Assembly (NCBI GenBank): GCA_023807065.1
Contig: JAJJLU010000350.1
Coordinates: 18,524-82,523 of the forward strand
DNA length: 64,000 nt
From: Isotricha intestinalis
Taxonomy: Eukaryota; Ciliophora; Litostomatea; Vestibuliferida; Isotrichidae
Reading direction: 5' to 3'
Part shown: positions 1-64,000 of the stretch, one piece after another
How the letters are laid out: the number at the start of each line of letters is the position of its first letter
Numbering within the stretch: the stretch's first letter is position 1
Notes under the pieces: generated by a model
The model's input: the letters and a program-made list of their open reading frames with translations, nothing else
Databases searched by the model: none
What the model was told of the DNA's origin: nothing
Translations under genes and position numbers: made by a program

Positions 1-1
1 G

Positions 2-940
2 GCTGGTGGAGGAACTAATATTTATAATGCTTTAAATGGTGCAATTGAAAATATTCTTGAATCTGAAAATAAAAATAAAAGAATTATTTTAATTACTGAT
101 ATGATGGATAATGAACCTGATAAAAAATTAGAAGAATTATTTAAAGAATGTGTTAATAAATATAATATTTTAATTACTATTGTTGCAATAGGAAGCGAAT
201 CAAATACTTCTTTAGCTAATCATTTATGTAAAGAAAAAGGATGTAATTATTTTTCTGCTGTTGAAGATGAAGATATAGAATATTTTTTAGTTAAAAATTT
301 TAAATATATTACTTTTCCTTTATGTTATGATATGAAAGTTGAAATTGATGAAAATAAAGAATTTGAAGTTGAAAAAGTAATTGGAATTGAAAATGGAGAA
401 AATAATTTTTTTAAAAATGCAGAGGCACCAAATAATATTAATGATAATAATGAAAATAATGATGCTCCTCCTATAATAAATAATAATGATAATTTTGGTA
501 AAATTGTTTTTGAAGAAAATTCAGTTTTTCCTTCAGAATTAACTATTCATAATGGTGATTTTTATCAAAAAGGAGGTTTAATAATTTTAAAAATTAAATT
601 TGTAAATGAAGATATTAAACCTACAATAAATTTTAGATTAAATTATTCAGGAAGAAATGGAGAAAAATATTCCCAAAATTATTCTATTGATTTTAATGAT
701 TCAATAAATCCTTGTGATTCATTAGAAACTGGAATTTCATTATATTATTATGGTTCTATTATGGAAGAGTTTTATAGAGAAAAAAGAAATAAAAAAGATA
801 AAGCTTTTTATATAGAAAAAATTGATATTTGTAAAAAATTCCTTCAAGAACATTATAATACTTATGATAATAATGATAAAATGAAAAAAGAATATTTGAA
901 TCATTTAGAACAATGTAATAATTTTTATAATAAATATTAA
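2..940 (+). CDS. VWA-domain protein, 5' truncated by the window edge
   Basis: The reading frame is open from base 2, so the N-terminus lies outside the window; the ATG at 101 is internal. The visible 312 residues begin with GGTNIYNA, the third part of a MIDAS metal site in von Willebrand factor A domains. A hydrophobic core strand, RIILITDMMD, follows near residue 30, and a second VWA strand (ILITIVAIG) near residue 56. After an Asn/Asp-rich linker (about residues 130-160) comes a beta-rich segment (FPSELTIHNGDFY onward) that I do not recognise. VWA domains bind ligands through a metal ion. In protists many such proteins are cytosolic and large, with a U-box or other domain upstream, which cannot be seen here. 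The stop is TAA. Confidence is high for the VWA fold and low for any specific role. Confidence 0.85.
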   Translation, partial: AGGGTNIYNALNGAIENILESENKNKRIILITDMMDNEPDKKLEELFKECVNKYNILITIVAIGSESNTSLANHLCKEKGCNYFSAVEDEDIEYFLVKNFKYITFPLCYDMKVEIDENKEFEVEKVIGIENGENNFFKNAEAPNNINDNNENNDAPPIINNNDNFGKIVFEENSVFPSELTIHNGDFYQKGGLIILKIKFVNEDIKPTINFRLNYSGRNGEKYSQNYSIDFNDSINPCDSLETGISLYYYGSIMEEFYREKRNKKDKAFYIEKIDICKKFLQEHYNTYDNNDKMKKEYLNHLEQCNNFYNKY

Positions 941-2593
941 AATAAATTAAATCAATAATTTACTAATAAAATTTAAATTTATATAAAATATGCTTTTTAT
1001 TCTAAATTCTTTTAAAATCAAAGTAATATTTATTTATTATAAAGAATAATTTGAAAAAAAAATATTTTAATATTAATCAAAATAGTGTATTTCCTCTGGT
1101 TAATGTATTTTCATTTTTTTTGAAATTTCTACTAAATCCAGATAGCCAGGATCTTCTATAAAATAAATATTCACTATTAACTAATAAATATTATATCAAT
1201 TTTAATATTAAAATCAATATTTTTATTAAAATCTTTTGATATTTATTTTTTAAAACAAAATCTGGATAGCCAAGATCCGGGAAAATGGAAAAATTTTTGA
1301 AAAATAAAAAAATCCGGATAGCCAAGGAGATTACGGTATTTTATTTATTCAATTAAATTTGATTTAATTGAGTATATAATAAAATAAATAAAAATAAATA
1401 GAATTTGGATATTTTATCTCACTTATGAAACAATAAAAAAGCATTTTTTTAGTTTTAATTTTTTTAAATTTAGTTAATTCTTTATTAATATCATCTTTAT
1501 TCATTTTTTATAAGAAATATAAATTTAAAAATAATGTTATAATTTCAAAAATATGTTATAATAAAACCTTTATATTTAATTTTTCATTCACACAATTGAA
1601 TCATTGAAAAATAATATATTAAAATAAAAAACAAAATTCTTTAATAAAATTACATTTATTTTAATTAGATTAGATATATTTTAATAAAAATTCAATATAT
1701 GTATTGATTTTTATATAATTATGCATTTAAAATAAAAACATTTTAATTAAAATATTATATTATAACTAAATATTAGATTAATTTAAGTCATGTATATTAT
1801 ATTTAAATGAAACATTATAAATAGTATTATATAAAAATTAAAAATAGAACCTTCAATGGAAGAAATTAATAAATAAGAAATATTACAAAAATGAAATTTA
1901 TATTTTTTGAAAGAATTTATATTAAAGTGTTATTTATATGTATGAAAAAAATACCTTATGATCATAAAAATATTCTCAAACAGTTTTGTAAAATAGAATT
2001 TATTTAAATATGTGTAAATTTATTTGAAAGACCCAAAAATAAAAATATATAAATACATATATTCCTTTTTTTATTTTGTATTATTCTTTTTAAATATTTG
2101 TTTTTAATTAATATAAATAATATAATTGTATAATATTTATATTTGATTAAAAAATATAATTTCAAGAAATTGAAAAAATTAAAATCTTTTTTCCTTTATA
2201 ATATTGATTAATAAATATAAAAAATTCATTTGAAATATGTTTGAAATACATTTGAAATATGAAACTCATTTGAAATTTTTATACAGCACCGTGTTTTTAT
2301 GAGAAAGTAAATAAAATTATAATAAAAATAATTTTATATAATATAAGAAATAATAATAATTTAAGAAATTTATTTAGGTTTTTTTAACTAAAAATAAACT
2401 AAAAATCAATTTGGATTATAATTTATTAAATATTTTAATAATATTTTTATCTTTTATATATCTATTATAAGATTTTTAATATTATTTTTTTTAATTGAAA
2501 ACTTAGATTACTACATACTAATTTCCCTTTACTTGATACTTTCTATATTTTACCTTTTGTACTATAATTATTTTACTTTTAATTAAAGTACAT
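941..2593. other. Long AT-rich intergenic region with short repeats
   Basis: No ORF or RNA gene was recognised in about 1.65 kb. It holds three imperfect copies of a GC-richer motif around GATAGCCARG (near 1136, 1260 and 1312). There is a hairpin at 1349-1371 (9-bp arms TCAATTAAA/TTTAATTGA, 5-nt loop). A short array of TTTGAAATA-type units spaced about 11 bp lies at 2228-2277. The rest is almost pure A/T. Confidence 0.6.
1136..1330. repeat. Three dispersed copies of an ATCYRGATAGCCARG motif
   Basis: The copies are at 1136-1153, 1260-1280 and 1312-1330, spaced 124 and 52 bp start to start. Each carries GATAGCCARG in otherwise AT-only DNA. In the first two the loop AGCCARG is flanked by complementary arms that differ between copies yet still pair (AGAT/ATCT in copy 1; CTGGAT/ATCCGG with one T-G pair in copy 2). 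The third copy lacks the pairing. Function is unknown. Confidence 0.55.
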
Positions 2594-4495
2594 TTAATCA
2601 TCATTTCCAAATTCTTCTCCTCCAGAACTACTTTCATCACTTTCATTACTATTCTTATTGATATTCATTTGATAATCAAAATTTTGATTTATTGTTACTT
2701 CACCTCCCATATTACCGATATTATTCATATTTCCCATATTTTTCATATTATTTATATGATTATTAATATTATTATTTTGTATTTGTTGTGCAAAATTAGA
2801 AAAATTCATTTGATTTAATTGATTCATTTGATTTGTCATTTGTCTTTGATTTTGATTCATATTCAAATATTGAATCAAATTTTGATTTAAAATATTATTT
2901 TTAACATTATTCAAATTGTTAATATTATTGATATTATTCATATTATTCATATTATTCATATTATTTATGTTGTTTATATTATTCATATTGTTCATTCTAT
3001 TGATATTATTCATATTATTCCCAGGAATTCCATAATAATTATTATAAATAATCATATTTTCATTTAAAATATTTTGATAATCATTAAAATTAAACCCTTG
3101 AGTATTGTTATTTTGAGGATTTTGTTGTAGATTATATCTAAATCCTCTTCCAATTAAATGATTATTCATAGACAAATTTTGTTGAATAGAAAGCATATTT
3201 TCAACTTCACTTTTAGCTAACTGACATCTATTACAAATTAATCTAAATGCAAAATTTAAATTTCTACATTTTGGACATAACCAATCTCCTTTTCTCTCAA
3301 TTAATGGTTTTTTCTTCTTTTCATCAGGATTATTATTATCATCTCTTCTATTTTTATTAATTAATTTTGGCATCATTTCAATTCCACATCTATTACATTT
3401 AACTCGTGCTAAAGTTAATTATATTAATTATATTTTACTTTCAAAATTAAAATTATTACATTTTTCACATTGCCATCCTCTTTTACCAAATTTTTCAAAA
3501 ATATAATCTTCAGGATTTAATTTAGTTATTTGATTTTGTGGTTGTTGTGTCATTATAGAATTTGAATTATCTTTATTAAACATCATATTATTTTGAAAAT
3601 ATAATAGATTTCTATAAGAAGGATTAAATGAATTAAAAGGTATTTGTGTAAAATTAGGAAATTGATTAAATTGATTTTCATTTATTTCTATACCATTATT
3701 TATATTTTTCATTTTCATTTCATTAATATTTGGAAAATTAAAATTATTATTAAACATATTAGCCTCATAATTCATATTTACATTATTTTTTGGTTTAAAT
3801 TGATTGTTATTATTTCCAGGAATAATATTATTATTATTATTAATAACTTCAGTAAGCTCAGGACTTTTAGCATTATTATTATTAGAAAAAAAATTAAAAT
3901 CATTATAATTTGGAGTTTCATTAGGAGAATCTCCTTTAGGAGAAGTTATTGTATTAATATTATTTATCATTGAGTTTCTATTTGGAATTTCATTTTTATT
4001 AGAAGAAAATTGAAAATTTACTTTTTTTTTATTCTCTTCATCTAAATGAATATTTTTACTTAAATATTTAGAATATTCATCATAATATGAATACAAAGGA
4101 CTTGGATTTGATCCAGAACTGTTTTGATTATTATAAGAAGGAGTATGCTTTAATTCTTTTTGTGGAAAATTTGTCTTAGCTCTTCCTCTTTCTCTATTTG
4201 GTTGAATTGGTAAATTTATTTTATTCATTTCTTTTAATCCATCGTCTTCTATTATATTATATATAATTGGTGTGTCTTTTTGAGAAAAATTTTTTCTTTG
4301 ATGTTTTCCTTTATTTGATAATTTTTCTGGGGAATCTTGTTTATCTTTTGTATTTAAAGATAATTGTTCTATTTGATTTTGCAATTCTTTTAATGTTCTA
4401 TTTTCTTCTTTTGGTGTAAATATATTTTCTGAATTGCTCAACATTTCTGTTTGTTCTTTTTGATTGTTCGTTTCTTTTGAGTCTTCATTCTTCAT
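2594..4495 (-). CDS. Two-finger RanBP2-type zinc-finger protein, one 30-nt intron
   Basis: Exon 1 is 4495-3439 and exon 2 is 3408-2594, joined across the intron at 3409-3438, giving 623 residues. The join is compelling because it completes a RanBP2 zinc finger that either reading frame alone leaves half made: Trp341, Cys343, Cys346, then Cys357 and Cys360 with the usual W-x-C-x2-C-x3-N-x6-C-x2-C pattern adapted. A second, complete finger follows (Trp395, Cys397, Cys400, Cys411, Cys414). The N-terminal 330 residues and the C-terminal 200 are disordered and Asn-rich, with NMNN-type tandem repeats. RanBP2 fingers bind single-stranded RNA (ZRANB2-like) or ubiquitin. Two closely spaced fingers in a disordered protein suggest RNA binding, which is inference. 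The gene diverges from the LamG gene 283 bp away. Confidence 0.88.
3409..3438 (-). other. 30-nt spliceosomal intron
   Basis: In the coding direction the intron starts GTAAAATA and ends AACTTTAG. It contains in-frame stops, and removing it joins exon 1 to exon 2 after the first base of a codon and restores a complete RanBP2 zinc finger. Composition is nearly all A/T. Confidence 0.85.
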
Positions 4496-4778
4496 ATTAA
4501 TATATAATTTTTAATTTTTAATAAATAAGATTATTCAAAATTTAATTTTTAATTTTTTCTTTTTGAGATTTGTTATCTAAAGGTTTATTAAAAAGGTTTT
4601 GACTTTTTTAGTAATAATTAAAAATCAAATCAATATCATTAATTATAATATTTAAAAGATTAAATTAATTATATTGTTAAAATCAAAAATATAATAATTT
4701 TAATTAAATATAATTAAAATTTCTAAACACCTATATTAAATAAAAAAAATATAAATTAAAAATTAATTAAATATATTA

Positions 4779-5849
4779 ATGAAAAACTTAAAATTTCAGT
4801 TTTTCCTTTTAATATTACTAATAGCAACAATTATATGTAGTCAATTAAAAAAAATTCCAGAAAATCCAAATAAAAAAATTTCAAAAAAGCCAGTATTTAC
4901 AATAGAAGAAGAATGTGATTTAATAACAGAAGGTCCAATAACAATAGATTCAGATAGAATATTATTACCAAGTCCTTTAATAGATGGTTTATTATTTTAT
5001 TATTCTTTTGATTTAAATTTACCTTTAGATCAATCAGGGAGAAATAATCATCCAATCGGAAAAGTTAAACCAGGTTTTTGTTTAGGAGGAAATGGAAATA
5101 GTGCTTTATTTGATGAAGGTAATTTTCTTCAAGTTGATACAAATAATAATAATGATTTTTCTTTTAATGATTTTACTGTAACTTTTTGGTTTTATTTATT
5201 AGATTTTAATGAAATTGAAGATAAATGTCCAATTTTTTATAAAGGAAATGATAAAGAAAGTACAATATCAATTGAAATAAATGATAAAGATAAAAATTAT
5301 ATAATTAATATTGATAATAAAGAAATAATAGAATCTCGATCAAAAATAGTCTCAAAAAGATGGACACATATATCATTAATAAAAAGTGACATTGAATTAT
5401 CATTATATATAAATGGAATATTAGATACAAAAAAAACACTAAACTCAGAAATTTTAAATTTAATTAAAAATCAAATTTATATAGGTAATGTTCCATGGTT
5501 AAAAGAAAAATGTATATTAGAATTTATGATAGATGAAATTAGATTATATAAAAAATCTTTAAGTGAAGATTATATTCAAGCAGAAGCTTCTCCATCATTA
5601 GGTGGAATTGAACCAAATTTCCTTTCAATTGGTTGTTTAAATTGTTCTTTAGAAGAAGCTAATTCAAAATGTAATGAAGGTTATAAGTTATGTACTAGTT
5701 TAGAATTACATACTGGAGGTTATCATATTGCAAAAAGTTTAGGTTTAATTAATAGTGAAACTTATATTTGGACACATAATTCTCTTGATGATGAAAATAA
5801 AAATCCTTATAAAAAAGGTTTGGGCCTATGTTGTAAAATTATTAATTAA
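4779..5849 (+). CDS. Secreted LamG/concanavalin-like protein with a Cys-rich C-terminal module
   Basis: This protein has 356 residues. The first 21 or so form a signal peptide (MKNLKFQFFLLILLIATIICS). Residues about 66-270 read as a LamG/pentraxin-type jelly-roll domain: DGLLFYYSFD, a conserved DQSGRNNH, the FTVTFWFYLLDF strand, KRWTHISL, LYINGILD, and FMIDEIRLYKKSLSEDYI at the end. This is the Laminin_G_3 pattern common in secreted adhesins and carbohydrate-binding proteins. The last 80 residues are a separate module with six Cys (GCLNCS, SKCNEGYKLC, GLCC) and a HTGGYHIAKSLG motif. No membrane anchor is seen, so it is probably secreted or stays in the secretory system. The ligand is unknown. 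It converges with the next gene (82 bp). Confidence 0.8.
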   Translation: MKNLKFQFFLLILLIATIICSQLKKIPENPNKKISKKPVFTIEEECDLITEGPITIDSDRILLPSPLIDGLLFYYSFDLNLPLDQSGRNNHPIGKVKPGFCLGGNGNSALFDEGNFLQVDTNNNNDFSFNDFTVTFWFYLLDFNEIEDKCPIFYKGNDKESTISIEINDKDKNYIINIDNKEIIESRSKIVSKRWTHISLIKSDIELSLYINGILDTKKTLNSEILNLIKNQIYIGNVPWLKEKCILEFMIDEIRLYKKSLSEDYIQAEASPSLGGIEPNFLSIGCLNCSLEEANSKCNEGYKLCTSLELHTGGYHIAKSLGLINSETYIWTHNSLDDENKNPYKKGLGLCCKIIN

Positions 5850-5931
5850 AATGTTATTTTTCTTCATTAATGTTATTAAAAAATTATTTTTTTTTTTTAA
5901 ATCTTTAAAAATTAAATAAAAAAAATTTTAT

Positions 5932-6588
5932 TTAAGGTTCGTCATCTTCTGGTCTTCTAATAGCAATTTTATCATCTTTTTTACCTTGTGGATAAAATCT
6001 TTTAGGTTCTTCTATTACTTGCTTTGGTTTTTGACCAGTTTTCAAAATATCATTTTCTAATTGGTTATCTAAATTATCAGAAACAGGATCTTCAAGAATA
6101 ATATTATCTTCTTTTTGTAATGATTCATTTTTTAATAATAATGCAAGAAGAATTAATTCAATTAAAACTAATATAAATTCTAATAATAAACACCAATTTC
6201 TCATTGATTTTCCAGTACTTCCTTCTAATTGATAAATTGTTCCTATATCCCAAATATAAAATAATATAAATAGTAATTGGAAAAAAATATTTCCAAAGTT
6301 TGAATATATTAGATAATTAAAGTTAAATTTTACTTGATTATTGATTATACCAAGACACCAGAAAATATTAAGTAAAGACCATAATTCATTTTTTCTAAAA
6401 GATAAAAATAAAATTATTGGTAAGCATATAATACATAACCAAAAAATTGCTTCAATATTTGTAAATTTATTTCCAAAAACTTCTACTTCATTTAATTCAG
6501 GTAATTTGTCTTTAATGACTTTAACAACTTCTTCAGGTGTTATAGTAGTTTTTAAATCATCTTTTTTTTGAGGGAAATCTCCGTCCAT
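5932..6588 (-). CDS. Four-pass membrane protein of unknown function
   Basis: This protein has 218 residues. Four hydrophobic stretches stand out at about residues 45-66, 70-84, 93-117 and 131-152, preceded by a charged 40-residue N-terminus and followed by a charged, Asp/Glu- and Pro-containing tail with no further membrane segment. There is no signal peptide, so both termini probably face the same side. I see no catalytic motif and do not recognise the family. It lies tail to tail with the LamG gene and downstream of ARMC9 on the same strand; the spacing (104 bp to ARMC9's stop) does not indicate co-transcription. Confidence 0.75.
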   Translation of the reverse strand: MDGDFPQKKDDLKTTITPEEVVKVIKDKLPELNEVEVFGNKFTNIEAIFWLCIICLPIILFLSFRKNELWSLLNIFWCLGIINNQVKFNFNYLIYSNFGNIFFQLLFILFYIWDIGTIYQLEGSTGKSMRNWCLLLEFILVLIELILLALLLKNESLQKEDNIILEDPVSDNLDNQLENDILKTGQKPKQVIEEPKRFYPQGKKDDKIAIRRPEDDEP

Positions 6589-6692
6589 TAATATTTTTTT
6601 ATATTATTTAAAACATGATAATTTTATTTTCTTAAAAAAATTAATATTAAAATATATAAAATTTAAAAAAAATAAAATATATAAAAGAATAT

Positions 6693-9248
6693 TTAATTAT
6701 TATTATCATTATTATTGAAATCATTAAGTGTTCTAGGAATTTTATCTCTTTTTTCAAAAGCTTTAGCAGAATCACCAGGAATATAATTATTATCATTTTC
6801 ATTTCCTTCTTGAATATCTTGTTTACTATTAATGGTTCTCATTAAGCTTTTCTTGACATTGAATAATTGATTAGTTCCATTCATAGAAGAATTAGTCATT
6901 GGAGTTGTTGGTCTTCTTAAAGGACGATTATTATCTTGTGGTCTTAAAGTAGAAGAAACACTAACAAAACTTTTATAATTATTAGTATATGTTTCACACA
7001 TTGAAGGATTACTATTCATAAATGAAATTATTTTCTCTTCTTCTATTTTATTTAAGTCATTATTTCTTATTATAAAATCTCCTAATATTTTATAATGTTC
7101 TTCTAATGTATCATCATTTACTGATTCTGCATCTGCATTTTCATCATATATATTTTCATCTTCATCTTTTGAATTTATATCTTCTTCGAAATTTTCATCA
7201 TATTCTTCTTCTTCTGGTTTACTGTTTAATTCTTGTAAAATATATGATATTTGCTTTTGTAATTGTGGATTTGTACAATTTGAATTTTGTAATTTTTTAT
7301 CTAAGCCACATTTCATGGCTTCAATTTTAAATTTTTGTCTTTTTAAAAGTGAATATAAAGTCCCATTTATACAAGTTAAAACTTGAGGTGAATCTTTATC
7401 CATAAATTTAAGTAATATTTTTAAAGTTTGTTCAGCAACAGATTCAAATTTTTCTCTTCCTGCTTTTCTAAGAGATAAATTCATTATTAATGCTAAACCA
7501 TATTCAGTAGTATAATCACTTAATGAATCTCCTTGTGTAGAAAATACATCTACTATATAATGAATAACATTTAATTCAATTAATCTATTTTGAGGTTCTG
7601 CTCTTAAAGTAAATTTTTGAATTGCACCTAAACAATTTTGACGAAGTTCGCTATCTGTTTTTTCACTTATCATACATTGAACTATATCATCTATTAAATT
7701 TTCTTTTGATAATAAATAATTTCTTCCTTTATTTAAAGATGCTATTGAATTTAATAATTTCATTACTTCTAAATTTAATATTATATTTGATAAAAGTTGA
7801 TGAAGTAAATTTGAAGATTTGGATAAGGTTCCAAATATATCATAATAAAATGCTTCGAATAATGTTAATTGACGTAATTTAATATCATTTCTTCTAAAAA
7901 TTCTTAATCTAATTTCTCTGAAAATAAACCATAATTTATTATCATCTACTTTAATTTTATGATTTAAAGCCATTAAAAATTTTTTCATATCTAATAAATG
8001 AGATGGTTCATAATCTATTTGAATACTTTTTCCTTGTTGAATTGATTCATTTATTATATTTCTATCATTTTGATTTATTATTTGTTCTATATTTTCTTTT
8101 TTATAATACTTTTCATTACCATTTAAACTTTGATTGATACTTTGATTTTGATTTATTAAACTATCTTCATATTTTGAATTTCCTATTGTGTCCATATCAT
8201 CATTTTGAAACATAATATTTGAATTATTTTTATTTTTTTCTAATTCTTCTGCATTTTTTTTAAGGAAATTTTGATATTTCAATAATCTTTTATTTATTTT
8301 TTCAACTTGAGGATTTATTTCATTATTATTTTTCTTTTTATATATATCAACTAAATTAAATGACCAAGTTATTATATTTGATGCTAAATTTGTCCAAGTT
8401 CTTTGAGAATCAACAAAAGCATTTTTACTTCTTTCTTCTTTTAATTTAATTTTCTTAATTTCTTCATTTAATTTTGCATTTTCAATTTTTAATTCAGAAT
8501 TTTCAATATCATTAGAATTATTATTATTATCTTTATTTTGTATTTGATTAACATTTTTAGAAGATGGAGTAGTATAATTTCTTTTAATATTATTTAGTTT
8601 ATTATTTTCTTCATTAGCACTCATTAAATCATATAAAACAGGATATTTGAAAGAAGGAGAAGGTAAATAATTAGTAATACATTCTTTAATTTTGTCTTTT
8701 AATCCATTAACCCATTCTTGTTTAAATAATTGTTGATAACTAGGATGATTTCTAGGATTTGGAACATATGGTAAAGCATAATATGCTAAAAATTCAGTTG
8801 TTTTCGATAATTCTATTTCTTTACTATCTAAATATTTTTTAAAATTTTCCATATTTTGCTTTAATTTTTGTTGAATTTGAGGGGTAATATTTTTCTTTTC
8901 TCCTAATATTGGATATATAGCAAAATAGATTTCAAGGAAAAAATCTAATCTATTAATTGCAGGTTCATTTAATTTCATATGATTTGGAATCATTCTATTC
9001 CATTGTTGAAAAAATTCTATTTTATTTCCTGTATTAAAACTATTTATTAATATTGAGTCGTTTATTTCTTTAAAAGTCATACTATAATATTTTTCAGATT
9101 TTATTTTTTCTGATAATTCATTTTGAAAAGTATCTAAAGTTTTATTATATTCTTTTTTATATAAATATTCATGAATAAGTGATGATATCATATCAGTTTC
9201 TTTTATTATTTCATTTTGATTTAATTGTTGTTGATTTGTTTTATTCAT
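6693..9248 (-). CDS. ARMC9: ARMC9 orthologue (LisH and armadillo-repeat ciliary protein)
   Basis: The protein has 851 residues. A LisH motif lies near residues 20-52 (SLIHEYLYKKEYNKTLDTFQ). The segment TTEFLAYYALPYVPNPRNHP matches the ARMC9 hallmark, as does a later block (LSDYTTEYGLALIMNLSLRKAG, then a CINGTLYSLL segment) in the armadillo region at about 480-690. A coiled coil near 250-290 and an acidic stretch near 700-740 are also as in the family. ARMC9 is a ciliary-base/ciliary protein mutated in Joubert syndrome and linked to cilium stability and Hedgehog signalling in animals. In ciliates homologues act at basal bodies and cilia. The C-terminal 120 residues are disordered. The match is strong along the length. 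Confidence 0.95.
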   Translation of the reverse strand: MNKTNQQQLNQNEIIKETDMISSLIHEYLYKKEYNKTLDTFQNELSEKIKSEKYYSMTFKEINDSILINSFNTGNKIEFFQQWNRMIPNHMKLNEPAINRLDFFLEIYFAIYPILGEKKNITPQIQQKLKQNMENFKKYLDSKEIELSKTTEFLAYYALPYVPNPRNHPSYQQLFKQEWVNGLKDKIKECITNYLPSPSFKYPVLYDLMSANEENNKLNNIKRNYTTPSSKNVNQIQNKDNNNNSNDIENSELKIENAKLNEEIKKIKLKEERSKNAFVDSQRTWTNLASNIITWSFNLVDIYKKKNNNEINPQVEKINKRLLKYQNFLKKNAEELEKNKNNSNIMFQNDDMDTIGNSKYEDSLINQNQSINQSLNGNEKYYKKENIEQIINQNDRNIINESIQQGKSIQIDYEPSHLLDMKKFLMALNHKIKVDDNKLWFIFREIRLRIFRRNDIKLRQLTLFEAFYYDIFGTLSKSSNLLHQLLSNIILNLEVMKLLNSIASLNKGRNYLLSKENLIDDIVQCMISEKTDSELRQNCLGAIQKFTLRAEPQNRLIELNVIHYIVDVFSTQGDSLSDYTTEYGLALIMNLSLRKAGREKFESVAEQTLKILLKFMDKDSPQVLTCINGTLYSLLKRQKFKIEAMKCGLDKKLQNSNCTNPQLQKQISYILQELNSKPEEEEYDENFEEDINSKDEDENIYDENADAESVNDDTLEEHYKILGDFIIRNNDLNKIEEEKIISFMNSNPSMCETYTNNYKSFVSVSSTLRPQDNNRPLRRPTTPMTNSSMNGTNQLFNVKKSLMRTINSKQDIQEGNENDNNYIPGDSAKAFEKRDKIPRTLNDFNNNDNNN

Positions 9249-9392
9249 TTTTATGAATTAAAACTTTTTTAATTATATATTAAAGAACTATATTATTATT
9301 AATTATGAAAAAATATTTAAATTACATTTAAAAAATTAAAATAAATTATATTTTTAAAATATATAAATTTGTTAAAATATTAAAAATTAAAA

Positions 9393-10859
9393 TTAATATA
9401 GAGGATTATTATTAATGTAATTTCTATTTAAATTTGGATTATTCATTAAATTATCTCTTTGTAAATTATTATTATTAGAAATATTAGGAGTATTAATTGG
9501 CTCTTGGGTAATAGGATTAAATGATTGATTATTATTAATAGGAGTCTTATTTTTCAAATCAGAAAAATTTTGAATTGGTTGTAAAGTAATTGGATTAAAT
9601 TTTTGGTTATTATTATTATCATTATTTGAATTTTGTCCTCTTCTATTAAAAAACCCTTTAAAATCTTCTTGAGGATTATTTTGGTTATTATTGTTATATT
9701 CATTTCTATTCAAATTATTTTGATAATTATTTTGTTGATAATTATTATTTTGATTGAAATTATTATTATTATTAAATTGGGGTTGGTAATTATTATTATT
9801 GTTTCTAATTTGATTAACATTATTTTGATAATTATTATTATAATTTTGGCTTATTTCATTGAAAGCATTTATTCTATTATTGTTTCTATTATTTATATAA
9901 TTTAAATATTCTTCTCCTTGACTCATATTTCTATTATTTTGATTGAAATTAATGTTTCCTTTTTCATTGTTATTAAATGTATCATTGTTAAGGTTATTCC
10001 AATTATTCCCTTTAATTTTTTCATAATTAAAATTGTTATTTGGTTGATAATTATTGTTTAAATTAGTATTTGGTTGATAATTATTGTTTAAATTAGTATT
10101 TGGTTGATAATTATTGTTTAAATTGTTATTTAGTTGATAATTAGTATTTGGTTGATAATTATTATTTAAATTATTATTTAGTTGATAATTATTGTTTGGT
10201 TGATTGTTATTATTTAAGTTGTTATTTGTTAGATAATTATTATTGAAATCATTGCTCAGTTGATAATTATTATTGAAATCATTATTTGGTTGATAATTAT
10301 TATTAAAATTGTTATTTGGTTGATAATTATTATTGAAATCATTATTTAGTTGATAATTATTATTTAAAATGTTATTTGGTTGATAATTATTGTTTACATT
10401 ATTATTTGTTTGATAAATTTGCCTTCTACTTAAATTATTTTGTGGATAATTATTAAAGTTATTGTTTTGTTGATAATTATTATTAAAATTATTGTTTGGT
10501 TGATAATTATTATTTTGATTATTAAAATTCATATTTCCGTTTTGAGGATTATTATAACAATTTATATTATTATTTTGAATATTATCATATGAATTATTCC
10601 CCATTCTATTATTATTTCCAAAATTTATATTATTATTTTGAAAATTCCTATTCATCATATTATTTCTTGGTTGATTATAAAAGTCTTGATTATTATTATT
10701 TGATTTAGGTTTTTCATCTTCTAATCCCCAACCTAAACTAAAAGTAGTTTTTCCACCAGGAGGATTAATTCTTTTTACACTCGATCTATCATTTTCAATG
10801 TTGTCTAAATATCTTGCATTTGTATTTTGAATTTTATCAATTAATCTTCCTTTGTCCAT
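9393..10859 (-). CDS. Asn-repeat protein with a SPIRAL1/Jupiter-like PPGG motif
   Basis: The protein has 488 residues. The N-terminus contains SSVKRINPPGGKTTFSLGWG (about residues 26-45), which resembles the PPGGxSxFSLG motif of SPIRAL1 and Jupiter/HN1 microtubule-associated proteins. Residues about 116-277 are a tandem array of roughly 13 or more units of 10 residues (consensus NNYQPNNNFN), encoded by 30-bp repeats. Near the C-terminus FNPIT-x2-PI occurs twice (about 412 and 442). Apart from these, the protein is Asn/Gln-rich disorder. A microtubule-associated role is plausible given the ciliary neighbour ARMC9 but rests on one short motif. The variable 30-bp repeat number is likely polymorphic. 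Confidence 0.75.
   Translation of the reverse strand: MDKGRLIDKIQNTNARYLDNIENDRSSVKRINPPGGKTTFSLGWGLEDEKPKSNNNNQDFYNQPRNNMMNRNFQNNNINFGNNNRMGNNSYDNIQNNNINCYNNPQNGNMNFNNQNNNYQPNNNFNNNYQQNNNFNNYPQNNLSRRQIYQTNNNVNNNYQPNNILNNNYQLNNDFNNNYQPNNNFNNNYQPNNDFNNNYQLSNDFNNNYLTNNNLNNNNQPNNNYQLNNNLNNNYQPNTNYQLNNNLNNNYQPNTNLNNNYQPNTNLNNNYQPNNNFNYEKIKGNNWNNLNNDTFNNNEKGNINFNQNNRNMSQGEEYLNYINNRNNNRINAFNEISQNYNNNYQNNVNQIRNNNNNYQPQFNNNNNFNQNNNYQQNNYQNNLNRNEYNNNNQNNPQEDFKGFFNRRGQNSNNDNNNNQKFNPITLQPIQNFSDLKNKTPINNNQSFNPITQEPINTPNISNNNNLQRDNLMNNPNLNRNYINNNPLY
10033..10515 (-). repeat. 30-bp coding tandem repeat (10-residue NNYQPNNNFN units)
   Basis: In plus-strand view the unit is a 30-bp variant of TTTGGTTGATAATTATTGTT plus an AAATT-type spacer. 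Three adjacent copies near 10035-10125 are almost identical and others drift, including one shortened unit near 10135-10150. Length steps are multiples of 3, so the frame is kept. Confidence 0.8.
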
Positions 10860-11513
10860 TTTTTTTTTATGTTTAAATAATTAATTTTTATTTATAACAT
10901 GATATAATGAAAAAGAAATAAAAAAACAGAAATGTGAATAAAATTTAAGTTTTAAAAGAATTATTTATTTTTAATCATGATGATTAAAATCATTTATTTT
11001 TTGTTTACAAATTTTATGGTGTATTAAATTAAAAAAATTCATTAGTGAGCATTGTTTGTAAAAATTTTACAATTATAATTCTAATTCCTCAGATTCAGCC
11101 ATAAAAATTTTTTTATTATTGGAACCTTATTAACAGTAAAAAACAAATTTATCAAAAAACTTTTTACTGTTTATATGTCAGTAATATGGATAAATATTTT
11201 TATTTTTTGAATGAGATAATTAATTATAAAATATATAATAAATCAAATTTATAAAACTTTATTTATTAAGCATATATTGATAGCATTTTTTTATATCAAT
11301 AAAGTAAATTTAATTATTTTACCAAAACCTAAATCAATAAAATAAATCTTTTTTATAAAAAAATATTTAATAATTAAAATGTGTATAAAACAAGAATTTT
11401 AATTTCCATTTAAAATCCATTCCCAAAAAAATATACTATTATTCAATAAAAAAATAAAAAAATTATAATTTATTATAAATAGAGATTAATAAATAAGATA
11501 TATTAAAAAAGAA
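10860..11513. other. Intergenic region upstream of the secreted transglutaminase-like cluster
   Basis: No ORF was recognised. It contains an 11-bp perfect inverted repeat, AACAGTAAAAA (11132-11142) with TTTTTACTGTT (11161-11171), around an 18-nt loop. A TATA-like element AATTTATTATAAATAG at 11467-11482 is repeated exactly upstream of the gene at 15566. Confidence 0.5.
11467..11482 (+). promoter_or_regulatory. Shared TATA-like upstream element, copy 1
   Basis: AATTTATTATAAATAG ends 31 bp before the ATG at 11514. An identical 16-mer ends 19 bp before the ATG at 15566. It could be a core promoter or simply what is left of the duplicated upstream DNA. Confidence 0.35.
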
Positions 11514-12032
11514 ATGTCAAAAGTTCTTTACTTTTCCCTTTTAATAGTTTTATCAGCATCAGCTTCATTATCAAGATTTGAAGATGTACTTTTAATGGCA
11601 AAAAAATCAGGTGATATGTCAAAATATTTAAAACCAACAAAAAATTGTCAAGTAAACGACAAATCTATTCAAAGTAAAGCAAAAAGTTTATCAAGTGGAA
11701 GTGAACGTGAAAAAGCAGAAAAAATATTTCATTTTGTTCAAAGACAAATTCCATATGAAAGATATTCAAATTCAAGATATGGTGCAGTTAGAACATTAAA
11801 AAGAGGAAAAGGAAATTGTTGTGATCAAGCTCATTTATTAGTTGCTTTATTCCGTGCTGCTGGTCTTCCTGCTAGATACTTACATGGAAATGATCATTGG
11901 TGGACTGATGTTTATGTTGGTGGAAAATGGTATCCTTGTGATCCTACTAATCAAAGACATCAATTCGGAAAACCTGATCATAAAGGAAAACAACCTAAAA
12001 ATCCTTCTATCCATATATCCTTAGATCATTAA
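11514..12032 (+). CDS. Secreted transglutaminase-fold protein, pseudomurein endoisopeptidase-like (copy 1)
   Basis: The protein has 172 residues. A signal peptide covers about residues 1-18 (LLIVLSASAS). A YLKPTKNCQVND segment follows at 38-49, then the transglutaminase-like core: GNCCDQAHLL with the predicted nucleophile Cys102, His128 (DHWW) and Asp143 (CDPTN). The combination of YLKxTxNC, RYGA-x2-TL, GNC-x-DQAHLLVAL, RAAG-x-PARY-x-HG and a short 170-residue length is what I recall from Methanobacteriales and archaeal-virus cysteine peptidases that cut the Lys-Ala isopeptide bond of pseudomurein. Animal transglutaminases are much larger. An exported enzyme acting on methanogen walls, in a food vacuole or outside the cell, is the leading hypothesis. 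A general cysteine peptidase is the alternative. The triad is intact. All of the family assignment is from memory. Confidence 0.85.
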   Translation: MSKVLYFSLLIVLSASASLSRFEDVLLMAKKSGDMSKYLKPTKNCQVNDKSIQSKAKSLSSGSEREKAEKIFHFVQRQIPYERYSNSRYGAVRTLKRGKGNCCDQAHLLVALFRAAGLPARYLHGNDHWWTDVYVGGKWYPCDPTNQRHQFGKPDHKGKQPKNPSIHISLDH

Positions 12033-12419
12033 AATATTTTTTTTAATAGTAAAATTTTAAATTTGTAAAAAAATAATTTTATATTCATCCTTAACAAAAA
12101 AGATATAATATTTAATATTTCATATTTCACTAATCCTTTATATATTTTATTTGAATAAGAAAAAGAGAAATTTAAGAAAGAATTAAGAGCTTAAATTTTT
12201 TAATGAAAATTATTAATATTTATCAAAATAAATAAAATTTTTATTCTTAGATTAATAGAAAATGTAAATCTTATAAATATGTTATCAATTATCTTCTATT
12301 AATTTTTCAATACTTATTATTTATTTTTGATAATGATGTTTTAAAAATTTAATTTATTCAAATAAAAATTCATATCAATTATATAAATATTTATTCAATT
12401 AATTAAATAAATTATAAAA
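12033..12419. other. Intergenic spacer between transglutaminase-like copies 1 and 2
   Basis: This is 387 bp of A/T-rich DNA without an ORF, RNA gene or clear repeat. Confidence 0.4.
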
Positions 12420-12932
12420 ATGACAAAATTCCTTATTTTTTCTGTTGTAATAGTACTATCAACATCAGCATCATTAAATAGTATAGAAGATGTAGTATTA
12501 ATGGCAAAAAATGATATGTCAAAATATTTAAAAGCAACAAGAAATTGTGAAGTATCTCATTCTTCAATTAAAAAGAAGGAAGAGAGTTTAACAAAAGGTT
12601 CAAGAACAATTCGTCAAAAAGCAGAGAATATATATAATTTTGTAAAAAAGAATATAAAATATGAGAGATATGCAAATTCAAAATATGGTGCAGTAAAAAC
12701 ATTATTAAAAGGACAAGGAAATTGTTGTGATCAAGCACATCTTCTTGTTGCTCTTTTACGTTCTGCTCAAATTCCTGCTAGATATGTTCATGGAAAAGGA
12801 CATGTTTGGGCTGAAGGTTATGTTGATAATAAATGGGCTCATTTAGATCCTACAAATCAAAAACATGGATTTGATAAACCTTATAGTCATAAAAACGATA
12901 AAACTACAAAACATGATACTTTACCTTTTTAA
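12420..12932 (+). CDS. Secreted transglutaminase-fold protein, pseudomurein endoisopeptidase-like (copy 2)
   Basis: The protein has 170 residues and is a close paralogue of the gene 387 bp upstream: same signal peptide type (VIVLSTSAS), same IEDVxLMAK segment and same numbering of the predicted triad (Cys102 in GNCCDQAHLL, His128 in GHVW, Asp143 in LDPTN). The GHVWAEGYV segment is even closer to the canonical family form than in copy 1 (DHWWTDVYV). The C-terminus after about residue 150 is short, Lys/His-rich and differs from copy 1. Export to the secretory pathway is predicted; it has no membrane anchor. Same strand, tandem arrangement and sequence similarity indicate local duplication. Codons are A-ending in the 5' half and T-ending in the 3' half, as in native genes nearby, so the gene is adapted to the host. 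Confidence 0.87.
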   Translation: MTKFLIFSVVIVLSTSASLNSIEDVVLMAKNDMSKYLKATRNCEVSHSSIKKKEESLTKGSRTIRQKAENIYNFVKKNIKYERYANSKYGAVKTLLKGQGNCCDQAHLLVALLRSAQIPARYVHGKGHVWAEGYVDNKWAHLDPTNQKHGFDKPYSHKNDKTTKHDTLPF

Positions 12933-13282
12933 ATTTTTAAATGTTTTTTTATTTATTTTGAAATAAAAAGGAAATTAATATTAAGATATTAACACTTTAT
13001 TTTTTTTAAATTTTTAAAGTCACTTAAATTTATTAGATTTGGTATTATAAAAATAATAATTCTTTTTATTATTGTTATTTTCTGGAAATTAATAATTAAA
13101 TGTTAAAAAAAAAAATTATGAACCTATACATGGAATTTATAATTTTTTAAAAAAATGAAATTAATATTAAATATTAAAAAAAATTATTTAAATAAATGAT
13201 TCATTGAAAAAAATTAATTGTAAAATAATATAAAATAAAATTATTTTTAATAATTTTAATTGTTTTCACTGAATATTACAAT
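12933..13282. other. Intergenic spacer before the decayed transglutaminase-like copy
   Basis: About 350 bp of A/T-rich DNA with several poly-A and poly-T runs. I see no gene or repeat in it. Confidence 0.4.
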
Positions 13283-13648
13283 ATGGAAAAAGAGATTAAT
13301 GATATATTAATTCCATGTGATGATTCTTCATATTTAAAAGAGACAAAAATTTGTGAAATATTAATTTTATTAAAAAAAAAAATCATAGGAATTAAGAAGA
13401 GGAATAATAGTAAAACGTAAAAAAGTTGAGAAAACTTTTTTTGTTAGAGAGAGATATAATTAAATTTAAAAAATAACTAAATACAAAATTAAGTGAAATA
13501 AAAACATTAAAGAAAAAAAAGAAAATTATTGCGATCAATCAAATTTATTATTTCTCTTTTAAGAGCTGCTAAACTTCTATTACATATCAAAATTGAAAAT
13601 GAACTTATGCTAATCATTTATACAAACATGTTTGATTTCTTGTGTTGA
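13283..13648 (+). pseudogene. Decayed fourth copy of the secreted transglutaminase-like family
   Basis: Short stretches in different frames match the neighbouring paralogues in the right order. First comes INDILIP...SSYLKETKICEI (from the ATG at 13283), matching IEDVVLM...SKYLKATRNCEV. Then VKRKKVEKTFFVRERYN (about 13410-13460) matches IRQKAENIYNFVKK...YERYAN. Then KTLKKKKENYCDQSNLLFL (about 13503-13560) matches KTLLKGQGNCCDQAHLLVAL, and a shifted RAAKLL follows. In-frame stops and at least two frameshifts separate these pieces, and the position of the catalytic Cys is Tyr. The signal peptide region is not recognisable. This is a dead relic of the family lying between the active copies, evidence that the family turns over at this locus. 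Confidence 0.8.
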
Positions 13649-13883
13649 TTGAAATGGGATGTTTTACCCCCTTCTTCTAAAAAAATGAATATGATATAAT
13701 AATAATTGAATTAGTCAAAGAAAATTAACAATTCTACAGAATCACCTTTTTAAATTATTTTAATTTTCTTTATATTTTCTCTTGATGAAAAATGAATTAA
13801 TCATTTTAAAAAGTATATCTTTGATATTTTTAAAAGATTTGTTTCAATAAATTTGAAATAATAATATATGAAAGAAAATAAAT

Positions 13884-15131
13884 TTAGAATTTTATATTAT
13901 TCAAAATGTCTGCAATTTTATTTGTAATAGCAGCAATTAATATTTTTTTATTATTCATATTAAATTGATATTCCTTATTATTATTATTCAGATCAGGAAT
14001 TTCATTAATTGGATTATAAGGATCTCTAACATTTTTTCTATATTTATTACATGCACTAACACATTCAGGATCATCTTTGCATTTTTGAACTTCTTCAATA
14101 AAACTTCCACCTAAAAATCCACCTCTATAATTGACACAATAATCATCATAATTTTTAGATATAGAAACTCCTTCAATATAATGGAATAATATAAATCTTA
14201 AACCTACAGCTTAAGCAATTCCCATTCTTATAGAGCATTCATTTGGAACCACATTGTAATATTTGAAATGTATTTACTTGGTGTCCTGGTTTATCTATTA
14301 ATTCTACTATTCTATCTCTTGTTTCTAAATCAAATCCTCTATGTTTTAATGCATCAATTTGATATGTTTCTGTAGCAAGAATTATTGTATGATGATTTAA
14401 AAATGTTTGAAAAATTGGAAAATATTTTTCATAATATTTGGGGAATGCTTGTCTATTATAATTAGCGTATTCTTTAAATTTTTCAAGAACTTTATTAGCA
14501 TTTAAATTAAGAATTGAATGTAAATTCTGATAAAATTTAGCTATTAAAGACTTTTGAATTATTTCTAATTCAGCTAAAGTAAATCCTCTTCTTTCATATC
14601 TATGTTTATTTTTACAAATTTTAAAGAATAAAATATAATGACAATCTTCATATTGAATTACATTATATTGATAAATTACTTTTCCACTTGTATCACCTTT
14701 AATATAAGCAAAATAAAGAAATTTTTCATCTAATCTTGTTGCAATTCCGAATACATTTTCAATTTTAGTTTTTGTTTTTTCATGATAATAATTAAAATTT
14801 TCATAACCAACATTACTATTACTATATTTAATTGATTTAAATTGCAAGATTATTTTTTCTGGGAAATTATGTGTTCTTCTTAGTGAATCTATTTCAGAAA
14901 AAAGAATTTTATCAAATATAACTGAAGTTGAACTTGTTAAATCAGTTACATATTTTTCATATTCTTTAGGATAGCCTTTAAATAAATCTTTATTAACTAA
15001 TTTTTTAATCCTTTAATAAGTTTTTGTTTTGCTTCTTCTTTTGAAATAAGAAGATTCGGAATTATATGTCTTTCTGATGATGCAAATGTTATTGATATAA
15101 TAATGAGTAATAAGGAAATTAGATTTTTCAT
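13884..15131 (-). pseudogene. Broken gene for a secreted protein of unknown family
   Basis: Coding-direction start is the ATG at 15131 with a clear signal peptide (MKNLISLLLIIISITFASS). The frame is then lost at an A6 run near 15000-15006, where one extra A would restore it. A 202-residue open stretch follows (14847-14239), starting without a Met. Near 14240-14260 the frame shifts again and an in-frame TAA (about 14213) interrupts MGIA-AVGLRF. The rest runs to a TAA at 13884 and includes Cys-containing segments (DDYCVNYRGGF, CKDDPECVSAC). A 43-nt GT...AG removal would fix the second and third lesions together, but its GTGGTT start is unlike the other introns here. It is either a pseudogene or a gene with assembly indels. 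I recognise no family. It lies inside the transglutaminase-like cluster, on the opposite strand. Confidence 0.7.
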
Positions 15132-15565
15132 TTTTTTATAAAAATTTTTTTTTTCAATAAGCTAGATATTTCTTTTTATTTTTTTATTTTTTTTATCAAA
15201 ATAAATTAAAATAATTCTTTTTTTAATTCTTAAATATTTATAAAAGTAAAAACTATTTCTATTAATATCAAAAAATATCAATATATTTTTATTTAATAAA
15301 ACTTGTTCAAAATATTGCATTTTTTTCTTAAAAAACTTTAGGAACAAATTCTAATGAAGAATAATTATGTTTTTATTGGTTTTTAATTTTTATTTTTCTT
15401 ATAAATAAAAATCATAATTTAAAATAAAAAAATTATACTTATTATTGAATTCATTGAATATAAAAAATTACAAAAATTAAATTAAAAAATTTATATCCAA
15501 ATTATAATAATAAATAAATCAATTTATTATAAATAGTAATTATTTAAAATAATCATAAAGAAAAA
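15132..15565. other. Divergent intergenic region before transglutaminase-like copy 3
   Basis: No gene is supported; a 61-codon frame on the minus strand here is an A/T artefact. The element AATTTATTATAAATAG at 15531-15546 is identical to the one upstream of copy 1. Confidence 0.45.
15531..15546 (+). promoter_or_regulatory. Shared TATA-like upstream element, copy 2
   Basis: This is the same 16-mer as at 11467-11482, ending 19 bp before the ATG at 15566. It is not found in front of copy 2 at 12420, which has only a shorter AAATTATAAAA. Confidence 0.35.
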
Positions 15566-16099
15566 ATGAAAAATTTAATAATCTTTGGATTTTTAATAGT
15601 ATTTGCATTAAGTCAAAAAGATAAGAAAGAAGAAAACTTAGCTCAATTTTTAAAAGCAACAAAGAATTGTGAAGCCGGTGATGAAAAATTTAAAAAATTA
15701 GTATTAAACTTAACAAATGGAGTAAATGATACATATAATAAAACAAATAAGATTTTTAAATATGTAAGAGACAAAGTAAAATATAAAGTATATTCAGGTA
15801 CAAAATTAGGAGCATTAGCAACATTAACTAAACTTCAAGGAAATGCAGTTGATCAAACTCATTTATTAATTGCTTTATTAAGAACTGCTGGAATTCCAGC
15901 AAGATATAAAACTGAAATTGTTAGCTTAAGATTCGGTACTTTAGGTCATGTTTGGACTGAAGCTTATTTCAAAGGAAAAGGTGATTCTCAAGATAAATGG
16001 CATGATTTAGATCCTACTTCCTCTAAAAATACTTTGGAAAAAATTGCCAACTGGAAAAAATTAAAAAAAGGAAAAACTTCAGCTCAATATACTCTTTAA
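15566..16099 (+). CDS. Secreted transglutaminase-fold protein lacking the catalytic Cys (copy 3)
   Basis: The protein has 177 residues with a signal peptide (about 1-16) and the family segment FLKATKNCEAGD at 28-39. In the core the usual GNC reads GNAVDQTHLL: Ala94 replaces the nucleophile. His128 (GHVW) and Asp149 (DLDPTSSKN) remain. The end, DPTSSKNTLEKIANW, is closer than copies 1 and 2 to the archaeal pseudomurein endoisopeptidase pattern as I recall it, and there is a longer insert before GHVW. The ORF is intact and conserved in other positions, so it may be a pseudoenzyme (binding, inhibition or regulation) rather than a decaying gene. It is more divergent than copies 1 and 2 are from each other. 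It lies downstream of two pseudogenes. Confidence 0.85.
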   Translation: MKNLIIFGFLIVFALSQKDKKEENLAQFLKATKNCEAGDEKFKKLVLNLTNGVNDTYNKTNKIFKYVRDKVKYKVYSGTKLGALATLTKLQGNAVDQTHLLIALLRTAGIPARYKTEIVSLRFGTLGHVWTEAYFKGKGDSQDKWHDLDPTSSKNTLEKIANWKKLKKGKTSAQYTL

Positions 16100-16707
16100 A
16101 TTATTATTTATTATTAGTTTTTAAAATGGAATTTAAGGATTAATCGATGTAAATTTATTTTTATTTTTTTGATTTTTTTTCAAATGATAATTCTTGATTT
16201 ATTTATTTTAATGAAATGGAATAAAATTAAGAATTTATTATAAATTCTGGTGAATGAGTTATTTTATTTCTTTCAAAATTTTTTTATTTTTTATTAAATT
16301 AAAGATAATGGATTAATTATTCTATTCCAAATTTTCATAAAAATGTATGACATTTTTGTCTTTCTTAAAAAGATTGATAAGTTAAAATAAAAATGACAAA
16401 ATAAAGTAAAATAAATAGATTGAAGAAATAAAGATATTCAGAATGATTACAAAGAATATGATAAGAAATGTAAAAGGATAATTAAAAATGAAAATAAAAT
16501 AGGGTTTTTGATTTTTTGATTGAGATAATAATGATAATAAAAATAATTTTTATTTTTTTGATAAGATTATTTTAAATAAATTAAATTTTGAAAAAATTTA
16601 TATTTATAAAGTAAAATAAAGTAAATAATCATTATATCATAACAACTCCTAAATGAATATTAAATACAAGTTTTACACTAATTCTCAAATAAAATATGAC
16701 ATTTATT
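16100..16707. other. Intergenic region between convergent genes
   Basis: About 600 bp of A/T-rich DNA. Short AAAATAAAGTAAAATAAA-like strings recur near 16390 and 16610. No gene or RNA is seen. Confidence 0.4.
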
Positions 16708-18174
16708 TTAAGTAACATTATCTTTATTAGTTTTATAAAAAATTTTTTTAAACTCTTCAAAATCGATTTTTTTTCCTTGATTATTTATATCTTTGAAAAT
16801 TTTTCCTAATTCAACTTCATTAACAATAACATTATTTTGTTTTAAAGCTTCAATAACATTATCAAGAGTAAGATAACCACAATCAGTAACATCAAAATAA
16901 CTAAAAGCAGATTTTAATCTTTCTTCTTTTGCAAATTCAACAGAAGATAAAGTGGCAGCTAAAAATTCAGAATAATTAATTTTTCCATCGTTATGAAAAT
17001 CTAAACTATCAAATATATTTCTTAATTCTTCTTCTGATGCTTTAATACCTAAATCCTTAAAAATTTTAGGAATTTCTTCATATTCAATTTCTCCAGAATT
17101 ATCTTTATCAATTAAAGAAAAAGCTTGTTTTAATTTTCCTATTTCTGTTTCTGAAGAAATTTTAGCTAAATAATATAAAACTTCTTTTTGTAATATATTC
17201 TGAGATTGAAAATCTTTTAAAGCTTTTATTATATCTGAACTAATAATTAAATTATTATTTGAATTAGAAGCAAATAATTTAAACCATTCATGTTGTAAAG
17301 CTTCTTCAATACTAATTCTTTGTGAAGGATCAATAATTAAAGCTTTTTTAATTAAATCTTTTAATTCATTAGAGCATTTTTGTTTATTTAGTTTTTTCTT
17401 ATTATATTTTCCTTTAGAAATTTGTTCAAATACTTCTGTTCTAGTAGGACCATTAAAAGGAAAACTTCCAGTAACCATAATAAATAATATTACTCCAATT
17501 GACCACATATCACTTTTATAATAATATTTACCATTAATCATTTCTGGTGCCATATAATATGGAGTTCCACATCTATATTTTTCTTTTCCTGCATTTCTTG
17601 GAATTGATAATCCAAAATCAATTAATTTTAAAGAAGAATATTTTCCTGATACAGAAAATAATATATTTTCTGGTTTTATATCTCTATGAACTATTCCATT
17701 ATGATGTAAGAATAATACTGATTTCATTAAAAATAATAATATTTCATTTATATCTTTTTCAGTAAAATGAATTGTTTTTTTATTTGAAATCATTTTAAAT
17801 AAATTATCACCTGGAATATATTCCATTACTATATGTAAATATAAATCATCTTCATAAGTTTCGAAATATTTTACTATATTTGGATGATCTAATGAACGAA
17901 GAATTTCTATTTCTCTTATTACACTTTCTAAAGAATGAATATTTAAAAAATCCTTTTTTATTGTTTTAATTGCATATTTCATTGATTTTATTTTTCGATC
18001 AATATATAATTTTACTTTACCAAAAGCTCCATTTCCAATTGTTGAAATATATTTATATTTCTTTTTATAATCACTTGTTTTTGAATGTCTGTCTATTGTT
18101 AATAAGGGATTTGACGTTAAATTATTATATTTTTTTATATCCATCATTGAATTTGATGAACAACACCCACACAT
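16708..18174 (-). CDS. Calcium-dependent protein kinase (CDPK) with four EF-hands
   Basis: The protein has 488 residues. The kinase domain spans about 41-297: glycine loop IGNGAFGKV, catalytic Lys in YAIKTIKK, HRDIKPEN catalytic loop, DFGLS, GTPYYMAPE. A junction/autoinhibitory segment follows, then four EF-hands at about 350-485. The first two loops look canonical (DKDNSGEIEYEE, DFHNDGKINYSE). The third (DVTDCGYLTLDN) and fourth (DINNQGKKIDFEE) are more divergent. This is the standard CDPK architecture of plants, apicomplexans and ciliates; calcium binding to the EF-hands relieves inhibition. The N-terminus MCGCCSS has Cys at positions 2, 4 and 5, which suggests palmitoylation and membrane attachment. 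Gly is not at position 2, so classical myristoylation is not predicted. It phosphorylates Ser/Thr; substrates are unknown. Confidence 0.96.
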   Translation of the reverse strand: MCGCCSSNSMMDIKKYNNLTSNPLLTIDRHSKTSDYKKKYKYISTIGNGAFGKVKLYIDRKIKSMKYAIKTIKKDFLNIHSLESVIREIEILRSLDHPNIVKYFETYEDDLYLHIVMEYIPGDNLFKMISNKKTIHFTEKDINEILLFLMKSVLFLHHNGIVHRDIKPENILFSVSGKYSSLKLIDFGLSIPRNAGKEKYRCGTPYYMAPEMINGKYYYKSDMWSIGVILFIMVTGSFPFNGPTRTEVFEQISKGKYNKKKLNKQKCSNELKDLIKKALIIDPSQRISIEEALQHEWFKLFASNSNNNLIISSDIIKALKDFQSQNILQKEVLYYLAKISSETEIGKLKQAFSLIDKDNSGEIEYEEIPKIFKDLGIKASEEELRNIFDSLDFHNDGKINYSEFLAATLSSVEFAKEERLKSAFSYFDVTDCGYLTLDNVIEALKQNNVIVNEVELGKIFKDINNQGKKIDFEEFKKIFYKTNKDNVT

Positions 18175-19077
18175 TAAAAAAATATTTTTTTAATTATTTA
18201 AAACTTTTTTATTTTCAATATATCTTAAAATAAATAATAATTTAGTTTTACAAATTTTTACACATATAAATATTCTATTTTTTTTTCTAAATAAAAATTA
18301 TTTATTCTCTTTATTCAATTTTTTTTGTACAAAACAAAAATGAGTGATTTGAAAATCAATCTTGCGAATATTTATAGAAAAAAAAATTAACCTTTTGAAT
18401 CTTTAAATAAATTAAATAACTAGAGGATGAAAAAATATTTTTATCACATAAATAATATTAAATAGAATAAAATATGATATAATTTTTAAATAAGTATCAT
18501 AGAATATTTCTTTCTTACAAGTAAGATCGATCAATAAAACTGAATAATCATTAAAAAATCAGATATTTGATATAAAGCAGATGTATCCTTTTTTAAATAA
18601 AAAAAGATATTTAAGATGATACAATCAGACATTGATAAATTTATTTTTAATAAATTGGGCAAAGAAATATTTTGAATTATTTGTTTCTCTTTTGGAAAGA
18701 AAATTATTTTCATTTATTATAAATCATTATTATATTAAAGTTAAAAAATGTTTTTTAATTAAGCAAAAATAAAATTATATTATGGTGTTTTTATATTGTT
18801 TTTTATTTTTAGTATATTTACAAAAAATTTATTTGTAAATTAATTTTATATTTTAAAATAATTAATATAATGTTGTTTGTAAATACCAATTTCTATTAGG
18901 TTTCAAAATATTTTTAATCCTTTTTCATTAACAACATTTTTTAACCAAAATAAAAAAATGATAATAAATATTCATTTAAACTCAATATATTAAGAAATTA
19001 CATCTAATTACTAGAATTATAAGAATATAAAATTAAATATGATTTTTTATTTTAATACAAATATTTGAATAAAATTT
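18175..19077. other. 900-bp intergenic region
   Basis: No supported gene. It holds a hairpin at 18816-18840 with 9-bp arms (ATTTACAAA/TTTGTAAAT) and a 7-nt loop. A 60-codon minus-strand frame at 18531-18713 has no features of a gene. Confidence 0.4.
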
Positions 19078-21096
19078 TTAAACTTTAATTAATTTGGCAA
19101 TTTTCTTTTTTTCTCTGGCAATTGAATTATTCTGAACAACAGAATAAATTTTATTTTTTAATTGAATAAATTCATCAAAATTTATTTGTTCATCATCATC
19201 ACTTAAACTATTACTATTTGAATTATTATCATCTTCTTTATTAGAATTAATAAAAAAATCTTTATTCATTTTATTAATAATTTCTAATGAATTTTCAATT
19301 ACATAAGTACCAAATTTATTATTTATCAATTCATTAAAATTACTTTCATTTAAGAAAATTTTATTTAAAACATTATAAAACTTTTTAAAATTATTCCTGC
19401 TTAAATATTCAATAACAAAATCAACAACATTAGAAGAAAATTTAGATTTAGAAAATTCAATAATATGTTCAACTAATTTATTAATAATTTTCCCACAATA
19501 ACTTTCTCCATATTTTTTAATAATTTCTTGAATACCAAAATTACCAAATTGATTAAAAGTTAATTTATTAGTTTCAACTTCAAAAATAGAAATAATTGAC
19601 ATAACATAAACTTCACTTACAGATTCATTAATAAATTCTTTAACAACACAAATTCCATTTGGATCTAAACATAATTCCATTAAATTACTTATAATAAAAT
19701 CATTAATATATTCTCTATCTTTTTCTTTAATTGCTTTTATTACTTTTTGAATTACATGACTTGAATTTGGTGCTGTTGATAAAGATAATAAATTTTTTTC
19801 TATACATTCTTTAATAATATTTTCTTCCTCTTTTGAATTTTGAAGGAGAATTAAACATTGAAGTGAATGATTACCACATATATCATTTGCTATTTTTATA
19901 AAATTTGGTTTTATATATTGATATAGAAGTAATCTATGTTTAAGAGAACAATAAGGAAAAAATTTTTGTAAAAAATAATTACCATAATAATCGCAAATTA
20001 TATCTTGAATATTTAAACATATTATTAAAATTATCACTTCTATTTCTTTTAATGTTGGAGGATTATTTGATAATATTTTTTGTAAATGACGAGAACCTTT
20101 ATGAGTTTTTATTATTTGAATGAATAAATTAGTTCCAATTTTTTCTAATAAATATGATAAATAAGATTGATTGGAATTATTTAATTCATTATATTGAAAT
20201 TGAGAGAAAATATTATCTATTTGTGAGTCAATTAAAGGTGGAGATTGATGATTAATACTATTATTATTTTGATTAGGAGTTTCTATTAATTCTTCTTTAG
20301 GTATTATTTTATTTTGTACTGAAATTAAAGTTGAACTTCCTCTATGTGCAAAACGACTTTTTGTTGGTTGTAATTGAGTATTCATTTGAGGTAAATTTTG
20401 AGAAGAATTACTATGATTAATAGGATATTTTCTGAATATTTGATTATTATTTATATTAGTATTAATATTTATATTATTATTATTATTCATATTTTGCCAA
20501 AAAACATTACAATAATTCTGAGAATTACAATTATAATTATTAATATTATTATTTATATTTTGAGGATAATTATCTAAAAAATCTGGTCTTTGAGCAATAA
20601 AAGGTTTATTGGAATTAACTCTTCTAATTCCTCCTTCAAAATTATTATTATTATTGAAATAAAAATTAGAATTATTATTAGAATTAATATTTTGAATATT
20701 TATATTATTATTAATAGGGAAATTATTCATTATTATTATTTGATTCGAAGATGAAGGATAATTATTTTTGAATTTAGGATAATTATTAACTTTCCCAATA
20801 TATTCAATAAAATTATTATTTTTAAAATTATTAGCCATTTCCATAGTATTCATATTTGAACGATAAATAAATTTACTACTTTCATAATTATTATTTACTG
20901 TATTTCGTCTATTAATTTCTTCATCATTTAATGAATCATATTTTAAATTCTTTGATGATACTGAAACTTTTGGAACTTTATAAATTTTTGAAACACCTAT
21001 TTCTTCTAAAATATCACTTGGAAGTAAATCTGATATTTTTGAACGAGGAGATGAACTTGAATTAACTGATGTTGTAATTTCATCTTTGTTTTCCAT
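19078..21096 (-). CDS. Pumilio/PUF-family RNA-binding protein
   Basis: The protein has 672 residues. The first 300 are Asn-rich disorder. From about 315 to 640 there are eight helical PUF repeats, seen from their RNA-contact cores: GSRHLQKIL, YGNYFLQKF, CGNHSLQCL, NSSHVIQKV, NGICVVKEF, FGNFGIQEI, FSSNVVDFV and FGTYVIENS. In this family such repeats each contact one RNA base and the protein binds UGUA-type sites in 3' UTRs to repress or localise mRNAs. Several repeats have standard contact residues (N/S...Q type) while repeats 4 and 6 are altered, so target preference may be modified. The C-terminus is Ser/Asn/Asp-rich and then basic. Its start lies only 67 bp from the divergent RING gene. Confidence 0.94.
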   Translation of the reverse strand: MENKDEITTSVNSSSSPRSKISDLLPSDILEEIGVSKIYKVPKVSVSSKNLKYDSLNDEEINRRNTVNNNYESSKFIYRSNMNTMEMANNFKNNNFIEYIGKVNNYPKFKNNYPSSSNQIIIMNNFPINNNINIQNINSNNNSNFYFNNNNNFEGGIRRVNSNKPFIAQRPDFLDNYPQNINNNINNYNCNSQNYCNVFWQNMNNNNNININTNINNNQIFRKYPINHSNSSQNLPQMNTQLQPTKSRFAHRGSSTLISVQNKIIPKEELIETPNQNNNSINHQSPPLIDSQIDNIFSQFQYNELNNSNQSYLSYLLEKIGTNLFIQIIKTHKGSRHLQKILSNNPPTLKEIEVIILIICLNIQDIICDYYGNYFLQKFFPYCSLKHRLLLYQYIKPNFIKIANDICGNHSLQCLILLQNSKEEENIIKECIEKNLLSLSTAPNSSHVIQKVIKAIKEKDREYINDFIISNLMELCLDPNGICVVKEFINESVSEVYVMSIISIFEVETNKLTFNQFGNFGIQEIIKKYGESYCGKIINKLVEHIIEFSKSKFSSNVVDFVIEYLSRNNFKKFYNVLNKIFLNESNFNELINNKFGTYVIENSLEIINKMNKDFFINSNKEDDNNSNSNSLSDDDEQINFDEFIQLKNKIYSVVQNNSIAREKKKIAKLIKV

Positions 21097-21163
21097 TTAA
21101 TAGATTTTTATATAAAAATTGTTATATATTCAAATAATTATTAAATATTTTTTTTTTTAGAAA
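21097..21163. promoter_or_regulatory. 67-bp bidirectional promoter region (PUF / RING genes)
   Basis: Start codons of two divergent genes are 67 bp apart, so both promoters and 5' UTRs must fit here or overlap. The DNA is A/T only in effect, with a T11-TTAG run before the plus-strand ATG. Confidence 0.45.
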
Positions 21164-22045
21164 ATGAGTGAATATTTTATTAAATTTTTAGTTTTTTCTT
21201 CAGGATTAAATTTTTCCTTATATATTGAAAATTCATTACGTAATTTAAGGAATTTATTAAAAGAAGTTAAAGATATGGAAGTCATTGATATTTTAAAAAC
21301 AAATCATAAACCAAAAAAAAATCTTTTTTATCTAATCCCAATAACAATAAGTAATGGAATATATAATTCATTAAATAATATTATATTTTCTTCACATTCA
21401 AAAACTCCTTATTTTAATTTTAATAATAAAGATAAATCAATTATAATTAATTCACCAAAATGTTCTATAATAAATCCACATAAATTTTTACCTGAAAAAT
21501 TATCTCCTTTGTTTTCTTTTATGGTTAATGGATATTATAATCTTTATGAAAAATTAAAAAAATCTTTAAAAGTTTTTAAATCAAATATTTTATTTGAACC
21601 AAGAAATAGTTATGATTTTTTTTTACCTGGAGATTCAATTATTGCTTTAGTTAAAGGAGAAAATATTATTCCTTACGAAAATGAAAATTATGTTCTTTCA
21701 CCTTTAACTTTAATTAATGGAAATAAATATGTTTTTACTAATTATATTAAAAATATAATATTTAATACTGAAATTTTGAGATATTTTATAACTTTTCCAT
21801 TAATTTCATTTAGTTTTTGCTGTATATGGAAAGAAATCAATAGAAAATTTTCAACAAAAATAAAAATAGTTAAAATTAATAATAATAGATTAGATTTATG
21901 TAAGAAATGTAAAAAATTTAAAAGCCAGGTAATATTTAAAGGATGTAATCATTGTGTTTTATGTTATTTATGTTTTGTTAATTATCATAGATATTGTCCA
22001 ATTTGTAAAATTCCAAATCCAGATTATATAATTTTAATTGATTAA
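21164..22045 (+). CDS. RING-finger protein, possible E3 ubiquitin ligase
   Basis: The protein has 293 residues. The C-terminal 50 contain a RING: LCKKCKKF, then FKGCNHCVLCYLCFVNYHRYCPICK, with the Cys-His pairs and the CPIC end typical of single C-terminal RINGs (cIAP/MUL1 style). The upstream 240 residues have a hydrophobic N-terminus (IKFLVFSSGLNFSLYI) and a possible membrane-near segment at about 208-222 (LRYFITFPLISFSFC). That layout, hydrophobic segments then a terminal RING, resembles mitochondrial ubiquitin ligase MUL1, but I cannot confirm the intervening domain. Predicted role: ubiquitin transfer from an E2; substrate unknown. The stop is TAA, 88 bp from the next convergent gene. Confidence 0.75.
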   Translation: MSEYFIKFLVFSSGLNFSLYIENSLRNLRNLLKEVKDMEVIDILKTNHKPKKNLFYLIPITISNGIYNSLNNIIFSSHSKTPYFNFNNKDKSIIINSPKCSIINPHKFLPEKLSPLFSFMVNGYYNLYEKLKKSLKVFKSNILFEPRNSYDFFLPGDSIIALVKGENIIPYENENYVLSPLTLINGNKYVFTNYIKNIIFNTEILRYFITFPLISFSFCCIWKEINRKFSTKIKIVKINNNRLDLCKKCKKFKSQVIFKGCNHCVLCYLCFVNYHRYCPICKIPNPDYIILID

Positions 22046-22133
22046 AATTTTATAAATATATATGTTAAAAATAATTTTCTTGATTTAATTTATTTAATAT
22101 AATATAATCTTTATAATAAAAAAATATTAATTA

Positions 22134-23588
22134 TTAAGAATTAAAAATTACTTGGTCCAATTCATTATCTTCTTGATTAAAAGTTTCAGGACCAAATAAA
22201 TAAGGTTTTTTATTTTCTTTTCCTTCAAAAAAATTAATCGATTTTTTCTTATTTTTATTGTTGTTATTAGTAGTATTATTAATATTGCTTTTATTGTTAT
22301 TAAAATTAATATTATTTGAAATTTTAATTTCAGTTTTTTCAGGGCCAAATAAATTTGGTTTAGCTTTAACAGGAATTAAAATTTCTTTTTGTTCTACTTC
22401 TTCATCATCATAATCATCATAATTATAATTTTGATTAATATTATTATTTTTATTTTCAGAAATTTGATTTTTTGGTTTATTATTCTTTTTACTTAATTCT
22501 TCAATTTTTTTTTGTAAACTTAATATTTCTTCATCTTTCTTTTTTAATTTATCTTTCATTAATTTTACAGTATTTTCTTTTTGTGCAATTTGATTTTGAT
22601 TCCATTTAACTTCTTTTCCAAATGAATCAATATATTCTTGAAGTCCTTTTATTTTATCTTCTAATTGTTTAGTTTTATCATTTTTTTTTGAAATAATATC
22701 ATTTAATTTATTTACACTTGATTCACTTGCAGATAATTTTTTTTTTAATTCTTCATTTTCATTTAAAGCTTTATTCATTGTTGTTTCCATTGATTTTAAA
22801 ATTTTATCTTTTTCATTTAATCTATTTTGTACCATTTCATTATTAAAATTTTCTTCTGTTTTAACTTGATATTTCCTTTCATTTAATATTTTCATTAAAT
22901 TTTCTTTTTCTTTATTTAATTGTTCAATTTGTTTATTTAATCCATTCATATTTGTAGAGTTCATATAATTATTTCTTTCTTTTTCAATCATAAAATTTTG
23001 TAATTGTTCATTAATTTCTTTATTTTTTTCTCCTTCTGACTTTAATAAATTATTTAATCTCATTATTTCTTTTTTAGCATTATTTAAAGCTTCATTAAGT
23101 GAATTAACAGAATTTTCTAATTGATTTTTTTCATCAATTAAATCTTTATATTCTTGATTTTTACTATCTAACATATCCATTATATTTTTTTTATTATTTT
23201 CAGCGTGATTAGCTCTAAATTCAGCATCATAACTTTTTGCCATTTCTTTTTGTAATTGGGTAGTTAATTCTCTAACTTGGTTTTTTAATTGAGAAATTAT
23301 TTTTTGATTTGCTTCTTTTTCAGGATCTAAAAGTAATTCATTTCTTTCTTTTTCTAATTGAGGAACAATTGATACATAAGGTTTATCTTCTTCTATGTTT
23401 TTTTTGGCTTCACTCCATAATCCATTTCCTGCGTATATTATATTATTTCTGTGATTTTCCATTGATGATACTGGCTTTTTTTTATTATTTATATTTTGAA
23501 CTTTTTGCTTTTGGATTATTGGAGTTTGAGTATTATTTATTATATTTGAACCTGCATTTTTAACTCGTTTTCCATTTAAATTTTTCAT
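22134..23588 (-). CDS. Coiled-coil protein with LFGPE motifs
   Basis: The protein has 484 residues, with a long coiled coil from about 75 to 370 (heptads rich in Lys, Glu, Asn and Leu). The segment AGNGLWSEAKKNIEEDKPY near 53 precedes it. Near the C-terminus LFGPE occurs twice (PNLFGPEKTEI and PYLFGPETFN, about 405 and 463), flanking an Asn-rich stretch. No membrane segment or enzyme motif is present. The LFGPE repeat looks like a short linear docking motif. I do not recognise the family; a cytoskeletal or basal-body scaffold is a guess. It lies 88 bp from the convergent RING gene and next to IFT52 (188 bp). Confidence 0.75.
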   Translation of the reverse strand: MKNLNGKRVKNAGSNIINNTQTPIIQKQKVQNINNKKKPVSSMENHRNNIIYAGNGLWSEAKKNIEEDKPYVSIVPQLEKERNELLLDPEKEANQKIISQLKNQVRELTTQLQKEMAKSYDAEFRANHAENNKKNIMDMLDSKNQEYKDLIDEKNQLENSVNSLNEALNNAKKEIMRLNNLLKSEGEKNKEINEQLQNFMIEKERNNYMNSTNMNGLNKQIEQLNKEKENLMKILNERKYQVKTEENFNNEMVQNRLNEKDKILKSMETTMNKALNENEELKKKLSASESSVNKLNDIISKKNDKTKQLEDKIKGLQEYIDSFGKEVKWNQNQIAQKENTVKLMKDKLKKKDEEILSLQKKIEELSKKNNKPKNQISENKNNNINQNYNYDDYDDEEVEQKEILIPVKAKPNLFGPEKTEIKISNNINFNNNKSNINNTTNNNNKNKKKSINFFEGKENKKPYLFGPETFNQEDNELDQVIFNS

Positions 23589-23776
23589 TTTTTTAAATAT
23601 TTTTATTTTATTTCATTTTATATGTTTTGTTATAATTGTAATTATAATTCAAAAATATATTAAATAATTCAAAATTTAAAAAGAAGATTTTTAGTTCTAT
23701 ATAAAACTAAAACCTATCAAAAAATAATAAATTTTTAAAAAAACGGAGAAAAACCTCCAAAAAAAACTCCCCAAAT

Positions 23777-25122
23777 TTACTGATTTAATTTTTTATAATT
23801 AATAAGTTCTTTCATAACATAAGCTAAAACAGCTTTAGGATCATCTTTATTATCAATTTTACCACTAATTCCCAAAATATCAGAGCATTCCCTAATATAA
23901 TATTCTAAATCTTCATCATTGCATTTATTAGTGACTTGAGCCAATTTAATTTTTTCACTGGCAAATTGTTCATCTAAATCATATAATTCTAAATTAGGAA
24001 CAGGGAAATCTTTTATAATAGGATCAAAAACAGCTAATTGTAAAGGAGGTAAAGGAGTTTCAAATTGAGGAGGAATAATACTTAAAATTTCATGTTTAAC
24101 ATGTAATTTATCATACATTTCAATAGCTTCTGGAACTAAATTATTATCAATTTTAAATAAACTCATATCATATAAATCATTAAAATTTCTTGGTGGTTCT
24201 TTTGCTTCTTCTAAACAACTTTTAACTTTATCACTTAATGATATTATATTTGGTATATAAGTATAATCATTAATTGAAACTTCTTTAGATGGAATTGTTA
24301 ATGATGGATTTGTTATTCCTAATAACCATCTTAATAATCCATCTATTACTTTTCTATTTTCTTCTTTTTCTATATAATTATTATCTATAAATTTAACTGA
24401 ACCTAAAACACATATTTTACCTTTTCCACTTTTTGAACTTGAACAAACACATAATGGACGATTTAAAGGATATGATATTATTCCACTATTAAATACAATT
24501 CCTACATTTTGAGCATTTGGTAATATATCTATACTTTCTCCAAATGGATATATTATTTTTAATAAGGCATCATCATCATCTTCATTTTCTTCATTATCTA
24601 ATAAATCTATTTTTCTTTTTTTATTTACATTTTTAATTGTTCTTAAAAAATCAGGATGAACTTTTAAAGTATCTATATAACATTCTTTTGGATGAAGATA
24701 TTTATAATATGAAGTTCTAACAACTGAATCACAATGTAATTGAATTCCATAATCTTTTAAGAATTCATTTAAATTTGAATTATTTTTTGAATCTCCTCCT
24801 TCTCCACATAATATTAATATACTTCCTCCTTCTTCTATATATCTTTTTAATATATCTATTTCTTCTGGTAAAAAAGCTTGTTTAGGTTCTCCTATAACAA
24901 AAATATTTGCTGTTTTTATTTTATCTAGTTTAAAATCCTTTTTTAATAATGCTGTCTAATTAAAATTTAAAAAAATTTTTTAAATGTTAAACTTACATTT
25001 GCATATTGACGAATTAAGTTATTTATAAATTTAGAAAATTTTGTTCCTGAAGATATTACTTCTTTCTTTGTTCCATTAAAAACAACTTTAAATTGCTTTT
25101 TTTCTTTTGCATTCTCTGACAT
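23777..25122 (-). CDS. IFT52: IFT52, intraflagellar transport complex B subunit, one 41-nt intron
   Basis: Exon 1 is 25122-24997 (42 residues) and exon 2 is 24955-23777; together 434 residues, close to the 437 of the human protein. The exon 2 frame is open throughout. Family landmarks are present: the N-terminal VVFNGTKKEVISSG strand, the GIFT-type LILCGEGG near 90, HPKECYID, and above all the C-terminal block HVKHEILSIIPPQFETPLPP, then LAVFDP, LELYDLDEQFASEKIKLAQ and NKCNDEDLEYYIRECSDILG. IFT52 sits in the IFT-B core and is needed to carry cargo along axonemal microtubules; without it cilia do not form. An acidic Asp/Glu insert lies near residue 170. It proves that the organism builds cilia or flagella by IFT. 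Confidence 0.97.
24956..24996 (-). other. 41-nt spliceosomal intron in IFT52
   Basis: In the coding direction the intron begins GTAAGTTTAAC and ends TTTTAATTAG. It falls between codons (phase 0) after Ala-Asn and contains in-frame stops. Splicing joins the IFT52 N-terminus to the rest. Confidence 0.93.
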
Positions 25123-25446
25123 TTCTGTTTTATATAAATTAAATAAAACAATTAATTTCTATATTTTTAAATATTCGTTATTTTATAAATTTTATTCAAT
25201 AAAAAATTCCTATTTAATAAAAAAAATTTAATATTTAAAAAAATGAGTTCAGATTTAGAAAAAGAGTTCTAAGAATTAAAACCAAAGTTATAGAATAGTT
25301 ATAGGATTATAATAAATAATATAAAGTTGAATTCTAATTAATAAAAATAGTTTTAATTTATTTAAAATATAACAGATAAATAAAAATACACCATCTATAT
25401 TTAAAAATACTAAATATAATATTCTAAAAATATAATTAAAATTCTA
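25123..25446. other. Intergenic region with a short relic-like reading frame
   Basis: At 25243 an ATG starts MSSDLEKEF, followed by TAA, then ELKPKL, TAG and NSYRI. Gln would fit both stops, but no intact gene here supports such a code. No longer ORF exists, so it is not annotated as a gene. Confidence 0.4.
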
Positions 25447-28400
25447 TTATTGATACTTGTGACATAAATCAATAAAAGATTTTTCTAAATTAGCTTGAGA
25501 CATAACAACATCTTTAACAAATTTTAATATTTCATTAACTTTTTCATTTGAACTGACTCTATTAATCATTTCCATTCCTCTCAAAATTTCATCTTTATTA
25601 TCAAAAGGAATTTGAATAGTATAAAATCCAGAAGTACTAAATTTAACAATAGATTTACTAAATAAAACTTTAATATATTCATCAACAATTTGTCTATTTT
25701 CAAAATTCATTTTTTGTAAATCAAAACTAATTTGCAATTCAAAACCAGTAGAATTAATTTTTAATATATCAGAACTAGTACCAATAAACATTAATTTTCC
25801 ATTAATCATTATTCCAATTCTATCACTTAAATAATCAGCTTCTTCAATATTTTGTGTGCTTAAAATTAAAACTTTATTTTTTTTAAATTCATTAATAATT
25901 TTCCATATTTTTTTCCTATTAACAGGATCAAGTCCAGTAGTAGGTTCATCTAAAAATAATATATATGGATCTCCTAAAGTAGCAATTAATAAACTTACTC
26001 TTCTTCTCATTCCTCCACTTAATCTATTTACTCTTTCATTTTCTTTTCCATTCAAACCAAATTCAATAATTTTATCATATATACTATTTTGAGATACTAT
26101 TCCTTTTAAAGAAGCAAAAAAAGAAATTGTTTCTAAAACTGTCATTTCTTCCCAAAATAAATCAAATTGAGAACAAACTCCAATCATTTTTTTAATATAT
26201 AAAGAATCAATAAACATTTCTGAATGAATGATAAAAGGACCAATTTTAGCATAACCTTTATTAGCTCTTAATTGGCATGATAATAAATTTATTAAGGTTG
26301 TTTTTCCTGCTCCATTTGGTCCTAATAAACCAAATGATTCTCCTTTTAAAATATCTAAATTAATATCATTTATTGCTTCTATTATTTCTCCATTATTATT
26401 TTTAAATTTACGATATATTTGAAGAATTCTTATTCCATTTGGAGGTTGCCTTTTTCTATGTAAAATTGCTATTTTTTTCTTTTCTTCTATTACTGATATA
26501 TCTGAATCATGGATTATTAAATTTGATTGCTCTGTTATTGGAATTTCTTGTAATTTTAAAAAATTTTCATAGGATTTTGATACTGAATTTTCTATTTGAT
26601 TTCTGCGTTTGTTGCTTTTTTGATAATTAAAATTCGTGTCATAAAATTTTTTCAAGTAAATAAATGGATTATATTTTACAAATATTTTAGGAAAATATAT
26701 TGTTATAATATTTACTAAAATTGAATAATAATAATCAAAATAATATATTGTTGAATCATCTTCAAAATAAGAACTACTTGAACTTTTCCTTATTAAATCT
26801 TTTTTTTTTTTCATTTTACCATAATAATCTCTAATCTCTTTGAAACAAATTGCAATTATATATCCAATAATAGCAATATAAAACCATAAATAAGTTTGTA
26901 AAAAAGAATCAATTTTATATTCAATTCCAATTAATAATTTACCAGAATATTCAATGAAAATATCAGAAAAAGAATAATATCTTCCAGGCATCCATTGAAA
27001 TAAATCATAATCAAAATGAGATGAAGAAATGCTAATTATATCAACAAAACATTTAGTAAAAATAAAAGGAGGATAAAAATGACTAAATAAAGATAAAAGT
27101 TTTAATAATATAAATAAAAAAAAATCATCAACTTTAGTAGCATATAAAAAATACATGATCGTATAATTTGTAAGAACAGTTTGAATAACAATTCCAATTA
27201 TAATGACTGAATAAGATATAGTTGTAGCACTATTTAAAGAAGATACATAATTACTAATCATCATTGAAAGAAACATTAAAGATAAATTAAATAAAAAAAA
27301 TAAATTGAAACTTATAATAGGATTTACATTTGTAAAAATATCATATTTAAAAATACAATAACCCATAAATAAAATTTCAATGGTTAATAAAAATGAAAAA
27401 ATAAAAGAAACAATACACCAAGAAGCCCAATAAGATATTAAACTCATTCCATTTAATATAGTAAAATCTTTTAATTTTGTTTCTTTTTCTTTAACAATAT
27501 CAAGTAAGATTATAGAAAATAATATCATGGGTGGAAAATAGAAATAAAAACTTCCAAAACTAGAAATAACATTAGCATTATCTAAAAATCTAGAATGAAC
27601 AGAAGGATAAGGTTGAATAAAAATATTATTTATTTTTGGATTTTGTTTAAAAGTTTTATTATATTTAATAGTAAATAATTCAATATATGAATTATCAATT
27701 ATTTGTTGTAATTTTATTATTTTTTCATCTTTTGGATAAGGTGAATTATATCCACTTAAGAAAGCATTTGGAGTATTTGATATATTATAAACTATAGTAT
27801 ATAAATAGAAATCATCATTATTTATTTCTGGTCTACATGGTATTGATATATTTCCTATTTGAAAATTTCCATAACAAAATGATATTATATATTGATAAAT
27901 AAAATCATAATATTGAGTGTTATTTTTTTTATCAAATATTTTATAAAATTCATTTTGATTTGAAAAATTCTTACTTATTATTTTTATTTCATTTTTTGGT
28001 AATTTTGTTTTATTTGATATTGAATCTATTAAATAATCTAATTCTTCATTTTGTTTTTCATTTAATTCTCCTAAAATACTTATTCCTAAACTAATGCAAT
28101 TAGTCATATTTAAATTTATATGACAATTTAATTCTGAATTATCAATATTTACAATTGGATAATTTAAAGTGACACTTTTATTTTTATAATTATCTGTTAA
28201 ATATTGCATTGCTTGTAACATATACATAAAAAAAATAGGTGTTAAAAAAATAAATAAAAGTGATTTCGCATTGCGAGAATAAATTATAAAATGTTTTTTT
28301 AACATTAAAATAATTTCTTGTTTTGTTGTTAAATTTGAAGAATTAAAAGTAATTCTTGAATGAGTTTTTTGAGTATTCTTATTTGAAACTCCTAATCTTT

Positions 28401-28476
28401 TTGCAAAACGAGAATTAATTGAACCTTTTCTTCTTCTAAATGGTTTTAGGTCTTCTTCTGATATTTCACTACTCAT
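25447..28476 (-). CDS. ABCA-type half-transporter with a Gln in the H-loop
   Basis: The protein has 1009 residues: one membrane domain followed by one ATPase domain. A first helix lies at about 70-90, then a large extracytoplasmic loop (about 90-310) and helices up to about 545, as in ABCA proteins. The nucleotide-binding domain (about 690-930) has Walker A GPNGAGKTT, Q-loop CSQFD, signature LSGGMRRR and Walker B ILFLDEPTTGLD. The switch His is Gln: ILSTQNIEEAD, Gln875. ABCA proteins move lipids or other hydrophobic compounds across membranes. As a half-size protein it should dimerise. With the same unusual residue in both sites of a homodimer, ATP turnover might be altered; a heterodimer would give one degenerate site. 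A linker rich in Ser and Lys precedes the ATPase. Confidence 0.93.
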   Translation of the reverse strand: MSSEISEEDLKPFRRRKGSINSRFAKRLGVSNKNTQKTHSRITFNSSNLTTKQEIILMLKKHFIIYSRNAKSLLFIFLTPIFFMYMLQAMQYLTDNYKNKSVTLNYPIVNIDNSELNCHINLNMTNCISLGISILGELNEKQNEELDYLIDSISNKTKLPKNEIKIISKNFSNQNEFYKIFDKKNNTQYYDFIYQYIISFCYGNFQIGNISIPCRPEINNDDFYLYTIVYNISNTPNAFLSGYNSPYPKDEKIIKLQQIIDNSYIELFTIKYNKTFKQNPKINNIFIQPYPSVHSRFLDNANVISSFGSFYFYFPPMILFSIILLDIVKEKETKLKDFTILNGMSLISYWASWCIVSFIFSFLLTIEILFMGYCIFKYDIFTNVNPIISFNLFFLFNLSLMFLSMMISNYVSSLNSATTISYSVIIIGIVIQTVLTNYTIMYFLYATKVDDFFLFILLKLLSLFSHFYPPFIFTKCFVDIISISSSHFDYDLFQWMPGRYYSFSDIFIEYSGKLLIGIEYKIDSFLQTYLWFYIAIIGYIIAICFKEIRDYYGKMKKKKDLIRKSSSSSYFEDDSTIYYFDYYYSILVNIITIYFPKIFVKYNPFIYLKKFYDTNFNYQKSNKRRNQIENSVSKSYENFLKLQEIPITEQSNLIIHDSDISVIEEKKKIAILHRKRQPPNGIRILQIYRKFKNNNGEIIEAINDINLDILKGESFGLLGPNGAGKTTLINLLSCQLRANKGYAKIGPFIIHSEMFIDSLYIKKMIGVCSQFDLFWEEMTVLETISFFASLKGIVSQNSIYDKIIEFGLNGKENERVNRLSGGMRRRVSLLIATLGDPYILFLDEPTTGLDPVNRKKIWKIINEFKKNKVLILSTQNIEEADYLSDRIGIMINGKLMFIGTSSDILKINSTGFELQISFDLQKMNFENRQIVDEYIKVLFSKSIVKFSTSGFYTIQIPFDNKDEILRGMEMINRVSSNEKVNEILKFVKDVVMSQANLEKSFIDLCHKYQ

Positions 28477-28768
28477 TTTTAGCTTAAATAAAATAAATAA
28501 TTAATATTAATTTTAAATAAAAATTTATATTTTTCAATATATAATTAGATGAAACCAGTAAACATTGATATCATATAATTAATTAAAAGTGTTTAATGTT
28601 AAATTCCTTATAATAAACATATTTAATAATGAAACATTAATAAACAATTATTGAAAACAGAAAAATATAAAAGATTAATTCTAAAACAATTATAAAACTT
28701 AAATATTTATTTAAAAAATAGATAGTAAAAAAGCAATATAAACCAAAATAAATATTAAAAACAAGAAA

Positions 28769-29308
28769 ATGATAGAACAATGTCCATGCTGTGGCTCAGA
28801 AATTCGTAAATATAGAGGAACATTTATAGCAGGTCCAAATTATACAATAAGTCAAGATAATAAATCAGTAACAAAATACACTGGAGATGGATGGAATGCG
28901 AATGCTATAGGAAGTGAGGAAATAACTCCAGGAACAATAACAATAATAAATTTTAAAATAGAAAATACAACTTCAAATAGTTATATAATGTTTGGAGTTG
29001 CTCCAAAATCAATAAATCAAAATTCTCTTTGCTATAATTCTTGTGGATGGTATTTTTATTCTAATTCAGGAGGACTTTATTGTCAACCTCCTCTTTCTTA
29101 TAGTAATTTTAATTATAGAAATGAAAAACTTTTACCTAATGGAACTTTAATTACTGTTATTGTTGATACTGTTTCAGGGAAAATTTCTTTTAAAGTTAAT
29201 GATGATAAAATCAAAACTGCATATCATTCTATTACTTTTAATGAAAGAATTGTTCCTTGCGTTAATCTATATAGTAAAGGAGATGCTGTTAGGATCATTC
29301 ATGAATAA
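28769..29308 (+). CDS. SPRY-domain protein with an N-terminal CPCC motif
   Basis: The protein has 179 residues. It begins MIEQCPCCGSEIRKY, a Cys motif like half of a zinc ribbon. From about 15 to 179 it is a SPRY/B30.2-like beta-sandwich: TKYTGDGWNANAIGSEEI, the IMFGVAP strand, GWYFYSNSGGLY, then GTLITVIVDTVSGKISFKVND. SPRY domains are protein-interaction modules in RING-type ligases, RYR and many small protist proteins. No enzyme motif or signal peptide is present, so it is probably a cytosolic adaptor. It diverges from the ABC transporter gene by 292 bp and converges with the next gene (90 bp). Confidence 0.87.
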   Translation: MIEQCPCCGSEIRKYRGTFIAGPNYTISQDNKSVTKYTGDGWNANAIGSEEITPGTITIINFKIENTTSNSYIMFGVAPKSINQNSLCYNSCGWYFYSNSGGLYCQPPLSYSNFNYRNEKLLPNGTLITVIVDTVSGKISFKVNDDKIKTAYHSITFNERIVPCVNLYSKGDAVRIIHE

Positions 29309-29398
29309 AATTTGAATGATTTTTTTATTTGTTTGTTTTTAATTTCAATAATATTATTAAAATTTTTATTTATTGTTTTGATGTTTTATTCTTTTTTT

Positions 29399-30790
29399 TT
29401 AATTATTTTTAGGTTTATTAAATAATTCATTATTTATTTTTTTATTGATTTCTAAAGTATCTTTTAGGGAACTAATTAATTTTTGAATTTCTGAAAAATT
29501 ATTTTTAGAATTATGATTTATATTTATATTATTATTATCATTTAAGTTTAATTTTTTATTAGGTTTAGATAAATTTCTTAAACTTTCAACAGGATTCATT
29601 AATTTTCTTTCTTCACTTAAAAAATTTGTAGCCAGTTTATTTTCTTTTTGAATTTTTTCAATTTCTAATTTAATTTCTTCCATTTTTTCTAAAGTTAATT
29701 TTTTCTTTTTTTCATTAACTTTTTTCATCCAAATCACATTTTTTTTATAAACAAAATCGGGTTTATTTATTTTATTATTATTTAATGATAAAATATTATT
29801 TGTTTTAGGACGAAAAGAACATTCTTCATAAGTTTTTTTATCTATTGATATTAGTAAATTATTTAATGATTTATTTATTTTTTTTTTCCATTCTATGTTT
29901 TTTTTATAAAAATCACTTTTATTTCTTGAAGAAGATTTAAATAAATTAGATTCTGATAAATTAGGTGAAAATGAACATTCTTCCGTTTCTTTTCTATTAA
30001 TTGATTGTTTTAATAATTTTAATTTTTCTCTACTTCTTTGAGAATATAATTTTCCTCTTTCATATATATTTAATTTTAATTTTTTAATATTTTTAGGAGA
30101 TTGTTTTTCTATTCTTTCTAATAAAACTTTTTTTAAATCATTTTTATATTTTTCTTTTATGTTAGATTTTGATAAATTTTTTATCTTTTTAAAATTAGGA
30201 TTTTTATTTGTTTTTATAGGTGATAAATTTATTTGTTCTTTCCTATTTTTTATTATTTCAGGTTTTAAATTTTGATTTTTTTTTGGATAAAAGGAATAAA
30301 CTTTATATTTTTCATTTATTCTATTAAAAATATCCCCTTCAGTAAACATTATTTGGGAATTTAAGTTTGTAGTTTTATTTATATTATTCTCTGTCATTGA
30401 AGAATAGTTTTCTTTTGATAATTCTTCATCTTTTTCTTCTTCAATTATTTCATTATTTAATATATAATCTTTTTTAATATTATTTTTTATATTTCCACAA
30501 TTAATTTCATTTATGTTGTCTTTTTTATCATTGTGATTTATTTTATTTCTATTATTATTTTTTTGATATATAAAATTTTCTAAAGGCTTTTTCTTATATT
30601 TTAATTCCTCATTTATATTTTTTAAATTATTTGTTTTTTTATTATTCAATAAATCATCATAATATAATTTCTTTTCTTCATAAAATTTTTTTAACTCATC
30701 TTCATTAAATGTTTTACTTGTTATTTCATTATTATTATTTTCATTATTATGAATATCTTGTTTAGAATAAATATCAGAAGAAAAATACAT
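29399..30790 (-). CDS. Lys/Asn-rich protein with two ECSFxP motifs
   Basis: The protein has 463 residues, very rich in Lys and Asn. ECSFSPNLSESN (about 271) and ECSFRPKTNN (about 318) are two copies of the ECTFxPxxN-type motif that recurs in large protist cytoskeletal and basal-body proteins. Between and after them lie basic helical segments (KKNIEWKKKINKSLN and KKNVIWMKKVNEKKKKL, a repeated F-Y/V-x-KKN-x2-W-x-KK pattern). A coiled coil spans about 355-390. Both units together form a repeat of about 46-50 residues. The N-terminal 120 residues are disordered. A structural role in the cytoskeleton is likely from the motif; nothing more can be said. Confidence 0.7.
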   Translation of the reverse strand: MYFSSDIYSKQDIHNNENNNNEITSKTFNEDELKKFYEEKKLYYDDLLNNKKTNNLKNINEELKYKKKPLENFIYQKNNNRNKINHNDKKDNINEINCGNIKNNIKKDYILNNEIIEEEKDEELSKENYSSMTENNINKTTNLNSQIMFTEGDIFNRINEKYKVYSFYPKKNQNLKPEIIKNRKEQINLSPIKTNKNPNFKKIKNLSKSNIKEKYKNDLKKVLLERIEKQSPKNIKKLKLNIYERGKLYSQRSREKLKLLKQSINRKETEECSFSPNLSESNLFKSSSRNKSDFYKKNIEWKKKINKSLNNLLISIDKKTYEECSFRPKTNNILSLNNNKINKPDFVYKKNVIWMKKVNEKKKKLTLEKMEEIKLEIEKIQKENKLATNFLSEERKLMNPVESLRNLSKPNKKLNLNDNNNININHNSKNNFSEIQKLISSLKDTLEINKKINNELFNKPKNN

Positions 30791-30986
30791 AAAAACAAAT
30801 ATATTAATTTAATAATTTAAAAAAAATATAGAATATTTATAAATTATTTAAAGAAGAAAAAATGACGATAAAAAAAACATAAGATAATTTTCTAAAGACA
30901 TAATAAATAATAATAGAAAAAAATATTGTATGTAGTTTTTTTTAATTTTTTTTGGAAATAGTTAATCTATGTAAAAATTAATAAAC

Positions 30987-32660
30987 TTATTGATTTTCCA
31001 ATAAGTTTAAAGCTTCATCAATTCTCGAAGTCAAGCTATTATAATTTGTAGTAATATCATATATTTCTCTAATATCTTCAATACCAAGAATCATTCCAGT
31101 AATTCTTCCAATAGTATCAATAGTAAAGTTCTTTTTATGTGCAAGAGGATGTTGTTCAATTTTTTTAAATAAAAATTCTCCAAGATAATCTTTTTTAGCT
31201 TCTATGGTTTCAAGAGAATCTAAATATTGTGAATTAGGTTCATCTTCTTTATTAGTATTATTAACATTATTATTTGTATTATTTTTATTATTATTAATAT
31301 TATTATTATGAACATTTTGATTATTTTTTGGATTTTTATTCACTCTTTTATTATTATTTCCATTAAAATATCTTCTTTGAGAATAATTATTGTAAGGAAT
31401 CATTGGTATAGGATTACCCATAATTAATGGGAATCTATTCATTGGATTAGATTGTAATTTATTCAAAAATGGTTTTCTTTCATATTTAGGCATAAATAAT
31501 GATATTATTACTGGTCTTTTTGAATTTTCATATCCTGGTAAATTTTTTTCATTTAATTCTTCTATTGCTTTTGATGCACTTTCTGGATTTGTATAACATA
31601 CATATCCAAATCCTCTTGATTGTTCTATTTCTTTTAATTCATCTTTTATTTTTGTTACTAATGTAAATTTAGATATTTTTACTGATTTTATTTCTCCATA
31701 TTTACTAAATATTTCTCTTAATTTTTCATCCGTTAAATCATATGGTAAATTTTTAATGTATAAATTACAATTTTTAAATTCTTGATTTAATTTATTATTT
31801 ATATCTCCAATTTTTGAAATTAATATTCTTTTTCTTTCTGATTTTTTTTGAAGTAAATCAACATATAATCCTATTTCACTATTTGCAATTATTTTATCAT
31901 TCATTTCTTCTTTTGCTTTTAAAGCACTTTCAGATTTTGAATAAACAATAATTGCAAATTTCCTTCCATTATTATCAAGAATTATTTTAGACCAAGTTAT
32001 TTCACCGAATTTTTTAAATAAATCTTTCATATCATTTTCATTTATTTTATCAGGAATATTTTTAATATAAATTGAATTATTACCTAAATTAGATTGTAAT
32101 CTTTCATTTTTCTTTTGAAAATGTTCAATTTCTAAAACACTATTCCAAATTTTTTTTTTATTTAATTCTTTAATAGCATTTTCAGCTGAATCAAGAGAAT
32201 AATAATTTATATAACCATAACCTAATAAATTTCCATCTTCATCTTCGCAAATTTTAATAGAAATAATTTCACCATATTTATTAAATAATTCAAAAACTTC
32301 TCTAGGTTTAACTTCAGGGGGAATTCCTTTTACAAATATATTTGAAGTATTATTATATCTAATACTATTATCTTTTTCATGCCACATTATATTTAATGCT
32401 TTTCCTTTTAATCTTTTCATATTTAAATTATTTCTTGCATCATTTGCTTTATCATGATCTTTAAATATTATTGTAGCTTTCGGTTTTCTTGTATTGAAAA
32501 AATCATAATTTTTAGAATTTCTTTCTATTTGAATCATTAAAATATTATCTTTATATTCAGAAAAAAAATCTTCTAATTCAGTATCTAATATATTATCTGG
32601 AAGTTCACTTATAAATAATACTGTTTTACCAAGTTGATTTTGTGTATTTAATGTATTCAT
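30987..32660 (-). CDS. Poly(A)-binding protein (four RRMs and a C-terminal MLLE domain)
   Basis: The protein has 557 residues. Four RRMs are seen at about 12-95, 110-185, 195-270 and 300-390, with RNP2/RNP1-type strands such as NIFVKGIP with GYGYINYYS, SIYIKNIP with KFAIIVYSK, and NLYIKNLP with GFGYVCYTN. A low-complexity Asn-rich linker (about 405-480) leads to a C-terminal MLLE/PABC domain at about 490-553 (GEFLFKKIEQHP, TGMILGIEDIREIYDI, SLTSRIDEALNLL). This is the cytoplasmic PABP architecture. It binds mRNA poly(A) tails, aids translation and controls deadenylation; MLLE binds PAM2 motifs. RRM1 is the most divergent. Length is a little under the usual 600-640. Confidence 0.95.
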   Translation of the reverse strand: MNTLNTQNQLGKTVLFISELPDNILDTELEDFFSEYKDNILMIQIERNSKNYDFFNTRKPKATIIFKDHDKANDARNNLNMKRLKGKALNIMWHEKDNSIRYNNTSNIFVKGIPPEVKPREVFELFNKYGEIISIKICEDEDGNLLGYGYINYYSLDSAENAIKELNKKKIWNSVLEIEHFQKKNERLQSNLGNNSIYIKNIPDKINENDMKDLFKKFGEITWSKIILDNNGRKFAIIVYSKSESALKAKEEMNDKIIANSEIGLYVDLLQKKSERKRILISKIGDINNKLNQEFKNCNLYIKNLPYDLTDEKLREIFSKYGEIKSVKISKFTLVTKIKDELKEIEQSRGFGYVCYTNPESASKAIEELNEKNLPGYENSKRPVIISLFMPKYERKPFLNKLQSNPMNRFPLIMGNPIPMIPYNNYSQRRYFNGNNNKRVNKNPKNNQNVHNNNINNNKNNTNNNVNNTNKEDEPNSQYLDSLETIEAKKDYLGEFLFKKIEQHPLAHKKNFTIDTIGRITGMILGIEDIREIYDITTNYNSLTSRIDEALNLLENQ

Positions 32661-32761
32661 TTTTTAGATATAAATAAATGATATAAATTTAATTAATTGC
32701 TTATTAATTATTTTATACAAATTAATTTTTTATTTAAGTAATAAATTAATATAAGAAAAAA
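32661..32761. promoter_or_regulatory. 101-bp bidirectional promoter region (PABP / BCNT genes)
   Basis: Divergent start codons of two housekeeping-type genes are 101 bp apart, so the transcription signals of both must lie here. The DNA is nearly pure A/T and no specific element can be named. Confidence 0.4.
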
Positions 32762-33433
32762 ATGAATGAACTTTTTACTAAAGAATTTGATTCTGATTCA
32801 AATGATGATGAATATATTCCTTCTAAAAAGGAAATAGAACAATCAAATGAAGAAATGAAAAATAAAAAAAAAGAAAATATAAAAGTAAATAAAAGTAAAG
32901 TAGATGCTATTTGGGAAAAATTAAAACAACTAAGAAATTCAAATAATGATAATATTAATTTAAAAAATGAAAATTCAAATAATAATTATAAAAAGAATAC
33001 AATTAATGATATAGAAAAAGAAAAAAAATTAGAAGAAGAAATAAAAGAAGCTATTAAAAAATCAAAAGAAGTTAAACAAAAAACAGTAAGTGAAAAATAT
33101 TATTTCGCGGGACAAGAATTTGAAGAAAAAAAAGAAATTAGCGAGAAAGAAGTTGAAAAAATAAAAAAAAAAAGAACAAATAAAGAATTAGATGCAATAA
33201 TAAATGAAATAGCAAAAAAAAGAAATATTAGTACTATGGATAAATCTAAAAAAGATTGGAAAAATTATGTAGAAAAAAATAATATTGAAAAAGAATTAAT
33301 GAATAATAGGAAAGATGGTTTTCTTGGTAAAAAAAAATTTATTGATGAAACAAATGAAATTGTAACTGAACAAAATAGAGTTTCTATTAAAAAAGCAAAA
33401 TATGCTTATGAAAATAAAGTAAATGGTAAATAA
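32762..33433 (+). CDS. BCNT/CFDP1/Swc5 family chromatin-remodelling subunit
   Basis: The protein has 223 residues. The N-terminus (FDSDSNDDEYIPSKKE) is the acidic S/D-EYxP motif typical of the family. VDAIWEKLKQLRN (about 49) resembles the conserved DxLW motif. The BCNT-C domain lies at about 160-205: KKDWKNYVEKNNIEKEL, then KDGFLGKKKFIDE. In yeast Swc5 belongs to the SWR1 complex, which exchanges H2A for H2A.Z; the acidic N-terminus binds H2A-H2B. Animal homologues (CFDP1) act in SRCAP. The middle is Lys/Glu-rich and helical. Nuclear location is expected. The match at both conserved ends makes the call firm. Confidence 0.9.
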   Translation: MNELFTKEFDSDSNDDEYIPSKKEIEQSNEEMKNKKKENIKVNKSKVDAIWEKLKQLRNSNNDNINLKNENSNNNYKKNTINDIEKEKKLEEEIKEAIKKSKEVKQKTVSEKYYFAGQEFEEKKEISEKEVEKIKKKRTNKELDAIINEIAKKRNISTMDKSKKDWKNYVEKNNIEKELMNNRKDGFLGKKKFIDETNEIVTEQNRVSIKKAKYAYENKVNGK

Positions 33434-33983
33434 ATTTTTTATAAATTTAATGATTATATAATTTTATTTTAAGGAATGTTATTCAAGCTTTATAAACTTT
33501 TAATAAATGATATTATCTAATTATTAAAATTTTTAATTAGTTTCAAGATAATAAAAGTGAAAACTTATTTAATGAAAAAGAAGAAGGATTTTCCAAGATT
33601 GATTAGTTTTTTTTAATTTAATTAAAAAGACTTTTATATTTAAAGGATTAGGGTTAATGCTTTCCTAAATTTAATGAAATAAATGAAAAACTTTTCAATA
33701 ATATTATTTTTATATATAATAAATAATTTAATTCATATAAAAAAGAAAATATTAATTTCTTTTTGTAATTTTATTTATATTCTAATTCATACAATTTTAA
33801 AAAATATTTTATTGAATGAATAATATATTTTACTTCAAAAATAAATAATATCATTTTTAAATATATCTTATACATAAATACTTTTAATTATTGTTTAATT
33901 AAAAGTAAAAATATCATTTAACAATATTTACCATAAACTATATAAAATCAAACCAAACAAACTAAAAAAAATAAACACAACAA
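33434..33983. other. Intergenic region between convergent genes
   Basis: About 550 bp of A/T-rich DNA. One GGATTAGGGTTAATG string at 33640-33660 is a single telomere-like occurrence and not an array. No gene is seen. Confidence 0.4.
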
Positions 33984-36098
33984 TCATTCTTCTTCTCCCT
34001 TTAAATAAATCATAACAACAGTAATATCATCAATAATAACATCATTTTTTTCCCAATATTTCCTAGCTTTTTCAACTAAATGTTCAGTATTCTCTTTAAT
34101 ATAATTTATATCTTTATATCTATAAACAAATCTTCCTACTTTTTCATTACTCATAAATTCCCATAAACCATCACTTCCAATAACAATAAAATTATAATTA
34201 TCATCATCAATAAAAAATTCTTTTATTTCAGGATCACTACAAACTCCAATTTCTTTAGCAACAGAATCACCAATAGATCTACTCATTGCAATTCCAGGAT
34301 ATTTTTTTCCTTTAACCCAAACTCTCATTGGGCCAATTTCTTCATTATCTTCTATTATTTTTCTTAATTCTCCTCCATTTTTCTCTATTCTCTCTTTTTC
34401 TTCTAAATTTTCAGGTTTTTGATCTTTTGATAATTCTATTATATTTCTTTTATCTTTTATCATTATTGCTCGAGAATCTCCTATATTTACACTTATTATT
34501 TTATTTCCTATTATAAATAACAATATACATGTTGTTCCTGAAAATGTGCTGTCTATTTCATCACTGTCAAATAATGATTCTTCTGATTGTTTTATTGAGT
34601 CTTTTATAAAAAAATAATTTTTTTTCTTTAATAAGGAATATATACTTTCTATTGTTTTTTTAGATTTTATTTCTTTATTTGTTATATAATAATTTGTTAG
34701 GAAATTTACTATATATTTACTTACTAAATGACCACTTGAACCATGACCATCAAATATACCAAATATATTGAAATCTGGGAAACCATTAATTTTTTCTATT
34801 TTTAAATATGAGTCTTGATTTGTTTTTGTTGTTACATTATCTTTTTTACCTGCTCTCGAATATATATATGATGCTTTAATATAATTTCCTTCTTTTATTC
34901 TTGCTCTTAATTTTAAACTACATGTATTATTATTAATAATGTTAGTGTTATTACCGTTGATATTAATATTGCCATTCTTTTCGCTATTATTATTTATATT
35001 GTTATTATCTGTTAAAGAAGGATTTAATTTATTAATATTATTATTTGTGTCTATTATTGTTTCTGTTTTTATTGTGTTATAATTGTCATTTAATAATCTA
35101 TATTTATTGTCTTTTGAAATTGGTTTTTCATTTTTGTTTTTTTCAAAGAATTCTAACTTTTTTATTAAATTTATTTCTCTTATTTCTTTTAGTTCTTGAG
35201 ATTTTTTTAATATATTATTATTAGAATTTTTTTCCTTTATATCAGAGATTTTCCTTGAAGGAAAAATAATATCTTCACTTTTTTGTAGATTTTTTCTTAC
35301 TTCAAAATTATTTAATTCTTTATCTTTTGAATTGGAATATCGATTCAATGATAAATTGTTTTTATCATAAAGTTTAGAAATATTTTTATCAGTAAATAAT
35401 TTATTTATAAATTTATTATTTTCCATATCATTATTTTCACTATATTTAATTTTATCAATATTTTTTTTATGATTCATTAAAAAATCATTTTTACTATAAT
35501 TTTGAATTTGAGGTTCAAATAATTGATTATTTACATAATATTCTCTTTCTACATTATAATTATTATTATTATTGTCAGAATTATTTAAAATTTCATTTTT
35601 AAATATATTATGTTTAATTGCTAAATTTTTTCTTCTTTTTTTTTCTCTTATTCGGTATTCTTCATCATAATTATTATATTGGTCAAGTATATGTTCATGT
35701 TTTATTAAATCAATTGTGCGACTATTAAAAAAAATTTTTGTAGGTTTATTTTTAGATTGATTCTTTGAATTTTCTTGATTTAAAACGTTGTTTCCTATTT
35801 CACTAAAATAATTTTTTTTAGAATTAATTTTAATACTATTATCCGAAGATTTCATTTTTATGTATTTCTGACTATCTGAATAAAACAAAGGTGAATTTGA
35901 ATTAGAAAAAAGATTAAATTGATATCTATTATTTGGAGTTTTTACCGATTCATTATTTCTTGATAATGAATTGGATGGATTGACAAATAAATTTTCTATA
36001 TTTTGTTTTAAATATTTTTCTCGAAATATTGATGAATTTTCTTTCTTTTGTTTTTCATAATCAAAATCTTGAGAATACACTTTTGAAATTGAATTCAT
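33984..36098 (-). CDS. PP2C-type protein phosphatase with a long disordered N-terminus
   Basis: I start at the ATG at 36098 (MNSISKVYSQDF), since the frame further upstream has only a TTG; this gives 704 residues and a TGA stop. The first 400 are Asn/Lys/Ser-rich and disordered. The catalytic domain (about 410-700) has the PP2C metal-site motifs: KTNQDSYLKI, FGIFDGHGSSGH, TFSGTTC, VNIGDSRAI, AMSRSIGD, VIGSDGLWEFM and DDITVVMIYL. All Asp residues needed for the Mn/Mg centre appear present. These enzymes remove phosphate from Ser/Thr and often oppose kinases such as the CDPK type. A large insert between GTTC-type and earlier strands was not seen, so the domain is of normal size. Confidence 0.95.
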   Translation of the reverse strand: MNSISKVYSQDFDYEKQKKENSSIFREKYLKQNIENLFVNPSNSLSRNNESVKTPNNRYQFNLFSNSNSPLFYSDSQKYIKMKSSDNSIKINSKKNYFSEIGNNVLNQENSKNQSKNKPTKIFFNSRTIDLIKHEHILDQYNNYDEEYRIREKKRRKNLAIKHNIFKNEILNNSDNNNNNYNVEREYYVNNQLFEPQIQNYSKNDFLMNHKKNIDKIKYSENNDMENNKFINKLFTDKNISKLYDKNNLSLNRYSNSKDKELNNFEVRKNLQKSEDIIFPSRKISDIKEKNSNNNILKKSQELKEIREINLIKKLEFFEKNKNEKPISKDNKYRLLNDNYNTIKTETIIDTNNNINKLNPSLTDNNNINNNSEKNGNININGNNTNIINNNTCSLKLRARIKEGNYIKASYIYSRAGKKDNVTTKTNQDSYLKIEKINGFPDFNIFGIFDGHGSSGHLVSKYIVNFLTNYYITNKEIKSKKTIESIYSLLKKKNYFFIKDSIKQSEESLFDSDEIDSTFSGTTCILLFIIGNKIISVNIGDSRAIMIKDKRNIIELSKDQKPENLEEKERIEKNGGELRKIIEDNEEIGPMRVWVKGKKYPGIAMSRSIGDSVAKEIGVCSDPEIKEFFIDDDNYNFIVIGSDGLWEFMSNEKVGRFVYRYKDINYIKENTEHLVEKARKYWEKNDVIIDDITVVMIYLKGEEE

Positions 36099-36673
36099 TT
36101 TTTTCAATAATATTTCTTTTAATCTGAAAAATAACAAATTATGATATATATAAATAAATTAATTTGTTTTAATCTTTAATTATATATTAATTTTGAATTT
36201 TATTAGAACAAATACTAATAAAAAAATTTTTATAAAAAAAACTACTTTAGTTTTATATATAATGTTATATTAAATAATTTAAATGATTTAACAAGTATAA
36301 TCTATACTTTTAAAAAATTTCTTCTTAAAGGATAAAGTCTTATAAAATGACTCAAAAGATATAAAAAAAAGAATAATAAGATAATAGAATAATGGATAAT
36401 ATTTTTTTAAGATTAACTTATTAAGATAAACAATAAATATAATATAAAGCTTAGGGATATATATAAAAGAAAAAGAAAATGGAAATTATTATCTTCTTTT
36501 AAATATATATAAAAGCTAAACAATTAAATAATATTTAATAAAAATATATTTTTCCTCCATAAAAATTAATAATAAAAATTTATAAATAGATTTATTCTTA
36601 AAAAGTTATTTCCTTTATTACACAAATTTGAATACAAAAAATTATTTATATATTAACTTGTTTTCATATTATT
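36099..36673. other. Intergenic region between PP2C and carboxypeptidase genes
   Basis: About 575 bp of A/T-rich DNA. The string ATATATATAAAAG occurs near 36458 and in similar form near 36507. No gene or RNA is recognised. Confidence 0.4.
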
Positions 36674-39442
36674 TTAATTATTATAATCATATTTCTGTAT
36701 TTTCCCACTGAAATCATTATTTTTAGTTATATTATCACTTAATTTAATAGGTCTTGAAATATTAAAAGCATTTGATAAGGATTTAAGTGTATAATTTATA
36801 CTAGAATTCTTATTATAATTTTGATTATTAGTAAAATTTTTTTGTAAATTAAACAAACTATAATTTTCACCATTATTATATTTTTCAATATAATTAGAAA
36901 ACATTTCTCCATTATTCATTAATGGTGTTTTAAAACTTTTAACCCTTTTTTTATTAATACTTCCATATTTTTGAAAAATATAATCAGTAACAGTAGTAGT
37001 TTTATTTAATATATTTGTATTAGTATTTTTTGCAGTTAAAATTTGAAAAGAACCAATAAAATAAGACCAATGCATTTTAAAAAATATATCTTCTGTTTGA
37101 GTATGAGAATCTACCATAATTTTTTCATTAGAAATTATTTTTTTTTTATTGTTTAAGTGTAAAGAATTAATACTTGAAGTTTTTATTTTAAAAGAAGGCA
37201 TTTGAGAAATTTTCTTTTTAATTTGAAGATTTTCTTTTTTTATTTCTGAAAAAAATCTATTATTATTTTTCTTCCCATCACTTGTGTTTAATTTAGGTAA
37301 AGCTAAATTTGTCGAAGTTAAATTTTTATTATTATTATTATTATTATTATCATTATTTATTTCTCTAAAAGTTGAATTTTTTTTCATATTTGAAAATAAA
37401 TTTGTTCTTTTACCATTAGATCTTTTTTTCTTTAATTTCTTTTTTTTTGGTTTTCGAGGTAATAATTTTCTTAATTCTTCCATATCTAAATTATCTCCAC
37501 TTGGATCACTTTCACTATCACTTTCAGAACTTATATTTTCTTCTTCACTATTTTTCTTTTTATTTTTATCATTTTTTTTATTAATAACATTATCAATATA
37601 TTCATTAAATTCACTTTCAATTTTCTGAATTTCATTTTCTCTTTTTTCTTTTAAAACATTATAATTATTTAAAATATTAATTCCAATTTTCATTTTATTA
37701 TGATAAAATAAATATAAAATTCCAATACAAATATCTCTTCCAATTTCTTTTAATTTTTCTACTGTAATATATTGATTTTTATATTTTCCGTTAACACAAC
37801 CAAAATAAGAAGTTTCTAAAGTAACAACATTTTCAATATCAAATTCCCTAAATAAATTTATTCTTCCAGTTCCATTTTTAAACTTAGGCATTTTAAAAGA
37901 AGATTTTTCAAAAGAAATAATATTACTAATTTTTCCACAGATAAAAGGAAAAAACTTACAATAAGAAAAATCTTCATTTTTATGATTAGCATAAAAGAAA
38001 GAATTAAAAGCACCAAAATGACCATGAAAATCAACAATACATTCAATATTATTTTTATGATTAAATTTCATAATTAATTCTTTAGAATAATAAATTTCAG
38101 GATGTAAAAATTCATCAGGATGACTCCATCTTCTATTCAAATCACAACCAGCAAAAGAAGTTCTTGTATTACCACAAATAACACCATCTACATTAATCAT
38201 TGGAATAATTTTAAAAATAAATTTATCTCTTAAAAATTTTGCCTCATCACTTTCACCTAATAAAAAATCTATTGCTCCTTTCATTTTCCATGAACCAACT
38301 GTTTCACTTGGATGTTGTCTTGCTAATAATACTATTCCTTTCTTTTTTATTGAATCTTCTTTATAATTATTTAAATTTGAATTATTTATTGTTATATAAT
38401 GTACTTCATTTCCTGCTAATGTTTGACATAATGTTTTTGTGTGAAAAAAAGGGTATTTGTTATTTTCATATTTTATATAATAATTTAAATCTTTGTTTAA
38501 ATCTGTATATGTATATGGAATACAATTTGCAAAATAAATTTCATCATTTTCATATTTTGATGTGTAATTAAAGGATAATGTATAAAAATATTGTCTTGTT
38601 CCTTTTGATAATCTATATAAATGATTTTTATAATATTTTACTAATTCTTTTGTGTGATGCCAACTTACTTTTTTTTCCTCGAATAATTTTTTCGAATAAA
38701 TCCATATTTTTATTCCATTTGAATATTTTGTTGATTGACGTAAAAGATTTAATATTGAAAAATTTACTGTTTTTCCTATTTTCATATTATTTACTTTAAA
38801 AAAAAACCATTGAGTATATCCTAAAGTATTAGTATCATTATGTAAAAAAAGTTGATATTTATCTATTTTATCTATATTATTTTCATCATCAAATTTTTCG
38901 GTTAAATATGCTAATTGTAAATTTCCACTTTCAAATTTACTTTCAAATATTAATGTATCTTCTAAGTTAAAACCATTATTTTTTATTAAATTTTCTGGTA
39001 AATAATCTTCTTCATTTATATTATTATTATTATTTTTTTTCTTTCTTTTAATTGTACTTTCAAATTCATTTAAATTAACAATATTACCAATAGAAACTTT
39101 TCCTTCTTCATTTGGTTTTTCTTTAGTATAAACTAATTTTTTTAACATTTTATAAGAATTAATATATAATTCAAAAATATTTTCTTGTAATAAAGTTTTA
39201 TAATTTTCTCCTTCATTTAAAGTAAATTCTTCTTCATATTCATTGTCACTTTTAAAATTAGGAAGTTCAATAATTGATATATTTTTACCAAATTTAGGTT
39301 GTTGAATTGGAATTACTTGTCTTTCAATTAAAGGATTTGCTGGAGGAAGTGCAATTGTCTTTTTTTTATTTAAAGAATCCAAATTTATTTTTAAATTTGG
39401 TCTAGAATAAAAATTTTGAAACACATTAGGCTTCTTTTCCAT
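36674..39442 (-). CDS. Cytosolic carboxypeptidase (AGBL/CCP, M14 family), likely tubulin deglutamylase
   Basis: The protein has 922 residues. The N-terminal CCP domain (about 160-320) carries FESGNLQLA and NDTNTLGYTQWFFFKV, hallmarks of the family. The M14 peptidase follows with zinc ligands His377 and Glu380 (QHPSE) and His473 (DFHGH), the INVDGV and DLNRRW substrate-site motifs and catalytic Glu543 (LETSYFG). Everything needed for activity is present. CCPs cut glutamates from the tails of tubulin and other proteins and so tune cilia and centrioles. The last 300 residues are disordered, Lys/Ser-rich, with an acidic ESDSESDPSGD patch. Consistent with the other ciliary genes in this window. 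I cannot tell which CCP subtype it is (side-chain or branch-point specific). Confidence 0.95.
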   Translation of the reverse strand: MEKKPNVFQNFYSRPNLKINLDSLNKKKTIALPPANPLIERQVIPIQQPKFGKNISIIELPNFKSDNEYEEEFTLNEGENYKTLLQENIFELYINSYKMLKKLVYTKEKPNEEGKVSIGNIVNLNEFESTIKRKKKNNNNNINEEDYLPENLIKNNGFNLEDTLIFESKFESGNLQLAYLTEKFDDENNIDKIDKYQLFLHNDTNTLGYTQWFFFKVNNMKIGKTVNFSILNLLRQSTKYSNGIKIWIYSKKLFEEKKVSWHHTKELVKYYKNHLYRLSKGTRQYFYTLSFNYTSKYENDEIYFANCIPYTYTDLNKDLNYYIKYENNKYPFFHTKTLCQTLAGNEVHYITINNSNLNNYKEDSIKKKGIVLLARQHPSETVGSWKMKGAIDFLLGESDEAKFLRDKFIFKIIPMINVDGVICGNTRTSFAGCDLNRRWSHPDEFLHPEIYYSKELIMKFNHKNNIECIVDFHGHFGAFNSFFYANHKNEDFSYCKFFPFICGKISNIISFEKSSFKMPKFKNGTGRINLFREFDIENVVTLETSYFGCVNGKYKNQYITVEKLKEIGRDICIGILYLFYHNKMKIGINILNNYNVLKEKRENEIQKIESEFNEYIDNVINKKNDKNKKKNSEEENISSESDSESDPSGDNLDMEELRKLLPRKPKKKKLKKKRSNGKRTNLFSNMKKNSTFREINNDNNNNNNNKNLTSTNLALPKLNTSDGKKNNNRFFSEIKKENLQIKKKISQMPSFKIKTSSINSLHLNNKKKIISNEKIMVDSHTQTEDIFFKMHWSYFIGSFQILTAKNTNTNILNKTTTVTDYIFQKYGSINKKRVKSFKTPLMNNGEMFSNYIEKYNNGENYSLFNLQKNFTNNQNYNKNSSINYTLKSLSNAFNISRPIKLSDNITKNNDFSGKIQKYDYNN

Positions 39443-39609
39443 ATAAAAATTATTTTTTAATTTTATATTTAATAATATTTATTTATAAAAAATTATAACA
39501 AAATTTAAATTAAATTTATTGTGAAAAAAAAAGAAAAATTAAATAATTGATTTCCTTTTTATTTTTAGTATTCTATATTTTTTCATTAAATTTAAAATTT
39601 GTGAAAGGA

Positions 39610-40233
39610 TTAATTTATTTTATAAATATCATAACTTTGGTTTTTTATTAAATTGTTATTTAAATTTTTAAATTGAGATATAAATTGATTTATTTCTTGA
39701 TTTTTTAACAATGTTTTCTTAAAACTATATTCATCATTATTTATTCTTTTATTTAATTCATGATTTTTTATTGATAAATCTTTTAATTCATCTTTAATAT
39801 AATTAATATTATCATTTAATTTAATTGTATTAATTTGTAATTTTTTAAATTCTTCAAAAGCTTTTGAATCTTGGTAAACACAATATGAATTAACTTTATT
39901 TTCTAAATCTAAACAAGTTTTTTTTAATTGTATAATATCATTTGACATATTTTTTAAATCATAATAATAAGGATTATTTTTAGTTTTTTCATTCCCATTT
40001 AAATCATATTTAAATGTTGTATTCATACTTACATTTTTTGCCCTTTTTAATATTTTTTCTTTTACTCTTTTATTTGCTACTGATTTCGCTTCTTTTCTTA
40101 TTTTTTCATTTTCTTCATTATTTTTTTCAATAAATTTTTTAAATAAAAAATCCATTTTTTGCGAACTTGGATAATTGAAAACTTTAGATGATTCTTCATT
40201 TTTATTTTGACTTTTGGAATTTCTTTTTGACAT
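39610..40233 (-). CDS. Small coiled-coil protein, unknown
   Basis: The protein has 207 residues. A basic N-terminal half (KNEEENEKIRKEAKSVANKRVKEKILKR-like composition, about 37-68) is followed by a coiled coil at about 93-195 with regular Leu/Ile spacing. No membrane segment, enzyme motif or signal is seen. The gene diverges from the next one by 303 bp and sits 167 bp from the carboxypeptidase start. I do not recognise it; a structural role is likely from composition only. Confidence 0.65.
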   Translation of the reverse strand: MSKRNSKSQNKNEESSKVFNYPSSQKMDFLFKKFIEKNNEENEKIRKEAKSVANKRVKEKILKRAKNVSMNTTFKYDLNGNEKTKNNPYYYDLKNMSNDIIQLKKTCLDLENKVNSYCVYQDSKAFEEFKKLQINTIKLNDNINYIKDELKDLSIKNHELNKRINNDEYSFKKTLLKNQEINQFISQFKNLNNNLIKNQSYDIYKIN

Positions 40234-40536
40234 AATTATTCAAAATTATTTATTTATTAAATTTCTTCATTAATAATTCATATAAAAATTTCAAGAGATA
40301 ATTTATTTTTTTTTAAACCAATTTTTACTTAAATAATTTTTATTTAAATTGTAATAAATTTGTAACTTTAAATATAATATTTACTTTCTTTGATAAATTC
40401 CTTGTTTTCTTCTTATTAAAATTATTTAACTGAAATAATAATCTTTCTTATCACTAAATCTAATAAAAAAAATTAAATAAAACATTTAATAGAAAATACA
40501 TATAATGATTTTTTTAAATAACAATTTTATTATTTA
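40234..40536. other. 303-bp divergent intergenic region
   Basis: A/T-rich, presumably carrying the promoters of both flanking genes. Nothing specific can be seen. Confidence 0.4.
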
Positions 40537-41382
40537 ATGGATGAGGAAAAAGTAGGAGATGCAGAACTTCAAAGTAAAATTATGATAACAGTAACAAAAA
40601 GACATGAACAATTAAATGAGATAAAAAAATATTATAGTATAAATAATACTGAATTATATAAAAATACAATAAATTTTGGTAAAAAAATATCATTAATAGA
40701 ACAATTATATACTAAATCAGATTATAGATTTAAATGTGAAAATATATTATCATTAGCATTATCATTAGGAAGAGTCATAGATTTAAATAATTCAATAAAA
40801 ACAATATTAATATCTTTAAAAATATTTGAAGAACATCAAATTTTTTTAAAAAATTTAGGATTAACAAAAAATTACATAACAAAAATATTTGAAAATAATG
40901 AATCAATACCTTTAACTCAAAATGAATTAATGAAAGAAAGAATAAAAGTAAATTCAGAAAATAATACTCCATCATTTAAAATGATAAGTGACTTTTATAA
41001 TTCTTTAAATAATAATGAAAGCAATTTTTATAAATATTTTGAGAAATATTTATCTTTTGAAGATCAAAAACAAAGTTTAGAAGATTATACTTCAATGTTT
41101 ACAAAAATAACAAGTGGAAGTTTTTCTCAAAGTTATAAATTTTATAGTAGAGTAAAACCATCTTTTGATTTTGATTATCCAAGTATTATTGTAACTGCTT
41201 GTGATATTTATTTTATGCTTTATACTAAAATGATTGATAAAGTTTGTTCTCATCAAAATGTTTTTATATATTTAAAAAAATTAGATCAAGAAATTGTTCA
41301 GCATTTTATTAGTGTTGTTTATTATGATTTAGATATTTTATCTCAGTTTTTATTTAATAAAGAAAAGGAGAGTTTAAATTAA
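40537..41382 (+). CDS. Helical protein of unknown function
   Basis: The protein has 281 residues, predicted almost all helical, without low-complexity tracts, membrane segments or enzyme motifs. Unlike most neighbours it is not Asn-repetitive and reads as a folded domain: conserved-looking stretches include ENILSLALSLGRVIDL (about 69), KIFEEHQIFLKNLGL and, near the end, FDYPSIIVTACDIYFMLYTKMIDKVCS. It probably belongs to a conserved eukaryotic family I cannot name. Codon choice shifts from A-ending to T-ending along the gene. It converges on the next gene with only 55 bp between stops. Confidence 0.75.
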   Translation: MDEEKVGDAELQSKIMITVTKRHEQLNEIKKYYSINNTELYKNTINFGKKISLIEQLYTKSDYRFKCENILSLALSLGRVIDLNNSIKTILISLKIFEEHQIFLKNLGLTKNYITKIFENNESIPLTQNELMKERIKVNSENNTPSFKMISDFYNSLNNNESNFYKYFEKYLSFEDQKQSLEDYTSMFTKITSGSFSQSYKFYSRVKPSFDFDYPSIIVTACDIYFMLYTKMIDKVCSHQNVFIYLKKLDQEIVQHFISVVYYDLDILSQFLFNKEKESLN

Positions 41383-41437
41383 AATATTTTAAAGAAATTT
41401 ATACATAATATTAATTATTATTTTTTTTTTGTTTTAA

Positions 41438-44149
41438 TTATACTTTTTTGTTTTGTCTTGTTTTTTCATATTTTTTTATAATATTTGCATCTGAGTTTAA
41501 TTTTATTCTTTGAATGTTATTATAACCTTTTTCAAATTCTTTAATTCTTTCTTCCTCTTTTTTTTCAAAATCTCTTATGACATCTTTATTTGTTATAATA
41601 TTTGAATTTCCTATACTTGTTATACTATTATTATTATTATTATTATTTTTATTTTTATTTATCTTATTATTTGTATCCAATTGTAATACATTATCTTTTT
41701 TTGTATTTCCGATTAAATGAGTAAATAATTCTTCATCATCTGAATCAATAATTCCACTTTTTTCTGCATTTTTAAATAATTCATTAACTTTCTCATTATT
41801 AAAATCATTACTATTATTTAATTCAACATTATTATTATTATCATTACTTCTTTCATTCTTTACATTTATAAAATGGTCATAATCATATTTTTTTAATTCA
41901 TCCCAAGTAATATTATCTTCTTTATCTTTTTGTAATTCTTTTTTATTCTTTTGTAAATTTTTATAACTTATTTCATTTTTTTGACTTATATTTTTAGATA
42001 AAATCTTATTTTGTTCATTAAATAATTTTTGTTTTTTTTGAAATAAAATATTTTTTTCTTTTTGTTCTTTTAATTTTTTTTCTAATTCTCTTTCTTCATG
42101 CCTTCTAAATAATATTTCTTGAATTTCTTTATTATTTCTTTCTCTACTTTTACTTCTTTTATCAATATTATTATTTTGAGGAAAACGAGAAGTAAGTTTA
42201 TCATGTATTCCAAAAGGAAGAATAAATCCAATCATTTTTTTTCTATATAATGATTCATCATCTATTTCTAAATATTGATAAAATTCTTCTATTAATTCCA
42301 TTTGAGTTTTATTATTTAAATTTATTAAATCTTCTTTTAATTTTAACATTTTCTCCTTTAAATCTTCTTTTGTATTTAATAAAAGAGATGTTTGTTTTTG
42401 AGGAGGAGATTTTTTTCTTAAATATAATTTTTTTTTTGGCTTTTCTTTTTTTTCTTGTTTTTTATGCTTTAATTCTTCTATTTCATTTTCTTTTTTTTCT
42501 TCATTTTCATTATTATTTTCTTCTTCTTTTTTTTCTTCACTTTCATTATTATTTTCATCTTCTTTCTTTTCTTCATTATCTTTATTAATTTCTTCTTCTT
42601 TTTTTTCTTCATTATTTTCTAAATTAGCATTCTCATTATTTTCTTCATTATTATCATCATTATTTTCATCTTTTTTTAAATGTATTTCTTTATCTTTATA
42701 AATAAATCGATTTTTTTTCTTTTCATCTTCATTAATTTCATCTAATTTCATTTGATATAATTTTTCCCTACTTAAAATATATTGTTTTTTTTCATCATTA
42801 ACAGAAATAGCAAGTTTAGGTAAAATTAATAAGAATTCATTAAAATTCATTTGTTTAGAATTACCAGCTGTTTTTTTAAATAATTCAACTAATTTATTCA
42901 TTTTAACCATAACTTTAAATTCAACACAAAATTTAGAAAATTCAGATAAATTTAAATGTTCTTCATTATGTTTCTTCGTATCAAAAGTTTTTCCAGAATT
43001 ATGTTGTTTACTATAAAAATAAAAAATTTCACTTAAAGCATTTCTTCTTAATTCATCTTTTGATAATTGACTTTTAGGAATTATTTTAGAAACACTTTTT
43101 AAATTTCTATTTGTAGTTAAATTACTTGATTTTGTATTTATTTGACTTATATTTGATGTGTTTAAACTTTCAGTTATTGTATTTAAATTTGATTTTTGAG
43201 GAGAATTTGAATTTTTCATTGAGTTTAATCTTGTATGAACTTTGTTTTTTTGATTTTTTAATTGTTTTATCATATCAAGTAAATATGTTGTATTTTCACC
43301 TGTTTGATTTTTTTCAATCACTAAATTTTCATAAAGTTGAATTTTTTGATTTATATTCATTTCTTCAAATAAAAGATTTTTAATTTTACCATTTTGTTCT
43401 TCATTAGGATCATTTTTTTCTAAAAATGAGATTTTTTTTAATATTTCTGAATCAAATAAAGTTTTTATTTCTTCATTTAATTCTTCATTTGAAGGTATAA
43501 TAACAATATTACTATTTTGTTGTAAATAATCTGCTATTATTAATGGAATTGTTTCTGAATATAAAAATTTGTCTGAATTTAATATTTGAATATCTTCTTC
43601 TGATATTTGATATAATGGACCTTCTAATTTAAAAAGTTTATTTTGTTCATTTATTTCTTCAGTTGTTTTTATTATTTTTCCTCTTCTATTATATAAATTT
43701 AGCTTAATTGAAATTTCTTCTTCTTTATTTTTATTTTCTAATTCCTTTTTCATTTCAATTTCTTTACTCTTTTTTTCATAAAAAACTGAATTATATTCGC
43801 TTATATGCTCTTTTATATAATTATATATATAGTTTATTATTATTTCTGTTTGTTTTTTATTTCTGTTATTTAAAAGATCAATTGTGAATAATTCACTATA
43901 TCTATTATATGGGATTATATAAAATTGAGATATTAAAGTTATACTCTTTAAAATTTGTGGAATTTTATTTATAGGTAAAACTAATAAATTTGAAAAAGGT
44001 TCTTTATTTTCTTGGTAAATTTGGTTAATTTGAGGTTTATATATTTCAAATTTTTTCTTTAAAATATATAATGAACGATATAAAATTAACATAAGAATAT
44101 TTTTTCTTTCTACATCAATTATATTTTCTTGTTCTTGACTAATAGACAT
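41438..44149 (-). CDS. Large charged protein with an EF-hand-like segment
   Basis: The protein has 903 residues. The N-terminal 110 are helical and hydrophobic enough to be folded (VERKNILMLILYRSLYIL...). Around 400-455 is an EF-hand-like pair (LSEFSKFCVEFKVMV and MNFNEFLLILPKLA) in which I see no canonical calcium loop. Residues about 490-590 are an acidic-basic array of EEKKEEENNNE type units. A segment LIEEFYQYLEIDD follows, then coiled coil and Asn-rich disorder. No family can be named; architecture suggests a ciliate cytoskeletal or membrane-skeleton protein. Acidic repeats can vary in length. Confidence 0.7.
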   Translation of the reverse strand: MSISQEQENIIDVERKNILMLILYRSLYILKKKFEIYKPQINQIYQENKEPFSNLLVLPINKIPQILKSITLISQFYIIPYNRYSELFTIDLLNNRNKKQTEIIINYIYNYIKEHISEYNSVFYEKKSKEIEMKKELENKNKEEEISIKLNLYNRRGKIIKTTEEINEQNKLFKLEGPLYQISEEDIQILNSDKFLYSETIPLIIADYLQQNSNIVIIPSNEELNEEIKTLFDSEILKKISFLEKNDPNEEQNGKIKNLLFEEMNINQKIQLYENLVIEKNQTGENTTYLLDMIKQLKNQKNKVHTRLNSMKNSNSPQKSNLNTITESLNTSNISQINTKSSNLTTNRNLKSVSKIIPKSQLSKDELRRNALSEIFYFYSKQHNSGKTFDTKKHNEEHLNLSEFSKFCVEFKVMVKMNKLVELFKKTAGNSKQMNFNEFLLILPKLAISVNDEKKQYILSREKLYQMKLDEINEDEKKKNRFIYKDKEIHLKKDENNDDNNEENNENANLENNEEKKEEEINKDNEEKKEDENNNESEEKKEEENNNENEEKKENEIEELKHKKQEKKEKPKKKLYLRKKSPPQKQTSLLLNTKEDLKEKMLKLKEDLINLNNKTQMELIEEFYQYLEIDDESLYRKKMIGFILPFGIHDKLTSRFPQNNNIDKRSKSRERNNKEIQEILFRRHEERELEKKLKEQKEKNILFQKKQKLFNEQNKILSKNISQKNEISYKNLQKNKKELQKDKEDNITWDELKKYDYDHFINVKNERSNDNNNNVELNNSNDFNNEKVNELFKNAEKSGIIDSDDEELFTHLIGNTKKDNVLQLDTNNKINKNKNNNNNNNSITSIGNSNIITNKDVIRDFEKKEEERIKEFEKGYNNIQRIKLNSDANIIKKYEKTRQNKKV

Positions 44150-44286
44150 TTTTCTGTTTTAAATCAATATTTCCAAAAAATTAACTGTTGGAAAAATATA
44201 AAAATAATTATTAAAAATATATATTTAAAAAAGGCAAAAAAATTTGTTATTTTATTAAGTTAAATAAAAGAATTTATTTTAATTCA

Positions 44287-45057
44287 TTAATAATATATGT
44301 CATTTCTCCCATAAAGTATATTTCTTTTTTTTTGATTATGACCAGAAAAATCAATCAATACTAAGAATAATTTATCGACTGAACAAAAATGAATGAAAGA
44401 AATATAAATAATACATATAAAATAAGATATGAATAATTCAGTTAAATTACAAAAAACCCAACTTGACCAAAAAATAATATAAATATTATGATAATGAAAA
44501 AAATGACAAATATAAGATATATAATTCATTAATTCAATATTAATTTTAGCAGTGAAAAATTCATGTGAAATATAATCTAAATGACTTATTAATGCTCCAC
44601 TAAACATTACTTGAATAATTTCTTTAGAAATTTTAAAACCTGTTCTTGTTCTTACTGGAAAAATTACTCTATCTAATATAAAATGATATAATATATATAA
44701 AGTTATATTAGTGAAAAAAAAACAACATCTTAATTTTTTTAAATATAAAAAAACCGATCTTCTAAACTCCAATCTTAATGTTGCATTTGAGTAAAAGATA
44801 TATAATATCCAGAAAAAAAATAAAAAATTAAATAATAAAGGAAATAAAAAATTATGTATTTTCAAAAAATTGATTCCTAAAATAAAATTATTTATATCTT
44901 TTGGTTTTATATAAAATATAATTTGAAAGAAAGTTCCTAAAACAATAGTAAAACCAATTAAGATCCAATACAAAGAATAAATCTTCAAATTTAAATTAAT
45001 AGAATGAATATTAATAACTTTCTTAAATTGATTTTGATTTGATTTTCCTTTATTCAT
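44287..45057 (-). CDS. Multi-pass membrane protein, unknown
   Basis: The protein has 256 residues. About six hydrophobic segments are visible: near 28-50 (LYWILIGFTIVLGTFFQIIFY), 70-90, 106-125, 146-163, 176-200 and 203-226. Several His residues lie in or near the membrane segments (ISHLDYISHEFF; ICHFFHYHN). A histidine pair in such a setting recalls FIT-type lipid phosphatases, but the motifs do not match well enough and I do not assert it. The N-terminus is basic. It diverges from the EF-hand gene with only 63 bp between starts. Confidence 0.7.
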   Translation of the reverse strand: MNKGKSNQNQFKKVINIHSINLNLKIYSLYWILIGFTIVLGTFFQIIFYIKPKDINNFILGINFLKIHNFLFPLLFNFLFFFWILYIFYSNATLRLEFRRSVFLYLKKLRCCFFFTNITLYILYHFILDRVIFPVRTRTGFKISKEIIQVMFSGALISHLDYISHEFFTAKINIELMNYISYICHFFHYHNIYIIFWSSWVFCNLTELFISYFICIIYISFIHFCSVDKLFLVLIDFSGHNQKKRNILYGRNDIYY

Positions 45058-45120
45058 ATTATAAAATAATAAAAATAAAATTTTTTAAATTAAAAAAAAC
45101 AATAAAGGTAAAAAAAAAGA
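45058..45120. promoter_or_regulatory. 63-bp bidirectional promoter region
   Basis: Two divergent start codons are 63 bp apart, the shortest divergent spacing in the window. The sequence is A-rich (several A-runs) and holds no nameable element. Overlap of the promoters is unavoidable if both genes start as called. Confidence 0.4.
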
Positions 45121-48100
45121 ATGTTAAAAAAAAATGAAAAAAATGAATATTGTTTTCCAAATTATGAAACAGAACAAATAAAAGAAGCATTTGATATTTT
45201 TGATATTAATAGGAATGGATATATAGGAGTAGATGAATTAAAGGAAATATTTACAATAATAAATGAAGATGTGACAGAAGAAGAATTAGATGAAATGATA
45301 GGATTAGCAGATAAAGAAGGAGATGGACAAGTTAATTGGTTAAACTTCTATGAATTTATTAGTGGAAATGGAATTACTGATGAAATTAAAAAAATGAAAA
45401 GAATGGATGATGTTGAAGAAAATGAAAATGATGAAGATAAAGATGTTAAGAAAAGTAATCAGAAATTTAAATTAATTGGAGAAAATAATAATTATCATTC
45501 TAATGATAATTCAATTTCTGTTAAAGATTCTATAAATAATTATTCTAATGTTGATTCTAAAAATAATAGTTATGTTAAAAGTAAAAATTTAGAAGATGAT
45601 GATAATAAAAGAAAAAAAGTTTCTCATTTTAGAGAAAGAGATAATAATTCTTTTAATGATAGTAATGACAGTAATAATAATAATAATACTAACAGTAATT
45701 TCAATTATAACACCAAAAGTAATTTTAATTATAATACTAAAAGTAATTTTAATTATGATGATAATGAAAATATTTTTGATGAAGTTGATGATGAAGAAAA
45801 GAAAAAAGATGATGAAAAAACTAATAATTTTATTGCTGAAATGTTAAAGAAAAAAGAACAAAATAATTTAGAAAATAATATTAATTTTATTGATGGTAAT
45901 GATTTTGAAAGAAGAAAACCTAAACAAATTAAATTAAAAGAAGTTAATTTGAAGAAAACTTATTCTTTGGAATCTAAATCTGAAAAAGATAAAAAAAGTA
46001 TTAATAATTTAGAAATGGATATTAATTCAATAAAAAATAAAATTTTTTTCAAAGGAAATTCATTTATTGATAACAAAAGTAATAATCAAAAAAGTGAAAA
46101 ATCTAAAAAATCAAAAGAGGAAGAAAAAGATAAAGAAGAAGATAACGAAGAAGATAATGAAGAAGATAATGAAAAAAAAGATAAAGAAGAAGAAAAAGAA
46201 GAAAAAGATAAAAAAGAAGAAAATGAAGAAAAAGATAAAGAAGAAGATAATGAAGAAAACAATGAAGAAGAAGAAAATGAAGAAAATAATGAAGAAGAAG
46301 AAAATGAAGAAAAAGAACAAAATAAATGTAAAATAGATAATAAAGAAAATAAAGAAGAAAAAGATTCTGGCAACGAAACTAATAATAATGATAATAAATC
46401 AAATGATGATTCAAGTGGTAATTCAAATAATTATAATAATGATAATAATAATGATAAAGACAATGATAATGATAATAATATAAAAGAGTCTAATATTGAT
46501 ATTAGTGAACTAAATAAAATGAAAACTTCATTTGAGAATATACCAGAAAATTCAAGAGAAGAAATAGAAGAATCAATGAATAAATCAGATCAAAAAACAA
46601 TTCCATTAAGTTCAAATAGAAATAAAAATAATAATAATAATAATAGTAATGGTAATAGTAATAGTAATAGTGATAATAATAATAATAACACTAACAATAT
46701 TATTAGTGAAAAAATATCAAATTCAAATTTAAATAAAAATCAAATTCCTTATAAAAAGGAAATAATAAGTAGAAAAACAGATGCATTTTTAGGTGATTTA
46801 ATTAATGAAAAACAAGAACCAATTATAAGAATAGAATCAAATCACCGATTAAATTCATTTAAATCTTTAAATGACATTCCAAAAAATAATGAAAATGAAG
46901 AAATTAATATAAGTCAAGTAAGTAAAGTAGATGTTTTAAATAAAAGTAAAAGTAAAGATATAAATATAAATATTATTCCAGAAAAAATAATAATTAAAAA
47001 AACAAGTTCAATAAATTCTAAAGAAAATAAAAATAGTGAAAATACTTCAAATAATAAAAATAATAGTAATTCATCAAAGGAAAAAAATTCTATGATTTCA
47101 ATTGGAAATAAAAAGCAACCAAGTTTAATTTCTTTTGAACATCCTTTAATTAATAAAATATATAATGAAAACACTTCTTCTCAAAATAATAGTAATTCTA
47201 ATAATATTAAAGAGAAAGTTGATTCTGATAAAAACAGTTATGAAAAAAATATTTCTGAAAAAAGTAAAATTTCTTCTAACGAATTTTCTGATAAAAAAAG
47301 TTCTGAAAAAAATGATAAAGTATCTGATAAAAATTTATCAGAAAAAGATAAATTTAGTAAAAATAAAATTTCCGACAAAATCTCAATTAAAGATGATATT
47401 GGTTTAAATCAAGATGATATAATAACTCAAAGATCAAAGAAATTAGATGAAGAAAATATAAATAATTCAAATAAAAACTCTATAATTAAAAGTAATAAAA
47501 GTTCAAGCAATAAAAGTAATAGTAATTCAAATAAAAATTCTTTTGTTGAAAATATAAATAATTCAAAGATAAAAAATGGAAATATCAATTCAATAATAAA
47601 AGAAACATTATCAAATAAAACAACAGAAAGAAAAATAGAAAACGATATTGAAAACGAAAATGAAAATGAAGAACAAGAAGAATCAATAAATGAAAATAAT
47701 ATATCTTCAAAAAAATCAATATCTAATAATGAAAATAATAATAATATTAATTCAAAAGAAGAAGAAGAAGATGAAGATGAAAAAATAGAAATAACAAAGC
47801 AAAATATAACAAATATATTAAATAAAAAAGATAACAAAGTTACTTCGATGATTCATAAAAATGCATTTAAATTAGATAAAGTTATTGAAGAAGACGATAT
47901 GATTAAAAGTAAAAAAAGTGAGAATTTTGAAATTAAAAGAGCTAATGCTTATCAGAAAGGAGATTCAACTATAATATCAAAAAATAAAATAAATAAACTT
48001 TTATTTCAAAAAGAAAAAAATAATTCTAATAATAATATTTTTCCTGATGATGTTGAAATAACAAAAGTTAATGCTAATACTTATCAAAAATTTAAAGGTA

Positions 48101-48624
48101 AAATTTCTAAAAAAGATACTATTAAAAATTTAATTGAAATTGAAAAAATAACTCCTGATATTATTAAAAAATTTTATGAAAATTGTAAAAATAATTTAAG
48201 AGATAATATAACTTATCAAGAAATGATTTCTACTTTTTTATTTTCTAAAACTGAAGAATCAAAAATATTTTTTGATACTTTTAAATTAATTGATATTCAA
48301 CAAAATGAAGAAGATAAAATTAATGTTGGAGATGTATTAATTCTATTATTAAATGGAACTAAATTATTTTATGAAGAAAAATTTAAATTTGAATTTTTAG
48401 TTTTAAATGTTGATCAGAGTAATTATTTATCTAAAAATGAATTAATTCATTTATTAGAATTAAATTTTATGACTTATGTTACAAATGAAATTTCAAAAAG
48501 ATTTAAATTAATTGTTAAAGAAGTTAAATCAATGGGATTAGTTGATGAAGAAGCTTTTGATTATGATATTTTATTAGATGTTCTTAAGAAGAAACCTTTC
48601 TTATTTTTCCCATATAATAATTAA
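45121..48624 (+). CDS. Long EF-hand protein with calmodulin-like N-lobe and a disordered middle
   Basis: The protein has 1167 residues. Residues about 18-84 form a calmodulin-like EF-hand pair: DINRNGYIGVDE and DKEGDGQVNWLN, both with canonical calcium loops. About 900 residues of Asn/Ser/Lys/Glu disorder follow, including an acidic EED/EEN-rich block around 335-400 (46120-46320) and many SDKxSEK-type units. The C-terminus (about 1010-1165) is folded again with a second EF-hand region (FLVLNVDQSNYLSKNE). The plan, two calcium-binding ends joined by a long flexible tether, suggests a calcium-responsive scaffold or contractile linker. I cannot name a family. Confidence 0.85.
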   Translation: MLKKNEKNEYCFPNYETEQIKEAFDIFDINRNGYIGVDELKEIFTIINEDVTEEELDEMIGLADKEGDGQVNWLNFYEFISGNGITDEIKKMKRMDDVEENENDEDKDVKKSNQKFKLIGENNNYHSNDNSISVKDSINNYSNVDSKNNSYVKSKNLEDDDNKRKKVSHFRERDNNSFNDSNDSNNNNNTNSNFNYNTKSNFNYNTKSNFNYDDNENIFDEVDDEEKKKDDEKTNNFIAEMLKKKEQNNLENNINFIDGNDFERRKPKQIKLKEVNLKKTYSLESKSEKDKKSINNLEMDINSIKNKIFFKGNSFIDNKSNNQKSEKSKKSKEEEKDKEEDNEEDNEEDNEKKDKEEEKEEKDKKEENEEKDKEEDNEENNEEEENEENNEEEENEEKEQNKCKIDNKENKEEKDSGNETNNNDNKSNDDSSGNSNNYNNDNNNDKDNDNDNNIKESNIDISELNKMKTSFENIPENSREEIEESMNKSDQKTIPLSSNRNKNNNNNNSNGNSNSNSDNNNNNTNNIISEKISNSNLNKNQIPYKKEIISRKTDAFLGDLINEKQEPIIRIESNHRLNSFKSLNDIPKNNENEEINISQVSKVDVLNKSKSKDININIIPEKIIIKKTSSINSKENKNSENTSNNKNNSNSSKEKNSMISIGNKKQPSLISFEHPLINKIYNENTSSQNNSNSNNIKEKVDSDKNSYEKNISEKSKISSNEFSDKKSSEKNDKVSDKNLSEKDKFSKNKISDKISIKDDIGLNQDDIITQRSKKLDEENINNSNKNSIIKSNKSSSNKSNSNSNKNSFVENINNSKIKNGNINSIIKETLSNKTTERKIENDIENENENEEQEESINENNISSKKSISNNENNNNINSKEEEEDEDEKIEITKQNITNILNKKDNKVTSMIHKNAFKLDKVIEEDDMIKSKKSENFEIKRANAYQKGDSTIISKNKINKLLFQKEKNNSNNNIFPDDVEITKVNANTYQKFKGKISKKDTIKNLIEIEKITPDIIKKFYENCKNNLRDNITYQEMISTFLFSKTEESKIFFDTFKLIDIQQNEEDKINVGDVLILLLNGTKLFYEEKFKFEFLVLNVDQSNYLSKNELIHLLELNFMTYVTNEISKRFKLIVKEVKSMGLVDEEAFDYDILLDVLKKKPFLFFPYNN

Positions 48625-48769
48625 TTATCATTTTAAATATTTATAAATAAATGTTCTTTAATTCTTCTAAAATTAATTTTTGATAAAATTTAATTAAAGA
48701 AAATAATAATAACAATTTTTTCGCATATTTAAAAAAAATATTTTTTAATTAATCTCAATAATTAATTAA

Positions 48770-49642
48770 ATGAATTCAAAAAATGGGACAACAAGGAATT
48801 CTTTCAAATCAGATTTGAACAATAATCATTTAAAAAAAAAAGAAAAACATTTAACAATTAAAGCAGAATCTAATCATTCTTCATTAAATAATAATAAATT
48901 AACTCCAATTAAAACTCATGAAAGACTTAATACTGATAAACTAATAATAAAAAATAAAGATAAAAACAGTAATAATAAGACTCTTCAAAAATCAAATTCA
49001 AAAAATAATTTTTTAACGCCTAAAAAATTATTCAATAAACAATTATCAAAATTTTCAAATACAATAAAAAAAATATCTTATGAAGAAATGAAAAAACAAA
49101 TAAATGATATATTAAATGAAACAAATGAAAAAATTACTTCTTTAACAATTTCATTTTCTCAAATTGATATTAATGCTGAAAATTCTTATTCAAAAATTCA
49201 AGAAGAATATTCAAGAGATTTAGAAGAATTATATAAAGAAAGAATTAAAAATATAAAAGAAATAAATGAAAAATATGATTTTGTTATTTATGAAAAGAAA
49301 AAAGATTATAGAGAAGATGATCCTATTATTTTAGAAATTAATAATAAAAGAGAAGAAGAATTCAAAAAAATTTTAGAAAAATTTAATAAGAAAAAAGAAG
49401 AAATTAAAGATAATTATGAAAAACAAATTAGAGAAACTAAAGAAAATTGTATTCAACAAAGAAAAATATTATTTAATAATACAATTTATGAAGAAATTAA
49501 AGAAAAAATTATAAATGTTTTAAATAATACAAATTCAACTGATAATCCTTCATTAAAAAAATCTTCAACAACAAGAAATCTTTTTAATAAACCAATAAAT
49601 AAGTTATTATCTATAAATGGAAAATTAAAATCAAAAATATAA
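48770..49642 (+). CDS. Basic coiled-coil protein, unknown
   Basis: The protein has 290 residues. The first 100 are basic, Asn/Ser/Lys-rich disorder. A coiled coil runs from about 100 to 245 (YEEMKKQINDIL..., then EEYSRDLEELYKERIKNI and EEFKKILEKFNKKKEE). The tail is Ser/Thr-rich and basic. There is no enzyme motif, signal peptide or membrane segment. It lies 145 bp downstream of the EF-hand gene on the same strand and converges on the kinase gene. No family is recognised. Confidence 0.65.
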   Translation: MNSKNGTTRNSFKSDLNNNHLKKKEKHLTIKAESNHSSLNNNKLTPIKTHERLNTDKLIIKNKDKNSNNKTLQKSNSKNNFLTPKKLFNKQLSKFSNTIKKISYEEMKKQINDILNETNEKITSLTISFSQIDINAENSYSKIQEEYSRDLEELYKERIKNIKEINEKYDFVIYEKKKDYREDDPIILEINNKREEEFKKILEKFNKKKEEIKDNYEKQIRETKENCIQQRKILFNNTIYEEIKEKIINVLNNTNSTDNPSLKKSSTTRNLFNKPINKLLSINGKLKSKI

Positions 49643-49823
49643 TTTTTTCATAAAAAATAAAAATATGAATATTAATTATTCCAGATTGTTTGTAAATATA
49701 ATCTTATAATTAAAAAATATTTATTTATAAAAATTAGACACAATAATTTTTTTTGCTTTAATCCTAAAACATTAAATATAAACTTAAAAAAAACTGACTT
49801 AATTATTACTAAAAAATAATTTA

Positions 49824-51485
49824 TTAAAAATTTCCAATTTGAAGAGTATTAACAAATCTATTTGATACTGGTAATTTAGGTAAAATTAAAGGAAAAATAT
49901 TTATTTCTTCTTCATCATTTATTTCAATTATTCTTTTATGAGAATAAACATTTGGAAAAATTGCTTTTTTATTAGAAGGACTTTTTGATAAATATAATTT
50001 TTTAAATTTTGAATTTGAAGGAGATAAAGTTTTTATATCTTCTCTTATACCATATTTATTTCTTGTTTTTAAAGATCTATCAATTTCAGTTCTTAAATAA
50101 TCTGAATTTTTTTTTTTTGGAAGATTATTAAAATAATTTCTATTATGAAGATTTAATACAGAATTTCGAGTATGTTCATTTATTTCATTTAAAAGTTTTG
50201 GATTTTTTTCTGTATTAACTTTTCTTATTTTTACTTGTTTTTTTGATTTATTATTTGAATATAATAAATTTCCACTACTTTTTCTAAGGGAACTTTTTCT
50301 TTTTAATGTATTCTCAATTGAATTTCTTCTTGGTTCTTCAAATTTATTATCAATAATATCAAAACTATATAATTTTTGTTTATGTAATTTTTCCTTTTTC
50401 ATTAATGAAAAATAATGACATTTATTAACATAATTATTATTAATATGATAAAGTTTTATTTTTTTCTTTTTATTTGGTTTATGATGAATTATTTCATCCA
50501 TTAAAGGTAATTTCTCATTAAACATTTCATTATTTTTTTTACAATAATTAAAAAAGATACTCATTATTATAAAATATTTTCCATTTTTAAAACTGTTCCT
50601 ACAAGATAAAATTTCATTAAAAGTTTTTGGAATATCATCACTTTTATTTCTAGTAATCCAAGGATGTCTAATTGCTTTATCAGAAGTATATCTCCATGAA
50701 GGATTTGGTTCTAATAATTTACTTATTAAATTTTTAGCCATATAAGATAAATTGTTGTGATAAGAAAAATTACCTTTTTTTATTTTTTCACAATAATGTT
50801 TTTTTTCTTCTCCTTTTACATAAAATGGATGTTTATTATTATTTAATAACATATATAATATAATTCCAATAGACCAAATATCAACTGTTTGACTATATAA
50901 TTTTTTTTCAATTTGTTCAGGAGACATATATAGTAAAGTTCCACAATAACCATCAATTAAAGGATTATATAAATTTTGAGCACTTAATCCAAAATCAATT
51001 AATTTTATACTTTTTAAATCATTTTCTTTTGAAAACATTATATTTTCAGGTTTAATATCTCTATGACATATTTGTTTATTATGTAAATAATCAGTTGCAC
51101 TTAATAAATTATGAATAATAATACTTGCATTTTCTTCTGTAATTTTACCTATATTTTTATTCATCCATTGTCTTAAAGTACCATATTGTAAATATTCCAT
51201 CATTATAAATAACTTTGAATTTGTTTCTTCATATCCATAAAATTGAACTATATTTTCATGATGTAATTGCTTTAATATTGTTATTTCTTCTTTCATTTTT
51301 CTAATTGAATCTTGAGATAAACCTGATTTATTTATTATTTTTATTGCTAAATCTTCTTCTGTGTTTATATCTATTACATGAATTACTGTTCCAAATGAAC
51401 CATGTGCTATATTATCTATAAATTTATAATTTGAATTTAAATCATATGGTACTCCTTTAGTTAATTCACCTATAAATATCTCCAT
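49824..51485 (-). CDS. Serine/threonine protein kinase, CAMK/CDPK-like without EF-hands
   Basis: The protein has 553 residues. The kinase domain (about 20-277) has all main motifs: IAHGSFGTV, Lys in LAIKIINK, HRDIKPENIMF, DFGLSAQ, GTLLYMSPEQI and DIWSIGIILYMLL. The catalytic-loop and activation-loop style resembles the CDPK in this window, but no EF-hands follow. Instead the last 270 residues are basic, disordered and rich in Ser, Lys and Asn (RKSSLRKSSG). It is expected to be active. Its targets and regulation are unknown; regulation by calcium is not indicated by the sequence. Confidence 0.93.
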   Translation of the reverse strand: MEIFIGELTKGVPYDLNSNYKFIDNIAHGSFGTVIHVIDINTEEDLAIKIINKSGLSQDSIRKMKEEITILKQLHHENIVQFYGYEETNSKLFIMMEYLQYGTLRQWMNKNIGKITEENASIIIHNLLSATDYLHNKQICHRDIKPENIMFSKENDLKSIKLIDFGLSAQNLYNPLIDGYCGTLLYMSPEQIEKKLYSQTVDIWSIGIILYMLLNNNKHPFYVKGEEKKHYCEKIKKGNFSYHNNLSYMAKNLISKLLEPNPSWRYTSDKAIRHPWITRNKSDDIPKTFNEILSCRNSFKNGKYFIIMSIFFNYCKKNNEMFNEKLPLMDEIIHHKPNKKKKIKLYHINNNYVNKCHYFSLMKKEKLHKQKLYSFDIIDNKFEEPRRNSIENTLKRKSSLRKSSGNLLYSNNKSKKQVKIRKVNTEKNPKLLNEINEHTRNSVLNLHNRNYFNNLPKKKNSDYLRTEIDRSLKTRNKYGIREDIKTLSPSNSKFKKLYLSKSPSNKKAIFPNVYSHKRIIEINDEEEINIFPLILPKLPVSNRFVNTLQIGNF

Positions 51486-51756
51486 TTCTATTTATAATTT
51501 TTGTTTTTTTTTATTTTTATATTATTTTACGTTTAAATATTAAAATATAATTTTAATACTTAGTATTATTATTATAATATATATTTTTAAATAAACATAT
51601 AAGGTTTTTATATTAAATTATAATATTTCAAAAGGAACTCAAAATGATACGATAAAAATTAACACGATATTTTATTTTTTAAAACAATATAACATGAACA
51701 ATATTTAATTAAATTAAATTAAATTTATTTAATTTATTTTCATAAATAAAATATCA

Positions 51757-53439
51757 ATGAAAAAAGTACCAAGAGGAGATATGACAGTGATCAAAGATAT
51801 GCTTTATCCAGAAAAAAAGCAAAATAATAAATTATGGCAAAAAAAGAATATGCAAAATATAAAAGAGCAAGAAGAAAGAAATAAAAGATTAAAAGAAGAA
51901 AAAGAAAATCATGTAGAACCAGAATTATATAAATTAAAACAGTTTTTAAATGTGGAATCAAAAATAAAAAAAGAAACACAAGATTGGAATACAGAGCAGA
52001 ATAAATTAAAACCTAAAAGTGTAATTAATAATAATAGACCAAAGAATTCAAATGTAAAGGTTAAAATTTCAAATAAAGATAATATTATTTCACATAATTA
52101 TAATAATTCAAATGAAGAAAATATATATGGAATAAATAATATAGAATCAAATAGTTTATTTGATCAATATTATAGAAATAAAACTAAAACTAATAAAAGT
52201 TTTGTTGGAATTAATGCAAGACCTTTAAGTCAACAAAATGTTTTTGGTGAAGAAGTTAATTTTCAAGTTCCTAAAAAAAATGTACAAGTTAATAATCAAA
52301 ATAACAATAATATTAAAGGAAATAGAAATGATCAAGTTAATATGCAAGATTTAATTCAACAAAATTATCTTAATAATAATAAAGTTAATAATAACAATAT
52401 GAATAATAATAATTTACCTTCAACTCGTAAAGGGAATTATAATGATGTTAATATTGATGAATTAAAAGATGAAGAAATTAATTTATTACTTCAACAATAT
52501 AATGAACAATTATCAAAAAATGAAAGCATAATAAAAAAAAATGATATTATAACAAATTCAAATATGAAAAACATGAAAAATTTAGAAAGTGATAGTTTAT
52601 ATCCTCAAATGAATAATATAATTCCAAATGAAAATATTTATAAACAACCAACAAATATATCTCAAAATAACATTAATAATAACATACAAGAAAGTATTTA
52701 TCAACAACAAATTCCTCAATCTCAAATTCCTTTAAATAATAATAATAATATGAATGAAATAGCATATAATGATATTCCTCCTGAAAATTTAGAATCAAAT
52801 TATAGTAAAAATCCAAAAGATGAAGAAATAGAAAAATTAATAAAAGATTATACTGAAAAATATGGTTGGGATGAAACAATAGAACAATTAGTAAAAGAAT
52901 ATACTCAAAAAGGTAAAATTGAATCTGAAGAAAAATACCTTTCAAATCAAAATAATATGATTAAACAAGATTATAATAAACCTTATGTACAAAATAAAAA
53001 TTCTCCATTAATTTTACCAAAAATTCAAAAAAATTTTATTAAAGATAATAGACAATTAGTTATTGAAAATAAAGTTCCTCAAAGAACAAAACCAAAAGAA
53101 CAACAATCACAAGCTTTTCATAAAGATTATGGTAAAACTCCTTTATATATTAAAAAATATGAAATTGAAAGTCAAATTAGAAAAGAAGAAAAGAAAAGAA
53201 GAGATGAAGAAAAAAAATATCCTAAAGGTACTAAATTATTATCTGAAGAAGAAAGAGTTAGTACTTTAAATGGACTTATTAATTCAAAAAAAGAAATTAC
53301 AAATTTATTAGAAAAAATGCCTATTACTACTAGAACAATTGCTATTCAAAATAAAAAAGAAGAATTAATTCAAAAATTAGAAGAAATTGAAAAAGCTATT
53401 GATATGTTTAGTAAAAAACAGGTTTTTATTAAAATTTAA
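51757..53439 (+). CDS. Enkurin-domain protein (ENKUR/ENKD1-like)
   Basis: The protein has 560 residues. The C-terminal enkurin domain lies at about 460-560: KTPLYIKKYEIESQIRKEE, then KGTKLLSEEERVSTLNGL, KKEITNLLEKMPI and EELIQKLEEIEKAIDMFSK. The N-terminal segment (PRGDMTVIKDMLYPEKK) is followed by a basic helix. The middle 300 residues are Asn-rich disorder with short acidic helices (DEEIEKLIKDYTEKYGWDETIEQL). Enkurin proteins sit on axonemal microtubules and centrosomes. The N-terminus and the IEKAIxxFSK ending make ENKD1 more likely than classical enkurin, but this is a judgement from memory. It diverges from the kinase by 271 bp. Confidence 0.9.
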   Translation: MKKVPRGDMTVIKDMLYPEKKQNNKLWQKKNMQNIKEQEERNKRLKEEKENHVEPELYKLKQFLNVESKIKKETQDWNTEQNKLKPKSVINNNRPKNSNVKVKISNKDNIISHNYNNSNEENIYGINNIESNSLFDQYYRNKTKTNKSFVGINARPLSQQNVFGEEVNFQVPKKNVQVNNQNNNNIKGNRNDQVNMQDLIQQNYLNNNKVNNNNMNNNNLPSTRKGNYNDVNIDELKDEEINLLLQQYNEQLSKNESIIKKNDIITNSNMKNMKNLESDSLYPQMNNIIPNENIYKQPTNISQNNINNNIQESIYQQQIPQSQIPLNNNNNMNEIAYNDIPPENLESNYSKNPKDEEIEKLIKDYTEKYGWDETIEQLVKEYTQKGKIESEEKYLSNQNNMIKQDYNKPYVQNKNSPLILPKIQKNFIKDNRQLVIENKVPQRTKPKEQQSQAFHKDYGKTPLYIKKYEIESQIRKEEKKRRDEEKKYPKGTKLLSEEERVSTLNGLINSKKEITNLLEKMPITTRTIAIQNKKEELIQKLEEIEKAIDMFSKKQVFIKI

Positions 53440-53772
53440 ATAAATTTTTATCCATTTATTATTTTTATTCAATAATTAATAAAACAATTTTTAAAATTAA
53501 AATTAATCTAATTATGAATTATAGAGAAAATCTATATTATTTAAGAAATTTTTTTTGATTGAATATATTGAATTAAACTATTGTATTTTTAAATATAATA
53601 TTTTTTCCATGATTTCTTGGGTTTTTCAGTTATATTTAATGTTTTTCTTCTTTTGAAAATATGTGAGGATGGGGAATATTTTTGAACATAAATTAGTTAC
53701 ATTTTATTTTATTAAAAGTTTTCCTGATTTAAATAATTATTTAAATAAAAAATATAAATAAATAATTTCTAA
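53440..53772. other. Intergenic region of 333 bp
   Basis: It contains a GC-richer island GTGAGGATGGGGAA (about 53662-53675) and a near-palindrome ATTTAAATAATTATTTAAAT (about 53730-53749). No gene is recognised. Confidence 0.4.
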
Positions 53773-54854
53773 ATGAAAGCCATTCCTATTAAAGGATTTT
53801 CAAAAATCCAAGTTCCAAAGTAAATTGTAATTTTAATAAAATTTAAAAAAAAAATAGATTAAATATTAAAAAAGATTATAAACAATCAGAGCAAAGCACT
53901 CACTTTCATACTGTAAGAGCTCCTATAAATGAAGGATTAAGTTATACTTTTAGAGCTTTCCGAGATAAAATGAAAAAATCAAAATTAGATTCTAACAATT
54001 ATATTTATGATTTAAATAATACAATGAAAATAAATTTAGATATGATTGAAAATATTTTACCTTCAATTTTATCTGATAAAGTAAATGAAAAAAATAAATT
54101 GGAAGAACAATTAAAAAGAATAAAACAACTTTTTGAAAAAAAATTAAATTTAAAAAAATTAAAAAATGAAAATAAAAGTAAAATACTTGTTCAAAATCAA
54201 ATATTAGAAGAAACTAGAAGAAGAAAAGAAGAAAATTTAAATTATTTTGAAGAAAAATTTGATGAATTATGTAATGGTTTAGATAAGAAATTTATATTTA
54301 TAAAAAAATATCAAAAAAAATTCGATGAAGTTCAAATATATATTCAAAGAGAATGTCAATATTTTCCTAGATGGAAAAAATTATTTGATGATTATGAAAT
54401 TTTACCTTTTATTGTTAAAAATGAAAATTTATTAATTAAAAAAAAAAATCTTCTAAGAGAAATAAAACTAATAGTTAAAGAATTTAATATTATTACAAAG
54501 GAAAATTATTATTATGAAACAAGAACTTCTCAAGGAAATATTGAAGATAAAGGAGTAAATCAATCAAAAGATATAATTAATTTATATTTATCTAAAAATA
54601 AAATTATGGAACAAAAAATCAAATCATTAAAAAAATTATTAAATAAACCAAATTCAATTTATAGAATAAAATATATTAAAGAACAATATTTAAATAATAT
54701 AGATCAAATTAATGAAGATGTAAGAACATTAATTAATGTTTCTATTTTAAATAATTCTAAAATAACAGAAAATTTAAATTTAAATAATATAAGTAAATCA
54801 AGTAAAAATTTAGTTTGGGATATTTCAGGAATTGATCAAACTGGATTAATATGA
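53773..54854 (+). CDS. Coiled-coil protein, one 38-nt intron
   Basis: Exon 1 is 53773-53819 (MKAIPIKGFSKIQVP plus two bases) and exon 2 is 53858-54854, giving 347 residues; the Met codon at 53970 is internal. The exon 2 frame is open from the splice site and continues naturally (LNIKKDYKQSEQSTHFHTVR, then APINEGLSYTFRAFRDKMKK). This N-terminal 65-residue segment is the least repetitive part and may be the conserved one. A basic, Lys-rich coiled coil (about 85-180) follows, then another helix and an Asn-rich end. The stop is TGA. No family is recognised. It precedes an EF-hand gene on the same strand by 215 bp. Confidence 0.78.
53820..53857 (+). other. 38-nt spliceosomal intron
   Basis: The intron begins GTAAATTGTAA and ends AAAATAG. 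It interrupts a codon after its second base (phase 2). An in-frame TAA directly after the 5' splice site shows it must be removed to make a long product. Confidence 0.82.
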
Positions 54855-55069
54855 ATAATTTATTATTAAATATGTGTTTTTTTATTATTATTAAAAAAAT
54901 ATATATATATTCAAGAGTATAAAAAACATATTATAATCTCTTTTAAGAGTTAAAAATTATGAATTTATATAAAAAAAGAGTTTTGGTTTTAGTTTTGTTG
55001 ATTTTTTGATAAAAAATATTTGAAATTTAATTTATAAATTAAATAAATATTTTATGAATTTTTAAATAA

Positions 55070-56758
55070 ATGTTACCTTATGATACTGAAGAAAAAATAT
55101 GCAATATATTAATGGAAATAAGTCTAAGTGAAAAAAAGTGTTTATTAGGAAGAAAAAATTTAAATAATATTGAAGGATTTGACCCATATAAAATTTTTAG
55201 AAAAATAGATAATGATTGTACAAATTTCATAACTGAATATAATATAATAAATTTTCTTGAATCTAATTCAATTTATTGTACAGAAAAAGAAGCAAGAAAA
55301 TTTATTAAATTTTATGATAATAATGCAAGTGGTAAATTAAGTTATTCTCAATTTTTAAATATTATAATTGAAAACGGAAATAAATCTTTACATAAAATAA
55401 ATAATTCTATCTCATTAAATAGTAATCTTCCTTATCAAATTGAATATGCAGTTTGTAGAATAATTGAAAGAGAAATTAATTTAGTTAGAAATTTAGATTC
55501 TTTAATTGATGAATTAAAACAAAAAAAAGAGTTTAATATTTATGATATATTTTATGTTTTAAATGAAATGGATGAAGTTTCTTCTTCTACTTTAAAAAAG
55601 ATTTTTATGAAACATAAAATTAATTTCAATGATGATGATATTAAAAGAATTTTAAAAAGATGTGATATTGATAAAGATAACCATGTTACTTTTAATGATA
55701 TTCAAAAAATATTTATGGATGATTATGTTATAAATGATAATAATAATAAGAGTAAATCTTATATAAATGAAAATTATAAAATAAAAAAAATAAATTCAAG
55801 AAATTTTAATTATTCAACTAATTATACTACTTTAAAAGATTCAAATCATAATATTTATAATTATAACAATAATCTTGATTATTGTAGTAATGTCAATAAA
55901 ACTTACCCTGAAGAACAAAAAAATCAAAATAAAAATTTTTCAAAGACAAAAATATCAGATACATTAAATTTAATTGATATTCCAAAAAGAAAATTTTCAC
56001 CAGAACAAAATAATAATGATTCAGATAATTTACAATATAAACTTAGAGAAAATTTAAGAAAAACAAATTCTGAAAGAATTTTACAATTTTTAAAATTATT
56101 AATGGACACAGAATTACAAGTTGAAAATGTAAAAAAAGAATTATCTCTTAGGTCTGATTTTAATCTAAAAGATGTATTTGATTTTTTTGAACCAAAACAT
56201 TATAATTTTTTAACTGATGAAGATTTAAAATTAGGATTCCAAAAATTAAAACTTTTTTCAACTGATACTAATATTAAATTATTAATAAAAAAATATGATT
56301 TAAAGAATAATGGTTTATTAGAATATGATGATTTTGTTAAAATGATTATTCCTTTTGAATTAGAATATAAAAATATTATGGAAAAAAAAGTACCTTCAAG
56401 TAATATATGTAAATTTAATAAAAGTTTTTTTTTAACTGAAACAACTTTATCTTTAATGAAAAGTTTATTTGATATAATTATTACTTCAGAATTATTAATT
56501 GAAAAAGAAAGACATGAATTAAATCAAATTTATGATTTAGATTTAAGAAAATGTTTTGATGAAATAGATAAAAAGAGAAAAGGATACTTTACTTTTATAG
56601 ATTTAAAAAATTATTTTAATAAGAATAATATTCCTATTATATCTAAGGAAATTGATTTATTATTTATTAGATTTGATAGAAAAAGAATTGGAGAAGTTGA
56701 TTTATTGTCTTTTTTATATGAATTTATTCCAAAGACATATAATTCAAATTTAAATTAA
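55070..56758 (+). CDS. Multi-EF-hand protein
   Basis: The protein has 562 residues. At least six EF-hand-like units can be picked out: DPYKIFRKIDNDCTNFITEYN (about 38), KFYDNNASGKLSYSQ (about 86), KRCDIDKDNHVTFND (about 206), KKYDLKNNGLLEYDD (about 415), DEIDKKRKGYFTFID (about 503) and RFDRKRIGEVDLLSF (about 540). Only the third and perhaps second and fourth have near-canonical calcium ligands. They come in pairs separated by helical and Asn-rich linkers. The layout, long arrays of weak EF-hands, is a lineage feature of ciliate calcium-responsive and axonemal proteins. Function unknown. Confidence 0.85.
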   Translation: MLPYDTEEKICNILMEISLSEKKCLLGRKNLNNIEGFDPYKIFRKIDNDCTNFITEYNIINFLESNSIYCTEKEARKFIKFYDNNASGKLSYSQFLNIIIENGNKSLHKINNSISLNSNLPYQIEYAVCRIIEREINLVRNLDSLIDELKQKKEFNIYDIFYVLNEMDEVSSSTLKKIFMKHKINFNDDDIKRILKRCDIDKDNHVTFNDIQKIFMDDYVINDNNNKSKSYINENYKIKKINSRNFNYSTNYTTLKDSNHNIYNYNNNLDYCSNVNKTYPEEQKNQNKNFSKTKISDTLNLIDIPKRKFSPEQNNNDSDNLQYKLRENLRKTNSERILQFLKLLMDTELQVENVKKELSLRSDFNLKDVFDFFEPKHYNFLTDEDLKLGFQKLKLFSTDTNIKLLIKKYDLKNNGLLEYDDFVKMIIPFELEYKNIMEKKVPSSNICKFNKSFFLTETTLSLMKSLFDIIITSELLIEKERHELNQIYDLDLRKCFDEIDKKRKGYFTFIDLKNYFNKNNIPIISKEIDLLFIRFDRKRIGEVDLLSFLYEFIPKTYNSNLN

Positions 56759-57025
56759 CATTTTTTTATTTAAATTTAAACTAAATATAATTTAAATGTA
56801 AATTTATTTTTTATATAACTTTTTAGATTTTTTAGTTTTATTTAAAATCATATTAAAGTTTAATGAATAAAAATAACTTTATTCTAATAAATATTTTTAA
56901 TTTTTTTCAAAAAAATTATCATTAAAGAAAATAACAAACATCTTTGTGATTTATTTTTTTATTTCTTAAAAACTTATATAATTAAAAAATAAATAATTAT
57001 ATTAAATTATTTAATATATTGATAT

Positions 57026-58819
57026 TCAATCATATGTTAATCCTATTTCATTTCCTTCATTAGGATCTTTTTTAATTTTTTTCTTTTTCATTATATGAAA
57101 ACATGATTCAGGAACTTTTTTAATTGGTTTAAAAAGTAATTTCGTTGATTTCATTAAAGCTCTTCTAATTTTATCATCAAAAGCTTTTTGTGCTTTTAAT
57201 TTTAATTCTTCAAATGTTTTAATTTTATTTTGTTTATCAATTTTCTTTTTTATAATCATATATGAATCTATATTATATTCTTTTTGTTCATTTTTATATT
57301 TAATTAATTTATTAATTAAAAGTTCAATTTCTTTTAAACAATAAATTATTGTCATTTTATCATTTAAAATTGATTTTTTAAATGGAAAAATTTCATCAAT
57401 TTCATTATAAATATCAACAATTTTTTTTTCTACAAATCTAAATTTAGTCTTCTTATTTGATTTAGGAAGAGTTCGAATATAATTTCTTAAAGATTTATTT
57501 TTTACTTTTAATTTATCTAATTTATTTATATTATTTATAAATTCTTTTTTAAAATATTCATCAGTATTCATATCTTCTTTTATTTGATCTATTTTTTTTA
57601 TATATTCTTTTCTGGCTTCTTCTAATTGAATTTTAGTATTATTATATTGATTAAGAGATAATTGAATACTTGATTCAATTAAAGATAATTTTAATTTAAA
57701 ATTTTCAGGAGATTTAAATATTATCATTGGTTTATAAAATAATTTTCTTCCAAAAACTGAAATTTCAAGTTCTTCATATGATATATTTTCATTTTTAGAA
57801 ATAGCAGAATTAATTTTTTCTTTAATTAATTTAAAATCAGATAATTGTTCTAAAGCATCTTTATCTTTTAAACATTCATTTCTATCTTCTTCATTAAATT
57901 TCTCAATTTGATTTGTTCCATTTTTAACACACAATAAAAAAAATTTATTTTGAAAACTTTTATCAAACTTCCTATGAATTTTTCCTAATTGATGTCTTAA
58001 TAAAAAAGTTTCATGAAATTCTTTATTTCTTTTTTCAATTAATACATCACAAATTTCTCTTTCTTTTTTTAAAGTATGATTTAAATGATCAAAATATTTT
58101 TTTTCATCTTTCATAAAAGCTTTAATTAAAAAAATCATTTTTTTTAAATGAGCAATTTGAACATTAAATAATTCAATTTTAGTTGTTATTCCTTCATTAA
58201 TTTTATTCATTTCATCTTGTTGAACATTTTGAATATATTTCCCAAAAAACATATTTCTTGATTTAATAAAAAATTGAGAAAGTGATTCTGCTCTTTTATT
58301 ATAATAAAAGTTTGATAAATATTCATATTTTCCTAAAAAATCATATGTTTGACTTCTATTATGAATAAATTTATTATTACTTGATATATGATTTATATTA
58401 TTTATACATTTATTTTTTTTTCTTTTTAAATTTTTCTTTTTTATTTGTTTCATTGAACAATTAGATTCAATTTTATTAAAATATTGTCTTTTATAATTAT
58501 AACTTGAATCAGTTGAATATATTTTTAATTTTGGATTTCTTGAATTTGAAAATTTTGGTAAATTAAAAATTTCTTTAGTATCACTATTTAAAAGTATTTT
58601 ATATCTTATATTTTTATTTACTTCTGAACGAATTGTACTTAAATGAAAATGAGTTAAATTAAAATTGTTTTTATATTTTTTTTTCTGTGTTGAATTCAAT
58701 TGTTTTTTTAATAAATTTACATCTTTTATCATCTTACTTGTATTACTAAAATGAGATTGAGTTGAAAATTCTGTTTTTTCTCCTGAAAAAGAGGAGAATG
58801 TTGGATAACAAGTTTTCAT
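57026..58819 (-). CDS. Basic coiled-coil protein, unknown
   Basis: The protein has 597 residues and ends in TGA. It is Lys- and Asn-rich with helical coiled-coil segments at about 205-290 (IELFNVQIAHLKKMIFLIKAF, then HLNHTLKKEREICDVLIEKRN) and 370-560. The region KYEYLSNFYYNKRAESLSQFF (about 165-185) and SYEELEISVFGRKLFYKPM (about 350) look conserved rather than random, so this is probably a real structured family. No domain name can be given. No signal or membrane segment is seen. It could belong to axoneme or basal body, by composition and neighbours only. Confidence 0.7.
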   Translation of the reverse strand: MKTCYPTFSSFSGEKTEFSTQSHFSNTSKMIKDVNLLKKQLNSTQKKKYKNNFNLTHFHLSTIRSEVNKNIRYKILLNSDTKEIFNLPKFSNSRNPKLKIYSTDSSYNYKRQYFNKIESNCSMKQIKKKNLKRKKNKCINNINHISSNNKFIHNRSQTYDFLGKYEYLSNFYYNKRAESLSQFFIKSRNMFFGKYIQNVQQDEMNKINEGITTKIELFNVQIAHLKKMIFLIKAFMKDEKKYFDHLNHTLKKEREICDVLIEKRNKEFHETFLLRHQLGKIHRKFDKSFQNKFFLLCVKNGTNQIEKFNEEDRNECLKDKDALEQLSDFKLIKEKINSAISKNENISYEELEISVFGRKLFYKPMIIFKSPENFKLKLSLIESSIQLSLNQYNNTKIQLEEARKEYIKKIDQIKEDMNTDEYFKKEFINNINKLDKLKVKNKSLRNYIRTLPKSNKKTKFRFVEKKIVDIYNEIDEIFPFKKSILNDKMTIIYCLKEIELLINKLIKYKNEQKEYNIDSYMIIKKKIDKQNKIKTFEELKLKAQKAFDDKIRRALMKSTKLLFKPIKKVPESCFHIMKKKKIKKDPNEGNEIGLTYD

Positions 58820-59192
58820 ATTTTTTATTTATCAAAAAATAATAATAATTTTATTCGATTTTTATTTGTTTTTTAATTTTTAATCATTTTATAAGAAAGG
58901 AAAATCTTAATTTAAATATAGAAATATTTATTTAAATAAACACTTTTAAAAACATTATCATCATTTATTTAGGAGTACAATTAAAGAATTGAAGATTAAT
59001 ATGAAGAAAAGAATAATGTATATTGTAATTAAAGCTGGTTTTATTCTTAAATATTTTTAAAGTTTTTTAAATTTGTTTTTAAAATATTAGATTAAATTAG
59101 TTTTTTATAATTACTCTTTTCTATCTAGATTCTTTTTTTTTAATAATTTTAGAATTAAATAAGGAAGATAATAAATAAAAATAAATTTTTTT
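58820..59192. other. Intergenic region of 373 bp
   Basis: A/T-rich with T-runs, between two genes on the minus strand. No gene, RNA or repeat is recognised. Confidence 0.4.
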
Positions 59193-61832
59193 TTAAAATA
59201 TACTGCATTTACATTTATAAGTTTCTCTGAAAAATTTTTTCATATGACGATAATTTATATTATGAACAGTATTTTCACATATTTTACATTTCTCTGGGAT
59301 ATATTCTGTTTCATTTTTTTGATTAATTAGTTTTTCCAAACATTTCAAACAAATTTTATGTTCTTTAAAATTAATTTCATCGGGTTTATAATAATTTTTA
59401 TTTGAGCTTTTCTTATTGTTTACATCTATTTTATTATTACAAATCATACAAATATCATTATAATCATCTGGATTTATAGTGGCATGTAGGTTAACTGAAT
59501 TATTTTCATTTCCATTCAAATCATTTAATTGTTCTTTAACATATTTAAGATTAAAATTATTTCCACAAATACATTTAGTAGAATTTTTTTCAATTAATTG
59601 ATTAATACATTCATTACATAATTTACAATTACATTCCATTTTAATTACTGAATCTATATCAAACACTTTTAGACATGATGTACATGGATTCTTTATTAAA
59701 TTTATTATTTGAGAATATATAGTTTCTTCTTCTCCGTATATAAATTTAAATTCTGAAGGAGATAAATATAATTTTTCTTTATTTTTTTCATCGTCTGACA
59801 ATTCTATATTTCTTGTATAATATTCTATATTTTCATATCCTTCATTTTCTAAATTATTTATTCTATTTATTAGAACTTTGTTTATACAATATTTTAAACA
59901 ATTTTGACATATTAAAAAATCAGGATATATTTTATTTAAAATGATTTCATCATATTTATCTTTACATTTACTACAAAATATTTTTTCTTTATAAATTGTG
60001 ATTGATTCATCAATTTCATTTACTTTCCTATTTTCTACGTATCCATCATCTGAACCTGATTTTATTTTTTTATATACATTTATAATATCATCATCTTGAA
60101 TATCATAATTTAATAAATTATAATATTTAGTATTATACCCTATTAAATAATTCTTATCATCATATATTAAATCAATATAATATTCACTTTCCAAAGGAAA
60201 GTTATGATATACTTTTATATTTTCTGAAAAATGTTCATTTAAAATTAATTTAAAATTCATTTGAAAAACTAAAGGAGTAATATAATAAATAAATAAATCA
60301 GGTTCATATTGCATTAACAAAACTTTTTCTTGTAAATAAAGAGAATAATTCAAATGTTCTTCTCCATAATATTTATCTTGAATAATTCCCTTATATTCAT
60401 CTTTATTAAATAATTTATAATTATCTTTAATAAAACATCCTAACTTAATTTTCATATATTTTACTAAAGAATTACAAAAATTATTTTTTTCACAAAAACA
60501 TAAATTTAACATCTCAATACAATCATTTATTTTATTTTTATTCAAATAGTTAAATAAAATTTCAAAAATTATTAAAGTTTCGTTTATATCTATTTGAACA
60601 TCACTATAAAAAAAAGATTTTTCTTCTTTTAATTTTGAATAAAAATCCCAAATTAAATGTTTGAATTGTAAATAATTTTTATAAACGATATATTTTTCAA
60701 TTAAACTAAACATAAAAGATTTATAAAAAGAATCTCCATCGCTTTTTACTCTTCTATAACAAAAAATATCTTCCCATAAACTTTTCATTTTTGGAAATTG
60801 ATAACAAGGTGAAATATTATTTATATATTTTTTAATATAATTATTTTGGTTATTCATATTATTTTTATAATTTATTGATAATTCTATGATTTTTTGTTTA
60901 ATGACAGCATTATTATTTAATGAATCTTCAAAAAGTGTTTTAATTTGATCAGTTAATATTTCTTCATCTAAAGAATTTTCTAAAATAAAATTTTGAACAT
61001 TATTTAATTTTTCAAAATTAAGTTCTGAATATATAGTAATATCATTTAGTAAATTATTTTTATTTTGAGTTATAACTTCATTAGATAATTCATTTTTTTT
61101 AATACTGTGTTTTTTATCATAAGAAACTAAATTTTCTATATTAATACAAATATCTTTATTATCAATATTAATATTATCAATTTTTCTATTATCAATATTT
61201 TTATTATCATTTGATCGTTTATCTTTATATTTTTCTTCAAACTTATTTTCAATTTTTTTATTAAATATATCTTGATGTTTAAAAGGATCATTTTTTTTAT
61301 CCATTTTTTCTTCTTCTTTTTCCTTACTGCCTTCTATACTATAATTATTGAATGGAATCTTTAAATCAGGTTTACTTTGTTTAATCACTTGTTCATTTCC
61401 ATTTTCTAAATAGTCATCATTCTTTATATTTTCATTTTGATTTAGTTCATTATTTACATCATTTATAATATTATTCTGTTCATTTTTATTTTCATTATTA
61501 TTAGAATCTTTATCTTCTTTATAATCATTTAAATGATTATTTTCATTTATTTCTTCATTGAGAATTGTAATATTAATTACATTATTTTGATTTAGAATAG
61601 CCATGTTTTTATTCTTTGAATTCATTGTTTCATTGACATTATTTGGATTTTCAATTTTTGAGAAATTTTTGGGAAAAGAACCATTATTGTTATTTTCACT
61701 CACTTCAAATTTTTCACAATCAGAAATCTCAAAACTACTATCATGATTAATATTTACATTATTAAAAAGTGTTATTTCAGCAAACATTTGAGCTTCTTTA
61801 TCAAACGCTTTATCATTCCCTAATTCTGACAT
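59193..61832 (-). CDS. Otubain-fold protein with dead active site, fused to Cys-rich zinc-binding fingers
   Basis: The protein has 879 residues. The first 290 are Asn-rich disorder. A segment at about 350-570 aligns with otubain (OTUB, peptidase C65): YRRVKSDGDSFYKSF corresponds to the DGNCFYRAF motif, then FCNSLVKYMKIKLG, and at the end ESEYYIDLIYDDKNY with YNTKYYNLL in place of the GHYDILY His motif. The nucleophile Cys is Ser368 and the His is lost, so deubiquitinase activity is not expected. From about 625 to the end there are three or four Cys-rich blocks (CSKC...CQNC; CTSC...CNCKLCNECI...CICG; CMICNNK...CLKC...CKICE; CKC) that resemble RING or related zinc fingers. A ubiquitin-binding E3-like or scaffold protein is a reasonable inference. 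Confidence 0.83.
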   Translation of the reverse strand: MSELGNDKAFDKEAQMFAEITLFNNVNINHDSSFEISDCEKFEVSENNNNGSFPKNFSKIENPNNVNETMNSKNKNMAILNQNNVINITILNEEINENNHLNDYKEDKDSNNNENKNEQNNIINDVNNELNQNENIKNDDYLENGNEQVIKQSKPDLKIPFNNYSIEGSKEKEEEKMDKKNDPFKHQDIFNKKIENKFEEKYKDKRSNDNKNIDNRKIDNINIDNKDICINIENLVSYDKKHSIKKNELSNEVITQNKNNLLNDITIYSELNFEKLNNVQNFILENSLDEEILTDQIKTLFEDSLNNNAVIKQKIIELSINYKNNMNNQNNYIKKYINNISPCYQFPKMKSLWEDIFCYRRVKSDGDSFYKSFMFSLIEKYIVYKNYLQFKHLIWDFYSKLKEEKSFFYSDVQIDINETLIIFEILFNYLNKNKINDCIEMLNLCFCEKNNFCNSLVKYMKIKLGCFIKDNYKLFNKDEYKGIIQDKYYGEEHLNYSLYLQEKVLLMQYEPDLFIYYITPLVFQMNFKLILNEHFSENIKVYHNFPLESEYYIDLIYDDKNYLIGYNTKYYNLLNYDIQDDDIINVYKKIKSGSDDGYVENRKVNEIDESITIYKEKIFCSKCKDKYDEIILNKIYPDFLICQNCLKYCINKVLINRINNLENEGYENIEYYTRNIELSDDEKNKEKLYLSPSEFKFIYGEEETIYSQIINLIKNPCTSCLKVFDIDSVIKMECNCKLCNECINQLIEKNSTKCICGNNFNLKYVKEQLNDLNGNENNSVNLHATINPDDYNDICMICNNKIDVNNKKSSNKNYYKPDEINFKEHKICLKCLEKLINQKNETEYIPEKCKICENTVHNINYRHMKKFFRETYKCKCSIF

Positions 61833-61941
61833 TGATTTATAAAAAACAAAATAAACTGTTATAATAAATATAAATATTATTAAATTAATTAATTAATACT
61901 TTTCAATAAAAAAATAGAAGATAACTTAAAAATAAAAAAAA
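61833..61941. promoter_or_regulatory. 109-bp divergent promoter region (otubain-like / KY-like genes)
   Basis: Start codons of the two divergent genes nearest the telomere are separated by 109 bp of A/T DNA, including ATTAATTAATTAAT-type runs at about 61884-61895. No specific element can be named. Confidence 0.35.
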
Positions 61942-63755
61942 ATGAAAAATGCAAGAAAAAAAGATAATCCAGTTAAACTTCCAAATCTTTCACCTTCAAA
62001 AAATCAAGGAAAAAAAACAAGATATCCAAAATTAAATAATTTAAATATAGAAGAATCACCAGAAAAAGAAAATATACCTAATAAAACTTTACCAAATTTT
62101 CTTCCTCAAACATCACTGAAATTAATACTAATAATAAAACAGCACAAAATTTCAGAGCTCAAACAGCAAAAAATAGAAATTTTAGAAATTCTTTTTTAAA
62201 TCCTCCAAAATTATATTCTCCTGCTAAAAAAGAAAAATATGCATATAAAGGAAAACTTCTTCCTCCAATTCCGAAAACTTTATTAGAAAGATTAGTTTTA
62301 TTAAGAAAAATATTTACTTCATTTAGATTTTTAGATTTTGTTGATCATGCTCCTCCAAAAAATTTAAATGATATTGAAACAGTTGCTAAATATTTATATG
62401 AATATAAAAATGATTATGTTGAATTAGCACATTATATAAGTATATTTTATTATGTTTGTACAAGAATGACATATGATATTAAAGGAGTAAATAAAGATCA
62501 AAAAGATTATGAATTAATATTTAAAAATGGTTTATGTAATAATATTCAATTTTGTAAAATATTTGAATATATGTGTAAAGCAAATAATTTAAAATTTAAA
62601 CACATTAAAGGTTATTGTAAATTAATGGATAGACCTAATTTTAAAAGAGGAACAGATGTAAATCAAATTAATCATTCTTGGGTTGGTATATATATACAAG
62701 GTGAATGGTATTTTTGTGATCCTTTTTTTGCAAGTGGTGGTTTTGATAGAAATGAAGAATTAAAAGATAAGAATTTTAATCCTTATTTTTTTATTACTGA
62801 TCCACAATATTTAATTGAAACTCATAAACCTATTGAAGATGATTGGCAATTTTTACCTAAAACCATAACAGCAAAACAATTTACAAATAAAAGAATTGTT
62901 AATTTAGGTCAATTTTATAAAAATGTATATGAATACGAAATTGAATTATTAACTCATAAATATCCTGTTATTCATTGTAATATGTTTTTAATAATTAAAT
63001 TAAAATTACAAAATATGTTAATTCAATGTACATTATATAATTCAACATTTAAAACAAAAATTTCAGAAGTTAAATTTAATTTTGATGATAAAAAAAGTAT
63101 ATATTCATTAGAGCCTAATTTTCCTAATAATGGTGAATATTGGCTTAGTATAACATTTCATCCTTATGGTTCAAATGATCCAGAATATAAACCTTTAATT
63201 CATTATAAAATAATAGTAGATGATTCTCAAGAAAAATATTTAGAAATGATAAAACAGAAGAAAATATTAAATGAAAAAAAAGAGAAATTTTTAGAAGAAA
63301 TGAAACAAAAAAGACCTAAAAGTGTTAGATTACCTTCAATGGGAACAATAATAGATAGAGATGAAGCTTATGGAAAGAAAAAAAGTAAAATATGTTTAGA
63401 TAATCATTGTGCTCATTTAATTGAACCTAAAGGAGGAAGTTCTAGTGTTAAAATTGGTGTTGAAACTAAATTTAAAATTAGAATTGATGATGATTCTATT
63501 GGTGTTTGTATTTTAGATGATCATGATTTTATTTATTTAAAAAAAAAAGATAAAAATATTTGGGAAGGAAATGTTGTTATTCAACATGAACATTTTACTA
63601 TTTGCTCTTTGAAACCTAATAATGTTTTAACTGAAGTTTATAGAATGAATGCACATTATGCTACTAGTAAATTACTTAGGATGCATAATTTTAGAAAGGA
63701 AAGAGAAAAGGATAAGGATAAAGATAAGGATAATGATAATAATTTGGAAAAATAA
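61942..63755 (+). CDS. KY-type transglutaminase-like protein, frameshift needed
   Basis: A 53-codon N-terminal frame (ATG at 61942, basic and Pro-rich) must shift by -1 to join the long frame, giving 604 residues. The natural junction is AAATTTT at 62094-62100, read A-AAT-TTT in the first frame; no GT...AG intron fits there. One missing T would have the same effect. The core resembles kyphoscoliosis peptidase (KY): GLCNN with predicted nucleophile Cys199, His245 (NHSW) and Asp260 (CDPFFASGG), all present. The C-terminal half (about 300-590) has two beta-rich domains and a Lys/Asp-rich tail. KY-type proteins are cytosolic cytoskeleton-associated; no signal peptide is seen. It is unrelated in origin to the small secreted cluster. 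The stop lies about 210 bp from the telomere. Confidence 0.8.
62094..62100 (+). other. Slippery heptamer AAATTTT at a required -1 frame change
   Basis: The 5' frame reads CCA AAT TTT CTT and ends after 85 codons; the 3' frame reads AAA TTT TCT TCC and is open to 63755. X XXY YYZ phasing is correct for -1 ribosomal slippage. Either true frameshifting or a one-base T-run error explains it. Confidence 0.5.
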
Positions 63756-63966
63756 ATTTTTTGTTTTTTAATTGAATTATTTAAATTTATTTATTTTTAT
63801 TTTTTTTTATATAAAAAAATTTTATTTGTTTTTTTTTTTATATTATATAAATTATCTGAATTTCATTTGAAGAATATTTATTTGATTCTTCATTAAATGA
63901 AATTATTTAAATAAATTATAATTTAATAACTCAAAATTTCTGAAATTAAAAATTATTTAAAAAGTT
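63756..63966. other. Short subtelomeric region with an imperfect inverted repeat
   Basis: About 210 bp of A/T DNA lie between the last stop codon and the telomere. ATTTCATTTGAAGAAT (63860-63875) pairs with ATTCTTCA-TTA-AATGAAAT (63885-63903), 16 pairs with a 3-nt bulge, around a 9-nt loop. No gene is seen. The downstream transcription end of the KY-like gene must lie here. Confidence 0.5.
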
Positions 63967-64000
63967 TTGGGGATTGGGGATTGGGGATTGGGGATTGGGG
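63967..64000 (+). repeat. Telomere, GGGGATT repeats
   Basis: The window ends in four complete GGGGATT units plus GGGG, preceded by TT (TTGGGGA read the other way round; CCCCAAT on the complement). The G-rich strand runs 5' to 3' towards the end, as in a right-hand chromosome end. The unit is close to but not the same as the Tetrahymena unit GGGGTT. Confidence 0.9.

Follow-up and report, generated by a model that had tools for sequence, protein, structure and literature searches.

Three genes of a transglutaminase (TG)-type family were found in a 64,000-nucleotide stretch of DNA from the ciliate Isotricha intestinalis (the window), and sequence comparison places their closest named relatives among proteins of Methanobacteriales and of a methanogen virus, not among the host's generic transglutaminases. 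The likeliest reading, to which we give an even chance, is that of a laterally acquired, secreted family with a TG fold that comes from pseudomurein-walled methanogens or their viruses and cuts methanogen walls.

Table 1. Positions of the TG-type genes and accompanying features in the window.
Feature	Position	Strand	Remark
Gene 1, TG-type with leader	11514..12032	+	172 aa ORF
Gene 2, TG-type with leader	12420..12932	+	170 aa ORF
Decayed fourth copy, between genes 2 and 3	about 13229..13750 (end approximate)	+	tblastn and by eye
Stretch resembling 421-aa ORF of contig C1321	13842..15135	-	73.5% nucleotide identity
Gene 3, TG-type with leader	15566..16099	+	177 aa ORF
Telomere (GGGGATT)n, end of contig C150	63969..64000		window is one chromosome end

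The ORFs agree with the original prediction of three same-strand genes of 170–177 residues, each with a leader and a [YF]LKxTxNC segment. Leaders were judged by hydropathy (Kyte-Doolittle, 11 residues), with N-terminal hydrophobic maxima of 2.55, 3.02 and 3.19 for genes 1, 2 and 3, and [YF]LK-x-T-[KR]-NC is present in all three; the proteins are presumably secreted. Against the curated PF01841 cut-off of 23 bits, gene 1 scored 76.5 bits (E = 2.3e-21), gene 2 81.9 bits (E = 4.9e-23) and gene 3 70.8 bits (E = 1.4e-19); the similarity is therefore more than chance, and by this profile the three are members of the transglutaminase-like superfamily. The predicted fold is transglutaminase-like (pLDDT 90). 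The core strings that had been ascribed to the whole set (GNC-x-DQAHLL, GHVW and DPT) occur together only in gene 2, which has GNCCDQAHLL, GHVW, DPT and a C-terminal LPF with the triad C102/H128/D143; gene 1 has GNCCDQAHLL, DHWW and DPT with an intact Cys/His/Asp triad, and gene 3 has GNAVDQTHLL. Because the catalytic Cys is Ala in gene 3, leaving its triad incomplete, this gene probably encodes a pseudoenzyme; the predicted secreted enzyme-like set stands as three intact genes with TG core and leaders, but one of them is without the nucleophile.

The genome holds 1586 sites of (CCCCAAT)n telomere repeats versus 0 for the control. The host uses the standard code and AT-rich codons (window about 18% GC), and its telomere, code and codon features match those of the gut trichostome Muniziella cunhai, for which (CCCCAAT)n telomeres, the standard code, AT-rich codons and 26% GC are reported (PMC11316547). 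GC3 of genes 1, 2 and 3 is 0.087, 0.076 and 0.107 versus 0.073 in 18 chosen neighbouring ORFs, in keeping with the predicted adaptation to host codon use, and the host is, as proposed, a ciliate; it has an [FeFe]-hydrogenase, and the genes lie on its chromosome. Comparison of its uL2 and alpha-tubulin with solved structures gave no placement of the host, the top uL2 row being a chain that contains a duplicated segment and no near relation. Contamination as the source of the genes is very unlikely because a telomere caps the window's own contig; eukaryotic neighbours, host-like GC3 and a collinear version on contig C1321 also speak against it. An ordinary eukaryotic transglutaminase family might be suspected from the 36 PF01841 matches in the genome, but the six generic TGc rows used in a quick tree formed a separate long branch, and we regard either explanation, contaminated assembly or ordinary family, as hardly credible.

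Eight clear family members were counted in the host genome. The family genes, by comparison with the collinear contig C1321, turn over at a site where their neighbours persist, because same-site genes are 46–56% identical versus 75–93% for the neighbours. The N-terminal part alone of the decayed copy (13229–13357) was matched by tblastn (E 5.4e-5), and the rest, with its frames scattered, was recognised by eye. In the adjoining minus-strand stretch the frame is broken, the longest piece having 202 aa and starting at TTG, and the C1321 counterpart is intact; the start is leader-like, and a Pfam search with the 421-aa protein gave no match. Contigs C911, C1461 and C282, compared over flanks of about 1.5 kb (shorter on one side of C1461), have no neighbour in common with the window except a kinase similarity at C911.

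The specific identity first proposed, that of pseudomurein endoisopeptidases of the PeiW/PeiP type (C71), was not upheld. With the C71 profile PF12386, gene 2 reached 13.9 bits, below the cut-off of 22, and genes 1 and 3 had no match, whereas PeiP itself scored 318.5 bits; by this Pfam test the three are not family members. The pseudomurein-binding repeat (PMBR; PF09373) was not detected in genes 1–3 at E up to 10, and a search across the genome gave no match in a run in which the controls were also silent. Between the ciliate family and PeiP, hhalign gave 63, and the catalytic-domain fold of PeiP/PeiW matches the predicted ciliate fold, though not as the best match; PeiW and PeiP, however, have N-terminal PMBR, which the ciliate proteins lack. 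The VIA-align look covered gene 2 only.

The predicted affinity to Methanobacteriales and their viruses is supported by the named relatives, some of which carry PMBR. Methanobrevibacter, Methanosphaera or their kin account for 77 of the 80 named relative loci kept, at up to 53% identity, and the named relatives span Methanobacterium, Methanobrevibacter, Methanosphaera and Methanothermobacter. Similarity between the ciliate proteins and Methanobacteriales TG-type surface or lysin proteins covers the whole domain, from YLKxTxNC through the C-terminus; in the adhesin-like proteins of Methanobrevibacter and Methanosphaera the domain also runs through the last residue, with the same Cys, His and Asp positions. 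In the archaea it is the C-terminal end of surface proteins, partly alongside PMBR, and most of the TG-type proteins looked at have several hundred residues and Ig-like domains, whereas the ciliate proteins consist of the domain alone behind a leader. By our own matching of domain order, the archaeal relatives correspond to the Group III adhesin-like proteins of PMC11532034. AXN53416.1 of Methanobacterium virus Drs3 shares the domain at 37% identity, aligned by hhalign across 140 columns with a probability of 99.9, but has two PMBR stretches N-terminal to it. Its gene lies two genes downstream of a tail protein gene, and we know of no activity for the protein. In a viral collection, 0 of 6 candidate stretches were confirmed with gene 2 as query, 1 of 38 with the family profile, 0 of 15 with Drs3 and 1 of 2 with viral contig L119, the last being L119 itself.

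Bacterial relatives were found in Riflebacteria and among fn3-domain proteins. The domain is fused to PG_binding_1 in the Riflebacteria and L119 relatives, which, together with GH25 and NlpC/P60 matches in the host genome and the high bacterivory reported for Entodinium caudatum (PMC6925433), would suit a family of the proposed origin that acts on bacterial peptidoglycan or on general isopeptide bonds in food vacuoles, with methanogen walls not its main target. We consider such targets unlikely, given the share of Methanobacteriales among the kept loci and the PMBR in part of the relatives.

Ciliate rows cluster together in the trees, except with distant outgroups, where they are not one clade; Drs3 is a long branch. 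A quick tree rooted on the six generic TGc rows mentioned above, at least two of which have odd composition, puts the ciliate family inside the archaea, and in a careful, unrooted tree the ciliate rows form one side of a branch (support 98/92). When distant TGs from archaea and bacteria were used as the outgroup, rooting failed by long-branch joining. As regards the predicted acquisition from methanogens or their viruses, the archaeal and viral character of the closest named relatives stands, but nesting in Methanobacteriales is a candidate placement at most, because it depends on the root and bacterial relatives exist. A Riflebacteria-like or gut Firmicutes-like donor, in place of an archaeon or archaeal virus, would be compatible with the AU test, by which ciliates with Riflebacteria (p 0.139) and with fn3-type rows (p 0.097) were not rejected, and with the transfer candidates among rumen ciliate ESTs, most of which cluster with bacteria (PMC1413528). 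In the careful tree, however, the nine fn3-type rows (99/95) join L039 and P0153 (99/84) within Methanobrevibacter, and because they are nested there these gut bacteria look like recipients, not donors; this, with the four genera covered by the named relatives, makes a bacterial donor improbable in our view. The trees leave a Methanosphaera-type archaeon, a virus or Riflebacteria as candidate donors, and we infer that the transfer ran towards the ciliate.

Under the preferred reading of an acquired, wall-cutting family, the genes would derive from methanogens with pseudomurein walls, either from the domain at the C-terminus of their surface proteins or from that of lysins of their viruses. The catalytic module (YLKxTxNC ... 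GNC-x-D ... H-x-W ... D-x-[TS] ... LPF) would have been retained in full by the ciliate proteins, without the archaeal anchoring and pseudomurein-binding parts and with a eukaryotic-style leader instead. The products of genes 1 and 2 would hydrolyse isopeptide links in methanogen walls by Cys-His-Asp chemistry, either inside food vacuoles or on the surface of the cell, and might so serve in the digestion of methanogens; that of gene 3, its nucleophile gone, would bind at most. Exported Methanobacteriales transglutaminases of group OG0000044, which may or may not be this family, have been proposed as cross-linkers (PMC11915815), and no report of hydrolase activity of the archaeal homologues was found in the openly licensed literature searched. 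Alternatively, the ciliate proteins could be transglutaminases proper, which would cross-link proteins or material of the cell surface (such as pellicle or a mucilage that is secreted) or fasten partners to the cell, with no wall hydrolysis. To this we attach a low probability: the Drs3 gene is placed past the tail protein gene as a lysin gene might be, lysis would be more useful to a virus than cross-linking, and the Cys has been lost in two ciliate lineages.

A protist employing acquired prokaryotic wall enzymes has a likeness in Trichomonas vaginalis, which gained its NlpC/P60 murein hydrolases laterally, although those are bacterial enzymes with murein as substrate, whereas the ciliate family is of archaeal type and its activity putative (PMC6299479). 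Because the closest named relatives are methanogen cell-surface and virus proteins and the genes lie on a telomere-capped ciliate chromosome, the comparison suggests that a tool directed at the cell wall of archaea was taken over by the ciliate. The share of ruminal methane attributed to ruminal ciliates via methanogen links is 9–37% (PMC10838670); neither a eukaryotic enzyme acting on pseudomurein nor an earlier report of this TG-type family in ciliates was found in the openly licensed literature searched. Somewhat short of an even chance is given to the wider proposal that gut ciliates hold a multigene set of secreted weapons, dedicated to pseudomurein, quick to turn over and obtained from methanogens or their viruses, in which active members cut and Cys-less members bind as decoys, inhibitors or tethers. 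If so, the family would have no eukaryotic forerunner among enzymes for the pseudomurein wall, as far as the literature search shows, and would give direct access to the way in which ciliates digest, tame or keep their methanogen partners. If the family cuts pseudomurein, it would offer small single-domain enzymes for methanogen lysis without binding repeats, it would represent an archaea-to-eukaryote transfer that has expanded, with Cys-less members and genes turning over between stable neighbours, and the digestion or control of methanogens by ciliates would become testable.

The three intact plus-strand genes of the window (172, 170 and 177 codons) matched the transglutaminase-type (TG) domain PF01841 with 71–82 bits, and each carried a hydrophobic N-terminal leader. 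The core GNC-x-DQAHLL, which the original prediction assigned to all three, was recovered in genes 1 and 2 (GNCCDQAHLL), but gene 3 reads GNAVDQTHLL, with alanine in the nucleophile position of the Cys-His-Asp triad. This loss is not an assembly slip, since two metagenome proteins share the replacement, P0010 at 97% identity to gene 3 and P0016 at 70% (76% over tree columns); alanine likewise occupies this position in the genome paralogue on contig C911 and in P0005. Among 75 ciliate-type rows, chosen by a length below 186 aa (seven such rows were excluded by hand as archaeal or bacterial-like, and two own paralogues were counted twice), Cys was kept in 70 and His and Asp in all 75; the other 143 protein rows had Cys (127), Asp (10), Ser (4) or Pro (2) at the Cys position. 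The ORF from 62466, in the TG-like frame near the telomere, had no Pfam match at 1e-4.

Positions in the window of the TG-type genes and associated features
Feature	Position	Strand	Remark
Gene 1	11514–12032	+	
Gene 2	12420–12932	+	
Decayed fourth family copy	about 13229–13750		
Interrupted frame, leader-like start	13842–15135	-	50% identical to its counterpart on contig C1321, which is intact (421 aa)
Gene 3	15566–16099	+	
Further transglutaminase-like frame	62430–63755	+	PF01841, 32 bits (whole-genome search)
(GGGGATT)n telomere	63969–64000		sequence at contig end

The genome assembly (57.3 Mb, 2153 contigs) contained (CCCCAAT)3 at 840 + 746 sites (reversed control, 0), the places given being contig ends. 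The window forms the right-hand end of the 82,523-base contig C150 and closes in (GGGGATT)n; this contig represents one end of a ciliate chromosome. A telomere was not seen at the opposite end of C150, and one of four other family-bearing contigs checked (C282) was telomeric, at one end. Neighbours of the family genes in the window are ARMC9, a calcium-dependent protein kinase, a PUF protein and an ABC transporter; with these eukaryotic-type neighbours and the telomere evidence, the TG genes therefore belong to the ciliate chromosome, which by its telomeres and gene density is presumably somatic. The gut trichostome Muniziella cunhai is described with the telomere motif (CCCCAAT)n, the standard code, AT-rich codons and TAA as the commonest stop (PMC11316547), and the host shares both the motif and the main stop (18 chosen ORFs: 17 TAA, 1 TGA). 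Three [FeFe]-hydrogenase matches in the genome (one with internal stops; the best match being a 508-aa open frame) are consistent with an anaerobic, hydrogen-making host cell. The N-terminus of the hydrogenase frame L123 (contig C237) is hydrophobic and signal-like, and the frame includes a stretch rich in lysine and glycine.

At least eight clear family members were present in the genome (pairwise identity 34–67%), and at least two long generic frames matched weakly; PF01841 matches numbered 36, 30 of them with loci. With a family HMM built from the eight members and eight archaeal, bacterial and viral rows, whose scoring favours members, re-scored generic frames reached at most 58 bits versus 243 and 180 for two members in the same file. 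Searched with a profile, 5.8 billion proteins yielded 232 matches, the best 120 of which are described here. First-ranked among the matches listed were short unnamed proteins resembling the ciliate ones (among them P0006, with 99% identity to gene 2), followed by mostly longer unnamed proteins, with the pseudomurein-binding repeat (PMBR, PF09373) in 20 of 120 and PF12386 in others; the few named were Methanobrevibacter, Methanobacterium and two Riflebacteria. A search from the bacterial-looking P0056 yielded nameless fn3, Big-domain and PF26182 proteins beside archaeal PMBR proteins. Named prokaryote genomes gave 121 loci, of which 80 were retained: 77 from Methanobrevibacter, Methanosphaera, Methanorudis or Methanobacteriaceae, two labelled 'archaeon' and one from Riflebacteria. 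The single pattern used, around GN[CA][CV]D[QK], favours this motif, so that the count of bacterial forms with other letters is too low. Seven phage records matched, the best being Methanobacterium virus Drs3 (entered twice in the collection). The paralogue L007 on C282 is a 138-aa member without leader and with H-W-W instead of H-V-W; the 139-aa metagenome proteins P0039–P0041 and P0044–P0048 resemble it, which suggests a non-secreted branch.

Of 320 domains cut, clustering left 167. Once 12 generic rows from the genome itself had been set aside, the other 155 went into a quick tree rooted on six of the genome's generic TGc domains, with long and oddly composed rows flagged by the program. 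Here 30 ciliate rows formed one clade (89) adjoining Methanosphaera, viruses and Riflebacteria (37 rows, 98), within Methanobrevibacter. A careful tree, unrooted and without outgroup, was made from 81 rows thinned by hand; in it, 24 ciliate rows lay on one side of a branch (98/92), and nine fn3-type rows fell within Methanobrevibacter. P0056, P0073 and P0123–P0129 are nameless bacterial-looking fn3 proteins sharing the TG domain, and those retained in the careful tree fall within Methanobrevibacter; P0073, P0123, P0126, P0128 and P0129 are without the catalytic Cys. The AU test rejected a union of ciliates with 14 gut Methanobrevibacter-group rows (p 7.6e-5) and left standing unions with Riflebacteria (0.139), viruses (0.362), Methanosphaera (0.253), Methanosphaera plus viruses (0.308) and fn3-type rows (0.097). 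With distant outgroups (91 rows), root placement failed and the ciliate rows did not group as a single clade. Taken alone, an archaeal or viral affinity of the family is very probable. A direction from archaea to ciliate is inferred, not from a rooted tree, but because the family is spread over Methanobacteriota genera and no named eukaryotes were among the matches listed from the profile and P0056 searches, most of which are nameless; the genome collection searched is prokaryotic.

Contig C1321 (L171–L173) is collinear with window 2400–32660 and represents a second version of the region; the six flanking blocks that match best are about 83–93% identical at the nucleotide level. Amino acid identity was 90% for ARMC9 (94% over the whole protein), 86% for PUF, 93% for a PABP-like protein, and 75% and 85% (the latter over 94 residues) for two other neighbours. 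The TG genes in the same place gave 52/56% (C1321a versus genes 1/2) and 46% (C1321b versus gene 3), and the leader-like neighbour, whose C1321 protein had no Pfam match, diverged about equally to the adjacent TG genes. In the careful tree, C1321b grouped with the paralogue on C1461 and P0007, apart from gene 3; therefore differential loss from an older array may explain the difference as readily as fast divergence. The C1321/C150 pair may reflect a chromosome duplication within one cell or the presence of two related strains in the assembly. Three near-identical pairs of tubulin genes (C1462, C1640, C1974), the two genes of a pair divergently oriented and about 0.1 kb apart, again hint at duplicated chromosomes or mixed strains.

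The ciliate proteins consist of the TG domain alone. Among nine relatives scanned, three from Methanobrevibacter and Methanorudis (L039, L040, L101) combined PMBR with a C-terminal TG domain, three from Methanosphaera had Big_3_5 domains before it, two (Riflebacteria L102, viral contig L119) had PG_binding_1, and L054 had none of these three. The archaeal ones correspond, by domain order, to the TG-type Group III adhesin-like proteins described in PMC11532034. The Drs3 protein, with two PMBR stretches, aligned to the eight members up to the last residue (hhalign 99.9), and PeiP over the Cys half only (63). PeiW and PeiP are described as having the same fold and triad and cutting Ala-epsilon-Lys of pseudomurein (PMC4592898); the one further methanogen lysin known, PeiR, carries an unrelated C39 domain (PMC6189367). 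Exported Methanobacteriales transglutaminases were proposed as cross-linkers by Lupo et al. (PMC11915815), and a supplementary figure legend of Leahy et al. makes a similar statement (PMC2812497). The viral lysin-like relative favours a putative role in cutting over cross-linking.

Protists with acquired murein hydrolases are already known (PMC6299479). In the rumen ciliate EST paper, 2 of 148 transfer candidates cluster within Archaea, and 'transglutaminase' is absent from its main text (PMC1413528). No earlier report of a methanogen-wall-type family in any eukaryote was among the matches listed from the open-licence PMC literature. The whole chain, laterally acquired secreted enzymes that cut methanogen walls, we judge evenly balanced between holding and failing. 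The host genome contains GH25 and NlpC/P60 genes, and a predator already owning these would benefit from a cutter of methanogen walls.
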